Source: Sarcomyxa edulis (taxonomy: Eukaryota > Basidiomycota > Agaricomycetes > Agaricales > Mycenaceae). Taken from it: 64,000 nucleotides of DNA. Numbering within the stretch: position 1 is the stretch's first letter; each line of letters opens with the position of its first letter. Location: the NCBI GenBank assembly GCA_009761415.1, contig QUOL01000013.1, positions 982,501 to 1,046,500 on the forward strand. The letters run 5' to 3'. Under the pieces are notes generated by a model that was not told the DNA's origin, did no database searches, and was given only the letters and a program-made list of their open reading frames with translations. Of this stretch, positions 1 to 64,000 are shown in pieces. Position numbers and translations under genes: made by a program.

Positions 1-255
1 AGGTTGTCTTCTGTCCGCAGCACAACATCTAGACGGAACGATTGATGTTAGCGCTGGAAGCGGTGCATCGAGCGCCCGCTTTGCGCTCAGAATAGAATCC
101 TGCGAACACGTCTTCAAAATTGAGAACTGCCCCCGCATTTACTAGTGTGGGCAAGAATGAGACGCCCCCAGTGGATATCCTGAAGTACAAATGCACCTTC
201 GTTAGTCCCCCAGTACAAAACGACATCCAGCGTACCTATATTCATCTAGCTCTAA
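1..255. other. 5' flank, no gene seen
   Basis: Non-coding flank upstream of the first gene. Only a 65-residue minus-strand frame is present, with no recognisable features. It probably holds the promoter of the gene that starts at 256. Confidence 0.4.
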
Positions 256-1887
256 ATGGCATCAAATGACATCTCCAGCCCTCAGCAGGAACGTGTCGCA
301 TATCGCTTCACACCAACCCAGGACTGGTTTTCCTCTAACATCGACTCCTGGACCCCCCTTTTCCCTTTGATTCAAACGCCCACACCCCGGATTCTAGAAA
401 TCGGTTCCTGGGAGGGACGTTCTGCCGTCTTCCTCTTGACAGAGCTCTGCAGAAACGGCGGAGAAATCGTATGCATCGACCACTTCGATCTGATGGGCAC
501 TCCCGCCGGACGCGAACGTTACACGAAGATCACCCACAACCTCTCCTTGACGGGGGGCAGATTCAGAGTGCTAGCCGAGTTCAGCGTCCCCGCATTGATG
601 AGTCTTCTCAAGGACGAGATTTCATCGACTAGCCCGGGATATGACTGGATTTATGTGGATGGGTCCCATGAGGCAGACGACACCCTCTTGGATGGTGAAC
701 TTGTCTGGCGTCTAGCGAAGAAAGGGGCGATTGTCATATTTGACGATTACCATTGGGACAGGGAGCCAGAAGATAGTCTCCATCATCCCAGGCGAGGAAT
801 CGACGCTTTCATGACTTTGCATCATGGCGAATATCAGCAGTTATCATCTCCTTCACAGTATCAGATGATACTAAGAAAGACATCCGACATGCGAATCGGT
901 TTCCTCGTGAAGAACGCCATCGACGACGTTCAGACTTCGAACCACGACGCCTTTGGGTATGGAATCAATTTGGCGCTAGCTATCGATTCCAACTACGCGA
1001 TGCCCGCAGCCGTGGCGATTCGAAGTGCCGTCGAACAGACATCGGGACGGATCACTGTGTACATCGTAGACTGTGGGATTACGGAGGTGGACAAGGCGAA
1101 GATAGCGCAATCGATTGTAGATCGGTCAGACGTTACTTTAAAGTTCCTGGAGTTACCCAAAACCAGTCTCGCCGCTGAGTATGGGGTGATGTGGGCCAAG
1201 GTCGACATGATTCGAGTCCTGCCGGTCGAAAGAGTCCTATACTTAGACGCAGACGTTTTGGTACGAGGGAGTCTGAAGGAAATATGGGATTTCGATCTGA
1301 AAGGCGGCGTAATCGGAGCTGTGCGAGATATAGGATTTCCAGACGGCCACGATGGCATAGAAACCCCGTATTTCAATGCGGGAGTGCTCTTGATGGACCT
1401 CGCAAAGGTTAGGGAGACGATAGACACATTGGAGGTGTTGGGTAGAAGGATGAGGAATGCGAGATTTGCTGACCAGGACGCGCTTAACGCGCATTTCCGA
1501 GTCGTCGGTTGGGTGCCACTTGGACTCCAGTGGAATGCCCAAGGGCTGGGAACGTACGCTAACCTGCCGTCACTTGCCCGTCAGACCCTCGACCTCAAAT
1601 TATTGGAAAATCCACAAATCGTGCACTTCACCGGACCCGTCAATCCCACAATGGCTGAGATATTGAATCCGTATATTCAGCCATACACAGCAAAACCGTG
1701 GGGCTACGCAGGTGCACCTGGACATCCATACAGCATAGATTGGTGGGGAATGTTAGATAAGACAGCCTGGAATGGTTCGAGACATTCTAAAGAATATGAG
1801 GGTCTTTGCGAGATCAAGAGAGAAGAAGCAATTCAGCTCGGTGTATCGGCATTCCGAGACAGAATCAGGGAAGGGAGATGTTTGTAA
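256..1887 (+). CDS. Fusion of class I SAM methyltransferase and GT8 glycosyltransferase
   Basis: Single-exon, 543-residue protein. Residues about 40-200 form a class I methyltransferase of the Methyltransf_24 type: SAM-binding loop LEIGSWEGRS, acidic strand end IDHFD, then YVDGSHEADD and IVIFDDYHW. Residues about 235-480 form a glycosyltransferase family 8 domain: start LALAIDSNYAMP, metal-binding DxD in LYLDADVLVRG, YFNAGVLLMDL, FADQDALNAHF, and a late HFTG motif. GT8 enzymes transfer a sugar from a nucleotide-sugar donor with a divalent metal. The acceptor of either domain cannot be read from sequence. No signal peptide or membrane helix is evident, so a soluble cytosolic protein is likely. 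The lack of introns is unusual next to its intron-rich neighbours. Domain calls are confident; the joint function is unknown. Confidence 0.9.
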   Translation: MASNDISSPQQERVAYRFTPTQDWFSSNIDSWTPLFPLIQTPTPRILEIGSWEGRSAVFLLTELCRNGGEIVCIDHFDLMGTPAGRERYTKITHNLSLTGGRFRVLAEFSVPALMSLLKDEISSTSPGYDWIYVDGSHEADDTLLDGELVWRLAKKGAIVIFDDYHWDREPEDSLHHPRRGIDAFMTLHHGEYQQLSSPSQYQMILRKTSDMRIGFLVKNAIDDVQTSNHDAFGYGINLALAIDSNYAMPAAVAIRSAVEQTSGRITVYIVDCGITEVDKAKIAQSIVDRSDVTLKFLELPKTSLAAEYGVMWAKVDMIRVLPVERVLYLDADVLVRGSLKEIWDFDLKGGVIGAVRDIGFPDGHDGIETPYFNAGVLLMDLAKVRETIDTLEVLGRRMRNARFADQDALNAHFRVVGWVPLGLQWNAQGLGTYANLPSLARQTLDLKLLENPQIVHFTGPVNPTMAEILNPYIQPYTAKPWGYAGAPGHPYSIDWWGMLDKTAWNGSRHSKEYEGLCEIKREEAIQLGVSAFRDRIREGRCL

Positions 1888-2925
1888 CTTGAAGTTGGAT
1901 TCTGCTGTATGAAAATTCTCGTTAGATAGTGTTGATATGGAAATACAAGTGTACTCACCAGATCCGAGACTCGAAGCGCGTTCAATGTTTTGGGTCTAGG
2001 ACTGCACGGTCCGAGTTATGGCAATCCACCGTACAGCAGAACTGCTATAACCTCAAATCTTGACGATCTAAATTCGTAAGCGATGTTTTACAAAGTGCTT
2101 TGTGCAAAGTCGCAATCGGTGACTGAGGCAGACTGAGGCCGCAAGACTGGTTTGCAGAAGGAAGGTTCTCTGTTCCGTCGAATCTCCGCTTTCTCGCGGT
2201 CCCATGATCAGACTGCTCACTGACAACGCGCATTGCGCAACGTTGAACGGAGCAACATATGCATTGTGTTCAGTGTTAACACATCATAAAGCCTTCTTGA
2301 ACATCCTAGGCCAATCGATTTTTTAGACTGCCTGCAGCGTATATCATCTACCCGCGAACTACTACACTGGGTTGCTATACTCAACCAATAGGAACGTCCA
2401 CGGTGACAATCAGTTTATTTTCGTTGCATATGCTCAAGCCTACGTATACTCTCAGACACACAGGAAGTTACGTTTGATGATGTTTCGTTTGTCGCCAATA
2501 CGCCTGTGACTATCATCAAGCTGTGAGGATCACCAAATTTCGAAAAGCTACGCACTGCTGTACAAGGTAAGATGTTGACTTGCACGTATCCTGTGGTAGA
2601 TCTCCGTGCCGCTTCATTATCGAGATACAAGGCCCAGTGACAGCGAAGAGAGGACTCGGAACACGAAACACCATCACTCAACGCAAACACCATCTGTTCA
2701 CTATTCATTCGCGATCATGATGAAAGGTTCGTGTCTACGAGCATCTCTTGATTTGCGCGCGTTCGCTGTTGGCCTGTGTTGAATATACTTACTGCAATTT
2801 TTTGTCAATCCGATCAGGAAGTAATTATGAGCACAGGCCTTGTGAGTATATAACATTCTCGACATCTCACTTACAATTAACGACTTCGACAACCAGTTAA
2901 CAAGATACCTAACAACTAAAGAGAC
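1888..2925. other. Intergenic, no supported gene
   Basis: About 1 kb with only short frames (under 100 codons) on the minus strand. None shows a recognisable domain or convincing splice continuity. It holds the 3' flank of the methyltransferase-GT8 gene and the promoter of the small gene at 2926. Confidence 0.4.
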
Positions 2926-3306
2926 ATGCCTACCTCCACCTTTGATTTCCAAGGCGCCAACGATACGTATGTCTAGTTCTTCTCGTTCAAGCTGAACATG
3001 ACGCGACTAAGAACGGATTATCTGTTACAGCGACCAAAGCTCCCAAGCGGTCGCCAGACCAGAAATTGGAATAATATCTCACGAGAATGAGACCCTGTAC
3101 CCTGCACCGAAGGACGACGTCCTACCAGGGTGCGAGACATGCCCTGATAAGGAGCCTCAGAAGTGAGCCTTTCATGATCCATCTCGAAGTCGCTTGACCA
3201 AATCTCTCCATGAAGGCCAGACGATAAATCAAAACCTACCCCACGGGGTAAGGCCAAACCGCCTGTGGTGGGCACACAACCCCCGAACAAACCGTCTGGA
3301 CGTTGA
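2926..3306 (+). CDS. Small disordered hypothetical protein with a CxxC motif
   Basis: Built by hand from three exons (2926-2966, 3031-3162, 3216-3306). Introns of 64 and 53 nt have GT...AG ends, and the reading phase stays correct throughout, giving 87 residues. The protein starts MPTSTFDFQGAND, contains one CETC motif mid-protein, and ends in a Lys/Pro-rich tail (PTPRGKAKPP). It has no hydrophobic segment and is probably disordered. The phase agreement over two introns is the main evidence that it is real. I do not recognise the family. A longer gene with further exons is possible. Confidence 0.5.
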
Positions 3307-4793
3307 GTCATTAGTCGATAGGGACCCCAAGAAAGGTTGATGCATTTAATTGGAACGATACTGTCGGGACAGTCGTAATTCTGATGCTTGAATGGACCGA
3401 GGACGTTGTATTTTTCTTCACAAGGTACTGATAATAGACAATCAATTGGGACGTATGATTAATTAGCAAGGGTTTTCCGACTCATACAACTACGAAGTCC
3501 GTCAGTCTCAACATTTGTCGAAACTAGCACAGGTCATTCAACAATATGAGATTGAGAGTTTCGCATCAAGGTGCTCACCCATTCCATCATGATACCAAGA
3601 TAATTCCATGTCCCGGTGTTCTCGACGAGTAGTGTGTCGCGTTCGACCTAAGGAAGACTGCGTGAAGAAGCTATTTTGCCGGACCGTCAAATATTGTTTC
3701 GAACAAAGCAAGCCAACCGTCGACATCCAATTCGAGGGTCCGTCTTCCGCCCTCTACGTTTTCAAGGATGAGGATAGAGATGAGATTGAGCCACCTGGAC
3801 GCAGAGTCAACATGGGGTGCGAACGTCCACCCGAGTCCTTCAAGAGAAACAGAGGCTACTAGGCCATCGACCGCATTCCTCGGATATTTACGGACCCAAC
3901 AGAGAGATACGATCCGGCGACGGAGTCTTTGTGTGAGCTCCTCCTGATGCCGGAAGAGGTAGAGTAGGTCTCGTGTAATTTGATGGAGAGTTGATCTGAA
4001 GGTGCATCTGGGATTGATAAAGCTCGTGCTATTACTGAAGTAGGGCTTTGGGAGCTCACTAGGCCCTTGGGTGAATTCTCATAGTCCTAAGTCGATCGAG
4101 TCCTATAATTTTAAACCGCAACAGATAAGATGATGGAGGCGTCGAGAATCTTGCTGCAGGACATGACGATAGCCCATTCGAGTAGAAATTTCCAGTAATG
4201 GCAACAGTGTGTCCATCGAAGGTGAATGAGCCACTGGCAGTGTGTGAGCTTGGAGAAGTAGCTTGTCGCGCCCTGGTATGCGTTTCAGACGTCTTGACTA
4301 CATCGTCGCAACAGTGCTGGTTGAAGTAGAAAGTCAGGATGGACTGAGTCTTATCCGAGTCATCCGGAGGAGAAAAAAGCACAAAGAATCGCTGACAGGA
4401 TCTGTGCCAAAAGACCGATTGTCAGTGGTCACGCTGTTCGCAGCGTCACTCCGTGCGAATACTCGTGACATGCGTTACTTGACGATATTCAGCAACCCCC
4501 TAACTTTGTCATTCTTTCCGGCCGGCGAGTCCAAATTCTCTCCATCAAGGACTGGAGGACATTTCAACTAACAATCTTGCAGCAAATCCCAAATCGATAG
4601 GTACTTCCGACAGACTGCACCAGGAATCGTCGCGTGGCGCGTCTCACGTGCGTCTTTATATTCCCTTTCGGTCGAGCAGCGAGTTGCGGCGTAGCATGCA
4701 ACGACGACGACGACGACTCCTCTCGAGCGAATTCTGCCTTCAAACACTTTCAACGACGGCGCTGGACCTGAAGCTCAAACTTTGACGCTTCCC
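3307..4793. other. Gene-poor stretch with unresolved coding-like frames
   Basis: Two stretches look weakly coding but could not be joined into a gene. On the plus strand, 3608-3862 encodes 84 residues with a motif VDIQFEGPSSALYVF and meets a TAG; the same frame then reads open for about 34 more codons. On the minus strand, 4059-4382 encodes GSFTFDGHTVAITGNFYSNG within a 107-residue frame. They do not overlap and could be fragments of decayed genes. The last 200 bp probably contain the promoter of the DUF300 gene. Confidence 0.3.
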
Positions 4794-7386
4794 ATGTATA
4801 CCTCAGATATGCCTTCCGTCTATGAACTTGGTTCGGGGGCCGGCTCGAGTCTTCCAACGCCTGTACTCGTATTGGCTGGAGTATCCTCCTTGATCGCTGT
4901 TCTTGTCTCTGCCATGTCTGTATACCTTCAACTCAAGAACTATCGAAAACCTAGCCTCCAACGGTGCGTATTTCGATTGCAAAAGGAATTTGACATCTTA
5001 TTGTGGATGGGCGCAGAATGGTTATACGAATCATGATCATGGTTCCCATATACGCAATATCTTCCCTTATCTCCTTGTTCTCGTTGGAAGCCGCCTTTGT
5101 GATAGATGCCATTCGGGATATATACGAGGTGAGCCTTGCCAGTCGTTGGTTATGGCTAATATTCAAGTTTAACGACCCTGATCTCGAAGGCCTTTGTCAT
5201 ATATTGCTTCTTCGTTCTCCTACTATCGTATCTTGGCGGCGAAAGATCTCTACTCATCCTCCTCCACGGGCGACCACCCAAAGCCCAAGTGTTTCCTGCC
5301 AGTCTCTTCAAAAGAGAAATCGACGTCAGTGATCCATATACGTTTCTATTTCTGAAACGCGGCATCTTACGTACGCTGCATCCCAGTTCTCTCAAATCGC
5401 TTCACTGACGCTGCAAATTAGAATATGTACAAGTCAAGCCTGTCCTTGCCATAGCCACCCTCATACTCAAAGCATGCGGGAAATTTAATGAGGGTGATCT
5501 CAAAGCTGGTTCTGGATATCTATACGTCAGTATCATATATAACATTAGCATATGTTTGAGTCTCTACTGGTAAGCAACGTCTTTCGGCTCGTATTCATCT
5601 CATCTCTTGACTCACATAATCAGTCTTGCCATATTTTGGATGTGCGTAAACCAAGATCTCAAACCATTCAGGTCAGTCTTCTCCTCCTCCATCTCAGGAA
5701 ACAGCACTCACGCATCGACTCCCCAGACCCGTCCCGAAATTCCTATGCGTCAAAGGGATTCTCTTCTTCTCATTCTGGCAAGCCCTTGGCGTCTCCATCC
5801 TCGTAGCCGCTGGTGTCATAACCAAACTCGGACCATACACTAGCGAAGAGAAAATTTCACTAGGCCTCACAGATCTTCTCATATGCATCGAAATGCCGTT
5901 CTTTGCTATCGCACACATGTTTGCGTTCTCTTACACGGATTTCATCGATCCCTCACTGTCATATGTCGCTCGTATGCCTATGTATTACGCGTTCAGGGAT
6001 GCGTTTGGGTTGTTGGATGTCGTGGAAGATTCAAAAGCCACTCTACGAGGTGAGGGGATGGATTATCGGGAGTTCGAGCCGTCGGAAGGGTTGATGCATC
6101 AAGGTGCTGGACGGGATAGACGAATTAGGGCTGGGTTGAGATACAGTAAGGGTGGGAGGGGGAAATATTGGCTGCCGAAGCCTAGTCAAGGGACACAACC
6201 ACCAGGAAGAGTCGAGAGGGGTGTAAATAACATCATCAAGTCAGTGGCTGGTCGGGATCAGGGCGAAGAGATACATGCACCGTTGTTAGGAGTCATCGAC
6301 GAAGATATCGTTCACCTAGCTCCAGACCTCATCGAAGAGGAAGAGGATACCATTTGGGGGGAACCTCATACAGAAGACGGATATGAACTGCCGTTTGGAG
6401 AGATCGATGAAGGGGACGAAGAGCTATTCGATCATAGCAGGAAGTATCTGTTTGGAGATTACAACTACCCGTGCATCGATGTCAGCTCGGAGGCAGCGAG
6501 AACCACGATGTGGGATGAGGAGGAACGGATTCTAAGGGACGAGCAAGGAGCTTGGTTTGCACCGATTCGAGGATCGAAAGGGCAGCTCATCCTGGAGCAC
6601 AACAAGAGGCCTTGGGAAGGCTATGGTGCAGTTGGGACGACGGAAACGAGGGAAAGGAAAGCGACTGCGAAAGGAAAAGAAAGACATAGGGGATTTTCTG
6701 GAAACGACACCGTCATTGATTACGAGCAGGACCGGACACCTGCTGAAGAGCCTACCGATGTTCAGCTTAGGTGGGCTAGAATTCAAGGACGTCCTTCACC
6801 TTCACCTTCGACATCTCGACCCCAGTCACCCCATCTTCGAAATCGACCAAACTTACAGTACACAGAAGGAACATATTCCGGACCCTCGTCGATTGAAAGC
6901 AGCAGCAGCCCAGCTCGAAGAGGGATAGCATCACGGAACAACTCTCGACAGCATCAAAACACGAAACCTGAGTCGCCTTTGCCTCCGGACGCCGTGGACT
7001 TGATCGTAGAGGATAATCGAACCGCACAAGAGGAACAGACACGTGTTAGACGGAAAGGAGAGCCTGCTGTCAGAGGGTCCGCCCTGAAGAAGGTGTACAA
7101 ACGAGGATTCATTGCTGATGACGCTCAGGGGCCTCGCCAGGAAGAGGAAGGTTCTGACGAGGAAGAACATCAGAGGATTGGGGGGGCTGGGAAGAGAATT
7201 GATTTCGGAGAGGAATCTTTGGACACTATCGGAGATGAAGATGAGGAGGCTGAGAGAGCGGAGGGTCCACGGGGTTCTGACACGGAAGCGGAAGGCATCA
7301 TCGCGAGACTGAACACACCGCCATTACATGCGCGTGTATTCATTGATGATGTGCCCGGTTCCGGGGCTGATAACCCTTGGGCTTGA
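4794..7386 (+). CDS. TMEM184/Ost-alpha-like (DUF300) multi-pass membrane protein
   Basis: Exons begin 4794-4963 and 5017-5128, followed by several short exons; the last long exon runs to 7386. The start is the ATG at 4794 (MYTSDMPSVYEL). The spliced N-terminal half is a seven-helix DUF300 protein, the family of TMEM184 and organic solute transporter alpha. Family landmarks are FSLEAAFVIDAIRDIYE, SYLGGERSLLILLHGRPP, DVSDPYTFLFLKRGIL, YNISICLSLYCLAIFW and MPFFAIAHMFAFSYTDF. Fungal members are often placed in vacuolar or endosomal membranes; that is family knowledge, not read here. The C-terminal half, more than 400 residues, is a hydrophilic, acidic, Glu/Arg-rich and probably disordered tail, much longer than in animal TMEM184. 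Internal exon edges between 5129 and 5893 are approximate. Confidence 0.88.
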
Positions 7387-7566
7387 GAACGAGGTGTTAT
7401 CGTGTACGTCTCAGGCGTTTGTACTCATTAGCATTACAATGATATTGTTTTCGAGATTGCCTTATAGACACGATCATTGACTCAGCCATACGACTTCCGC
7501 ATGATCATCTATTTCTCATGTACAACAAATCAAGACGGTTTCTTCTGTTCTAGATCTTTATGTATC

Positions 7567-8415
7567 TTACAATCTTGCAAGTACGGCTTCAGCACCGGAA
7601 ACCGTAACACCTGGACCGGGCTCGACCTGTGGCACAGTAAGAGATTGACATCAAGGAGGAAGAGGAATTGTTTACCTCGACATACTTGACGACAAGATCG
7701 TCAATGATGAGTGCGTAGCGGGCAGTGCGAATTCCAAGCCCCCTTTCGGTGAGGTCAATGGACAAGCCAAGCGATTCGGACCACTTCGCGTATGTATCGG
7801 ATAGAGCGAGGATCTGAGTCCCCAGGTCAATATGACAGACGACACTGGGAACATCGAATAGGTACCTTGTCTTTGACACCCTCCACCCTGCCCCATCCAC
7901 TCATGACTGCAAGATATACACATTTAGTTCAGAGGGAGTTAAATGTGATGTAGGGTTTACCAAAAGGATCGTTAGCTGCGACAACGGCGATAACGTCGAC
8001 TCCTTTGGCTTTGAATTCATCGAATTTAGCCACAAAAGGAGGAAGATGGTTAACATGGCAAGTTGGCTAGATCCCGGACATGCGTGTCAGCGTTGTATTG
8101 ATCGATGAGGGTGGGCACATACTGTGAAAGCACCAGGGACAGAGACGATGACAACCTTCTTGCCCTTCCAGTCTTCAGTAGAGATCTTGGTAGCTGAATC
8201 GCCGTTCAGCTCAAATGATACCTTGGGCACTTGCATGACATGTCCATTACTCACGAACTCCACAAGCAAGACCGTCCTCCAGTTCTGGACTGTACGGGAT
8301 GTACTAAAAGTTGATCACACGAGTGATCAGGAGATTCAAACGGACGAACAAATTGAGAACTCACAGTAAAAGTACCTGAGGGGATAGTATCGCCGACTTT
8401 GATAGTTGGGGCCAT
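7567..8415 (-). CDS. PMP20: Type II peroxiredoxin (Prx5/Pmp20/Asp f 3 type), probably peroxisomal
   Basis: Minus-strand gene with five or more introns. It starts MAPTIKVGDTIPSG at 8415 and ends at 7567. Splicing joins VSVPGAFT to PTCHVNHLPPF, giving the peroxidatic cysteine motif of type II (Prx5) peroxiredoxins; a second Cys lies in the LACG segment. Later landmarks are VDVIAVVAANDPFVMSGWG and GLGIRTARYALIIDD. Such enzymes reduce hydrogen peroxide and alkyl hydroperoxides using thioredoxin or glutathione. The protein ends ...AVLARL, and the last three residues fit the PTS1 peroxisomal import consensus, as in Pmp20. A TATA-like run (tatatata) lies about 50 bp upstream of the ATG. Family assignment is firm; peroxisomal location is inferred from the tail. 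Confidence 0.92.
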
Positions 8416-11063
8416 GATAAAGTTCGGTGTAAGGATGCACTGCCTGGGATTGCGCAACTTCTGAAATATATATACGCGTCTGAGTAATCGGAGCATGTGT
8501 CACGTGATATCAGCCAATGGGGAATTCTATCACCTTGTCGAGACTCGAGACTCGAGAATCGTCAGTCTCTCAGACTCTCTCTTGACCGGACTATGACCTT
8601 CTACTCGAAAATTGCCATGAACGTTGGCGTCAACCATCTTTCGAGGATCTAACGATTTCTGCGGGTCGATATTGGGCCTCACATACTACCGCACATCACG
8701 CCCCCCACTCGACTTTTGATTTTGTGGGAGAGGTCGTTTCCCTTTGGTTTCCCTCCTTTTCAAGGCCACGAGTATAACCATAACATTATCGGGGATGCAG
8801 GCATGATAGCATCAGTGATGGCTTGATACACTGCTCTACTGCGGCCTTGTGAGACGAACTACTATCTATATCTTCATTTTGACACCTCGACGAAGGACTG
8901 TACCCATGATCGGCACCCGCTTTAGGCTATATATCCTAATTCTCATTTTGCTTGCCGATTTCTGACCTATCTTGGATTCGACTCTGCCCTCAATCTTCGC
9001 ATGCTTCTGGCCTCAATCCGTGCTATCTGCTCTCGAAGATGATGCTTTCGTATTCAAGCTTAACAATGACACGATCAAGCATCTGGGGGACATGACCCAA
9101 CACCGATGGCACTCTTAGAATCAATCCATCTATGGTGGTAGTCATCCCCTAGTATCAACTTCTTTCTGCTTGCAAGGATGGAACTATTTTCCCGGCGTTA
9201 ACTCCACATCACGTCTAACGATCATCTCGGTCTTCGGTCTCAACTCAAAAGATCAGCTACCAACGTCGGTGAGTACAAATCATGCTAACGCTCACGTTCT
9301 TATATAGAGTATGCCCTAAAACCCATTAGCTGTATATCCCTTCCATCACAGCCATACTGCTCCGTGTAAGATGTAACATTGTCGGCGCTGATCCGCAATC
9401 GAAGGATATTACATATCACTCCAGTGCGTGCAGAGTTACGAGTATCTGCCACATCAGTTCCCGTTCTCGCATCATTGGTTATCTCTGAACCCCCAACGAA
9501 ATCGACACCTGACACTTGCTTTCAGATATCTCAAATAAACCCAGCCATCAAGCTTCCATCACTGTTGCCGCGGTGCGTGCTTGCTCCTGTGTTTGAATCT
9601 TATCTTCAGTAATAGGTCACGCCCATTGATCGTGTCGTCCACACATAAGACAGGCTCTGGGGAAGCACGACTTCACGACCCTTGAGACTCACCCAGTACA
9701 TCACCTAATGTAAGCCAGTGATTATGTTATCTGTCGTTCAATACCTTGACTCTTTCTGTGTCTCAAGGCCCTCTGTGACTCCAATCCGCATCATCGTAAG
9801 CTCCGACGCGGAAAGATATTCTGTCGTCGATATCACTGGTGCTCGAAGTGCTTCATCAATTCGGGAATGTATTTTCTCCAAGGTAGGTCGCATTTCCTGT
9901 TCAACCTCCGCGTAAACAAACCGTCAAAGTGTAGTTGGGCATACCGGCTGACTGTCACCGCGTATTCTCAATATGGCCCTGCGAAATTGGCACATATGCT
10001 ACTGGCCCCTCTTTGACGGACGATCTACTGTACCAGCTGTGTCGGGAGCGAGGAGATCCGTCCGGTTCCCTCAAATTTTTTGTCTCACCATTTCATAACC
10101 GAGCTTCAGCGTATTACGAACCAGTCCCGGACCGTGCCACCGTGTAAGAGACTTCGTAACTGTTGATTTTTCTACCGATCTATTGACTCATTGTCTTGAT
10201 GATTAGTTCCGCATCACCAGTCAATTCGGATGTCATGTATTCTCTGACAACTACATCTCTCCCTGATCTCTCACAACGCAGATAACATCCACAATGAAAC
10301 AAATCATTTCACGCGCGAAACGGCGATGATGACTTGGTATGGGTTGGAAACTCGGAGGATACGAACAACAAAGCTGTACTCAGATTGGTGGAGTATAGGT
10401 GTAAGTTAGCACGGGGAGACGGTGCAATACATACCGGCATTCTTATGAACGTGATGGAGATCAGCATCAGCCTGACCATGAATGGAAAGATGCTCAAAAG
10501 ACCCCCAGGATGCGGTTTGCAAGTTCCGAGGAACCGAACCGCGGAAATTAGTAGGATCATACCCTTCTCCCCATTTCTCTTCTCATTCTCACTGCCACTT
10601 ATACTAGTGCCACAGTTCCCTCATCAACCTCGGAAGCCATCTTCGTGGGATTGCCCGCTGTATTTGGACGATGAGGAGAAACTTCATCACCCCTTCAAAC
10701 GCCTTCGAAAGGGCATGTGCTTGATTCCAAAGTATCTTATGTGCAGTGTCAGTCTAAGGCAAGCCTCACCGTACCGAAGCAATTGATCTGAGCCCTTGCT
10801 TACGAGGCGAATCGAACCCTATTGATCACGATAAGTATGGTCAAGTCATGACGACTACCGCTCTGAACCTTTTCTTTGAAACCTTCCATGTATCACTTGT
10901 CCAGGACAAGAATATATAGGCTAGCAAGGAGGAATAAGAAGAGGTGATACAAGTACAATGATTACAATCCAATCGTCCATCATCCGCCCTCAGCCCTCAG
11001 CGCTTCAGCCCTCAGACATGGCAACACAATGTTGTCGATGAGTTCTCCTATGCCTACAGACTG
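8416..11063. other. Long gene-poor region with possible gene remnants
   Basis: About 2.6 kb without a gene I can support. Two minus-strand stretches look like exons of lost or unresolved genes. Around 9730-9920 there is EVEQEMRPTLEKIHSRIDEA and more in the same frame. Around 10420-10560 there is a peptide containing FRGSVPRNLQTASWGSFEHL, ending at a good GT donor. A repeated ctcgagactcgag palindrome lies near 8540-8555, and short cagccctcag repeats near 10985-11015. The plus-strand frame at 10334-10786 runs opposite the second stretch and has no recognisable domain. Confidence 0.35.
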
Positions 11064-12843
11064 TCAGCGTAGAACAACGAGCGAACTGTCAGCGAAAACT
11101 GACTTCTTCTGACATTCTTTTCCACAATAGAACGTGGATTTACACCCACTGCAAATGCGGATTTTCTTCTGTTCTGCACGATGCATGCATTGAGGATTGC
11201 AACATTCCTTATGCCTTCTCCACTTGGCCTCCAGACTTATTTCTGTGATGTCGAATGTCGCAGCTAATGTCATCCACACTTGTGAAGGTATCGAAGGGAG
11301 ACTACGATTGCGGAAGCGCTCTAGAATCACGCAGTACAATTCCTCCATTGTGCTTTTGCATGCTTCGAGGAAGCCTGGCGACAACGAAGCAGCGATATTC
11401 GGAGTCTGTGCCATTGCGATATAGTCAAAGAAAGGGACCCAAGACTCTAGCGGTTGAATGGCTGGATTAATTTTAGTTCATGCAAAAATGATGATTAGCT
11501 GACCGCGATCTTCTCCATCAGAGATAACAAGTCCTTCAGCAGCAATTCTGAAAACGGCTGCAGGATCCCGAAAAGGATCTTCCGTCGTGGTGAGTGCATT
11601 CCTGCAGAGGATATACGACTATTTTGAGTGACGTCGACAAAATTTACAAAAAGGGCGGACCTACAGGATTATCAAGGAGCCCCATTCGAAAACGGCAGCA
11701 TTGTGATCAGACGAACCCATTTCCAGCTGGCGCGCCAAAGCCTTGGTGACATCGTCAGATACCATTTCTTGGGTAAAATATCGCAGGAAAGGTCGTGCTT
11801 TGTCGAAGAACGGTAAGAAAGCGCGCAACTCCAAATACAGGTTCACGTCAATGGCATTGTCGTCTATGAGGATTTGCTTAAAGCAACGATTGACTTGCTC
11901 TATCCCTACAGCACGCACAGCAATATCTAGGGCATCTTTAGGATAAGCAGGGGTGCTGCGCAGCGTTTCGAAGAGTAGAATAATGACGTCCATTATAAAG
12001 GAACGTGACAAGCGACCAGGAGACATGTTGAGCCAACAGTGCATAGCAAGGCCGAGAGACGTTTCGTTGTATATCACCCTAATCAAGATAGTTCAGTGAC
12101 GAACTCAGCATACAAGGTGTATATGCAAGCTACCCGGTCAATTTAAGGTAGTCGCCGAATCTCCACAGTGTTGCAGCCACGAGCGCACGCTTGAAGTCGG
12201 CACTGCGTCCGGGAGGCAGCAGTCGGTTCAGATCACGCCAGATGATGTTGCAGATGGGGAGGTATGCAGTACGAAGTTCATCGACCAATGCCGACTCGGC
12301 GCTTGGACTGATGCCGGCCTCGACCATACAAAATATCGCCCTGTTGATACCTTCCAAGGGAAGCTCCCAGTAACAATCTGGGGCAATATGACTAGCTTCA
12401 AGAGGGGGATCTCCGCCGGGACCCCAACTATAACCGTCCAAGATGAGACGAATGAAGGTAGAAATTACGCCAAATTGTCGCAGACGTGGGTCTGTTGCGC
12501 TAGCGCTGACGAGGGCTTGCAACAGGATATAATTTGGCCTATTTCCAGCGTTGACCATGATGTCTATCGCAGCTTTTGGATCAGATTTGACAAGCTCGGC
12601 TTCAGGAGTGACTTCGAGAGGGCGGCAAATTGTTGCCCCAGGCTGTACGAAAACGCCTAAAGATCTCCGGAGGAAGGGGTCGTCCTGAAGCTGGATTAAT
12701 TCACTCATGCCTGCACTGAGCGCTGAGCAACGGACGTCGGACGATGAGTAGAGTATCGAAATCACTTGGAAGACAGTACCTGTACTTGTGCTGATAGGAG
12801 ATTCCACCTTCAATTCAAGATCGATCGACTTGCAACGGTGCAA
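11064..12843 (-). CDS. MYND-type zinc finger protein, 3' end unresolved
   Basis: Minus-strand gene in at least three blocks: 12843-12130, 12086-11661 and about 11640-11064. The first two blocks are helical repeat-like (GVISTFIRLILDGYSWGP; DALDIAVRAVGIEQV), the usual body of the agaricomycete MYND family. The last block carries the finger: CCNPQC, ICSGC, FYCGKECQKK. A full MYND finger ends with a further His-x3-Cys. I cannot find that pair in the current frame, which stops soon after ECQKKS, nor after the next plausible splice, so the finger may be truncated. The block at 12843 begins just after an AG and has no ATG, so an upstream 5' exon is probably missing from this model. MYND fingers generally mediate protein contacts; the function here is unknown. 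A decayed paralogue lies upstream at 13061-13880. Confidence 0.75.
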
Positions 12844-13060
12844 CTACATTTTTTAGGCATCAGCACAGCCACTTCAATCACGTGTGGACCGAAGGCCTGA
12901 TCAAGGTCTGATGCCCAACTGATGCCCTGACTCTTTCGAAAAAACCTGATTTAGTAACTGCCTCCCGATGGCAAAGACTGAGTCACAAGTAATAGGAAAG
13001 AAATGGGACGAAGGCGCACAACTCAACGCAGAGTGCCTCCGTCCAATAAAACTTAACACT

Positions 13061-13880
13061 CTACGCAAGATTTTCTAACGTGATAGTACGTACAGCGATG
13101 TCCAACGCGTCTAGTGGAGGAGACCTCTCTGCTGTATCGGTGAACTGTAAATCGATGAGATGCAAAGCACGTCCACGTTCCGAGGGATTGGTAGACATAT
13201 TCAACCACTGGTTAGTGCATTGCGAGACTGAGAGATGTCTCAATGTTCATTGGACTGAGAAAATGCATGGCAGTGAGATGACTGGATGAGGTGGTAGAAA
13301 CACCGCGGCGTACCCGGTTAGTTTGAGATCATTGCTGAGCCTCCACAGTGCATCAACGACGAGAAACGCCTCGAGTCGCCATTGCTTTCGAGAGCCACAA
13401 GCCGGTTTGAATGACGAAGGGTGACACTGGATATGAATGAGTACGCGTGCCGAGATTCCGACGTTCTACATAGTAGCGACGACGGGTCTGCGAGGTCCAC
13501 ATTATCTATGAAGATACATTATATCACATTGGCGATTCCTTGCAAAGGAGGCTCCCAACGACAAGGGGCAGGGGCATATGCACTCTCGATGAAAGGTCGG
13601 TCGTTTCGACCCCATTCGTACCCATCATGATGAGGCGGATGAATATCGATGTTACGCCAGCCTGCCTTGGACGTGGGTCCTTCAGAATGAGCAAGTTCGA
13701 CAAGGTATTGGACGCGTATGAGTAAGACTCCTGGATAAAATCAATGTTGCAAGCAGGAGCTTGACTGAAGCCTCGAACTTCTGATTGTCGACTGCAAGTC
13801 TACAATTGCAACCTTCCAAAGTGCAAATTCGAAAACGGGAAAACCCGGCGATCGAGTGGCAATTCCAACGGCTTTCGTGA
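13061..13880 (-). pseudogene. Decayed tandem copy of the MYND-finger gene
   Basis: Several minus-strand fragments in different frames match successive parts of the neighbouring MYND gene in the same order. Around 13640-13700, KDPRPRQAGVTSIFIRLI matches TDPRLRQFGVISTFIRLI. Around 13320-13360, ALWRLSNDLKLTG matches TLWRFGDYLKLTG. At 13061-13150, DALDIAVRTITLENL matches DALDIAVRAVGIEQV. At least one stop codon and two frame changes separate them, and the finger-encoding 3' part is absent. This is a broken, 3'-truncated duplicate. Confidence 0.82.
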
Positions 13881-14273
13881 AGCTCCGAGATCATGGTTAG
13901 TTTGACTGCTCAATCAAGGGGACTGGCTTGATATTCGAATCATCCAGAGGGCTCAAGGAGTCTAAGTAAAAAGGAGGCGGAGGTTGAAGCTTGAACTTCG
14001 ATGCAAATTTTCTACTGATCGTCTTGGATCATGATCAAGTCTTTCGGCCACAGCCACCTACTACTGAACTTCCTCCTCCGAGTCCTGTTTATAGTCGACT
14101 CAAGAGTGCATTGGTGACAATGCATTTCCAGGCAGCCCGAAATTAGAGGATTGGACCTGGAGCTGCAGCCTCGGTATGTATGGTTTCGCGTGACTTCAGG
14201 ACGTCGTACTACTAATACCAATTTCGCTTATTCGCTTAGGTCTCTCTCGGTATATACTCACCACCATCTCGCC
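13881..14273. other. Intergenic, promoter region of the following dehydrogenase
   Basis: No supported gene. The stretch separates the decayed MYND copy (minus) from the short-chain dehydrogenase (plus). A tatata run at 14251 is only about 20 bp before the ATG, too close to be assigned confidently as the TATA box. Confidence 0.35.
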
Positions 14274-15422
14274 ATGTCCCTCACTCTACCTGCTGGTAAT
14301 GCTCTTGTCACTGGTGCAGGTGTGTTCATTTTTCTCAGTCCCAATATCCCTCGTGATTGAATGTACGCGTTGAACTCCTCTAGCATCTGGAATTGGCCGG
14401 GCGGTCGCACATGGTTACGCCAAAGCTGGTGTTGCAGGCCTTTACATCTGCGACATAAACGTAGATGGCATATCCATCACTGCTGAGGAATGCAAGAAGG
14501 TTGCAACTAACCCCAAATTTCGAGTAATCGCCGCCAAGGTCGATGTTCGAGATGAAGAGGACGTTATCGCGATGGTCAATGCAGCAGTCAAAGAATTTGG
14601 CCGCCTCGATTACGCGGCCAATGTTGCTGGGGTACGTGAACGAAATAATTCTTTATAACTTGATTCGTATAGATCAAATATTCTGACTCAACGTAGGTAG
14701 GTGATATCCCCAAGCCGACTGCTACGCATTCTCTCGAGGAATGGGACCGTGTACAAGCTGTAAACGTTCGCGGTGTATTCCTATGCATGCGCGAGGAATT
14801 GAAGGCAATGCTCAAAAATGAGCTTGTCCCTTTGATACCAGGCCGTCCAGCCACAAGGGGATCCATTGTCAACATGGGCTCTATCGGTGCCCAAATCGTC
14901 ATTCCAGGCATGACGGGCTATGTTTCCAGCAAGCATGCTGTCCAGGGCATGACCAAGGCTGCTGGTATGTTCGCTTTATATGATATGTATCTCCATCAGC
15001 TCAAAACGTGTTATCTCAGCCGTTTCCCATGGACCAGACGCTATCCGTCTCAACACTGGTGATCATTTTGAAAGACCGTTGATCAAATTCTGGCGCTCAT
15101 TCGTCTTTCCCATATGTCTAGTGAACCCGGGATATATTGTTACTCCTCTCTTCACGAGCACATACCCTGACTTGACTCCGTTTGAAACTCCTGCCGCTCT
15201 CAAGGTTGGTCCAATTTGATTGCGTCAATCCGGGTTGATAACCATTGTTTGTAGCGAATGGGTCAACCTGAAGAGATTGCCGACCTGACGATTTATCTTA
15301 GCAGTCCTTTCAGCTCATTTATGACCGTACGTCGTTATCTGCGTCTCATGTCGATGCTGAAATCTTGACGGGTGTTTCAGGGTGCTAGCGTCAACTGCGA
15401 TGGTGGAAAGACACTCACATAA
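14274..15422 (+). CDS. Short-chain dehydrogenase/reductase (classical SDR)
   Basis: Five or six exons starting MSLTLPAGNALVTGAG. The first intron falls inside the glycine-rich NAD(P)-binding motif, giving TGAGASGIGRA. Other landmarks are the acidic residue after the second strand (ICDIN), DYAANVAG (the NNAG equivalent), INMGSIGAQ-like serine segment NMGSIG, and catalytic YVSSK. Splicing of AAAVSHGPDAIRLNTVNPGY, with introns near 14966-15022 and 15061-15120, restores the usual SDR segment after the active site. The C-terminus is GASVNCDGGKTLT, the typical closing motif of classical SDRs. It is an NAD(P)-dependent oxidoreductase, probably cytosolic, with unknown substrate. The acidic residue after strand 2 favours NAD over NADP. 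All catalytic residues are present. Confidence 0.9.
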
Positions 15423-15845
15423 TGGATCAACTCAGCTGATCTCACGAGACAATCACGACAATATGATAATTTTGCAGTATTTCCTGAGTCGTACGATCCT
15501 GCAACCAGAAATAAATACTGAAGTTCTTGATCCACGTCTTCTACCTGTCTGTGTCAATGTGATGGTTCTTGTGGATGAGGTCGGCATCTCTGAATTATAC
15601 TTTCAATTCTCGATGTTCGCGTCGAACGAGGACTCGATGGCATTGGACCCACTTGAGCCCACAAACTTGACGCGGTCACACGATCTCGTCAGCCACGTGG
15701 ACTGGCGGCAACCATCTCTTCTTCGAGCTCCTGACTCCTCAACGTCTTCAACAGCGACTACGACATATTTATATTCCAATTCTACGACGGCCACGACGAC
15801 CACGACATCAACGACGATCTTGTATTCAATAACGCGCCGACTCTT
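15423..15845. other. Intergenic with acg-rich simple repeat
   Basis: No supported gene. A plus-strand frame crosses the region but ends in low-complexity Thr/Ser codons from an (acg/acc)-rich tract at about 15765-15820. It probably serves as 5' flank of the Ser/Pro-rich gene. Confidence 0.35.
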
Positions 15846-18155
15846 ATGGCTGGCCCCAGCCCATTCACACCCGTTCGTAAACTATTCCTCAAACTGAAAT
15901 CGAAACACCGCCGTCAAGATCACCACGATGGCCAATATACCCCTCCCTCTATTGCTCTTCAATCTACAGATCCTTCATCTCCAGATACCATAATCGTAAC
16001 ATCGCTCTCCTCGCTCCCTTTCTGTTGTCACGCCGACCTCCTCTCTATGTCCCGCGAGCAGCTCATCACAGCGGCTTTCTGTCTAAACGCGAAACTTCCC
16101 TCTGCGCTTCATATAGACGTAAGCCATACCCGCCCTGACTCTTTTATTCGAAATTCCATAGAGGTCGTAGTCGGCATCCGCAGGGATATCCCAAAGGCGC
16201 CTAAGGCTGTCAGATCGGGATTGGAGTCTCAAAGCGGGGATCACTTTGACATTGGGATTGCAATGGACGAGACGCCGCCCACAAGTCCTCTGGTAGCCAA
16301 ACGTAGTCGCTCTCATAGCTACGACCTGTATGCCTCGCTTGGTAGTCCAAGGCTCGAAAGGCTCGAAGAAGAGGACAACGAGGATGAAGATATGGATCTT
16401 GCTTCGAGCTCCAAGCCTGCAGTGCTAGGCAACCACGACACCAATAAGAACGCAAACGTCAATTCACGACCACTCAAGAAGCGAAAATTCGCCTCAATGC
16501 CTCTTGCTATATCCACACTTTCTGCAATAATGAGACCGGAACCGCTCACCGATTTGAACGTCACTCCAAGTCCTCCTCACCCTCCCCGTACTCGCTTGAT
16601 GGCGGCTGGTCCTGGCTCTCTCTCTGGTCAATACGCCTCAGTCTCCCCTACTCCCACTAGGGTCTTACGATCCCAGTCCGGCAACATCAGCAGCTACCGT
16701 GTACAAGGAGGCGGGCCTTCTCTTCCTATCGATCGTCCTATATTTGCATACAACGAGAATAAACCCTCGACCACTCGTTCGAAGTCTTTGAATGTCAAAT
16801 TTACAGAGGAGCCCAGTATGCCAAGACACGCTTTCGTAACCACTACCAGACCAAAATACCGCTTCAAGATCAAATCAAAATCCCGCGCGTCCGAGCTCAG
16901 TATCCAAGATAAACCTGCAATAGACCCCAACGATATTTCGGATAGTAGTCTTAGTGATACTTGGAATCCATCCGAATTCCAATCTCCCCGGGCCCCTCCT
17001 CTTTCTCGAAGGCACTCTGAGCCGATGGCAAGTCTCATGGCCTGGAGCCAGAGTACTACCAAGGCGGGATCTAGTAAACATGCTCGCTACGAGTCGCATT
17101 TCGTCGAACACTTGGATTCCGACTCTCCTGATCATATACTCCTGGATGAGCCAGAGCGTTCCTACTTCTCTAGCCCAAGTCCGAGCCCGAGCCCGAGCCC
17201 GAGCGAGTGCGAACCGGGATCTGAGTCTGGGTCTGGTTCTGATACGGAAACGGAAACGGAAACGGAAACGGAAACGGGAGTAGTATCTTGGACCCCCGCT
17301 CCTCCTTCTTCGGTTGTGCCTTCGTCTCCATCTCCATCTCCGTCTCCATCTCCGTCTTCGTCTGTGTCGGTTGAATCTATCTCAACTATAACCGCTCCTC
17401 CGTCGTTCCAGTCCACGTCTACGTCTACGGTTTGGTCTCCTATTTCTATTGGCTCCACAGATCCACCTACTTCCAGCTCTAGTCTTGTATCTTCTGCTCT
17501 CGGAACACCCACGCCAGCTTCGGAGGGCATTAGAGCTAGGTCAACTAGTACTGCTTCTACTCCCTCCGAAGCCGCTGAATTTGAACGGTCTATCTTGGGC
17601 TCGACATCATCCCGCTCCCAATCGAGTTCGTGGTCACCCATCTCGATCGATTCGGTCCCTGATATCTCAACCAACTCTTCTTCATTTTCCTCATCGGCTG
17701 TATCAGGCACTTCCCCTATGCCAGTTACGCCTACGCCACGATCTGGGACTACTTTCAACACATACTCGTACCCTTACGCTTTGATTCTGAACTCCCAGTC
17801 ACCACCCAGCAGCGCAGGACCCGAGTCCGAGTCCGAACCTTCTACTCCCGTATCGTCTGCACCTTCCGCGCCCATGTCTGTCGTTTCTGTATTTTCTGCT
17901 GAAAGCTCGACCCCGCCGTTGCCTACATCTAGATCGATGTCGACCATCTCTATCACGTCCTCGCCAATGATTACATGCACTTCTACTCCCATAAATCTTG
18001 ATCAGTGTCAATGGTCTCCCGCACGCGTGTCTATGGCTTCTGTCACTTCTGGGTGCAGTGAAATTGGGAATAAGAGTGGGAGTGATATGGACATCAGCTG
18101 GGGTGGAAATCTGAAGAGCGAGATGGGTAGTGATATGGATATTTCCATGGGTTGA
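15846..18155 (+). CDS. Serine/proline-rich low-complexity protein
   Basis: Uninterrupted 769-codon frame starting MAGPSPFTPVRKLFLKLKSK. The composition is strongly Ser/Pro/Thr-rich, with a basic N-terminus, RSHSYDLYASLGSPR-type phospho-site-like motifs, an SPSPSPSPS run, and a TETETETETET run. No signal peptide, membrane segment or known domain is visible, so it is probably a disordered, heavily phosphorylated cytosolic or nuclear protein. A 199-codon frame on the opposite strand (17162-17761) is a by-product of the repeats. The lack of introns and the microsatellite content are unlike the neighbours. I do not recognise the family. Confidence 0.7.
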   Translation: MAGPSPFTPVRKLFLKLKSKHRRQDHHDGQYTPPSIALQSTDPSSPDTIIVTSLSSLPFCCHADLLSMSREQLITAAFCLNAKLPSALHIDVSHTRPDSFIRNSIEVVVGIRRDIPKAPKAVRSGLESQSGDHFDIGIAMDETPPTSPLVAKRSRSHSYDLYASLGSPRLERLEEEDNEDEDMDLASSSKPAVLGNHDTNKNANVNSRPLKKRKFASMPLAISTLSAIMRPEPLTDLNVTPSPPHPPRTRLMAAGPGSLSGQYASVSPTPTRVLRSQSGNISSYRVQGGGPSLPIDRPIFAYNENKPSTTRSKSLNVKFTEEPSMPRHAFVTTTRPKYRFKIKSKSRASELSIQDKPAIDPNDISDSSLSDTWNPSEFQSPRAPPLSRRHSEPMASLMAWSQSTTKAGSSKHARYESHFVEHLDSDSPDHILLDEPERSYFSSPSPSPSPSPSECEPGSESGSGSDTETETETETETGVVSWTPAPPSSVVPSSPSPSPSPSPSSSVSVESISTITAPPSFQSTSTSTVWSPISIGSTDPPTSSSSLVSSALGTPTPASEGIRARSTSTASTPSEAAEFERSILGSTSSRSQSSSWSPISIDSVPDISTNSSSFSSSAVSGTSPMPVTPTPRSGTTFNTYSYPYALILNSQSPPSSAGPESESEPSTPVSSAPSAPMSVVSVFSAESSTPPLPTSRSMSTISITSSPMITCTSTPINLDQCQWSPARVSMASVTSGCSEIGNKSGSDMDISWGGNLKSEMGSDMDISMG
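17175..17205 (+). repeat. In-frame ccgagc microsatellite (Ser-Pro repeat)
   Basis: About five copies of a cccgag hexamer inside the Ser/Pro-rich gene encode alternating Ser and Pro. A hexameric unit lets the copy number change without breaking the frame. Confidence 0.9.
17244..17279 (+). repeat. In-frame acggaa hexamer repeat (Thr-Glu repeat)
   Basis: Five exact copies of acggaa followed by one variant (acggga) encode alternating Thr and Glu in the same gene. A further tctcca hexamer array follows at about 17323-17358 and encodes Ser-Pro. Confidence 0.92.
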
Positions 18156-18416
18156 GACGGGATAATTCATATATTTACTCTTCATTTATTTCGTATCTAC
18201 ATGCCAGGAGCAGAACATACTATGATCTCTAATCCAATGATATTTGAATTGGACGTGATGAACTTTGTCACGGTATGGCACTCGTATTTCGTGGAACCTG
18301 ATGGCGACGCGTCGCGTCGAGCGGAACTGATCAAGTGACCGCGTAACATCGCGTAACAGTCACACTCCTTCTCATCTGCCGCCGAGTACAAGTTGGAGTC
18401 CCCTCTTGCTGCAAGC

Positions 18417-21400
18417 ATGCAGCCAACGGGACTACCGACTTTCTCGAGTGCACTCGTACGCGACACAAACAGAGTCATCGCCGACCAAAATGGCAAGGAC
18501 CTAGCCGCTCTCAGCAAGAAATTCGACAAACTGAGATGGGCTTACGACAATTTAATCAAAGAGTGTCACGAACAAAATCTCAGAGCGAACCGACTGGCTC
18601 AAGGTCTAGGGTTTCAAAATGTTCTCGAAGCAATGATCGTCGTCGATGGAGAGGAGGTGGAGGGCCATATGAAGTATAAGGAGCTTGTCGAGCGTGTCAA
18701 GAGATCAGAGGCTGAGCTCGAAGTGTTGGATGGGGTCAAGACGGAGAATGAGAGGCTGAAGGAGGAAATCAAGAGGTTACGGGGAGAGGCAGATACGATA
18801 AGAGTCACTTCGATGTCCAACACGTCAGTGGCATGCCATTATTCATGCTCTATTTTCTGACCTTCATAATGGCGTTGATGTAGTAAACCCCAGAGCGGAC
18901 CGTCCTTCCCCTCGAAATCCTCTCTCCAACTTGAGTTAGAATATCTCCAGGCAAACTTTGACGCTCTCCTCAAGACCAAGGAACGCGCAGCCGAGCGCTA
19001 CAAAGCCGATTATAGGAAATGGAAGCACTTCAAAGAGTGGGTTTTTAACGATGAGAAGCAGATCAAGTGGAGGCTCGCGTTGCAGAAAGGCCTCGATGGT
19101 CAGGATGGTCTAACGACGAGTGAACAGAATCGTCTCCTCTCAGAGGCAATATCGAAGAAGAGGAAAGCGTTGATTGAGCTGGAACCTGACACGGACTGGG
19201 AACAGTATAATGGTATGCGTAAACCTTCAGAATGTCCGAATCAATCGTACTAATCACTCCTTACAGAACACACGCTCATATTCACGCATACGCATGCCAA
19301 CAAAGAAAATTCCATTCTGAACGAGACTACACCAGTTCGCGAACGCAAGAAACCCAAATTGACTCCCTCTGGGACCCCTTCCAGGAAGAAACTTTTCTCG
19401 CCATCGCCTTCTCCATTCAATTCCAACAACAACGCCGCCACACGTAGTTCTGATTTCAGTTTCAAATTCACTCGCCCAAGCACTCGCACAGTCGAGCCCG
19501 CCGTCACCTCGTCTTCTCAGGCGCGTAATGCATTACAATCTCGAACCAATACTCGTGTAATGGCAGTAACTGCAACATATCCCGGACAACTGTGCGTAAT
19601 TTATCGGTCTTAGCGCATATTGTCTATCTGCGCATAGTGCTAACATATTTACACCAAACAGATCGATACATGCACCTGCTCAGACTACGAATGGAATGGT
19701 AGATGGTAGCAAGATCCCTGGATCGTCTGACACGGAGAAGGACTCGCAAGGTATGTGAGGTGTCTATGGTGTCTTCCAGACCCCTACATTGATGTCCATG
19801 CAGTCCCACCCTTTCAGATTCCCCAGAAATCTATGCTCATGGGAGGGTCGTCGGACACAGAGGAAGAGTGTTCACAAGGTCAGCATGATTGATGATACGA
19901 GTCCCTCCCAACTCTTGTCTCATCACTATCTGCGTAGACATTGAACTCCCATTTGCTGTACTTCCTCCGGTACCACAGACAAATTCTAATCAATTCCAGA
20001 CGCAAAAACAAAAACAAAAACAATCCCAGAGCCAGACCCGGAAACGAGCCCCGTCCCCTCGAATACTCGTCCCTTCATCGTCACAGGATATAGATGGAGA
20101 CCAACACGGTGGTCAGTCTCTTTGTACTTGCCTCCCTTTTTCCTAGTTCTGACGGCGTATTTCTCACCCTTTCCTTTCATTTCTCGCTACAATCTACAGC
20201 ACTTAGACCTCCCTCCCCACGTCAGCCTACGCCAACTCAACCCCAGCGCAAGAGTTTCTTCCCCGAATTCGGCGTAGACTATCCCGAGACTGGGAAGGAT
20301 TACCGCGAGGGCGGGCGGACGATCATTGTCAATAACAATAGTACCGGCTCTCACGCGTTGCTTGAGAGGACGACACGACAGGGGCAAGGACAAGGACAAT
20401 GCGAAAGTAAGCGCAAAGATCCGCCCCGTGCGCCGAAAAAAGACAGGGAGAGAGCCCTCGTTGCTAGCACCAAGGGAAAAGAACGGGATATACCACGGGA
20501 ACCTAGAAAAGACAGGGAGATGGCACAGAAGGTGAAAGAGGAAAAGACCGAACCGGTCTTTCTTAGATCCCAGGACCAAGGCCGGATTGAGACGCCCACG
20601 CGTCTGGAGCAGAAGCCTCAAGTCCCTATGGATAGGACACCACGTCCACAAGAAAAGGCGACTGACGCTCCTTCTTCCACAATTACACCTGTCAACCGTG
20701 AAGCCCAGAAGCTAAATCTACTAAATGATTATTCGGCTTACAAAGGACGTGGACGTTATGCTCAGGATAGGAGGTATGTCCGATTTCTAGTCCAAAGTTA
20801 TGTCTCCCAAGGGCATAGCTGACCGTACCTCCAGCGCTCAGAGATCGATAAACGCTCTGTACACCATCGATCCTACACGGAACGGAGGCGTTGATTTCCG
20901 GTACGAGGAGGTGGTAAGGACGAAGGATGACAGACGGAAGATGGATGCAGGCGATTGTGAATGTTGTCGCGACGTAGGAATATTTCTCCGTCTCTTCTTC
21001 CTTCTCATCTCACACGGTCTATTGTCTCTCACATCCATATAGTATTACGAAGCCATCGGACCTCTGCCTCAGCGCCTGCACCAACCTTTATGGCGTTCAC
21101 CTCCGAATACCCCAGTCAAACCTTGTCAGCGGCACCATCAGCACCTGCCGGCCGAGAGTGCTAGTGCTAGCCGCAATAGGAACGATGGACTTAGAGGAGC
21201 GCAATCTGACTCCGAGACCGAATCCCAGAAAGCAGTCGCGTCTCACAAGCAAGCTATCTCACGACATCGACATCATTGGGCTCGAGCCAGTACGCCGCCT
21301 GGATATTGGAATATCGATTTCCCGACTACACAGGAGGCGGTGGAGATCAATGAGCAGGCTGAGGAGATGCATCAGAAGAAGAGGAAGGATGTTGAGAAGG

Positions 21401-21438
21401 AGGTTAGAACTGACGGGGGGAAATATAGGAAAAAATAA
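18417..21438 (+). CDS. CTP1: DNA-end resection factor of the Sae2/Ctp1/CtIP family
   Basis: About ten exons starting MQPTGLPTFSSALVRDTN at 18417, roughly 800 residues. The N-terminal 300 residues are coiled-coil-like (ELVERVKRSEAELEVLDGVK), the part that oligomerises in this family. The middle is Gln/Lys/Arg-rich and disordered. The C-terminus is diagnostic: CECC followed after splicing by YYEAIGPLPQRLHQP, then SRHRHHWARASTPPGYWNIDF, matching the conserved CxxC and RHR...TPPGFW signature of the SAE2 domain. The family stimulates the Mre11-Rad50-Nbs1 nuclease to start resection of double-strand breaks and is usually cell-cycle phosphorylated. The protein ends KEVRTDGGKYRKK at 21438. Middle exon edges (19200-20100) are approximate. 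Confidence 0.88.
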
Positions 21439-23657
21439 CTCGTGTTGTTACCCCGTGCCAGTGCATCTCTTTTTCCTATCAACCTTTCGCTCCAGCCTAC
21501 TGGTAGCTGGACTGTCATTATTGATAGTACTTATAGGATTCGGATCCTTCATCTGTATTATACCAATCATTTGTATACCAGAGCTCATTGTTTCTTGCTT
21601 CTTGTTCACCTGTAATTTCGAATCAAGCTGTGGCTCAGAGGCGAACCGTGACGAGTGCCTTCGGAGGAGTCACGGACAACTGCGGCCTCCATCTATCCAA
21701 CATCTATCCCCTCTTGTCTCACAGTACCTATCCTCTATGGGTCAAAAGCTTACTATGCACAATGCTTTTCCAACCGCAACCACCAGATGCGTCGAAATTT
21801 TCACTTGGAAATTTCGACGAGATCGCCTTCGAAGCAGTTTCGAGCGCGGTCCACCAAATTCTCATTCTAATCAGACACTCTCGAACCTCTCAATACTGTA
21901 CGTGTCTATATACCCAGAGCCCTCAACCGAGTCGTTTCTCCGACTGCTGGACTTGTATAGCAGACTACAGCGTACATCTGGCGCCGACTCTCAAACTTTA
22001 AAGAAGGAAAGAAGGTGCAGAAGGCATCACCTTCACGATCTGTTTTAGGCCATCAAAACACAAAGGGCTTGAACTGCACGCAATACGGTAGCTGGGACAC
22101 GCTGCGAGACATGGATAACGTGGATGCGTTGCTGGAACGATATACAGAGAGCTCTAGACGGGCCAAACCCTTCAAAATGAAGACCATTAGGTTTTCATGT
22201 CATTTTCTTCTAGCCAAAACATCCGCTTGTTCATCATTGACGCGACTCGATCTTCCTCACCGGTTACGATTGTGGCAAGACTGCTCTTCCTTCTACCGAT
22301 GGGCCTATACAAGCCAATGCGCGATTTCTCCGTCTACCTTCTAAGTTTCTGGCTATGGATTACGGCAAGTGGCCAACCCAAAGGACGCGCGCCGGTCGAG
22401 TCTCTTATCGGTGATGACATGGACGGCACCGCATCATCTATCATCTGCACTTCAGTGGGCCATCATCCATTCAATTAAACTCAGCTTGCTGGAAGGTGGA
22501 GCTGGGAAAGGCTTACCAGTTCCATCTGCCAGGATAGGCATAGTCATCTCAAAACATGCAAACAACTTTCTCACAGAATGCTCATCCCGCGCACAATTCC
22601 CGTCCGCTGCATCTCCGTATAGGATCCATCAGATCCGGAACTTGGGTTGGCAACGACGTTCCGGATGCTCTCTTGAGGATCGTCTCTTAAAGTGAGTTCT
22701 TGGCAAACTTACAGCGACTCACTCTCGAACTCGAGCCCGGTGTTTGTCTCCCCAACGGCATCAAATCAGACCAATTTGACTGGGAAACGTGTGCGAGACG
22801 TTAGACCGCATGTGTCCACCAGACCGCAGGAAAGAATCCAGTCAACTTTCTTGTTCTTCAATCGGTCTACCCGTCCGTCCTATGGCCCTTACAACATGGA
22901 TCGTTGCAGGCGCCAGCGCTTGACACGACGTCAGGCACGAGGGCAAGGTCGCGAACTGTGCGGTGCATCCGTCAGTCAATTGACGGCCGGTCCACTGTGC
23001 GCTCTGTAGATCCGGTCCAACCAAGGCACGGCGAATTCTTCATTCCCTCTATACAATTCTGGGATATTTGATACGGCCCAGAAGACCTATGAGATTGGGC
23101 TATCTGAACTGATGGCAGAGTCCGCCCAACTCCATTCAGATATAAATTCACAGGTCTTGATTTTGAAGGGCGAAAGAAAAGGCAAGTACCGTTTCATTAT
23201 CCACTGAAAATCATGTCGAGGTTAATCCCAGATATATTCCTAGCTATCGCCCAAATAACAGCATCATGGAGTCGTTGATTGCCTTGTTTGTGTCGTTATT
23301 TGTCCAAGACCTCCGAGTCAAATACACACAAATCCTATCTCGGTCTTCGGGATCAATTTCGGACGCATTTGCTGGTGATTTACCGGTCCCGGGTATGAGT
23401 GGGCAGAGTGCGCCCATACCCAGTCCTGTCGCGCCCAGATACTCCTTGTACTGCGTGTCCTCTACTAGTATCAAGATACTGTCATGCCAACCACATGTCA
23501 TTCTTATCCTTATCCCCATCCATCTCGTCAATCTGTCGCCCCACCTATTCGCTCCCCTTTCGTTCAGTCCTAACCATGATATCGGTGGCGCTAATGCGAC
23601 AATGCTATAAAGCTCCCCTTGAGATCAAGTACCTTCTAGTCCCTCGATCCTACAACC
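21439..23657. other. Gene-poor stretch, possible decayed F-box/LRR-type gene
   Basis: No intact gene found. Plus-strand fragments look coding but sit in different frames with stops between them: FLANLQRLTLELEPGVCLP near 22690-22750, and FDTAQKTYEIGLSELMAESA near 23070-23130. The first resembles the C-terminal part of fungal F-box/leucine-rich proteins, but only weakly. This could be a pseudogene or a gene whose introns I could not resolve. Confidence 0.3.
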
Positions 23658-24862
23658 ATGCAGTCTAATCCGCCACACACAGACGAGACCAAGGTTTGGC
23701 TTATCACTGGTAAGCATTTCTCGTTCGTTTCATATTGGGAGTAGATCATTCAAATTATGATGAAGGCACCTCTTCTGGTTTTGGCCACTCCCTCGTCCTT
23801 GCTGTTCTCGACCGTGGCGATCGCGTGATTGCCACAGCTCGCGTCATCGACAGAATTCAGGGCTTCCCTTCAAACTCGCCGAATCTGCGGTTGCTTCAGC
23901 TCGACGTTACGGATGGATCATTAGCCATTGCAACTACAATAGACCAAGCCATAAGTATATGGGGTCGTATCGATGTCTTGGTCAATAACGCAGGATATGG
24001 TTTAGCTGCGCTTGTCGAGGAAGGAGGGTATGCAGTCAAACCGACTTCACGTCCACCGTTGTGCTGACGCACCTGTCGATAGTGCTGACCAACTCAAGCA
24101 ACAATTCAATACGAATGTATTCGGATTGCTTGATGTTACGACCGCTGTGCTGCCGCATATGCGATCGCGGCATACGGGGACGATAGTTATGATCGGAAGT
24201 CGCTCTGCCTGGCGAACGGATATCTCGGTGAATACGATCACTGCGGCGTAGTGCGCTAATCTCCAATTGTTATCTGACTTATTCTACGAACAGGGAATCG
24301 GTATGTCTTCGGATCTTTGAATCAGGAAACTGATACGATTTTTATCAGGTTTATACTCTGCATCCAAAGCAGCTGTTCATGGTGAATGCCAATGAAATTT
24401 CATCTCCGCTACTTAATCTGACGGACAAATCTCTCAGCAATCAGTGAAACTCTCGCCGTAGAGGTCGCTGCATTCGGCATACGTGTCACGATCGTCGAAC
24501 CTGGTTCGTTCCGCACCAAGGGGCTTTGCGGAAAGTGCTGTTTCACCGCCAATCAGATACCGGATTATAATCCTCTTCGCGAAAGGGTCAGATCCCAGTT
24601 CTCAAGTATAGGTGGGAAAGAAAGGGGAGATCCAGATAAGGCCATGAATGCTGTCGTTGACGTGGTCAGAGGGGAGGGTAAAGCTCAAGGAAAGCCATGG
24701 CCTCTATATTTAGTGCTAGGAGATGACGCGGAGAGAGACATCACACGAAAGCTGACGACTGTCTCCCAGGCGTTGGACGAGTGGAAGGATGTTACTCGGA
24801 GCACTAGCTTCGACGACTGTGATAATGATTGTTTACTTTCTGGTACAACTAATTCTCGATAG
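23658..24862 (+). CDS. Short-chain dehydrogenase/reductase with a 7-nt exon
   Basis: Starts MQSNPPHTDETKVWLITG. The first intron falls inside the cofactor motif, and the spliced reading is ITGTSSGFG. Landmarks are LDVTD, DVLVNNAGYG, NVFGLLDVTTAVLPHMRS and catalytic LYSASKAAVH; IVEPGSFRT is the post-active-site motif. This pattern resembles the NADP-type SDRs annotated as retinol/17-beta-hydroxysteroid dehydrogenase-like in fungi, but the substrate is unknown. Exon 24294-24300 is only seven nucleotides (encoding Gly-Ile plus one base) and is needed to join SAWRTDIS to GLYSASK. The last exon starts near 24440. The C-terminal tail is unusually Asp/Cys-rich (FDDCDNDCLLSG). No membrane segment is seen. 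Confidence 0.88.
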
Positions 24863-25144
24863 GCCTCGATGTTCTACAGCACACTAAGATATCAATACAA
24901 GTACATTACTACTGTCAATTGGATGCCATACAGACGGCTATAGATCATAGCAGTTATATACACGAAAACTACCTAGTCCTATCTAGACAATCCGGTAGGA
25001 AGCGCGATATGAACGCGTTGGAAAATATGTTCGGGTCTCTCGAGCCGCACCCCGAAGTGCACGAGAGTCACGCTGTGACACACTCTCAGTCACGTCGCGC
25101 TCAACCACCGTCGAAATTCTCGAAAAACTTGGAAACCACACTCG

Positions 25145-27494
25145 ATGTCGGGTGCAACGACAACGAGTCTTTCTCGTTCGAGATCTCGAGTCACTCCAAT
25201 ACGTGCAATACCATCTAACCTTTCAACTCGCTCGTCTCCGTCGGTCCCTCCAGCCACCCAAAATTATGAACCTCTCCTCAAGTCCGTTTTGCGCCACCGC
25301 CTGATCTACAACATCTTTTCATGTTCTGCCTTATGCTCCTGGACAATTGCCGTAATATCGACTTTATGGTTCAGAACGAGTCATGGGATCTTGGGGATCC
25401 TGCTGTCTCCCTTGCGGCCATCAACATTGCTGTTCGCGGCCGCCTATTGGGCCATTGGTGTGTTGCCAGTAGTCGTTCTACGCAAGCTATATCTCACAGG
25501 TATGAATTCTGCCTGACTTGATAGTGGTATCTCTGCTTATATTGTCGCGTCCTCAGGCACCCGAACTTCTGCAAACTCTCCATCTAAAACATTCCATGCT
25601 GCTCTCGCCAAATCAAGCACTCTTCGTGCCCTAATCACCTATACGGTCTCCAGCATTTTCATAGGCTTGATTTATAGCACGCTGGTTGGAGACCCGGCTG
25701 TCTCTGTCTTTGTTAAATCAAAGTGAGCTTCGCGTTTTTTTAATATGAAAATTGACGCGCGACTGACCATATTCCAGGAAACACCCACAATATCTGAACG
25801 GGCGTTTCGTACTTCTGATGTTCTCCCAAATGACTCTCGCGTATACATTTTTGCTACGTAACATCATGTTGGACCGATTCACATTCCGATGGCCCACGCC
25901 TTCATCGAAAGTGAGTGCGTTGTGAACCTTGAAGGTGACCCTGCTAACATAAAATAGATACAGACGTTCAGTAAATGGCCATTCACGACGCCTCAACTTG
26001 TGGCATCGCTACTGACTGTCATCATCCTCTCCTCCCTGGCTCTACCTTTCGCGTCCATCCTTTTCGGCATCTCTCGGAGTGTCGTCTTACCACTATTGTA
26101 CCAACTCCCACTGCTGCACTATGCACTCCGTCCTTTCACGGCCCATTTCCTTCGTGGAGGAACTTGGACCCTCATTCTACCTCTGTACCATATTTCGTTC
26201 TTATTCCGCACTTGGTTCCTCTCGTTCACGACTTTAGCCTTATGGGAGCTGACTGAAACCATCTTTGATACCTTCATCTCTCAAGTACGCCAATTTTCAA
26301 CAAATACGAATCCTAGTATCTGCAACTAACAATCTGCATAGCCGATATTGGTCTCAAACTTGACCGTCGACCCAACTGTGACCCTCATATCTGGAATTTC
26401 TTCTTCTGACATCATATTCAAGTACCACGCCTACGTCGAACTCAAATCTCTAGTATCAGATCCTGCGCCTGCCGCCTCTGCCACTCGTACTTCCTTCTTC
26501 GCTGATCAGAAATACACGCCCAACCTATGGAATGTGCTGTTACGCGAAGGTCTGCTTCTCTTAGGGGACGACTATCAACTGTTCTTACGACGAGGTGCTC
26601 CTCCGACACCAGTGATACCACCACCGCCTGCGGTCATCCCACCCGCACCTTTACCTGTGCCATCGACGCCTCTCATCAAGAAACCGATATATCAGCCGAA
26701 TTCACAATCGCAGTCTCCTCTTCGCAATGTCCTCAATTCGTTCGCTTCCGATGGAGATGTCAGTCGAGTGGTGGATACGAGTATTCCAGAGTTGTTCAGA
26801 GGCGTTGGGAGTCTGGTGCCTGCTGGTCACGCCGTGGTACCCAAACCTCCCGTGGTAGAGGTCAAGGGGCTCGTGAACCGTGCTATAGGGAAAGCACATG
26901 ACCTGGTCGTGGAGCGGTTCACCCCACAATGGGCTGTAGAGGTAGCTCAGGGACTGGAAGAATGGTGGAGGAAGGAACGAGTGAGCAAGGTGGTAGAAGG
27001 ATGTTTACCTCGGAAGGAGGTCGATGTATTAGTCGTTGAAGGTGTGTTTCAACATCTCCTTTCAAGTATGTTCAAAGTGACTCATGCATCCTTTCGACAG
27101 TGCTATCCCACTTGACGTGTGCATCGCTCACTGAGGATCGATATGGTGTCGTCCAAAGAGATATACCGAAAATTCTGGAAGCGTTCCTCGGGTTCCTCGA
27201 TGCTGTTGAGGATTACCAAGTTGAGATCAACAAGTTGACCTCAAATCTCGAAGCGTCACCTGAAAAGGAGGTATTAAAAGTGGAGGTTGATAAAGCTAGT
27301 GCTATATTGAGTGAGATTGGAGATGGTATGTTTACTTTCTCTCTATTTCGACTGGAGCCGATCTCATTTTTGCTACTTCAGCATTGAAAGAAGGTGTGGC
27401 ACGGATCGTGAGGACCTTTGGGGATAAATTGCAAGCCTACAAATTTCCTCCGAGAACGGCGACGAAGTTGCAAGGATTCCTAGATTATTGTTAG
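25145..27494 (+). CDS. NDC1: Transmembrane nucleoporin Ndc1
   Basis: About eight exons from MSGATTTSLSRSRSR at 25145 to LQGFLDYC at 27494. The N-terminal half has about six hydrophobic segments (SALCSWTIAVISTLWF; LITYTVSSIFIGLIYS; LVASLLTVIILSSLALPFAS). These are followed by the family motif PILVSNLTVDPTVTLISG and FKYHAYVELKSL. The soluble C-terminal half ends in the conserved SLTEDRYGVVQRDIPKILEAFL, which is characteristic of Ndc1_Nup proteins. Ndc1 anchors nuclear pore complexes, and in fungi also spindle pole bodies, in the nuclear membrane. A Pro-rich linker (PPTPVIPPPPAVIPP) joins the halves. Intron phases agree over all joins I tested. Confidence 0.9.
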
Positions 27495-28066
27495 TCGGGG
27501 GGCAGAAATTCGAGCTCTGCATATTGTGATGTATCATAAATGAATCCCAGAAGATTGCGATATCTTTTCTCGTCGAGCTATGCTCTATACCAGGTCCCCT
27601 CTTTTGCTCGTACGCCTATGAGGTTAGAGACACAAGCCTTTGCCATGCTCTTCGAAGGTCATATGTAGTTTCCATTACAAATCTATCAAGCGTTCCTCAT
27701 CACTGGCATTGTCTCGTTCAGCAAAGCACGTACAGTACGTTCTGCAACTAGTCAAATATGGATTATACATTTGTTGGTTATACTACTCTGTTGTGCGCTT
27801 GGCTAGCTGGATGTGTTGTAAGTTGGCCTACAGGGTTTACGAGCGTCGTAGATTTGATATGCTAGAGTCGCGACAAGCTCTTCCTTTCGATAGCCGGATG
27901 TGGTTTGGGTAGATTCCACTAGTTGCGATGATATATACAAACGAGGAAAGCTTGACGCCTCACCCATCTTGAGGGTCCAAGTTGCTGGTATTGCCCCAGT
28001 GCCAGTGCCAGTGCCACTCCTTTATCTGCTCGTGTGGTGATATGCGAAGTGCAACAGCGTGCACGT
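27495..28066. other. Intergenic, no supported gene
   Basis: Only a 90-codon plus-strand frame (27640-27912) with a hydrophobic middle is present; it lacks domain or splice support. A short ccagtgccagtgccagtgcca tandem repeat occurs near 27998. Confidence 0.35.
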
Positions 28067-29343
28067 TCAGTCATCGTAGGGATGTGAAACGGCTTGGGAT
28101 TGCTTGAGGAGAGCTTTGTATGTGTCATTCTCCGTCCGGACGATGACCTTGAACGTGGTATCCGTCACACCCGCGCACCAAATGTCGTAGGATATAATCT
28201 TGTCATTCCCGGCTGCAGACATAGGCTGTGGATATACGACGGAGGGAACACTCGATGCAAGCGCGAAGACCATACGTATGATAGGTAGACGAGGTTTCCC
28301 CTTGTCGGAGAACAAGCCGACGTCGAAGGGGTCCATAGCCTCGAAAAGAGATTATCGACGGACTCAGTATATTTTGGGTTGTTTTTCATCTATAGCAGAC
28401 ATGTTCGATTTCATGAGTTTGTTCTTGAAAAGAACAGGATACAATGTCGAGGCCGGAGTGCCCCTTCGCACAGACTACAGCAGCGCTACGAACGATAAAG
28501 TGCCACAGATAGTCTTCACCAATGACTGGAATGTCCTCTATCTAGATAAAATGGTTGAACCGGACAGACGCGTCCTTAAACGCATGTTCCAGAGTTTTAG
28601 TTTTGTCTTTCTTGGTGCAGAAATGGGTCGGAAGCAAATTCTGCCACTGGGAAGAGGGGTCATTGAGCAGCGAGTGTAGAAAGTCGACGACAGGAACGAC
28701 ACGTTGTTGGCCATCAGAGCCAAGACGTATGGAGCGCGGTAAAGGCCTCGCTACCTTCAGTTCGTTGTCTCGAGCAAGAAGAAGGATCAACGACGCAATT
28801 CGTTCTTACTGTTCACCCACAGTGATATGAGAACATTCGAGGTACTTCAGGAGGGTAGCAGCCGAGGCCCATTCAATGGTGTTCATGCCTAACGATGCCG
28901 CTTCGGCGAGAAGAGAAGTGGCTCGGAAGGAGAGATAGCCACCATATCTTGGAAGCCCCCCATCGCGGAGAGACATACACGCACGTGACGATGTACTTGG
29001 TTGCATTCTTTATATCGATTCGATAAGCTAGGCATAAGCGCACATCCAGACATGCAAGCTTTGGGGTATCCGTGAGATTCACCAACGTGATATCGTCGAC
29101 CCCTAGAAGTTCGGAACGCGCAATCGCCACGTTATCACGTCGAACACCTTCATTGCCAGCGTCCCAGAGACAAGGAAATCTATATGATAATGTCAGCCAA
29201 AACGAAACACTTAAGCGATGAACGCAACAATAGGCTTACAAAGTGCGTCCTAAGTGGTCAAGACGGTCTGTAGATGCCAGAGTGTCAATTTGCCGTCAGC
29301 TGCAGCTCGTGTGGCAAATTCGTCGAAGGCTCGAGAGGAACTC
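28067..29343 (-). pseudogene. Multi-exon unknown gene, probably decayed
   Basis: Minus-strand stretches appear in collinear order but in several frames: MSSSRAFDEFATRAAADGK (29343), NVAIARSELLGVDDITLVNL (about 29110), LSFRATSLLAEAASLGMNTI (about 28920), LPRSIRLGSDGQQRVVPVVD (about 28730), VRSAAVVCAKGHSGLDIV (about 28480), and a last frame with PRLPIIRMVFALASS and YDIWCAGVTDTTF ending at 28067. Some joins have GT...AG introns. Others, around 28300-28560 and 28990, cross stops or lack a usable splice site. I do not know the family. The GLDIV motif recalls a nuclease-like core, but the expected following motif is missing. It may be a live gene with introns I misread; decay is more likely. Confidence 0.45.
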
Positions 29344-29518
29344 ATGAGCGTGGCACAAGGGGTGTACTTATATCTGACAAAACAAAAGATGTAAGTCTGC
29401 GATTACAAGGGCAAACAAGGACACAATGGACGCTGGTGAAGTAGACGAACCCAAGTTGATTTACAGCGAAGTTTCCTTAGACTCACGAATAGTACCTTCT
29501 AGAAGAAATCCCGTCTTA

Positions 29519-29561
29519 CAGCTAATTTCATTCCGATGCGGAAACTCCAATTTTTTGAAAA
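29519..29561 (+). repeat. Left terminal inverted repeat of the transposon
   Basis: Starts CAGCTAATTTCATTCCGATG directly after a TA. Aligned to the reverse complement of 32555-32596, it matches at roughly 34 of 43 positions, including a perfect 12-bp core CGATGCGGAAAC. Confidence 0.85.
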
Positions 29562-29730
29562 AGTCACTGCCAGAACGGGCCTGCGCACGTGGCCAGTTTG
29601 ACGCGCTGTTTCGACTCGGACGCGCTGTAACATGTAACACAATTTGGCAATGCCAGCACCCAGTACCATGCTACGACGTGTTTGCAATAAGTAAATGCAA
29701 AGTCCTGAACTCTGAACTCATACTACCAAC

Positions 29731-31324
29731 ATGTCTACACCTGAGCCTGAAGGCCCTGTCAACACAAACCCTCCTTTCTCGGTCCAGCTTACTACATACT
29801 CTACTGCACCATCCAAATCTGGTAAAGCACCCGGCAAGGTCACGAAGACTGTCAAAACAAAGGAGCTCCTGCATACCCTGGATGTTGAGGAGCATACTCA
29901 ATTCCTCGAAGCCCTTCTTCAGAAGCACGGAGAATCAAAATATCACGTCACGGAGAGACGGCCGTTCTCTTTCCGCTTCTATTGTCCTCCACTTCGCGCG
30001 TGAGTACCTTCAAGCTATCTTGGTCACGTTTTGATTTGATGCGAGGCTCTTGTTAGCAAAACTGACACCATTGACATCGACAACAATGCCGAATACCGTG
30101 AAATGGTGACGGCTATCCAGGAATACGAGAAGACAGGGAAAAAGGCACTGAAGGTAGTGACCATCCTTGTTGACATGAATGATGTCAAGAAGGCCTGCCG
30201 CATTCGGAGTGATGAGGAGCCTAGTGAAGATGACACAGATGACAATTTGGTGAGTTGTAGTCTGGTCGTTGTTGTCCTATCAGTATATATCCACTAACAC
30301 CTTACGCTTTGGCTTCTAGGGATCAACAACCGGTAATCTCACACGCAGCGAAGAGCATCTTGCAAACATCCGCATGAAACTCGAGAAGAAGCACAAGAAT
30401 GACGATGACAACGGCTATTCTTACGCATACGCCGATGGATTCCGTCTTCAACTCACACCGTTCCTGATGAAAGAGTGGGCCATTGCAGTGGTAAGTGCTC
30501 AATACACCCTATAGCTATAGCCGTACATTTTTTGACTGATGTCTTCACAATAGTTCGAGGGCGAAGCAACAATTCATCATCCCCCCAATACACAAGCTTT
30601 CGACCCTGATAGTCACGGCATCTCGTTACGACCCTTCCAGTCTCGAACTACTAGATCTCCTCCCGGTATGGCTCCCACTCCCGTCACATCAGAGCTTGGA
30701 CACTTCAGCCAGATTATTGGTGATGTCTTGAACTTTGTTAGCAACTGTTCTACTAGTACCCCTTCCGTTCCGAATTCAAGTTCGACCACTCCTCAGACCC
30801 CTACCCGTCCTCGGCATGTTGCGACTTCCGAGAATTCACCCCCTTTCCATCATACTCCATCGGACATCACTCGTTATCTCACATACGCAAAAGAGAACTT
30901 AGGGGTTCCTCAGGCACTCGTATACGACACATTTCTCCGAGCTCAAGATTTTGGACCAGATATCCTTCATGAAGTCGATAAAGATGACCTTCTAGCTCTT
31001 GGGATGCGAGGGGGTGAGGTCATACGGCTTCAACGTGGGAGTCAGAAGTGGTGGAAGCTGAACGCTAAACGTAAACGCTCAGTATCGGATGTGGGAGAAA
31101 AGTCTGTTTCTTCCGAGTCTGTTCCACAACACTCGTATGAGGTATCCTTTCCAGAGGGAGGAGCAGTTAGGTATTCGGGGCCTGCTCCCATGCCAGGTGA
31201 CCCGTCGGAGGTCGACTCACGTACTAAAATCTTTGATCAAGCAAAGGGAATGATGGTTTCTCTCCCACAGGGACTTTGTGCTCCCCGATACAATGCCCCA
31301 GATGATGACCCATTTGCAAATTAG
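29731..31324 (+). CDS. Transposon-borne protein with a SAM-like C-terminal domain
   Basis: Four exons (29731-29999, 30057-30249, 30320-30490, 30554-31324) give an unbroken 467-residue protein. The N-terminal 230 residues form an unknown conserved-looking region, including MKLEKKHKNDDDNGYSYAYA and LTPFLMKEWAIAVFEG. A Pro/Ser-rich linker follows. Residues about 310-375 resemble a SAM-type helical bundle (DITRYLTYAKENLGVPQALV; DKDDLLALGMRGGEVIRL). From general knowledge, similar SAM-ending proteins are repeated in agaricomycete genomes. No catalytic motif is visible. The gene lies entirely between the inverted repeats of a Tc1/mariner-type element and converges on the transposase gene. It may bind DNA or the transposase, or be a captured host gene; the sequence does not decide. 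Confidence 0.85.
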
Positions 31325-31374
31325 ATACATGTACCTAGTCATGTTTTCCCTAGTACACTGTCTACCACAATTAA

Positions 31375-32463
31375 CTAGATATACCCCGAGGCACGAAACC
31401 ATCCAAATGCCATCTCTGGTGTAACACGTTGCAGTGCTCTTCCAATACCACATAGAGTAGTGTCATCCCAGTGACGACGTAAGTATGCCTTCACCGATGA
31501 GAAAGCTTGCTCGATAGGATTGTAGTCGGGTGAGTATGGAGGTAGAAAGATGAGTTTACATACTTATTGGTTGTCCGACATCAGTAACATCAAGACAAAG
31601 AGGAGATACGTACTCACAAGCTTGATCTTCGACAAGTTCTCGAACTTCTTCAGAGTGATGAATGCTGCAGTTGTCCAACACAAGAACACTTCGCGGCCCT
31701 GGATATGGGTTGGTGAGGGGAATCTGTCCAGTGGTTTGAATCAGCTTCAGGTGCTGGTAGAGGGACAGGTGGAATGACTAGGAATCAGATAGGAATAGCT
31801 CACCACAAAATCCTTCAAGAATTGTAGAAAGCGTTCCGAGTTGACCGACCCCTCGATGATGTCGTAGGTGATGATACCATCAATGGTAAGGATAGGGAGT
31901 ATAGACCACCTTTGCCCGCGTACGAAACATCTTTTCTGAATGCAACGTGTCCCAACGGGCGACCATCCCTTTGTCCGTCCATACGTTTTCTCGTTCTTCG
32001 CAGCCTCATCACCAAACATGAACATGTCGGGGCGCAGAACATCTGTCCCAATTTTGTTCATGTAGACTGCACGGAGTAGATCATTTCGCTCCAGAGCCTG
32101 CGCAGAGACAGTCTTGCTAGAGAAGTGGATACGGCGGAGTACGCGGGTGAGAGTGGGAATAGAGACATCCACTCCACGCCGTGCAAAGAGTTGCTCTTGT
32201 ATCTCGTCTAGGTAGATGCAATGGTGTTGGGCTATCAGAGTACGAATGAAGTTGATATCAATCTGCGAGAGCTTGCGCGATCTGTGAGATGGACGAGGCG
32301 CAGGATTGTAGACAGTTCCGTGATTTCGATGGTAGTTCAATGTTTTATATACTAGGCTTTTTTTGATGCCTAACAGGCCACAGACTTCTTTGACAGAGTA
32401 GCCCTGGCCATAGAGAACAGGAATACGGGCTTTGAGGTCTCGAGACACCAGATAAGGAGGCAT
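31375..32463 (-). CDS. Tc1/mariner (IS630-like) DDE transposase, apparently intact
   Basis: Three exons (32463-31804, 31723-31618, 31562-31375) give 317 residues without stops. The N-terminus is a helix-turn-helix DNA-binding region (ARIPVLYGQGYSVKEVCGLL; LVYKTLNYHRNHGTV), then SQIDINFIRTLIAQHHCIYL. Catalytic residues sit in FMFGDEAAKNEKTYGR (first Asp), SVLVLDNCSIHH (second Asp) and PPYSPDYNPIEQAF (Glu), the order and spacing of DDE transposases of this superfamily. An upstream in-frame ATG at 32505 is possible, but MPPYLVSRDLKARIP at 32463 fits related proteins better. It cuts and pastes the element at TA sites. No inactivating mutation is visible. Confidence 0.92.
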
Positions 32464-32554
32464 AATGGCTCTACGTTGGAGGGACTCCTCGTTGAATCGA
32501 CACACGGAGATCCCGGTGCGGGTTTTCCGGGATCACATGATACTCAAAATTATA

Positions 32555-32596
32555 TTTTCAAAAATTCGTGTTTCCGCATCGCATTGAAACCGGCTG
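32555..32596 (-). repeat. Right terminal inverted repeat of the transposon
   Basis: Read on the minus strand it begins CAGCCGGTTTCAATGCGATG and is followed outward by TA. It pairs with the left repeat at 29519. Confidence 0.85.
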
Positions 32597-32998
32597 TAAA
32601 ATAACTTCCGTTGAAAATAGATCCACGGAGACAAAACTTTAGGACGTATACAGACGTCATGCACCTCGTGTGTCTTCTAGGTTTTGAGAAACCGCTAGAA
32701 TCCAAACCTCATATACTGTCGTCCTCTGTCGTCAGGAGCCGTGACGAAAGTAGCGCCATCGAGATTGATGGCCCATATAGATGATTTGAAGTCAGATTGA
32801 CGGTGCATAAGGTCACCATCATGAGCGCAACAAAGATTGAAGTCGCAGTGGTACGATGTCCGACGACTTTAGCATCGTCTTGTTTTCTCTGCAGACACTG
32901 AAGTTGAACGATGCATCGCAAGAGATGCAATTTGGTGTCTAAAACTTGCACCTGTATAGCACATACCACACACGGTGAGTACAAAGGAAAAATATAAA
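32597..32998. other. Flank of the transposon, no gene seen
   Basis: Short minus-strand frames only. The region lies between the right end of the transposon and the stop of the acyltransferase gene and shows no recognisable features. Confidence 0.4.
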
Positions 32999-34955
32999 CT
33001 AAGCCATATCTGAATGACCCCCTTGCTCCTCCAAGTTTCGTAAGAGCACAACAATAGCCTCATTCGAGGCATACGCATCAGTCGAAAATCCAAACCCAAG
33101 CCGTTTGCGCAATTCCCCAGAAAGCTGGATGAAGTCCATGGAATTAAGACCTAAGTCTTGGAACGTTTCCTGTAAGAGTTCAGGATCGGGGTCGTATCCG
33201 AAAAGGATCGCCATAAGATCTATGCAGATAGCGTCGACTTCTTGGTTAGAAGGAAGGACGAAGGGAGTGGATTGTGCTTTGGGAGAGGCGAGAGTAATGA
33301 GTGATGGGGTTAGGACGACGTTTGATGTTGCATTCGACACGGTGATAGAGGTGACAGTGGCAGCAGCGTGAACGGTACTTGCGTCAGTTACCGATTGAGA
33401 GATAGTTGGAGCAGCTAATATGGTCTCGGAAACCTCAGCAATCGGCGAGGCTGAAACCTGTATGATCATTCCCTCCGGGGGTACTTGCAGTCCAATCAAC
33501 AAATTCCCTATCGTCTCGTTTGACATGTATGCATCGGGTAAAAACGCGACGCCAAGTTGTTTCTGTAGCTCACCAGAGAGACGTATGAAATCCATCGAGT
33601 TGAGTCCCAAATCCTGAATAGTTTCGTTGAGGATCTCAGGATCAGAGTCGTACCCAAACATCTCGGTTAAGATGTGGAGGCAGGCAGCTCTGCGTTCTTC
33701 GTTGGAAGAAGAAGCGATGGTAGACGAAGAGGGGGCGGCTACGTCAGAGGAAGATGAGCCCAATGATATGCGAGCATCGTTGGGAACAACTATCGTTTCG
33801 ATAGGAACGTGCGGTAGCAGTGACGGGATCTGCTCTGTTTTGGGCTGCATTTCCGCCCAAAATCCACGGTCTTCGACAGCAACTACCTTGAGGTTATCCC
33901 ATCCATACCTGCCAACGATGCCTTTCAACATCGTACCAGGACCTACGTCAATCACCGCATAATCTCCAGGCTCCCCACAGTAAGTCTGCCTGATCGTTTC
34001 CATGCTCTCTAAAAATCGGACAGGCTCACGCATGTGCCTAAGCCAATACGTAGAGCCAATCCGATGGCCAGGAAGAATGCGACCGGTGAGGCCAGAGACG
34101 TATGACGGTGAAAGACGATCTAGTGAGGACCCGATTCGTACGGGATACACGTCTTCCGAAAGAAATTCTTTGAGTCGTCGAATGGGCTTATCCATGATCC
34201 TAGAATGAAACGGCATTGTGGTGTCTACCTTGATCGCTTTGATACCAGCAGCCTGGAATGCTTGTTGAGCCTCCGTGATAGAAGCGATACTTCCAGACAG
34301 TACCGTGTGAGAAGGGCCTGCGTAGATGGCAATCTCTGCTACTGGCGATGGGAGTAGAGCCAATGTAGCCCGCACTTTTTTGATAGGCGCGAATGCGTTC
34401 AGCATGGCTCCCGCTTCAAGACGAGAGTCTTCGACCAGGAGTGCTCTCTTCGTGATGATATCGATAGCCCCCTTCTCGCTGAGATTCCCGCTTGTTATAG
34501 CTGCCGCAAACTCTCCGAAGCAATAGCCTACGACGGCAGTAGGTGAGATGCCAACAGAGGCGAGACGTTCGACGTTCAATAGCTGCGACGCAAGCGTGCG
34601 AAGTTGAAATTCGAGAGGTCGGGTGGTGTCAAGGATAGTCGTACGGCTTCTGCGTAACGATATCAGTACAGAGTACAATAAGACATACAAGATACACTAA
34701 CGTGGGCTCGAGGGTGTGTGAAGCATATGCCTCGTCCAGAGTAGTCGTGACATGACCACGAAGTCTCTCCATGATAGCCGCCAGTGCATTGTTGGACTTA
34801 TCGTCCTTTACGCTGCCTGACCAAGGGCCAAACAAGAAAACGTATCCCTTTGGAGTCGCGATACCAGTCTGGACGGATAAGACGGTGTTTTCGACAGATT
34901 TTGCCTTGGACATGGCCCTTGACAGTGGCGAGAATGAGTGTTGGGAGAACAGCAC
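32999..34955 (-). CDS. Free-standing polyketide-synthase-type acyltransferase with two carrier domains
   Basis: Two exons (34955-34702 and 34649-32999) give 634 residues. Residues about 35-360 form an acyltransferase (AT) domain: KGYVFLFGPWSGS at the start, then AVVGYCFGEFAAA, TKRALLVEDSRLEAGAM, YAGPSHTVLSG, MPFHSRIMD (catalytic His) and DVGPGTMLKG. The nucleophile motif GxSxG reads GYCFG, with Cys (TGC) in place of Ser. Two acyl-carrier domains follow at about residues 420-490 and 560-630. Both carry LGLNSMDF with the Ser that takes the phosphopantetheine arm, and both are preceded by FGYDxDPE. No ketosynthase, reductase or releasing domain is present in the protein or next to it. It may load acyl groups onto its own carriers for a partner synthase elsewhere, or be a remnant of a larger synthase. 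The start could also be the ATG at about 34913. Confidence 0.88.
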
Positions 34956-35251
34956 GAGTCAGAAATGTTCCTGAGACCTAGATAGATCCAATAAAAGGTG
35001 AGACAAAGTTCCATTCTTGACGACATCAGAAAGATTTGAGGAAGGGCGGCGGTCTTCGCACGACGGTCACGCTGTGATGGTGTTGTACAAGACGCTCGGA
35101 TGCAAACTCACATCCGCTCTGATCGGATCTGCCTGCCACTCGAAAAGCAGGAGCCATACTTTAATCAATAAGATAGATACAGCTGGAGTTCAGTTAGGAT
35201 ACGATACAATATTCCACAAAACTTGAAAAAAATAGATATAGGAATAGCAGA

Positions 35252-38200
35252 TCATGATGCCAGATTGTGTCCGACGTATAAGAGATGTTCTTCCAATTCC
35301 TGCGAAGCAAACCCACATCAGAACGGGTTCTGAAAAATTAGATGATCAGACACACCTTCGCGCTGGCGAACTCGTCGTTACAGGCATTGTCTCTCCCCCA
35401 GATACATCGATAGACTAGTGTCTGACTATTTTGTTGTTCGGCCGAGGAATTGGCTAATAATTGCGCTTTCGTCGCTTCAAGCTCTGCGGACAGGCTCAGT
35501 GCTTTCGCCTTCCAGCGCATAACTTGAGCCTCCAGTTCCTTCCTCCGCGCCTCATAGTCTTGCGACGCAATCTCGAATTCCTCTTCTAAATCTGCACAAC
35601 GCGCCCTCAACTCTGGCTCCTCTGCCGCTCTCCGTCGAATGTCGTCGCCCGTCCTGAGATCTTTATCGAGTAGCAACTTGCATGAATCTTTCCATTTGAT
35701 AATTTCCGTTTCAAGCGCCTTACATCGTCCCTCGAATGTCTGTCGTATCATGGCCACCCCCTGCGTCGCTTGCGATGAAGCGAGTTTGGCCCGTTTCTCG
35801 AGCTCGTCATTCTCCGCTCGCACAGTAGAAACGTAACCTGATGCCTGCATGTATTGTTCGCGCATGAAATTAAGGTCTTCGTCGGCAGATTTTTTTGAAC
35901 GTGTGAGGCTATCGACGGAAGCAGAGAGCTTTGTGATTTCTTCGTCGCGCGCAGCGAGCTGCTCTCGCATCTCCGCTAATTGCTTTTGCAGAGCGACAGT
36001 CACAGCACCCGACTTCTCGTTAACGACAGCCAGCTCGGATTGAAGCTTCTTCGTGGCCAGTTCACGAGTCTCGCGTTCGTTTGCCAAAGCGGCTTCTAGC
36101 TTCAATATTTCTTCTGACTTCTCGTTGAGCAACGTGAGAGCAGCACCTAGATGGCGCCCTTGGCTCTGCGTAGGGGGGTGTGTCTAGGAGATATTGCCAA
36201 TGTCAACAACGAAATCATGAGGACATGAATGATAAGTACCTGAGAACGAAGTTGTTGATCAGGTGTTTCATGGTGCGTCGAAGCTGTGGCAGGGACCTCT
36301 GGTTCGGCATCAAGATCGTCGCCTTCGGCCGTTTTCGGATAGAATAAAACAGGCGAACTCGACCTGGTGCGCGCACGGACTGGGGCTTCTTCGACGGAAT
36401 TTTCGGGATTTACAAGTGAGGAAGGAGGCTGTCAAGATATTAGCTCGATGATGGGTTTCGGGACGGAATCGATGGAACGAACCTCAATGGAATCATTTGC
36501 CTCTGCGCGAGTGACGTCTGCGACCTCGATAGAATCAGGTTCTAGTTCGTCGTTAGTTGCGTCCGGGTCCATCTCCATCTCCCTCGCTTCGTCTTCGTCC
36601 ATCTCCACCCCAACATCAACATCATTCTGCAAATCCTGTGTATTCTCCTCCTCTTCTTGCCGCAGAAGGATCCGAGGATCGTCGTCAGCAACAGGATTAG
36701 CATGCTCGTGCTCAAGCTCAGTATCCTCATCAGGATAATTGACATAAGCCTCTTCCATCTGCCTCGCCATCAGCTCTTCCTTCTTATGATGTTCGAAACC
36801 AGGTCGACCCTCGTTCACCCAATTACCTTGGTCCCTTTTCTTTCCCTTCGCTTTCATCTTTTCCTTACTCTTTTTCAGCAAATCAGTGAGGACTACCGTC
36901 GGTCCCCGCGCGTCCCTCTTTTCCTTCAATTTCTGCTGTTCAATAGCATTAGCTAACTCCTGCCCTCGAGTACGAAGAGCAGCTGTCGTCGCATCTAAAG
37001 AAGGGCTACCTGCCTTATTTCCGTAGGTCCTCACCTTCAACCTGCGAACGCGATTCTCTCCCTTTTCAGGTGAACTAAATTCTTCGATAGAACTCATCAG
37101 AGGATCTTCTCGTTCGTCCTCCTCGTCATGATGAGCTGTGAGATGCGGGAGGAAGTTAGACGGGCTGACGACGGGTATAGGCCCGAGAGGCTTTGGGTTT
37201 TGTTTCGGTTTGAGGTTTGACGCATGATCGGCGCTGGCGGGACCTGCGTCGTCGAAAGAGCCGGCTCGATGGTTGGCGAGACTACCAGAAGAAGAACGAC
37301 TGCGATTGTTGTTTCCAGTATCTAATAAACGAGGCATATTGTATGGGTTAATGGGTGTTTTGCGTCTGGGCTTTGGTATGATGTTGTGAGACGAACCGGG
37401 AGTCCTGGGTTTCATCCTGGATGTTAGTGTTCCCGAAGAATGACCATGATCCCTGGGAGGTGAAGGAATCGAGGAAGCAGTACGACGATCAGGGCTGGGT
37501 CGGATATGCTGCGAGTGACTGCCGTTCGTTGACGATTGTGTTTCTGTTTCTGGGACTACACCTGTATAGAAGGAGTCCTTAATTTTGATCGGGGCAGATG
37601 CCAGTCCCTTCGATCTCTGCCTCGATATGGTTTTCGGAGGCTTGGAAGGCATTGATCGTTCCTCGGGATCTTCGACCAAGTGTGAAGCCTGTGGCGCATC
37701 TTCCTCATCACGAGTAAGATGTTGCTGGTCATTGTGACCGTTCGTAGACGGGCCGTCGTGTTCGAGATGGCCATCATCGTGTTCAATAACGTCTTGGGGC
37801 TTTGGGGGTATATCATCGATGTCAGAACCCACCTCCTGCTCCAGATCATCTCCTGATTTCTGACCATCCATATACAGGTCCATACGAGTCCAAGTGGCCT
37901 CTGAGACACGGGGCCGACGCGGTTTCCAGTCCAAATCTGCGAATTCATCGACAGTATCTACTTTGTCAGACATGACCTCTTCCTCTTGTGCGTCATCGTC
38001 CTGTTTCCCCTTCCCCTTCCGTTTCCGCCTCGCTTCATACGTAGGGTTCACAGGCGCTGGTGAAGCCCTCACCTTCGTCTTCGTTGTAGCAGACTGACCA
38101 ACCTTGTTGTTGTTTATCGGTTGTTCGGGTGGCTCGGGTTTCTTCTTCTTGTGGAGACTCGAAGGTGAAGAAACAGATAGTGCCGATTGATTTCGCTTTA

Positions 38201-39079
38201 CGCCTTTTGGCCGCCCAAACTTCATAGGCTGGACCAAACTCAAAGTATCGTTGCTGTCGTCAGACGTCCTCGCCTTTGCCTTGCCCTTGCCCTTCTTCTT
38301 TTCCTGCACATCTGTCTCCACATCCCCTACCTCCGTCTCCCCATCGTCGTCGGATGGTAGAAATGCTCTACCGACTTTCTTCTGCCACACCAAGGGCGCT
38401 TGGACAGGTAGCTCAGGTTCGGATTCAGGTTGAACAGCCTCTACCGAGAGTTTCCGTCTCTTGGTCGGCCTCTTCGAAGGGCCTGGCTCTGGGATGTCGT
38501 TGGTCTCGAATGAGGTATCCGGACTGACGGCTCGCTTTCGCTTCGGTTCGTCGATCTTGCTCTTCGAAGAGCGGCTCTCACGCGATTGTAGTTTAGTTGC
38601 AGTCGATCGGGTGCTCTTAGCAGGACTGATAGCACCATTACTGCGAGTGGTGGCAGAGGTTCGAGACTTGGGCTTAGTCGTGATGGTCGAAGAGGTACTC
38701 GATCGTTTAGATGCTTTGGATACAGTAGATTGACGACCTGAGATTACACATGTAGTTGATGACTATGGAAACATTTGAACGGGCAAAGTGAAGCGAATGG
38801 AGTACCTTTTTTCTTATTCTTCGCCTGCTTGACCTTCCATGCATGAACTAAATCATCCGTACAGTCGTGTTTCGATACCCAGCTTTGGGCCCATGACTTT
38901 TTGGTCTTGGGATCTGTTCCTGCCCATTTGACTTTGTATGTCTTTGCCCTTTCACCGGTAATTTCGATGACTTCCCACAGGATTTCGTCGTCGTCTTCTT
39001 GTGGAACGAACTGGGTATCTGGGTCGGAGATTTCGAGAGTGGAACCTTCCACAAAGGCCTCCTCGTCCGACGAGGACAT
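35252..39079 (-). CDS. Chromodomain protein with long disordered region, coiled coil and C-terminal C2H2-like finger
   Basis: Minus-strand gene of five or more exons, more than 1100 residues. It starts MSSSDEEAFVEGSTLEIS at 39079. Residues about 33-85 form a chromodomain (WEVIEITGERAKTYKVKWAG, then SWVSKHDC). A long Lys/Glu/Ser-rich disordered region with basic nuclear-localisation-like clusters (GPSKRPTKRRKLS) occupies most of 38740-36430. A strong coiled coil of about 240 residues follows (36132-35400). The final 48-nt exon (35252-35299), joined across an intron at 35300-35355, changes the C-terminus to a C-x7-C-x12-H-x5-H pattern (YRCIWGRDNAC ... EEHLLYVGH), a C2H2-like finger. Ending at 35338 without that splice would lose it. 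Chromodomains usually bind methylated histone tails; a nuclear chromatin role is inferred. The exact family is unknown to me. Confidence 0.78.
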
Positions 39080-39415
39080 GTTTTGCGAGTGTGAGGACGA
39101 TGAAAGGAGAGGTGGTTATTCGTGGTGGATGTAAGTTGCAACGATCATCAATCGGGACTGACCACGTGCTTGAGAAAAGCTAGAATAAACAAAGACAAAA
39201 TCACGACAAAATGAATTGGATACAAAAGTTGTACAAAAGTACTAATAGCTATAGGGATACTGGTGGTATGTAGAATGATACGAGTACATAGATGTGTGTG
39301 TGAAGACGTAGAACTGTGCGCGAAAAATACAAATCAAGATGTGTCTGGTGCTGGTACAGTGTGGAGAGAAAACGAATAGAAGGTGAAGAAGGATACTGTC
39401 TAGATTCAACGCCGG

Positions 39416-40178
39416 TCACAACGCCATCGAAATGCCAATGATGGCAGGCCAAAGAATGAACACCACTCTGAATTTGATCTTCTCGATGTCAAGTCGTTTG
39501 CCCCGAGTGGCACTATCTCCAGCATTGGTCTGTTTACTGTGATCGTGACCTAGCGGTTTGGCGCGAATGGTATTGATTGTGTCGGTTGGAAGATACGATC
39601 GCGATGGTATGACCAGAGTGGGGACATATTGAGTGGAGCTACTAGAGGTATCATTGGCGGTTGTAGATGAGGCTGTTGAAGTCGCACGAGCAAGATTAAC
39701 TGCAGCGGTGTAGGTCATTCTAAGTAGTTATGTAAGATGTGAGCGGTTGATTGAAGCTGTATTTGTGTATGACTTACAATGCTGGGACTAAGTCTCGCGG
39801 ATTCAAGGTCTGAGTGTGGGAAATGGAAACTACACTTTGCACCAAGGTGCCAGCGAGCGTCTAGACGAGAAAGTGACAGAACGAGAACGATGAACATGAG
39901 AATGTTTTCTCGCGCCGCATGCGTGGATACACCAGAGCCCCAGATACGAGAAAGAGATCGCGACATACATTGCTTAGGCTATAGAGGTCCATTTTGATTA
40001 GCCCCATGTCGGTGAGACGAGGTTCCTCGGCACTATCGGTCCAAGTAGCGGATATAGATCCTCCTAGAGGGTGAGCTATGGTAGAGGTCGGCTGAGCAGA
40101 GTGCATTCCGGCAGAAACATAAAGGGGGTGCATAAGAGTCGCGACTATAGCGGCGAGTACCCCAGACGTGAAGCGCAT
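39416..40178 (-). CDS. Secreted KNH-like surface protein with C-terminal hydrophobic tail
   Basis: Three exons, roughly 200 residues, starting MRFTSGVLAAIVATLMHPLY at 40178, a clear signal peptide. After splicing, the next 75 residues (IAHPLGGSISATWTDSAEEP; MGLIKMDLYSLSNTLAGTLV; TLNPRDLVPAL) fit the pattern of the Kre9/Knh1-type Ser-Thr-rich domain found in GPI-anchored basidiomycete wall proteins. A Ser/Thr-rich stretch follows (STASSTTANDTSSSSTQ). The protein ends in a hydrophobic segment, FRVVFILWPAIIGISMAL, which could be a GPI-attachment signal or a membrane anchor. It is likely a cell-surface or wall-associated protein. The domain call is by pattern only. Confidence 0.72.
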
Positions 40179-40491
40179 TGTCGTTTGTCAACAAAGTCTT
40201 ATGATTTTTTCGGATGACACGAGTACTTTAGAAAAGGCGGGTACAATTGGCGGATGTGCTCAAGTTAAGAGACGAAGTTGTAAAGAACGAGATGGATGCA
40301 AGAGGGAAATTAGAAAGCCTCTCGCCAGACGAGGAAATTGCCTGAAATTCCCGTTTCTTTTGTCCGAAACCGCCCATGCATTTGACCAGAACCTGTCCAA
40401 ATCAGGATTCCTCAAATTTTGGGTATTTTCGGGGCTCCTCATTGGGCAAGGTACTTTTACCCGGGCTTGACCGCTCTTGACGCTGACCATC
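40179..40491. other. Divergent promoter region
   Basis: About 310 bp between two divergently transcribed genes (KNH-like, minus; lipoamide dehydrogenase, plus). No gene is seen. It should carry both promoters, but I could not assign specific sites. Confidence 0.4.
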
Positions 40492-42531
<2,040 letters not shown>

Positions 42532-42905
42532 ACAGTGTACTACTGTTCGTCTGAGTAATAGATCTACGTTTTCGTCTTCCTAGTGTCTAGTTCTGCCTTA
42601 TGATACATAGTATAATCGTGCCATCCTTGAGCTCGGTGGCATTTCGTGCGGACGGTGGTTTGGCAGAGCCAGGAAGATCAAACACGCCAAACGCGTGTGA
42701 TCGCCGCAACTGCCAGTGGTTCTTTTCTGTTCTGTTCAACTTTGGTTCATCTCTTAGATTTTCTTTTCTCTCCTGATTGTACTTCATCTGTATCATCACG
42801 GAACACGATATCTTGCCTCTCTTTATTGCTATTCCGTGGCTCGGCGCTCAGATAACGTTGATTCACCTGCAGATATTGTTCACCAAACCCGCCGAAATCT
42901 GATGC
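42532..42905. other. Intergenic, no supported gene
   Basis: Short frames only. The stretch contains the 3' flank of the lipoamide dehydrogenase gene and the 5' flank of the kinase. A GTG-initiated plus-strand frame running from 42836 is out of frame with the kinase exon. Confidence 0.4.
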
Positions 42906-45500
42906 ATGTCTCTCTCATGGTCAAAACGCAAAGATCGGCTGGGTGTTCTTCTACAGAGTCAAGGAGACGAAGGAGCAGACAGTTTAGCCCTAGATCGGCT
43001 CCTGCATGGCCAAAATGTCATCGGAAAGACATGTTAGTTCCTTTTTTATACGAGCGTGTTTTTTCGAACTGAACGCTCTTCTCAGCCAAAACAACTGAAG
43101 TCGACGCGTTACGCTTTCAAGATAAAGATTTGGCTGTCGTAGGAACATTGGAGTATGGACAATATGGTGTGGTGAGTTTGTTCTCTCTGTAAATCTGCAC
43201 TACAACACTTATAGATGACTTTGGAGATCGATGTAGTCAACTGTAAACTTGATAATCGTGTTTACATCCGTAAATCCACCGAGAAAAGATTTGCCTTGAG
43301 AACTCGCGATGTGAGCCCTTAAATACTATTCACAAATTGATCATTTTGATTTCATTGCCTTTTCATTCCCAACAATATAGCAATGCTTTCCCCAGTTCGA
43401 GCGTGACATTCTACTCCAAGCTGCCAAAACTGACTCTCACTGGGCACCGCATCTATTATGCGCATTCCATACACCTACGCATCTCAATCTAGTCATGACT
43501 TACGCGGAAGGAGGTAACCTCTGGGACGTCCTTGAATCAAGTCCGTACGATGGCAAGATTACCGAAGATGATCTAAGATGGTGGACACCCCAGATTGTGA
43601 GTGCCATTCATTGGTGCCACTCACAAGGGTTCGCGCACCGGTAAGTCAAAAAGTATCTCTTTCGCGTCCCATTTCTCTGATTATCTGATTTTATCGTGCC
43701 ATAGCGACATTAAACCTCACAACTTCGTACTAACCCCTGGCGCACACATTCTCCTCATTGATTTCGGCTCTGCTGCTCCTTTACTCCCTCCTGCGTCGGA
43801 CGGAAGTCAAACAATCCCTAAGCGCTATTGCTTGGTTCCGTGTGGCACGTGTGACTATGTGTCTCCAGAAATTCTCCAAGCCCACGAAGAAGCCCTCGTT
43901 GCACTTGAGATGGAGGATGATGACGACGATGTACGAGCCGCCCAGTCACATTATCAGACCGAAGGCTACGGCCTGGAGACAGACTGGTGGAGTCTCGGAG
44001 CAATGCTGTATGAAATGGCATATGGGGTAGCTCCTTTCTTTGCCAATGATATACGACAGACATATCTTCAAATCATGGATCACAAGGTACCTGGAGAGAT
44101 TACTTGTAACGCACTGTCATTGACATTGACATTTTGTTTTCCAGAGAAGCCTGCGGTTCGATAAAAAGACACAGTTGTCGCCGGATTACAAAGACTTTCT
44201 GTCGAGGTTCGAGTGTTTGTCCTCTCAATTGCAGAGACATATTCTAATTGTTGAGGCAGATTACTGACGACTGCCGACCAACGCATCGGTAGAAATTGTA
44301 TTATGGAGATCATGGACCATACACTGTTCAAAGGTCTGAACTGGAGTACACTTCATATCGGTATGTTGACGACTACGTCTTGTCTAATGTCAGTACTGAC
44401 TTTTCATGGTGGGGCAAGATCCACCACCTCTTAATCTGCATCTCCCACAGTTTATTTACCCCGAATCTAATGCCCCGCCAACGGGTCAACGACCATCGTT
44501 TGAAGAATCTTCCTCACAACCGTTTGCATTTTCTGCCCTGTTTGTGTCCTCTCCAGCGGCTTCCTCGCCAGGCGTTTCGGCCCTACATGCAACGCCTTCG
44601 CATCCTCTTACTCGTTCTTCGACGTCGCGGGAAGATAGTGCAGCATCATTTATCGGTTTCTCCTGGGGACCTACGAAGAATGCATTCCCCGACACAGCAC
44701 CAGATTCTTCCACTCCAGCTGGACTGGAGACCCCCAAGCCTCAAAGTTTCTCGTCCTACAACAGCTCGCATACCAACACACTTCCCGTTCATCCTAATGG
44801 TCTTTCCCTACATTCATACCCTTTCGCTACGCCCATTCGAGGCACTGGTCCATACCAGACACAAACCCTTCCACGACCGAGTACTATTCGTCGGACAGCC
44901 CCAAGGCGCGCAGTATCAGACCGTGAAGCCATGAAACAACTTGTTGACTGCGTAGGGATGAGCGCGCGCAAGAAAGTCCTCGAGAGTGGGCGTAAACCAC
45001 GCATCTTGACGTCGTTTAGTCGGACCGGGACGATCAAGAAGGAACTGCGCTTTTTACCATCGCCACCAATGTTGTCGATGCACAGTCATAGTTCAGCATC
45101 CCTCCTTCCGAAGCTTGCTGGTCCCATTTTTGACATGCCCATCACATCAGGCTCGGAAGACACCGATTCGGAAGGTCCACCGAGTCCTAGTCCAAGTCCC
45201 AGACCCAGTTCGGCGACATCGAGGAGGAGCGGTACGCCGACTATAACGGGAACGTTTTCCCAGCGGTATGGACAAGGAACTCTATCCATTAGTAACACGG
45301 TGTCATTGAATCTGCCTCCTCCAGTACGGCGGCGTTCTGTTGATAGACGTCCTGTAGTGGATACCAGTGTGCCGGTTCGAACGACTAATCTCACTTTGGA
45401 AGATCGGACTCTCGACGCCCTCGAGCGCAAATACAACTCGATTATCGAAGACATTTTAGATATCGAACGACGTCTTTCCGTACTGGCCACGAGAAGATAA
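42906..45500 (+). CDS. AGC-type serine/threonine protein kinase with long disordered tail
   Basis: About ten exons starting MSLSWSKRKDRLGVLLQSQG at 42906. Kinase landmarks after splicing are the glycine loop GTLEYGQYG, invariant Lys in RVYIRKSTEKRFALRTRD, Glu in FERDILL, HRDIKPHNF, metal-binding LIDFGSAAP, the activation-segment end CDYVSPEIL, and DWWSLGAMLYEMAYG. All catalytic residues are present. The order and the DWWSLG-type sequence fit AGC kinases, closest in feel to the DMPK/ROCK-like branch. An acidic insert (EMEDDDDDVRAAQSHY) lies after the activation segment. The 360-residue tail is Ser/Pro-rich with a conserved-looking LVDCVGMSARKKVLESGRKP element and a short C-terminal helix (DALERKYNSIIEDILDIERR). 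Substrates are unknown. Morphogenesis or cell-cycle roles are common for this branch; that is inference. Confidence 0.88.
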
Positions 45501-46063
45501 GTTCACAGGGTTCCCCACCGGTAGACTCGGCACCTCGGACCGAGCGTGTGATGTTCAGTTCAAAGAAGTATGGAGCGATAAATTATGGAACGTGGATGTC
45601 TACTCATATACATGGGTCCAGGTTGGTTATTTATTGACTCGATTGGTGTAAATGACATTTAACGTCGTTCTTTGCCCCATGTGGTTCAGAATTCTGGAGA
45701 TTTCTTGGTGAAGAATGAGTTAGAGTGCTCACTCATCGAGGCATGCCCCTTGAGGCAGAACAGACTTGCGTAAATTTACAAAGCTAGAAGCCATGGACTA
45801 GCTTCCCACTGACTCCCATTATGCGTCGATGAGAATGACTGCGCAGTCCACACCTTACTCGATGTTTTCCTATTCAGTCGTTCCCTTTCCACGCTCTGTC
45901 TTCTATTTCGAGGTCACGCCATATACCTATCAAGCTGCATTCACACAAATGCATTTCTTTCACCTCTTCTACCCCCGTCGAGTCCTCCGTCGTCTATCCC
46001 TGACGAGGCTCGCCAGTATTTCTGCATACAACTCGGCGAGACAGGTCTTCACTCTGACAAAAG
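45501..46063. other. Intergenic, promoter of the first four-helix gene
   Basis: No supported gene. The plus-strand frame from 45829 overlaps the next gene in another frame and has no splice support. Confidence 0.35.
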
Positions 46064-46976
46064 ATGGCGAAGTTTATCATACCCACCGACTTGCCATTGG
46101 CACGGACTCGTATCGTCCTCGTAACTCTTCTTCTCGTGTTCTCCATTGTTGGCTCAGCTCTCTGCATCAAGATGTTTACCAGGTACGTCTTTACATCAAT
46201 CTACCTCCGTGTTCATATATGTTTAACAGTGTCCATTCAGACACAATGATGTCCAAAATCTCATAAAGCGCAATGTACCTCAAGGAGTATCCGTAGATAT
46301 CAACTATGCTAGTAAGTCAATGACTTCATATCTCTCCCTCAGTCTTCTGAATTCATGTGAACTTGCCTAGATGTCAAAAACGCGACAATATGTCTTTTCC
46401 TTGCTCTCAACTTTCTGACATTCACGGCATCCCATATCGTATTGGCTTTCATCCAGGATATATTCCAGGTTGTCCCGCAATCATACGCTCATCGTATGAG
46501 AATTGCAAACAAACGATTGACCAGTGTGTTCCTTCCTCACCAAGTCTATGCACTCGTCATTTCCACTGTCTTGGTCATCATCCCTCTCAGTTTCGTCACA
46601 TTCTTCGTCTTCAAGCGCAATGCGGCGATCGTCATAAAATCCGGTGCAGTACCGGAAGAAACCGTACAAGTGATATTGGCTAGGCTTGGTATAACTGCAG
46701 TCTACAAGGACACTTCTTACAGTGCGTTTTTTTCGTCAATAATCCATCTCTGTTGCTGACTTCTTGATCTTCTCCCTGTAAATGATAGTCAGTATAGTAG
46801 GCGAGATTCCCTGGGTCGCGGTAATATTTGCGGTTCCTTCGACTCTTGCGACTTGCATCGCATGGTATCGATGCTCTCGAGTGCGACCTGTAGAGGAAAT
46901 ACCAAGTATATCTGACAATGGACTGCAGAAAGACAAAGGGGATGAGGTTGTCTATGTGAAGCCGGCCGTAGCATAG
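46064..46976 (+). CDS. Four-helix membrane protein family, member 1
   Basis: Exons 46064-46182, 46241-46311, 46371-46721 and 46789-46976 give 242 residues with intron phases 2, 1, 1. Hydrophobic segments are TRIVLVTLLLVFSIVGSALC, LFLALNFLTFTASHIVLAFI, HQVYALVISTVLVIIPLSFV and EIPWVAVIFAVPSTLATCIA. The first exon is a short cytosolic start plus helix 1. A 45-residue polar loop follows, then helices 2-3, a second polar loop (VQVILARLGITAVYKDTSY), helix 4 and a short charged tail. I do not recognise a known family. Four paralogues follow downstream in the same orientation with the same intron phases. The topology suggests a small integral membrane protein; function is unknown. Confidence 0.85.
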
Positions 46977-47754
46977 AATCCCAATCCAGATTTGGACTGT
47001 ACGTACAGATTGAGCACTGGTTGACAACTTGTCGAGCACGGACATACTTGAATGCGTGTTCTAATTATAAATACAGCATGATTGGCTTTATTTTTGAGCG
47101 CCAAGATAAATCAACATGCCATAACTCCCGCCCAGGCGCCCAAGGCTTGCCGTTGCTGATCATGAGACTCCATTATCAACTCCCAATCCCGACATTGGAC
47201 GCGTCAAAACTTCACTGCGAAGTTTTGCCTATACAAGACGACGCAAGTGGAAGGATATTCAACTATTTACAGACTGTACAACATCCACCCGCTCCCATAT
47301 TCCCAAACAAAACTCTAACTGGCCACCATCAGAGTCATCGACAGTCCGTCCATGGGCTGTGCATCAAGTTATTCGACTTAGGGTTACTGCGCTGGAAGGT
47401 ATTCCATCTCATGAAACGACGGACAATATACCCCACATATGCTGCGATATGCGAACCAATACATAGGTCCTCTTCAGACGCGACTTTGCACGTCCTCCAG
47501 GTGGAATTCTGTCAATTGACGGAAGTCATCCCGACGGATAGCATCCTGATTTTACTTTCCAAGCAGGCAGACACGTTGTATATATGACAGATCCAAGATC
47601 ATTATCGATACTTCCTACTCTTCTTTGATTTCCACGGCCTGTCTGCCAAGCATATATAATGTTGCCTCAATAGGCTTCTGAGTTATTCGAGGTCCGTACT
47701 TCTTCGACCTTCATTCTGAGCTTTATTCAAACAACGAGCTCATATCAAGGCAAA
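46977..47754. other. Upstream region of member 2, duplicated at 49660-50038
   Basis: A plus-strand frame (47021-47587) is open for 188 codons but overlaps sequence that is part of a duplicated upstream segment. The matching frame at 49549-49860 aligns only in its last 60 codons. About 350 bp (47400-47754) is clearly related to 49680-50038, including CATCCCGACGG and GCATATATAATGTT. It is read as a promoter-bearing segmental duplication, not a gene. Confidence 0.55.
47653..47659 (+). promoter_or_regulatory. TATA box of four-helix member 2
   Basis: TATATAA in the context AAGCATATATAATGTT, about 100 bp before the ATG. The same context recurs upstream of member 3, supporting function. Confidence 0.6.
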
Positions 47755-48810
47755 ATGCCGTTTTTGCGGATTCCTCACAGCATCAGGCAGCGATTTGTCA
47801 CCCCGCAGCCTCCCTTGCCACTCATGTGGAATCGGATTATATGGATCACTCTACTTTTCATTTCTGCCAATGTCTCTGGATCTCTCGGTTTGAAGATCCT
47901 TGCCAAGTAAGTCCCCCTCTACTTATATTGATATGCAACTAATAACACTCGTGTTAAATAGACAGAACAGAGTGAAGGACCACATCAATCGTGATGTTCC
48001 AGATGGTTACAAAGTTGATATTGATTATTCAGGTGGGCGAGACGATATAAAGCACTGTACTCGTTCACTAACTCCCCCATTCAAAGATGTAAAAACGGCG
48101 ACAATTTGTCTTTTCATCACCAATCATCTTATGACATTCACGACATCTCATATTATCGTTGCGTTCATCGAAGATACTTTCCATGTTGTCCCCAAGTTTA
48201 TTCTTGGACGTATGAGAGTTGCGGATAAGCAAATCACGACCTTCCTGCTTCCCCACCAAGCAATCGCACTCGTAATTTCTACGATCTCGGTTGTTATACC
48301 CCTCATATTCCTCACATTCTTTGTTTTCACCCGCGAAGCCACTCTGGTGGTCAAATTCGACGGCGAAGTGGTCCCGGTAGACTCCATACAGTCTACCCTT
48401 GACCACCTCGGCTTTTCTCCGGTTTACAAGGATACTCAGTACAGTGAGCGCCTATGATTGTTCTGGCGCGCGTCATAGTCTAACGATGACCATTTTCTCC
48501 AGTTGCCATCGTTGCTGAATTTCCATGGGTGGGGGTAGCCCTTGCCATTCCATCCACCATCGTGACTTTTCTGGCTTGGCATAAGCATGCCAGGGCTCAG
48601 CGACGCGTACGTCGACATTCCTCCGTGCCACCCGTCGAAACTTTGGACAATCCTTCTGCCATCGAGTTAGAAGATAAGAGCCAACCAGCTGTATACGTCG
48701 AAAGTGTGAGTGGGATGGAAACCCACAACAACAGCACCATCCTGTTAGATCATCTTGGGACTGCTACTCTGAACATCAGGGAAGCTGGAGGTCATGACGA
48801 TTCAAGTTGA
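47755..48810 (+). CDS. Four-helix membrane protein family, member 2
   Basis: Exons 47755-47906, 47962-48032, 48087-48443 and 48503-48810 give 295 residues. Intron phases are 2, 1, 1 and exon 2 has the same length (71 nt) as in members 1 and 3. Helices are IIWITLLFISANVSGSLGLK, TICLFITNHLMTFTTSHIIV, AIALVISTISVVIPLIFLTF and EFPWVGVALAIPSTIVTFLA. Compared with member 1 it has a longer N-terminus (MPFLRIPHSIRQRFVTPQPP) and a longer charged tail (ARAQRRVRRHSSVPPVETLD). Members 2 and 3 are the closest pair; many stretches are identical, such as DHINRDVPDGY. This is the full-length reference for judging member 3. Function is unknown. Confidence 0.88.
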
Positions 48811-48929
48811 TGCTCTGTAAGTGTACCCTCACAATCTCTGACCAGACATTTTGCTTCGGACACTCTACTTTCCAATAGACATTTCTAATATTATATCTAT
48901 CTCCGTCACCGATAGTATTGAAACTGCCT

Positions 48930-49640
48930 CAAAGCTCTGCCTTGCTCCTTCGGTGGCACCAACTTACAGTCGGTCACGGTGTGACGCTATGCCACGTGCG
49001 TGTGATCGTGCATCCTCGATCCTCATTTTTGAGTTTCGAGTGATGAGTCTCGACAGCGAGAGGTCAAACATCGAGTATGCTATCTCATCTACAAGACAGA
49101 CACACCGAAAGCGATGCTACATACCCCTCTTATCCCTCTATGTGTCTGATTCGACCTTTTCCCGCGCACACCGATTCGATGTAACTCAGACACTCAGGCT
49201 GTCCGCCACCGGCGTTTGCGCGGGATCTATCGATTGAAGTGACGATAAACTCCTTGGAGAATCTCAAAAGAGCCGAAAGTACAAGGTCGACAAGAGATAT
49301 GGACTTGCGCAGTTAATGTTCATCATTGACAGAGGGTCTAGCACAGATCGAATCATCTCAGTGGTTCATGAAGTGGATGACCTTATTGTCTTAGCGAGTG
49401 CTCCATCAACTCTACAGATTCAAGAGGAACCGGTGGTGGTGATCTTGGAGAGTGCGCGGTTGCTATTCATGATTGTCTCAGAGGCTATGCACAAGCATGC
49501 AGAGAAAGCGGAAAATCCCAAAGTGAGCTGCTCTCAGTATGAAATCTTTTGAACAGTCAGGTTGATTACTCTCGAAAACGCGTTGTTGGCTACGAATCAG
49601 TCGCTCAACTCATCACAGCTCCGTCTCTGAGCTGTGCATC
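48930..49640 (+). pseudogene. Decayed partial copy of the BEACH gene 5' end
   Basis: This stretch aligns with about 52075-52850, the promoter and first exons of the BEACH gene. The ATG is kept at 49114 (atgctacatacccctcttat against atgctacgtaccctacttac), but the frame stops after 11 codons where the parent reads Arg-Ala-Arg. Further on, LESARLLFMIVSEAMHKHAE matches [20 protein letters not shown], and gttggctacgaatc recurs after the next intron. Several stops interrupt it. Near 49640 the similarity ends and that of the four-helix upstream segment begins, so the junction of a duplication lies there. Confidence 0.85.
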
Positions 49641-49659
49641 CAAAATAACCGGGTTCCCA

Positions 49660-50038
49660 ATCTTTGGACTGCGCCGGATACATTCTATCCCAATGTACCG
49701 ACGGACGATGCACGTTACTATTGGCCATAGTATGCATAGATCTTCTTTAGACGCGGCTTTGCGTGTCTTCCATGTAGAACCCCGTCAATTGACGACAATC
49801 ATCCCGACGGGTGGTATCCTGGTATCACTTGCTATGCAGGTAAGCACGTCAAATATATGACAGACTCAAGATCCTTATCAATACTTCCTACTTCTTTATT
49901 TTCCACGTTATAAGCTCTTCCAAGCATATATAATGTTCCTCGATAATTGGGTTTTCAGCATTTGTTCCCCACTCGAGGTCCGTACTACTCCGTCAACTCT
50001 CAATCTGAGCTCTGACAACGAGGCTGAAAATAGGTAGA
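49660..50038 (+). repeat. Duplicated upstream segment of the four-helix genes
   Basis: Related to 47400-47754, about 70-75 percent identical by eye, with shared TCAATTGACG, ATCCCGACGG, TATATGACAGA and AAGCATATATAATGTT. The TATA box lies at 49927-49933, about 110 bp before the ATG of member 3. Confidence 0.75.
49927..49933 (+). promoter_or_regulatory. TATA box of four-helix member 3
   Basis: TATATAA in the same context as upstream of member 2 (AAGCATATATAATGTT), about 106 bp before the ATG at 50039. Confidence 0.6.
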
Positions 50039-50854
50039 ATGCCGTTTCAATTACCACACCCTCCCTTGCCACTCATGTGGAATCGGATTATATGGATTAC
50101 TCTACTCCTGATTTCCACCACTATCTCTGCATCTCTCCCCGTGCAAGTACTTGCCAAGTAAGATGGCCTTCTGACCTACTTCGCTACGCAGTTGACGATA
50201 CTCATGCTCAATAGACAGATAACCATGAAAGACCACATCAATCGTGACGTCCCAGATGGCTACACGGTCGATATCAACTATTCAGGTGGGTGAGACGATA
50301 ACGATGATGTACCCATATACTTACCTAACCGTTGGAAGATGTCAAAATGGCCACGATCTGCTTGTTCATAACATACCCGCTCATGGCATTCACGGCATCT
50401 CATCTCATTCTTGGATTCATCGAAGACATGTTTCACATCATCCCAAATTTTATCCTTAGACGGCTGAGGGTCGCGGACAGACAAATCACGACTTTCCTAC
50501 TTCCCCACCAAGTAATCGCACTCGTAATCTCCACTATCTCGGTCACCATCCCCCTCACATTTCTCACAATCTTTGTTTTCACTCGCGAAGCCACTTTGGT
50601 GGTCAAATCGAACGGCCAAGTGGTTCCTGTGAATACGATACAGTCTACACTTGACGACCTCGGGTTCTCAGCGGCTTACAAGGATACTCAGTACAGTGAG
50701 CAGCATATGATCGTTCCGGAGCGCATCGCAGTCTGATTATCAGCATGTCTTTGTAGTTGCTATTGTCGCCGAAGTTCCATGGGTAGGGGTGATCTTTGCG
50801 ATCCCATCGACCATAGTGACTCTCATGGCTTGGCATAAGCATTCCAGGGCTTAG
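50039..50854 (+). CDS. Four-helix membrane protein family, member 3, truncated by a nonsense codon
   Basis: Exons 50039-50157, 50215-50285, 50339-50695 and 50757-50854 give 214 residues, with phases and exon 2-3 lengths identical to member 2. Helices are IIWITLLLISTTISASLPVQ, TICLFITYPLMAFTASHLIL, VIALVISTISVTIPLTFLTI and EVPWVGVIFAIPSTIVTLMA. The frame stops right after the fourth helix at HKHSRA followed by TAG, exactly where member 2 has CAG (HKHARAQ). The next 42 codons remain open and similar to member 2 (VPPVEILANASAIELKDKNQ) up to a TGA at 50981. The four-helix core is complete, so the protein may still work without its tail. This is either a recent loss or a tail-less variant. Confidence 0.85.
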
Positions 50855-51332
50855 CGACGCGTACGTCAACAATCCACGGTGCCACCTGTCGAAATATTGG
50901 CTAATGCTTCCGCTATCGAGTTAAAAGATAAGAATCAGCCCAAAGATTACATCGAAAGTGTGAGTGGGTTGGAAACATATTGAAGCGCTAGTGTGTTAGC
51001 ACGAGGTTAGGATTGCTACTCGGCAGTCGGCGGAGTGGTAGTATTGTATACCTGAAAAGAGATATACGAATCGAACTAGATCGAACTGGTCAGGACAATA
51101 GTGCCAAATAGGTCAAAGCTACTAGTATTCAAAGCGACGCGACTCGCGCGTAACCTTTGTTTTTCAACCTTGTTTCAACCTTAAGCTTGTTTCGACGACA
51201 ACGTTAACGTTCAAATTTGCTCTACTTGCATTCAAATTTCACCCGAGATCTTTTCCAACGGGACTTCATACGCACTCCCGCAATTCTTCGACACTACTTC
51301 TTCCAAACTCACTCGCGGCACTCTTTGTCCAA
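50855..51332. other. Remnant tail of member 3 and intergenic DNA
   Basis: 50855-50980 is the untranslated continuation of the member 3 tail, still in frame. The remainder holds no supported gene and should contain the promoter of the small gene at 51333. Confidence 0.6.
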
Positions 51333-51839
51333 ATGAACTTCAGCAGACGCAATGTACGAGGCTCAGGGTGGCACAAAAAGGGGTATCGTGATCACGGGAA
51401 TATGTGGATCAACGTCCGCCGTGGGTCATACGGACATACGCGCGGAATGGATGTGAACGAGAATATCACTATCGCTGACTTTTGGAGTCAGGTCGTGAGT
51501 AAGTGTTCGGTTTTGTTATTTCCTTTCAAGAAGGAGAATTCTAATGCTATTAGCAGGGTCAATTCAGATGGAGGATGGCTTCCCCATTCCCGAGACCTGG
51601 TCGTTCGAACTTTCGTCAAATAAACGGCCGATCGAGCCTACTGACGATCCCATCACTGCGCTTTTCGACGGTGGAGAGAACGTCTACGTCAAAGTGAGTC
51701 ATTATATCGTGCAGCTCGCTTTTCTCTCAGTAACGACGCGTTGGTACATTCTTAGATTTATGATGAGGATGGTCTGGAACGCGTGTTTGACTTCGGGTCT
51801 GATACCTGGGAGTACTACACTCCCGGGAGGCGCTCATGA
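51333..51839 (+). CDS. Small hypothetical protein
   Basis: Three exons give about 125 residues: exon 1 from 51333 (MNFSRRNVRGSGWHKKGYRD), exon 2 from about 51557 (SIQMEDGFPIPETWSFELSS), and exon 3 from about 51755 to 51839 (IYDEDGLERVFDFGSDTWEY). Both introns have GT...AG ends and keep phase. The N-terminus is basic and Gly-rich, the rest acidic with several aromatic residues. There is no signal peptide or membrane helix. I do not recognise it. It sits between member 3 of the four-helix family and the BEACH gene. Confidence 0.6.
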
Positions 51840-52250
51840 GACCCTAATTCTGTATGGGCCAATCTTCCAGGACTAAAGCCACATTTTCTTTGTTTTCCTG
51901 CTCGCTCCCATTATTCCCTTGATAATGATCCTCTGACCAGACAGTCTGCTTCACATCTTTTGCTTGATAAATCGATACAATCTTAATTTCACGCGTATAT
52001 TCGATAGCGACTGAAGTTGCGCAAAGCTCCATCTCACCCAAACCCACCCTCAGTCATACTCAGTGGCCACGGGCCATGTGGAGCCGTTGTGACGGAATTG
52101 GAGGTGACAGTGTGACGTTATGCCACGCGCTTGTGATCGTCACACTCGATCTCGTCACGGTTGCCTCAGATTTATTTGAGGTTCGACAGCGAGAGGTTGA
52201 CCCTCGAGTATGATATCTTCTTTCCGCAACAATTAGACGCCTAGACAACG
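51840..52250. other. Promoter region of the BEACH gene
   Basis: No gene. From about 52075 it is related to the duplicated fragment at 48930, sharing GTGACGTTATGCCACG and GACAGCGAGAGGT. Confidence 0.5.
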
Positions 52251-55200
52251 ATGCTACGTACCCTACTTACTCCTCTACGTGCCCGATTCGACCTATCTCC
52301 TCGCACACCGAGCTTCACCACTCCAACACCGTCCGTTCCGGACGATGATCTTGCTCCTGAAGACTTTGCGCGGGATGTGTTGATTGAATTGATGAGGAAT
52401 TCCGTGGAGAATCTCAAGGTTGCTGAAAGCTCAAGATCTAAAACAGAGGCAAGAGGAAGAACTTACTCACAGCGAACTTCATCACTGACACTGGTCTGCG
52501 AAGATTCTGGCCGAGATACAAAGAATAATGTTGCAGGACGGGTGCACTAAGGATGTGTTCCGCGAACTGGATGGCTTCCTAGTCTTAATGAGCGTTCTAT
52601 CGACCATACAAAGCCAACAGGGTCCAGTGGTGGAGCCAGAAGAACAGGTTCTGTCAGAGGTTTTGGAGAGTACGCGGTTGGTATTCATGATTGTCTCTGA
52701 TGCCATGCACAAGCACCGAGAGAATGCGGAGTACTTCAAAGTGAGTCGTCGTTTCTTTCGACTTTCTCGGAACGTCAGATTGATAGCTCTGTAAGACGCG
52801 TGTTGGCTACGAATCTCTTACTCAAGCTGTGCGTCCTCTGATTGCAGATTCAAAAACCACCGACGAAACGATGGGCTTTATCCTCTCCCTTGCTCTTCGT
52901 GACTTTTCTGTCTCCGGTATCTTCGTTGCTTTACGCAGTGCTCAGACCACAGACGACGCCGAGGCTAAGATTGGCGAGTTCCATCCCCGATTGGGGCTTA
53001 TTCGTCAATCTGGTGCTATTCTGTTACTTTGGAATCTTGTGCCCCAACTATCTTCCTCTCCAATGCGTTATGGAGCACTAAAACTCTTCGACCAACTCTC
53101 ACGTCGCAACCACAGAAATCAAGCCGTCCTAAGCACTCTAGGACTAGTAAAGTCAATCTTCGATTGGTATTATCTTAGGAAGGAGATCGAGCCGAAAGAA
53201 CGTCAAGCATTGCAAAGACTCTTACGTCGGCTTCTAGATATGGGAGCAACCACTCGGGAGGCCAGACGGATTTTTCAGACTGCAGTAAAGGAGGATGAGA
53301 CATTGGATACGGAAGTGTTAGAGATCATTCGTGCCGCTATTCGTGCTCGATGGCCCGAACATTTTTCCCTGGAGGGTCAAGCGGCACTGGTTCTTACAGA
53401 CGAGAATATGAAAGGGCTTCCTTTCGCAGGTTTCACATTCATGGTGAAGATTTACACGCTTAACGCTCTGAAGCCGAATGCAATATTGACTTGATTTCCC
53501 TCATAGACATGGGTTTGGTTGGAGAAATTACCGGCTCTTGACACATCTCAGGACATCTTTACGGTTCGATTATCTTCGCGTTCGCTCCTAACTTTGGGAG
53601 TTCGCCACGATGGGAAGATCTGGTTATCTACTACTGCAAATCGCGACATCGCTGTATTTCCGAAGTCTAGTATAACTAAAGGACATTGGACGCATATAGT
53701 TCTGGTGCACTATCCTCACAGGGCATCTAATCCCACAATACGTGAGTCTTCCTTGAACGCTGCGCATCATGGATCATCCTTATATTCTACCCAGGTCTCT
53801 TTATTGACGGTGTCTTGAATGATGTTCTGAATTGGAACTATCCCAAACCTGAGAATGTTCCTCAAGTAGGAAACTACATATTAGGAGCCGATTCCAAGGT
53901 ACAAGCAGGGTGGTGTATGGCATCGTCGTACTTCATCTCTGTCCCACTAGGTAAGCAGTCTCATCCTCCCTCATGTGACTCTGTTCATCATGTTTGTCTC
54001 TCAAGGTGATGATCTGCCGCGACTTGTTCACCATCTATCTCCTCGATATAATGGAAATTTTCAAGACCCCAATTTAGTCAAATTCCTGACTTATGAAGCC
54101 TCTACCTCCTTAAACATGTTCTTATCCACAGTTGCTGCCAAAAACTCCGCTCCTGCTGAATTATCGCCCCTCATGAAAGCTGTCAGAGACGGCCTACCTA
54201 TCCACGAGTCATCTATTGTCTTTTCTATCTCTCCTCTTGGTTGTTCCGAGTCAGGAGAAACGAATAGCGTCACTTCCAGTAGTCTCGTGCGGAATCAGGC
54301 TCGTAATCTTAAGGTAGAAGGAGACGTATTTGTCGTCAAGGCTGGAACACTAGATATCGCTCTCTGGAAGATCGGGGGCGCTGCAGTAGCGCTGCGATTG
54401 GTTCAAATAGCGAACGTGAGTACTCGTTCACTGTTATGATGTGAATTCTCACCTTTGACTTAATGCTTTGATAGACTCCGCATGAGATCTCTCGATCTTT
54501 GGGTGTTCTGACAGACGGGCTAAGGAATAGTTGGCAAAATTCCGAAGACATGGAGCGGCTCCGTAAGTCTCAAATACTGATCACCTTTGTGCCATCGTCT
54601 GACTTTGTTGTCCCTTCGTTAGGTGGATACGAAATACTTGCGGGTATATTGCGCGGAAAGAGCCAGATGATCAACATGACCGGCTTTGAGACGTTATTTG
54701 AATTTCTCGGCTTGAACTTCCGGTCTCCAGAGTAGGCAGCACGCCCCTTCGACGTTCTTAACGCTAACTGCTCGTTTCAGACAGTCTACCATAGTGAATA
54801 CGGTTGCCTATCGAGCCATCGCGCTTGATTTCGAACTATGGTCACGAACGCGTAAAGAAATTCAGCGCGTTCACTTGGAGCACTTCACTACCATTCTACA
54901 CACCAGCCGATTCAAGAAGTTTAACATCAAGCAAAGGTCTTCGAAGATGAATTTCGTTCGGAAACTTCTGTTTGCATTACAGACAGATTGGTATCAACAT
55001 GATACCATACCCTTCGTAGTGGAAGCACTCAAAATTTCGGCTCAAGCGAATTTCTCGAAGGACGACGCCATAAAGCCTATCGTGTCATACCTAGCTGCCA
55101 ACTTACAAGAAGGTAGGAGAATGTGTGCATATGACCTCGATAATAATCCTGATTCTCACCTTTGTTCGCTCTAGCTCCTGCAGAAGCTGGTTCCCCTCAT

Positions 55201-58200
55201 TCCATAATCTCGCGTATCGATTACAGGGATCCTCGAGAAAAAGCGGAACAAGTTTTAGAGAATCTCATTTCACTCTTGTCCACTCCCGCCTTCTACACAA
55301 AATTCACAGGGACGCTTCCTCTCACTCGTATTTGCCTTCTTTTGCTTGGTGACCGACCTTCGCCGGTAGTCGCTACCCAAATCCTTATATTAATCGGCCT
55401 CAGTATGAATCTGTCCCCGGCTTTCAGCAGAAAGTTCGAATTGGTCAGCGGATGGAGCTTGTTGAAAGCAGTACTCCCGTACGCCTGGGATCCCAACGTC
55501 AATGAAGCTGCGTTTGATGTCCTCTTGGGGCGCGTTGGTATTGACAGGAAGGCTGCTTCTCACGGAAACCCAACTATCGTGTGCCCACATATCGTTCCGG
55601 CTATATTTAGCGCTTTGCACAAAGGCCTGGAAGCCGTTGCGAAAAACTCCGAAATATACGATGCTTCAGAAGGTGGCATATCTTGTATCGCTCGTTGATG
55701 CTGTTACTGATTCGGTCTGTTTGTTCGTAAGCATCATCGCAGATCTCTTGGGGAACTGAATCTACTATGGAGGTATTGGTAGAAGAACTGATGGACCTCC
55801 ATGCGTCAAGTGCCACTTTCCGACAAGTCTTCAAGTCCCAACAGACTACGCAGCTCTTCGTCAATGCATACAAGTCTTTTGTTTCCAAATTCACACCATC
55901 TTTAGATGTAAACCAGCGTGTCGCCCGGATTCTAGAGAAGATCACACACTTCGGCTTGGCTCTAGCTCTCGACAACGCCGTTGCTGGCTCCCAAAAACGC
56001 GAGGTACCTACAACAATGCAGTTTGTCTACCTCTGAAAGCTTATCGATGTCTAGATCCTAGATATCCTGCAAGCTGCTGAAGCAATTCTCAGTCCTTCAG
56101 CCGAAAGGACGACTATTGACCCTAGCTTGGTCGCAGATACTCGAACAGTCCGGGAACGTATCGCGTCGGCTCGATTCAGCATGCAAGTCGGTGAACGGAC
56201 TGTCCTCAAAACTATCAATCGCATGCATGAATGGCGAAAAACGATCCAGAGTTCTGAACGGAAACGATTACGAAAAAATGTCCTTGACTTGTGAGTTTCG
56301 GCTTTACAGAGTATGCGGGTACACTCATATTTCATGAAGACGAGAAAACCGTCGCCAGATCTCTCGACTGCAGGAATGGACCCTCTTGTTAACGTCTGAA
56401 CGCGGCCTATGGCCTCATCCGATAACGAGACGTCTGTGGCGACTAGACGAAACTGAAGGACCCCATCGAATACGGTTCGTAACGGTGCTATCCTTTTTGT
56501 GTGGTGTCTAATCATGAATCTCACAGAAAAAAATTGGAACCGCAGAATGACAAAGCTCTCAGTACGAGAGTGGACGGGAATGTGCATACACGCGATATTC
56601 AAGTACCTGATGATGTTCAGTCCGTCTTGCAGCTTGAAGTGCCGCCTTGGGCTGAAGCAGAAGCTTATGAGATCTCTGCCACGGATATGGAAGGTTAGCC
56701 GATCAACTCCTGCTGCGCCTCCATCGAAAATTTCCTGATATATGGTCATAGACCGCCAGTTAGCAGAGGAAGTTGCTGATGATAAGCACCGACGTGTTCG
56801 ACACGAACTGGAGCCTGGCGACGTCATTGAGGCTGTCAGCACAGTGGCGCGTGTCGCAGGCGTTGATTCGTCTCGTAAGCCTGTTCAAGCATCAATTCTA
56901 GAGAATTGAATTGAAATGCTTTCTTCAGCCGGGCTTCTCATATTTGGACGAACTCATTTGTACATGCTAGACGGTCTTGTTGAGAACGATGACGGCGAAG
57001 TCATCGACGCACATGATGCTCCTAAACGACTGTTCTTTGTTCCTGGGAGCATTGTTGAATTGGACGGCCCTCAAAGAGCCCAGCGGTGGTAAGCTTATTT
57101 CTCAAACGAATTTCTCTCCGAATATACATGGTGATCTGACCCGAATCCAGGACCCATGATCAAATAGCGAATTTTAGCGACAAGACTTTCCTGTTTCGCG
57201 ATGTCGCGTAAGACTCAATGTTTCAATATGTTCATTCTGGGTCCACTGAGGAGCTGTTCTATCCAGGCTAGAAATCTACTTCAAGGATAGCCGTTCTCTG
57301 CTTATGGTTTTCTTGGATAGAGAGCGTCGTCTTGAGACGTTTCACAGACTCTCTGGCATCGTTAGTCGGAACTCTTCCGAGAATTTGACACCAGGTATTC
57401 TGAAGACACCATTGTTCGGTAAAGTCAGTGCGAGAGTGCTTTCGGGATTCCGAATGGACGAATTGGCTACAGCACAACGCAAATGGCAGGCTAGAGAAAT
57501 CAGCAACGTATGTTTTCTTGTCATAGGTGCTGAAAATAGACTAAGTTTCCCCCAGTTCACATATCTAAGCATCATCAATCAACTATCCGGACGAACACCC
57601 AGTGACGCCACTCAGTATCCAGTCTTTCGTAAGTTTGATCTTGGTTTAATCTTGGTCAAGTACTGACTACTTTGCCTCGCTATCTAGCCTGGGTATTGAA
57701 AGATTATACTTCGAAAGATCTGGACTTGACGTCGCCTGAGTCTTACAGAGAGTAAATGAAGCCAACGACATTATGCACGAATTTCTCCGTATCTAACCCC
57801 TCTTTCTAGCCTGACCAAACCAATGGGTGCTCTGACTGCTGCTCGTCGAGAGGCCGCAGAGACTCGCTATGTAAATCTCGAGAGCGTTGGAGAGAAACCG
57901 TTTCATTATGGGACACATTTCAGTTCGTCTATGACGGTCTGTCACTTCTTGATTAGGTAGTCTCCCTTTCAATCAAATCAAGTCACTTGCTAATCAAATT
58001 CCCATCAAGAATGGCTCCATTCACTAGCATGTTCAAAACCCTGCAGGTGTGTATCTCTCGAGCACATCCATACGCTGGACTCTAACATGTAAACATAAAT
58101 CAGGGTGGAGATTGGGATCTACCTGATCGACTATTCAGGCGAGTCAAGTGATTCTGACGCTTGCACCGTCACTAATAAACTCTTTAGTGACATTCCAAGA

Positions 58201-60105
58201 GCTTATGATTCTGCCGCTGTCGATGTTCGCGGAGATGTCAGGGAACTTATCCCTGAATTTTTCACATGTCCAGAGTGAGTCTCTGTTGTTAGTCTCTTGT
58301 TTCGATATTTCATTATGTCCAGGTTCCTCGAAAACTCTGCCAATATCGATTTCGGTGTCCAACAGAATACAGGAGAAAGAATCCACGATGTTAAGTTACC
58401 TCCCTGGGCGAAAGAAGACCCTCTCCTCTTTATCATTCTAAATCGGCGGGTGAGTTCCGAATGCTACCTCCCTCGTGACGTTCTCCTCAGCCAACCTTGC
58501 ATGTAAATAGGCACTTGAGAGTCGTCATGTCAGCGAGAATCTCCCTGCGTGGATCGACCTTATCTGGGGTTGCAAGCAACGAGATCCAGCGTCTCTGAAT
58601 GTATTTCATCCTTTGAGCTACGAGGGATCTATCGGTATGCTTGTCTTCCTACAGTTTCTAGTCTCGGACTGTTCTCATAAGCATGTAGATCTTGACTCTA
58701 TCACCGATGAACTCGAACGCGAGGCGACCGTTGGCATCATTCACAATTGTGAGCGATTTATTTGCTATGCACGTTCGTCTCGTTAATTGTCATGCGGTTT
58801 TCAGTCGGACAGACCCCAAGGAAGCTGTTTCACGCACCTCATCCGGAACGATATGAGCATGGCTTGCAGACTCTCCCGCTTGGCACTCTTCATGGGATCG
58901 AGGAGGATGCGCACTTACTGGTACAGGAAGGCCGACCTTTGAAAGGTACAAATTCACGTCTTTCCTCGTATCTACCATACTCATTGTATCGCAAAGATTT
59001 GGGTTCGGACGTCCCAGTCCGTGAACTCGTACTGGACATGATCAGCGAACGGATCATCCCTTGTCCGGAAGGCGTGATATGTGTTCCATCTCATCCTCAC
59101 GAGCAAATAGAATGGGGTTCGAACCAGACTGGTTGTGGAGAGTTGCGGGCTGTGGTAGATCATAAGGTGACTACTTTCATTATGTCTGTTGTCATCCCTC
59201 GATCCGATGTCTAAATTGTTTTGTACCGAACAGGTGGTGCAAGTGATCGAAAGCGCGTTCTGCACTTGTGCCGCGTTTGCAGATAACGACAATCTCGTCA
59301 CTGGTTCCAGCGATCATACGGTACGCCTATGGAAAGTTACTCGAGGTGGATATCAGAATGGCACGTCCGGCACTCCGATTACCAACCGTGATATATTACA
59401 TATCACCCTTTCTCATATCATGCGAGTCCATACGGAGAAAGTAGTCAGCGTAACAGCTTCAAGAGCTTGGTCACTTGTGCTCAGCGGGTCAGCGGATGGG
59501 AGCGCAGCGTTGTGGGATCTAAACAGAGGTGTATACATCAGGTCTATCTGGCACAGTGGCGATGCGGAATCGCCTGTCCACTTGGTTGCCATCAATGAAA
59601 GCACTGTGAGCTAAAACTACAATTCTCTAAAGACTAAAGCTGATCTCCCTGTCTTTCTAGGGATATATTGCAACCTGCTCGAAGACCAAACTATGTCTGC
59701 ATACGATCAATGCACGGCCTATGGCTACGCTGGACCTCACGTCTTCGTCGCTTTCACATCAAATCACATCTTTGGCATTCCATGAACGCGAGTATTCTCA
59801 TATGGGCGTTCTAGCTACAGGAGGGCAGGATGGCACAATCACGCTGAGAACGTGGAGCACCGATGGGACCCCCAAAGGTGAAAAGGCACAATGGGAGTTC
59901 CTCACCATCAGAACTATGAAGGTGAGAACAGGCAGAGGAGCCGTCCGGCCGCCTGCGGTGACAGCTCTGAAATTCCTGGGGTCAGTGCTCACTTTGAACT
60001 AACGTCTTCCCTTCTCGAACTGACCGGTGCGTTTGCATGTCTAGGGAGAGCCTTTGTCACGGGGAGGAGACTGGAAAGTCCTTCTTATGGAGTCTTCCGG
60101 ATTGA
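52251..60105 (+). CDS. Large PH-BEACH-WD40 protein (Bph1/LYST/neurobeachin family)
   Basis: Around 30 exons, about 2000 residues, starting [20 protein letters not shown]. Order: N-terminal helical region (52800-53380); ConA-like lectin segment (53400-53830: [29 protein letters not shown]); long armadillo-like region to about 56700; PH-like domain (56850-57250: [15 protein letters not shown]); BEACH domain (57350-58830: [69 protein letters not shown]); and C-terminal WD40 repeats (59250-60105: [26 protein letters not shown]). BEACH proteins act in vesicle trafficking, lysosome or vacuole biology and membrane fusion/fission. Apparent frame breaks near 55680 and 56300 vanish when introns 55680-55738 and the one ending at about 56338 are used, so the gene appears intact. 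A decayed copy of its 5' end lies at 48930. Confidence 0.92.
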
Positions 60106-61017
60106 TGTTGCTCTTGTTCGTTTATACCTCGTTATATTTATCTATGTACCTTATACCCTGTAGATGTCGTTGCATGGCCAAAGCATCCCTCATGGAAGAT
60201 CGAACGATGTGCTCTCAATCAAAGGCGCAAGAAAACGTACCACTTCGAAGGAATTTACTCCCAATTTGTCGTGCTCAAGTGCTAGCCAAAAACAGTTTGG
60301 GGATGCACCATGCAAGTTATACTCGTCGTTGGGGATAGAGCAGAAATAAAATCCTACGTCTAGGCTCAGAGGCCGCCGGTTCGATCAAAGCTTGCTTGTA
60401 CCTGTTAAATTCTGAAGATGATCGAACTTATCCGGCGGTGGTTGGGCGGCCGGGTGGTGCTGCCAATCCATTGTGCCACTTGGTATCACCGCAGCAACCA
60501 CGATGAACCACGATGTTTCTCAACCTCTCGTAAGCTCACAAATGCATCTAAAGGACGCCGAGATGTTCGTTACTTTCCTGCGCCGAGTAATGAAATGACC
60601 TCGACGTTAATCACGTTAAGATCATAATAACCGTGATCTGGCAAACGGTTCAGTGCCATGTGTCCCCAACCAAGTAGACAACCAAGTAGACAAGAGTAGA
60701 CGAACACCAACTTGAAATTGAGAGGAAAACGCGAGGAACGATCGACTATATATGATCGATATACGATCGGTTAGTGATCGATCCGACAGAAATTTCAAAA
60801 TATAGATGATCCGGAGAGGAAATAAAGGCTCGTAAAGGAAAGGCGGGGGAATCGGCGCATGGTCTAGTTATTTTCTGGACTGTGGTGTATCCCCAAGCCG
60901 TTTTCGCGTTCTGGGAAGGACTAAATCCGACTCCCCATAAGAAGCTGGTAAGATGCGAGCTTGTAAGTTCATAGCTTGTCGCCCACCTTCTTTCCCCCTA
61001 CCACAACAGTCACCGTC
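60106..61017. other. Intergenic with short repeats
   Basis: No supported gene. It contains direct repeats of accaagtagaca (60675-60695), tandem accacgatga units (60495-60515), and a cluster of atcgat/gatcg palindromes (60739-60783) in AT-rich DNA. The promoter of four-helix member 4 should lie in the last 200 bp. Confidence 0.4.
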
Positions 61018-61902
61018 ATGACATCCATCACTGCTGTGCCTATGAAAGCTGTACGCCTTGCTAGTCTGTCCATGGCTTTTGCTTGGTGAGATAATATGGT
61101 CTTTGTGACATCAAAGACGCAGAGAAACTCATTCACCTTTCTTGCCTGGCAGGGGTGTCATTGGCTTGGGGATTGGTTTGAACGCTCTCATCAAAGAGAA
61201 TAAAGCACAAGCTACTTTGAAGAAAAGTATAGCTGCTCCTACCGTCATTAGCATCAATGTCAACGGTACGAGTGCATTATCTTACCGTCCTTCGAGGTTT
61301 ATCCTGACGCGTCCCATTCCACTCTTCACAGACATCTACCAACCAGGCGTGATAGCGACGATGATTTCGATCGTGATTGCACTACTCAGCTTCTGCTTCA
61401 TCATCCTCATCCTCATCCCCCAGGGCACTGCCTCTACTCAATCAGCTCGATCTCGCTCACCACTCTCAACGCGAACGCTTCCCTTCCAATTCGGCTCGCT
61501 AGGCTTCTTTTCAGTATGGCTCTTCACCGTCATGGTGCCGTTCACGGACTTTTATGCAACACGTTCTGCCAAAGTCACCGCTGAGGTTGACGGCATCGCA
61601 CTACCAGCGTCTACTATATCTGCGGTCGAGAAAGCACTGGGTCTCAGTGCAGCCTACAATTCCTTCGATTTCAGTAAGTCGCTATTTTTTCTCCCGGAGA
61701 AAAACGACAAGGACTCACTACGAATTGCCTTTCCCTTCTCGCAGTGAAACTCCTAGCGATCATTCCATGGTTTACATTCCTGTTTGCCGTAATCGCGACT
61801 TTCGTATCTTTCCTCGCGTGGAGACGTGCGCGATCGTATTCTTCCAACGATGATACCCGAGAAGGATCGATGGTCGAGAGGAAGATAGAGACAGAGGCAT
61901 GA
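61018..61902 (+). CDS. Four-helix membrane protein family, member 4
   Basis: Exons 61018-61085, 61153-61265, 61332-61673 and 61745-61902 give 226 residues with intron phases 2, 1, 1, the same as members 1-3. Start MTSITAVPMKAVRLASLSMA. Helices are AVRLASLSMAFAWGVIGLGI, GVIATMISIVIALLSFCFII, FQFGSLGFFSVWLFTVMVPF and LLAIIPWFTFLFAVIATFVS. Sequence identity to members 1-3 is low. The placement of helices and introns, the LGLSAAY motif before the last intron (LGITAVY, LGFSPVY in the others), and the IPW motif opening helix 4 support common ancestry. It is nearly a sister of member 5 (STRTLPFQFGSLGFF identical). Function is unknown. Confidence 0.85.
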
Positions 61903-63372
61903 TAGCCTTTGACTTCTACATTTCACACGGTTCACTACATTTTTTTCCATCGTTCAGAGCTTGGGCTGGACGATGTCTCGGTGCTAAGTCGGGCACGATA
62001 TGAGGATAGACATGACATGGACGAAGATCGAAACAAGTTTGGAATTGATTGTATCCGATCCAGAGCTTTGTGTTCAGTAGTATAATATTTATGTACGCAC
62101 TTTTTTATGATATTTTGTGCACCCCATGAGGGACCAAAGACTATAGATATCTGGGCGATGCTTACTGCGGTTGAGAAATCTTTGATAGCATCTCTGCGTA
62201 GTATCAGTGTAGGCTGTATCTCGATGGTAGTGCGTGTGTAGCTCGGACGCCACGGTGAATCATATTCAGTATAAGATCGAAGATGCAATGCTTACCTTGG
62301 TCCTAGGTTGTTTATAGACGCATTGGCCGTTCCCCAGTGAGGTTGATGTTCGATTGTAACCCCAATCGCGTGATAATTGGCCTCCCGCCAAGTTGCGCCG
62401 CGAGTTGGCCACAAGAGTGACTCAAATACAGCTAGCATACAGACTCTAGTCCAAGGATGTCTGAGCATTTGAGGCTTGAGTACATCCAGAGCTGATTGTT
62501 TGCTACAGCAGAGGATCTCCTTGCGGTGGAAGATCCGTCGAAACAGGGGTGGCACCACATCACATGAACTTCTAGGACCAATTTCGTGAGCCGCCATACC
62601 ATCGTGGTGCTGGAGGATGACAAGAGAGTGAGTGTGGGCCTAAAGTATCATCCCAGTAATGCTTTCGTGGTCCTCTAGGGGTAATAATGGAATGCTGAAG
62701 GCAGCGGAAGTAAAGATGGAACCTACGCGACGCGATTTCTGCCTCAAAAAGATATTCCGATGACATGGAAGCACTATGCGAGGAAAGACTGGAAGATTCC
62801 GAAGAAGCTGAAACGCCGAAGTTGGAAACCTTCTACTCAGATAGGAAGTTGACGGTGCCTATCAAGAATTGGTGGGGTTTTTTTGCCTCGTATACTGGAC
62901 AGGGTCCTAGTTCCAAGAAGCAAAAAGGATACAGCCTGAAGATAGGCAGTTGGTATACTCGGCGAATTGAGCCTTCTGTCATGCATCATGGCGTTATTCT
63001 GACAAAGATAACTTCTGTTCGGTTTTGGGCTTGTAATGATAGCATCAGCAAATTTTAGGCGCAATATCAGACAAAAAAAAACATGCCAAAGTGCAGCCTG
63101 AGAATGCGGTCAATTCAAAACGAATGTCCCCAGGCCTCAGTCCTCTAGACTCCCGCCTACTCCTGATGGAATATATGGATGGGAACGAAACAAGGAAAAC
63201 ATTTCGCGGTGCTTCACACAAGATCGGAAAACGAGGATGGCGGGTCCCCGGAAATCTCCCCACGGGGTCGTCTGGGGTCTCGGGGTAACACCATGATCTT
63301 TAACTGTGGATCTGGCATATAAAAGATGCTCCGAATAATGAAGATCTTTCAAGGCTCTTTTCTCCCCCCATC
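61903..63372. other. Intergenic, with a possible minus-strand gene
   Basis: Most of the stretch is unassigned. On the minus strand about 62170-62600 looks coding: VCMLAVFESLLWPTRGATWR and ATWREANYHAIGVTIEHQPH, then INNLGPR joined across a GT...AG intron of about 100 nt to DAIKDFSTA. I could not find a convincing start or end and do not know the family. A 97-codon plus-strand frame (62765-63058) has no support. Confidence 0.35.
63318..63324 (+). promoter_or_regulatory. TATA box of four-helix member 5
   Basis: TATAAAA about 50 bp upstream of the ATG at 63373. Confidence 0.55.
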
Positions 63373-64000
63373 ATGTCCGCCGTAGCTATCGTCCCTTTGA
63401 AAGCTCTCCGTCTCGCGAGTTTGGCTATGGCCTTTGCTTGGGGTGTCATCGGTGCTGGTGTCGGCTTGAACGCCCTCATCAAGTCGAACCAACAGCAAGA
63501 TGCCTTGAGAAAATTGGTTCCTTCTCCTACTGTGGTTCATGTTGATGTGAATGGTGCATCTTTTTTTTACCGTCCCAAAACGCGCCCTTACCAAGACCTA
63601 CACAGACATTTTCCAACCTGGTGTAATTGCCACCACGATCTCACTAGTCATCGCGCTACTCAGCCTCTTCTTCATAATCCTTCTTCTATTGCCTCACCGA
63701 GATTCGGCTCGATCTCCATTGTCGACCCGCACTCTACCTTTCCAATTCGGTAGCCTCGGATTTTTCACCGTTTGGCTTTTCACTGTGATGATCCCATTCA
63801 CCCAATTCTTCCGCACTCGATCAGCGAAAATCACCGCGTTCGTGGGTCCTGTTCAATTACCTGCGGCGTCTATAGCTCAGGCCGAGCAAGCGCTGGGTGC
63901 TACTACCATCTATAAACACATCCATTATCGTGAGTTATTTCATGCATTAACTGCACCATGAGTCAGACACTCACTGTGGCCTGCATTCGCACAGTGAAAT
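63373..64000 (+). CDS. Four-helix membrane protein family, member 5 (runs off the window)
   Basis: Exon 1 is 63373-63553 and exon 2 is 63606-63929; the last exon begins at about 63995 and continues beyond the window. Exon 1 is 181 nt, exactly the sum of exons 1 and 2 of member 4 (68 + 113), so the first intron has been cleanly lost here (or gained in member 4). Start MSAVAIVPLKALRLASLAMA. Helices are LASLAMAFAWGVIGAGVGLN, GVIATTISLVIALLSLFFII and FQFGSLGFFTVWLFTVMIPF. The second intron keeps phase 1, and the loop motif ALGATTIYKHIHY precedes the third. Helix 4 is outside the window. Confidence 0.85.

Follow-up and report, generated by a model that had tools for sequence, protein, structure and literature searches.

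A TA-flanked element carrying two genes lies at positions 29519-32596 of the window, the 64,000-nucleotide stretch of contig C5 (G000:C5:982501-1046500) of the Sarcomyxa edulis genome (35.6 Mb, 40 contigs) that was analysed here. The element begins with the letters CAGC and ends with GCTG, and the gene structures given for it and for its relatives are splice-model predictions. Its features are:

29517..29518, no strand: left TA, target site duplication (direct reading)
29519..29561, plus strand: left terminal inverted repeat with the CAGC start (33/43 ungapped matches to the right end)
29731..31324, plus strand: ORF2, 467 aa, exons 29731-29999, 30057-30249, 30320-30490, and 30554-31324 (splice model)
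29776..30192, plus strand: PB1-like N-terminal region of ORF2, approximate, with an intron inside (alignment to Mycena crocata P0123)
30350..30625, plus strand: central region of ORF2 common to other ORF2 types, approximate, with an intron inside (W-A helix, Gly-Glu, and Pro-Pro motif)
30866..31078, plus strand: SAM-like region of five helices in the ORF2 C-terminus (AlphaFold2 model, window 30830-31081)
31325..31374, no strand: 50 bp separating the convergent stops (31322-31324 and 31375-31377)
31375..32463, minus strand: transposase gene, 327 aa, DD35E, exons 32463-31804, 31753-31618, and 31562-31375 (splice model)
32554..32596, minus strand: right terminal inverted repeat with the GCTG end (33/43 ungapped matches to the left end)
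32597..32598, no strand: right TA, target site duplication (direct reading)

An inverted-repeat search found the arms 29516-29560 and 32555-32599 to be 80% complementary over 45 nt, and the ungapped comparison of the CAGC with the GCTG end, with TA on both sides, bears out the inverted repeats of about 43 bp described in an earlier, sequence-only reading of this DNA. Within the 5.1-kb segment as a whole, 43-nt inverted matches reached at most 34 positions, compared to at most 26-29 in ten mononucleotide shuffles of that segment. Together with a DDE spacing near 34, the TA duplication and the terminal inverted repeats are the criteria of Tc1/mariner (IS630-Tc1-mariner) transposons seen in this element, which is single-copy at the DNA level in a search of the same genome. 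Its right neighbour (window 32999-34696, minus strand) is a frame that resembles a polyketide synthase and has two phosphopantetheine sites as well as an acyltransferase domain.

The transposase had been described as apparently intact, in line with its spliced 327-aa frame, its match to Pfam DDE_3 (E = 1.9e-29), and its catalytic triad D152, D247, and E283, in which 35 residues separate D247 from E283. An N-terminal helix-turn-helix is borderline, with HTH_23 scoring 24.8 bits on the first exon (cut-off 24.6) and 24.0 bits on the spliced protein. Two shorter splice variants are also possible, and the second intron ends in AAG. The closest named transposases are from Lyophyllum, Mycena venus, and Armillaria (P0004, P0015, and P0027, with 62, 60, and 53% identity over the full length of the window protein); these are DDE_3-type Tc1/mariner transposases, compared here as proteins. 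Named relatives of both the transposase and ORF2 come from agaricomycetes (Lyophyllum, Mycena, Athelia, Armillaria, and others).

The four-exon model of ORF2 confirms a convergent gene of 467 residues whose stop lies about 50 bp from that of the transposase. The whole protein has no Pfam match at E≤1, SAM included, and the SAM profile found nothing at E≤10 in cut-out C-terminal regions, so that the SAM-domain-like character ascribed to ORF2 finds no support in the sequence. It is moderately supported by the predicted fold alone: the AlphaFold2 model of the C-terminus (window 30830-31081, pLDDT 80.5) suggests a SAM-like fold, with less certainty than the PB1-like N-terminus. An alignment of the C-terminus against sequences of solved structures gave nothing significant (best E 0.058). 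For the N-terminus, an AlphaFold2 model of the Mycena crocata protein P0123 combined with fold comparison predicts a PB1-like fold (beta-beta-alpha-beta-beta-alpha-beta). The PB1 profile had no match at E≤1 in a Pfam scan of eight ORF2 proteins or fragments, nor did the Myb/SANT profile in any ORF2 scanned. As neither curated profile matches, we term the two ends PB1-like and SAM-like folds and not members of the PB1 and SAM families. Elsewhere, folds of both kinds mediate self- or cross-association of proteins.

A search with the window ORF2 protein found two proteins (Mycena galopus and Athelia), and a six-row ORF2 profile that included them recovered both, together with a metagenome fragment and a Mycena crocata protein of 492 aa. 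The latter is a full-length homologue (35% identity over 480 residues), and from this full-length open frame in common we infer that ORF2 has probably been under constraint. No relatives were found in viral contigs, and prokaryote contigs yielded one remote match, in a Planctomycetota bin.

In its own genome, the window transposase has at least 34 matching stretches. We compared 17 regions, of which 16 surround transposase matches and one (L048) surrounds the sole distant ORF2 match, where ORF2 occurs alone; 11 of them (L037-L047) contain a transposase of the same type and five (L049-L053) a distant, classic Tc1. Counting the window, ORF2 or a remnant of it is present at 7 of the 12 loci with a related transposase, namely the window, L037 (contig C2), L038 (C23), L039 (C1), L044 (C40), and the decayed L045 (C11) and L046 (C1), and in all seven it is convergent with the transposase. 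Open ORF2 models were obtained for four loci (the window, L037, L039, and L044). At L045 and L046, ORF2 had no splice model and the transposase either none (L045) or an implausible one (L046); since splice modelling thus failed to give plausible genes, we regard both loci as relics. The remaining five loci, L040-L043 and the transposase fragment L047, gave no ORF2 match. A comparison of P0124 with L047 gave one weak match (E = 0.10). The five classic Tc1 copies have 1.56 kb in common at about 99% identity and lie in unlike sites; a repeat pair in L049 had suggested a 3.5-kb element for this group, which was rejected because the common part is 1.56 kb and the far arm falls outside it.

The two-gene relatives have terminal repeats of their own. 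The L037 element (about 3.6 kb, TA-flanked) has repeats of 82 nt with 96% complementarity and an ORF2 of 510 aa (493-549 with other splice choices), the L044 element (about 3.0 kb) repeats of 58 nt with 98% and an ORF2 of 450 aa, and the L039 element (about 2.8 kb) repeats of 53 nt with 77% and an ORF2 of 384 aa. TA is found at both ends also of the C2, C23, and C36 elements and, with other end letters, of the C1 element. The L039 ends read TA|TTGC and the others TA|CAGC; on the right flank of L044, TC stands in place of TA. The ORF2s of these elements are related to different degrees. The window-type profile scored 34.2 against the L044/L039 type (at most 9.2 in 30 column shuffles) and, more weakly, 8.1 against the L037 type (shuffle maximum 5.7), whereas the L044/L039 profile scored 1.2 against the L037 type, under the shuffle maximum of 9.0. 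A combined profile of the window and L044/L039 types reached 36.1 against the L037 type along 69 columns in the central region, with 100 shuffles at or below 22.1. This central region has a Trp-Ala helix followed by the Gly-Glu and Pro-Pro motifs.

The L037 type is present in two copies, at C2:629589-633228 (L037) and C23:1034897-1046347 (L038, L057), the latter in three pieces that are 99, 98, and 97% identical to the C2 copy. Both copies have both genes inside the same ends, are flanked by TA, and have unlike neighbours. As they occupy different TA sites, an element of the L037 type moved as a whole, taking both genes along between its ends. Two inserts (about 7.6 kb and 190 bp) interrupt the C23 copy, and because these split it, no repeat pair was found for L038 in the search. 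A few element bases are repeated at the borders of the 7.6-kb insert (C23 about 1036941-1044541). The copies differ at 64 of 3649 aligned positions, with 46 sites changed from C/G in C2 to T/A in C23 and 7 in the opposite direction, and 33 of the 64 differences are at CpG. Of the codon changes in the transposase, 12 are nonsynonymous and 2 synonymous; in ORF2, the counts are 12 and 14, and neither gene has gained a stop. We read these differences as decay and not as a measure of selection, and the C-to-T/G-to-A bias of the C23 copy resembles methylation or RIP-like decay. The expectation that several copies would hold both genes between the same ends, with TA, is thus borne out for the C2/C23 relative and not for the window element, which is single.

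In this genome, the window element shares its ends with just one relative, a derivative on C36 that contains ORF2 sequence and no transposase (C36:715709-716565, L048; about 0.85 kb, or 857 bp including a flanking base or two). It is TA-flanked, with repeats of 82 nt that are 99% complementary, and holds only a C-terminal remnant of ORF2 (34% over 93 residues with the window ORF2 and 44% over 91 residues with the M. crocata protein). A 27-place pattern common to the window ends occurs at four places in the genome at ≤2 mismatches, which are the four ends of the window and C36 elements; the reversed pattern, used as a control, gave one match. We read the C36 element as the product of an internal deletion in a sister of the window element.

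In a tree of 19 transposase rows, rooted for drawing only and with a very long outgroup row, L039 and L044 pair (100/99), and L037/L038 with L045/L046 (92/93) are sister to L040-L043 inside an eight-row group (100/99). These ten rows from the S. edulis genome separate (94/79) from the database rows and that of the window, which lies nearest, without a firm position, to the Lyophyllum and Mycena venus rows. L040-L043 are transposase-only elements of about 1.5 kb, four copies 99-100% alike in unlike sites (C1 at 3.86, 0.64, and 0.69 Mb and C37 at 0.83 Mb), and this similarity suggests that they moved recently. The 52-residue D-to-E spacing in the L040 model is probably due to a missed intron. 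As these four are nested among ORF2-bearing elements, one loss is simpler than several gains, and ORF2 was probably lost in this group and would hence be dispensable, a reading that leans on the weaker homology of the L037-type ORF2 and on the root of the tree.

The core of the initial description, that a Tc1/mariner element encloses a second, conserved gene between its ends, therefore stands. Recurring in distantly related elements of one genome, ORF2 appears to be a partner gene and not one that rides along by chance. We consider it rather probable that the window element belongs to a two-gene Tc1/mariner lineage in which ORF2 is an accessory, probably oligomerising factor, beneficial to the element but losable; the lineage most likely belongs to agaricomycete fungi. 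Between its terminal repeats, each two-gene element has a DD34-35E transposase reading inward from one end and ORF2 inward from the other. The transposase would cut and paste the element at TA, and the ORF2 protein may form oligomers via its PB1-like N-terminus and SAM-like C-terminus, which may act with or on the transposase by aiding assembly on the element ends or by tuning its activity. ORF2 would benefit the element, yet could be lost. A more specific version, which we hold tentatively and at somewhat less than even odds, is an old, previously undescribed agaricomycete two-component Tc1/mariner lineage whose PB1-like/SAM-like partner assembles or regulates the transposition complex by polymerisation and was lost at least once.

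We prefer a helper role because divergent elements have retained ORF2. With its four like copies, the transposase-only group keeps in play the less likely reading that ORF2 is a brake, limiting its own element, for example through mixed or overlong assemblies, and kept because restraint aids the long-term survival of the element. Copy numbers fit this idea, with L040-L043 at four near-identical copies in unlike sites and the two-gene elements single (window, L039, and L044) or in two copies (L037 type), but there are few copy numbers to compare, the histories of the elements are not established, and an easily lost brake would be hard to retain across divergent lineages. It is improbable that ORF2 has no role in transposition and is carried as a passenger, either one of benefit to the host or one that an ancestral element captured a single time. 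Its dispensability in L040-L043 would agree with this, and interaction-type folds also serve host signalling; on the other side, homologous ORF2s accompany transposases of three divergent groups within this one genome, each time convergently arranged, and the genome places searched contain no ORF2 relatives outside an element context, apart from a marginal match at C2:67850 (E = 0.46). Of the three roles first offered for ORF2, captured host cargo is disfavoured by this recurrence with divergent transposases. That ORF2 is a fixed host gene beside a transposase-only element, a situation the sequence-only reading had named as counting against it and which the window alone could not exclude as its element occurs once, is contradicted by the ORF2 relatives inside inverted repeats at C36, C2, C23, C1, and C40, and we reject it as very improbable.

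The preferred reading, an element with an accessory partner gene, has partial parallels among other transposons. The mudrA and mudrB genes of maize MuDR are also arranged convergently, although MuDR belongs to the Mutator superfamily and its proteins are, so far as known, unrelated. Like the window element, MuDR combines a transposase gene with a second gene, mudrB, described as of unknown function and absent from relatives (PMC3276141). Two-gene layouts are usual in most groups of the PHIS superfamily, and PIF/Harbinger elements pair a DDE transposase with a second protein whose role is called unknown (PMC4482050), but there the second protein is of the Myb/SANT or YqaJ type, and the transposase family and target site are others. 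Of the same transposon type are the ciliate Tec and TBE elements, described in PMC7325037 as Tc1/mariner elements carrying extra ORFs, one of them in opposite orientation in Tec. According to the same source (PMC7325037), Tec elements have a site-specific recombinase and repeats of about 700 bp and TBE elements a zinc finger protein, whereas the window element is fungal, with two genes and short repeats, and its ORF2 has no recombinase or zinc finger domain by Pfam. Among fungi, Marasmius oreades has a 3,972-bp Mariner-type family, long enough for two genes (PMC9674265). Our literature search, of partial coverage and with Repbase outside it, did not find a two-gene fungal Tc1/mariner lineage; an earlier mention is possible. 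Tc1/mariner elements with extra genes are thus already known from ciliates, and the fungal two-gene lineage with ORF2 appears to be new, no report of it having been found.

To our knowledge, Tc1/mariner transposases are generally taken as self-sufficient, and for this reason such elements cross species and serve as tools. The divergent members that keep ORF2, together with the nested group that lacks it, form a natural comparison for the effect of an accessory protein on a transposase, and if the two-component reading is true, the loss of ORF2 at least once would make the role of the partner open to direct test. If the lineage reading is true, some mushroom proteins annotated as hypothetical (P0001, P0002, and P0123) would have an element-borne source.
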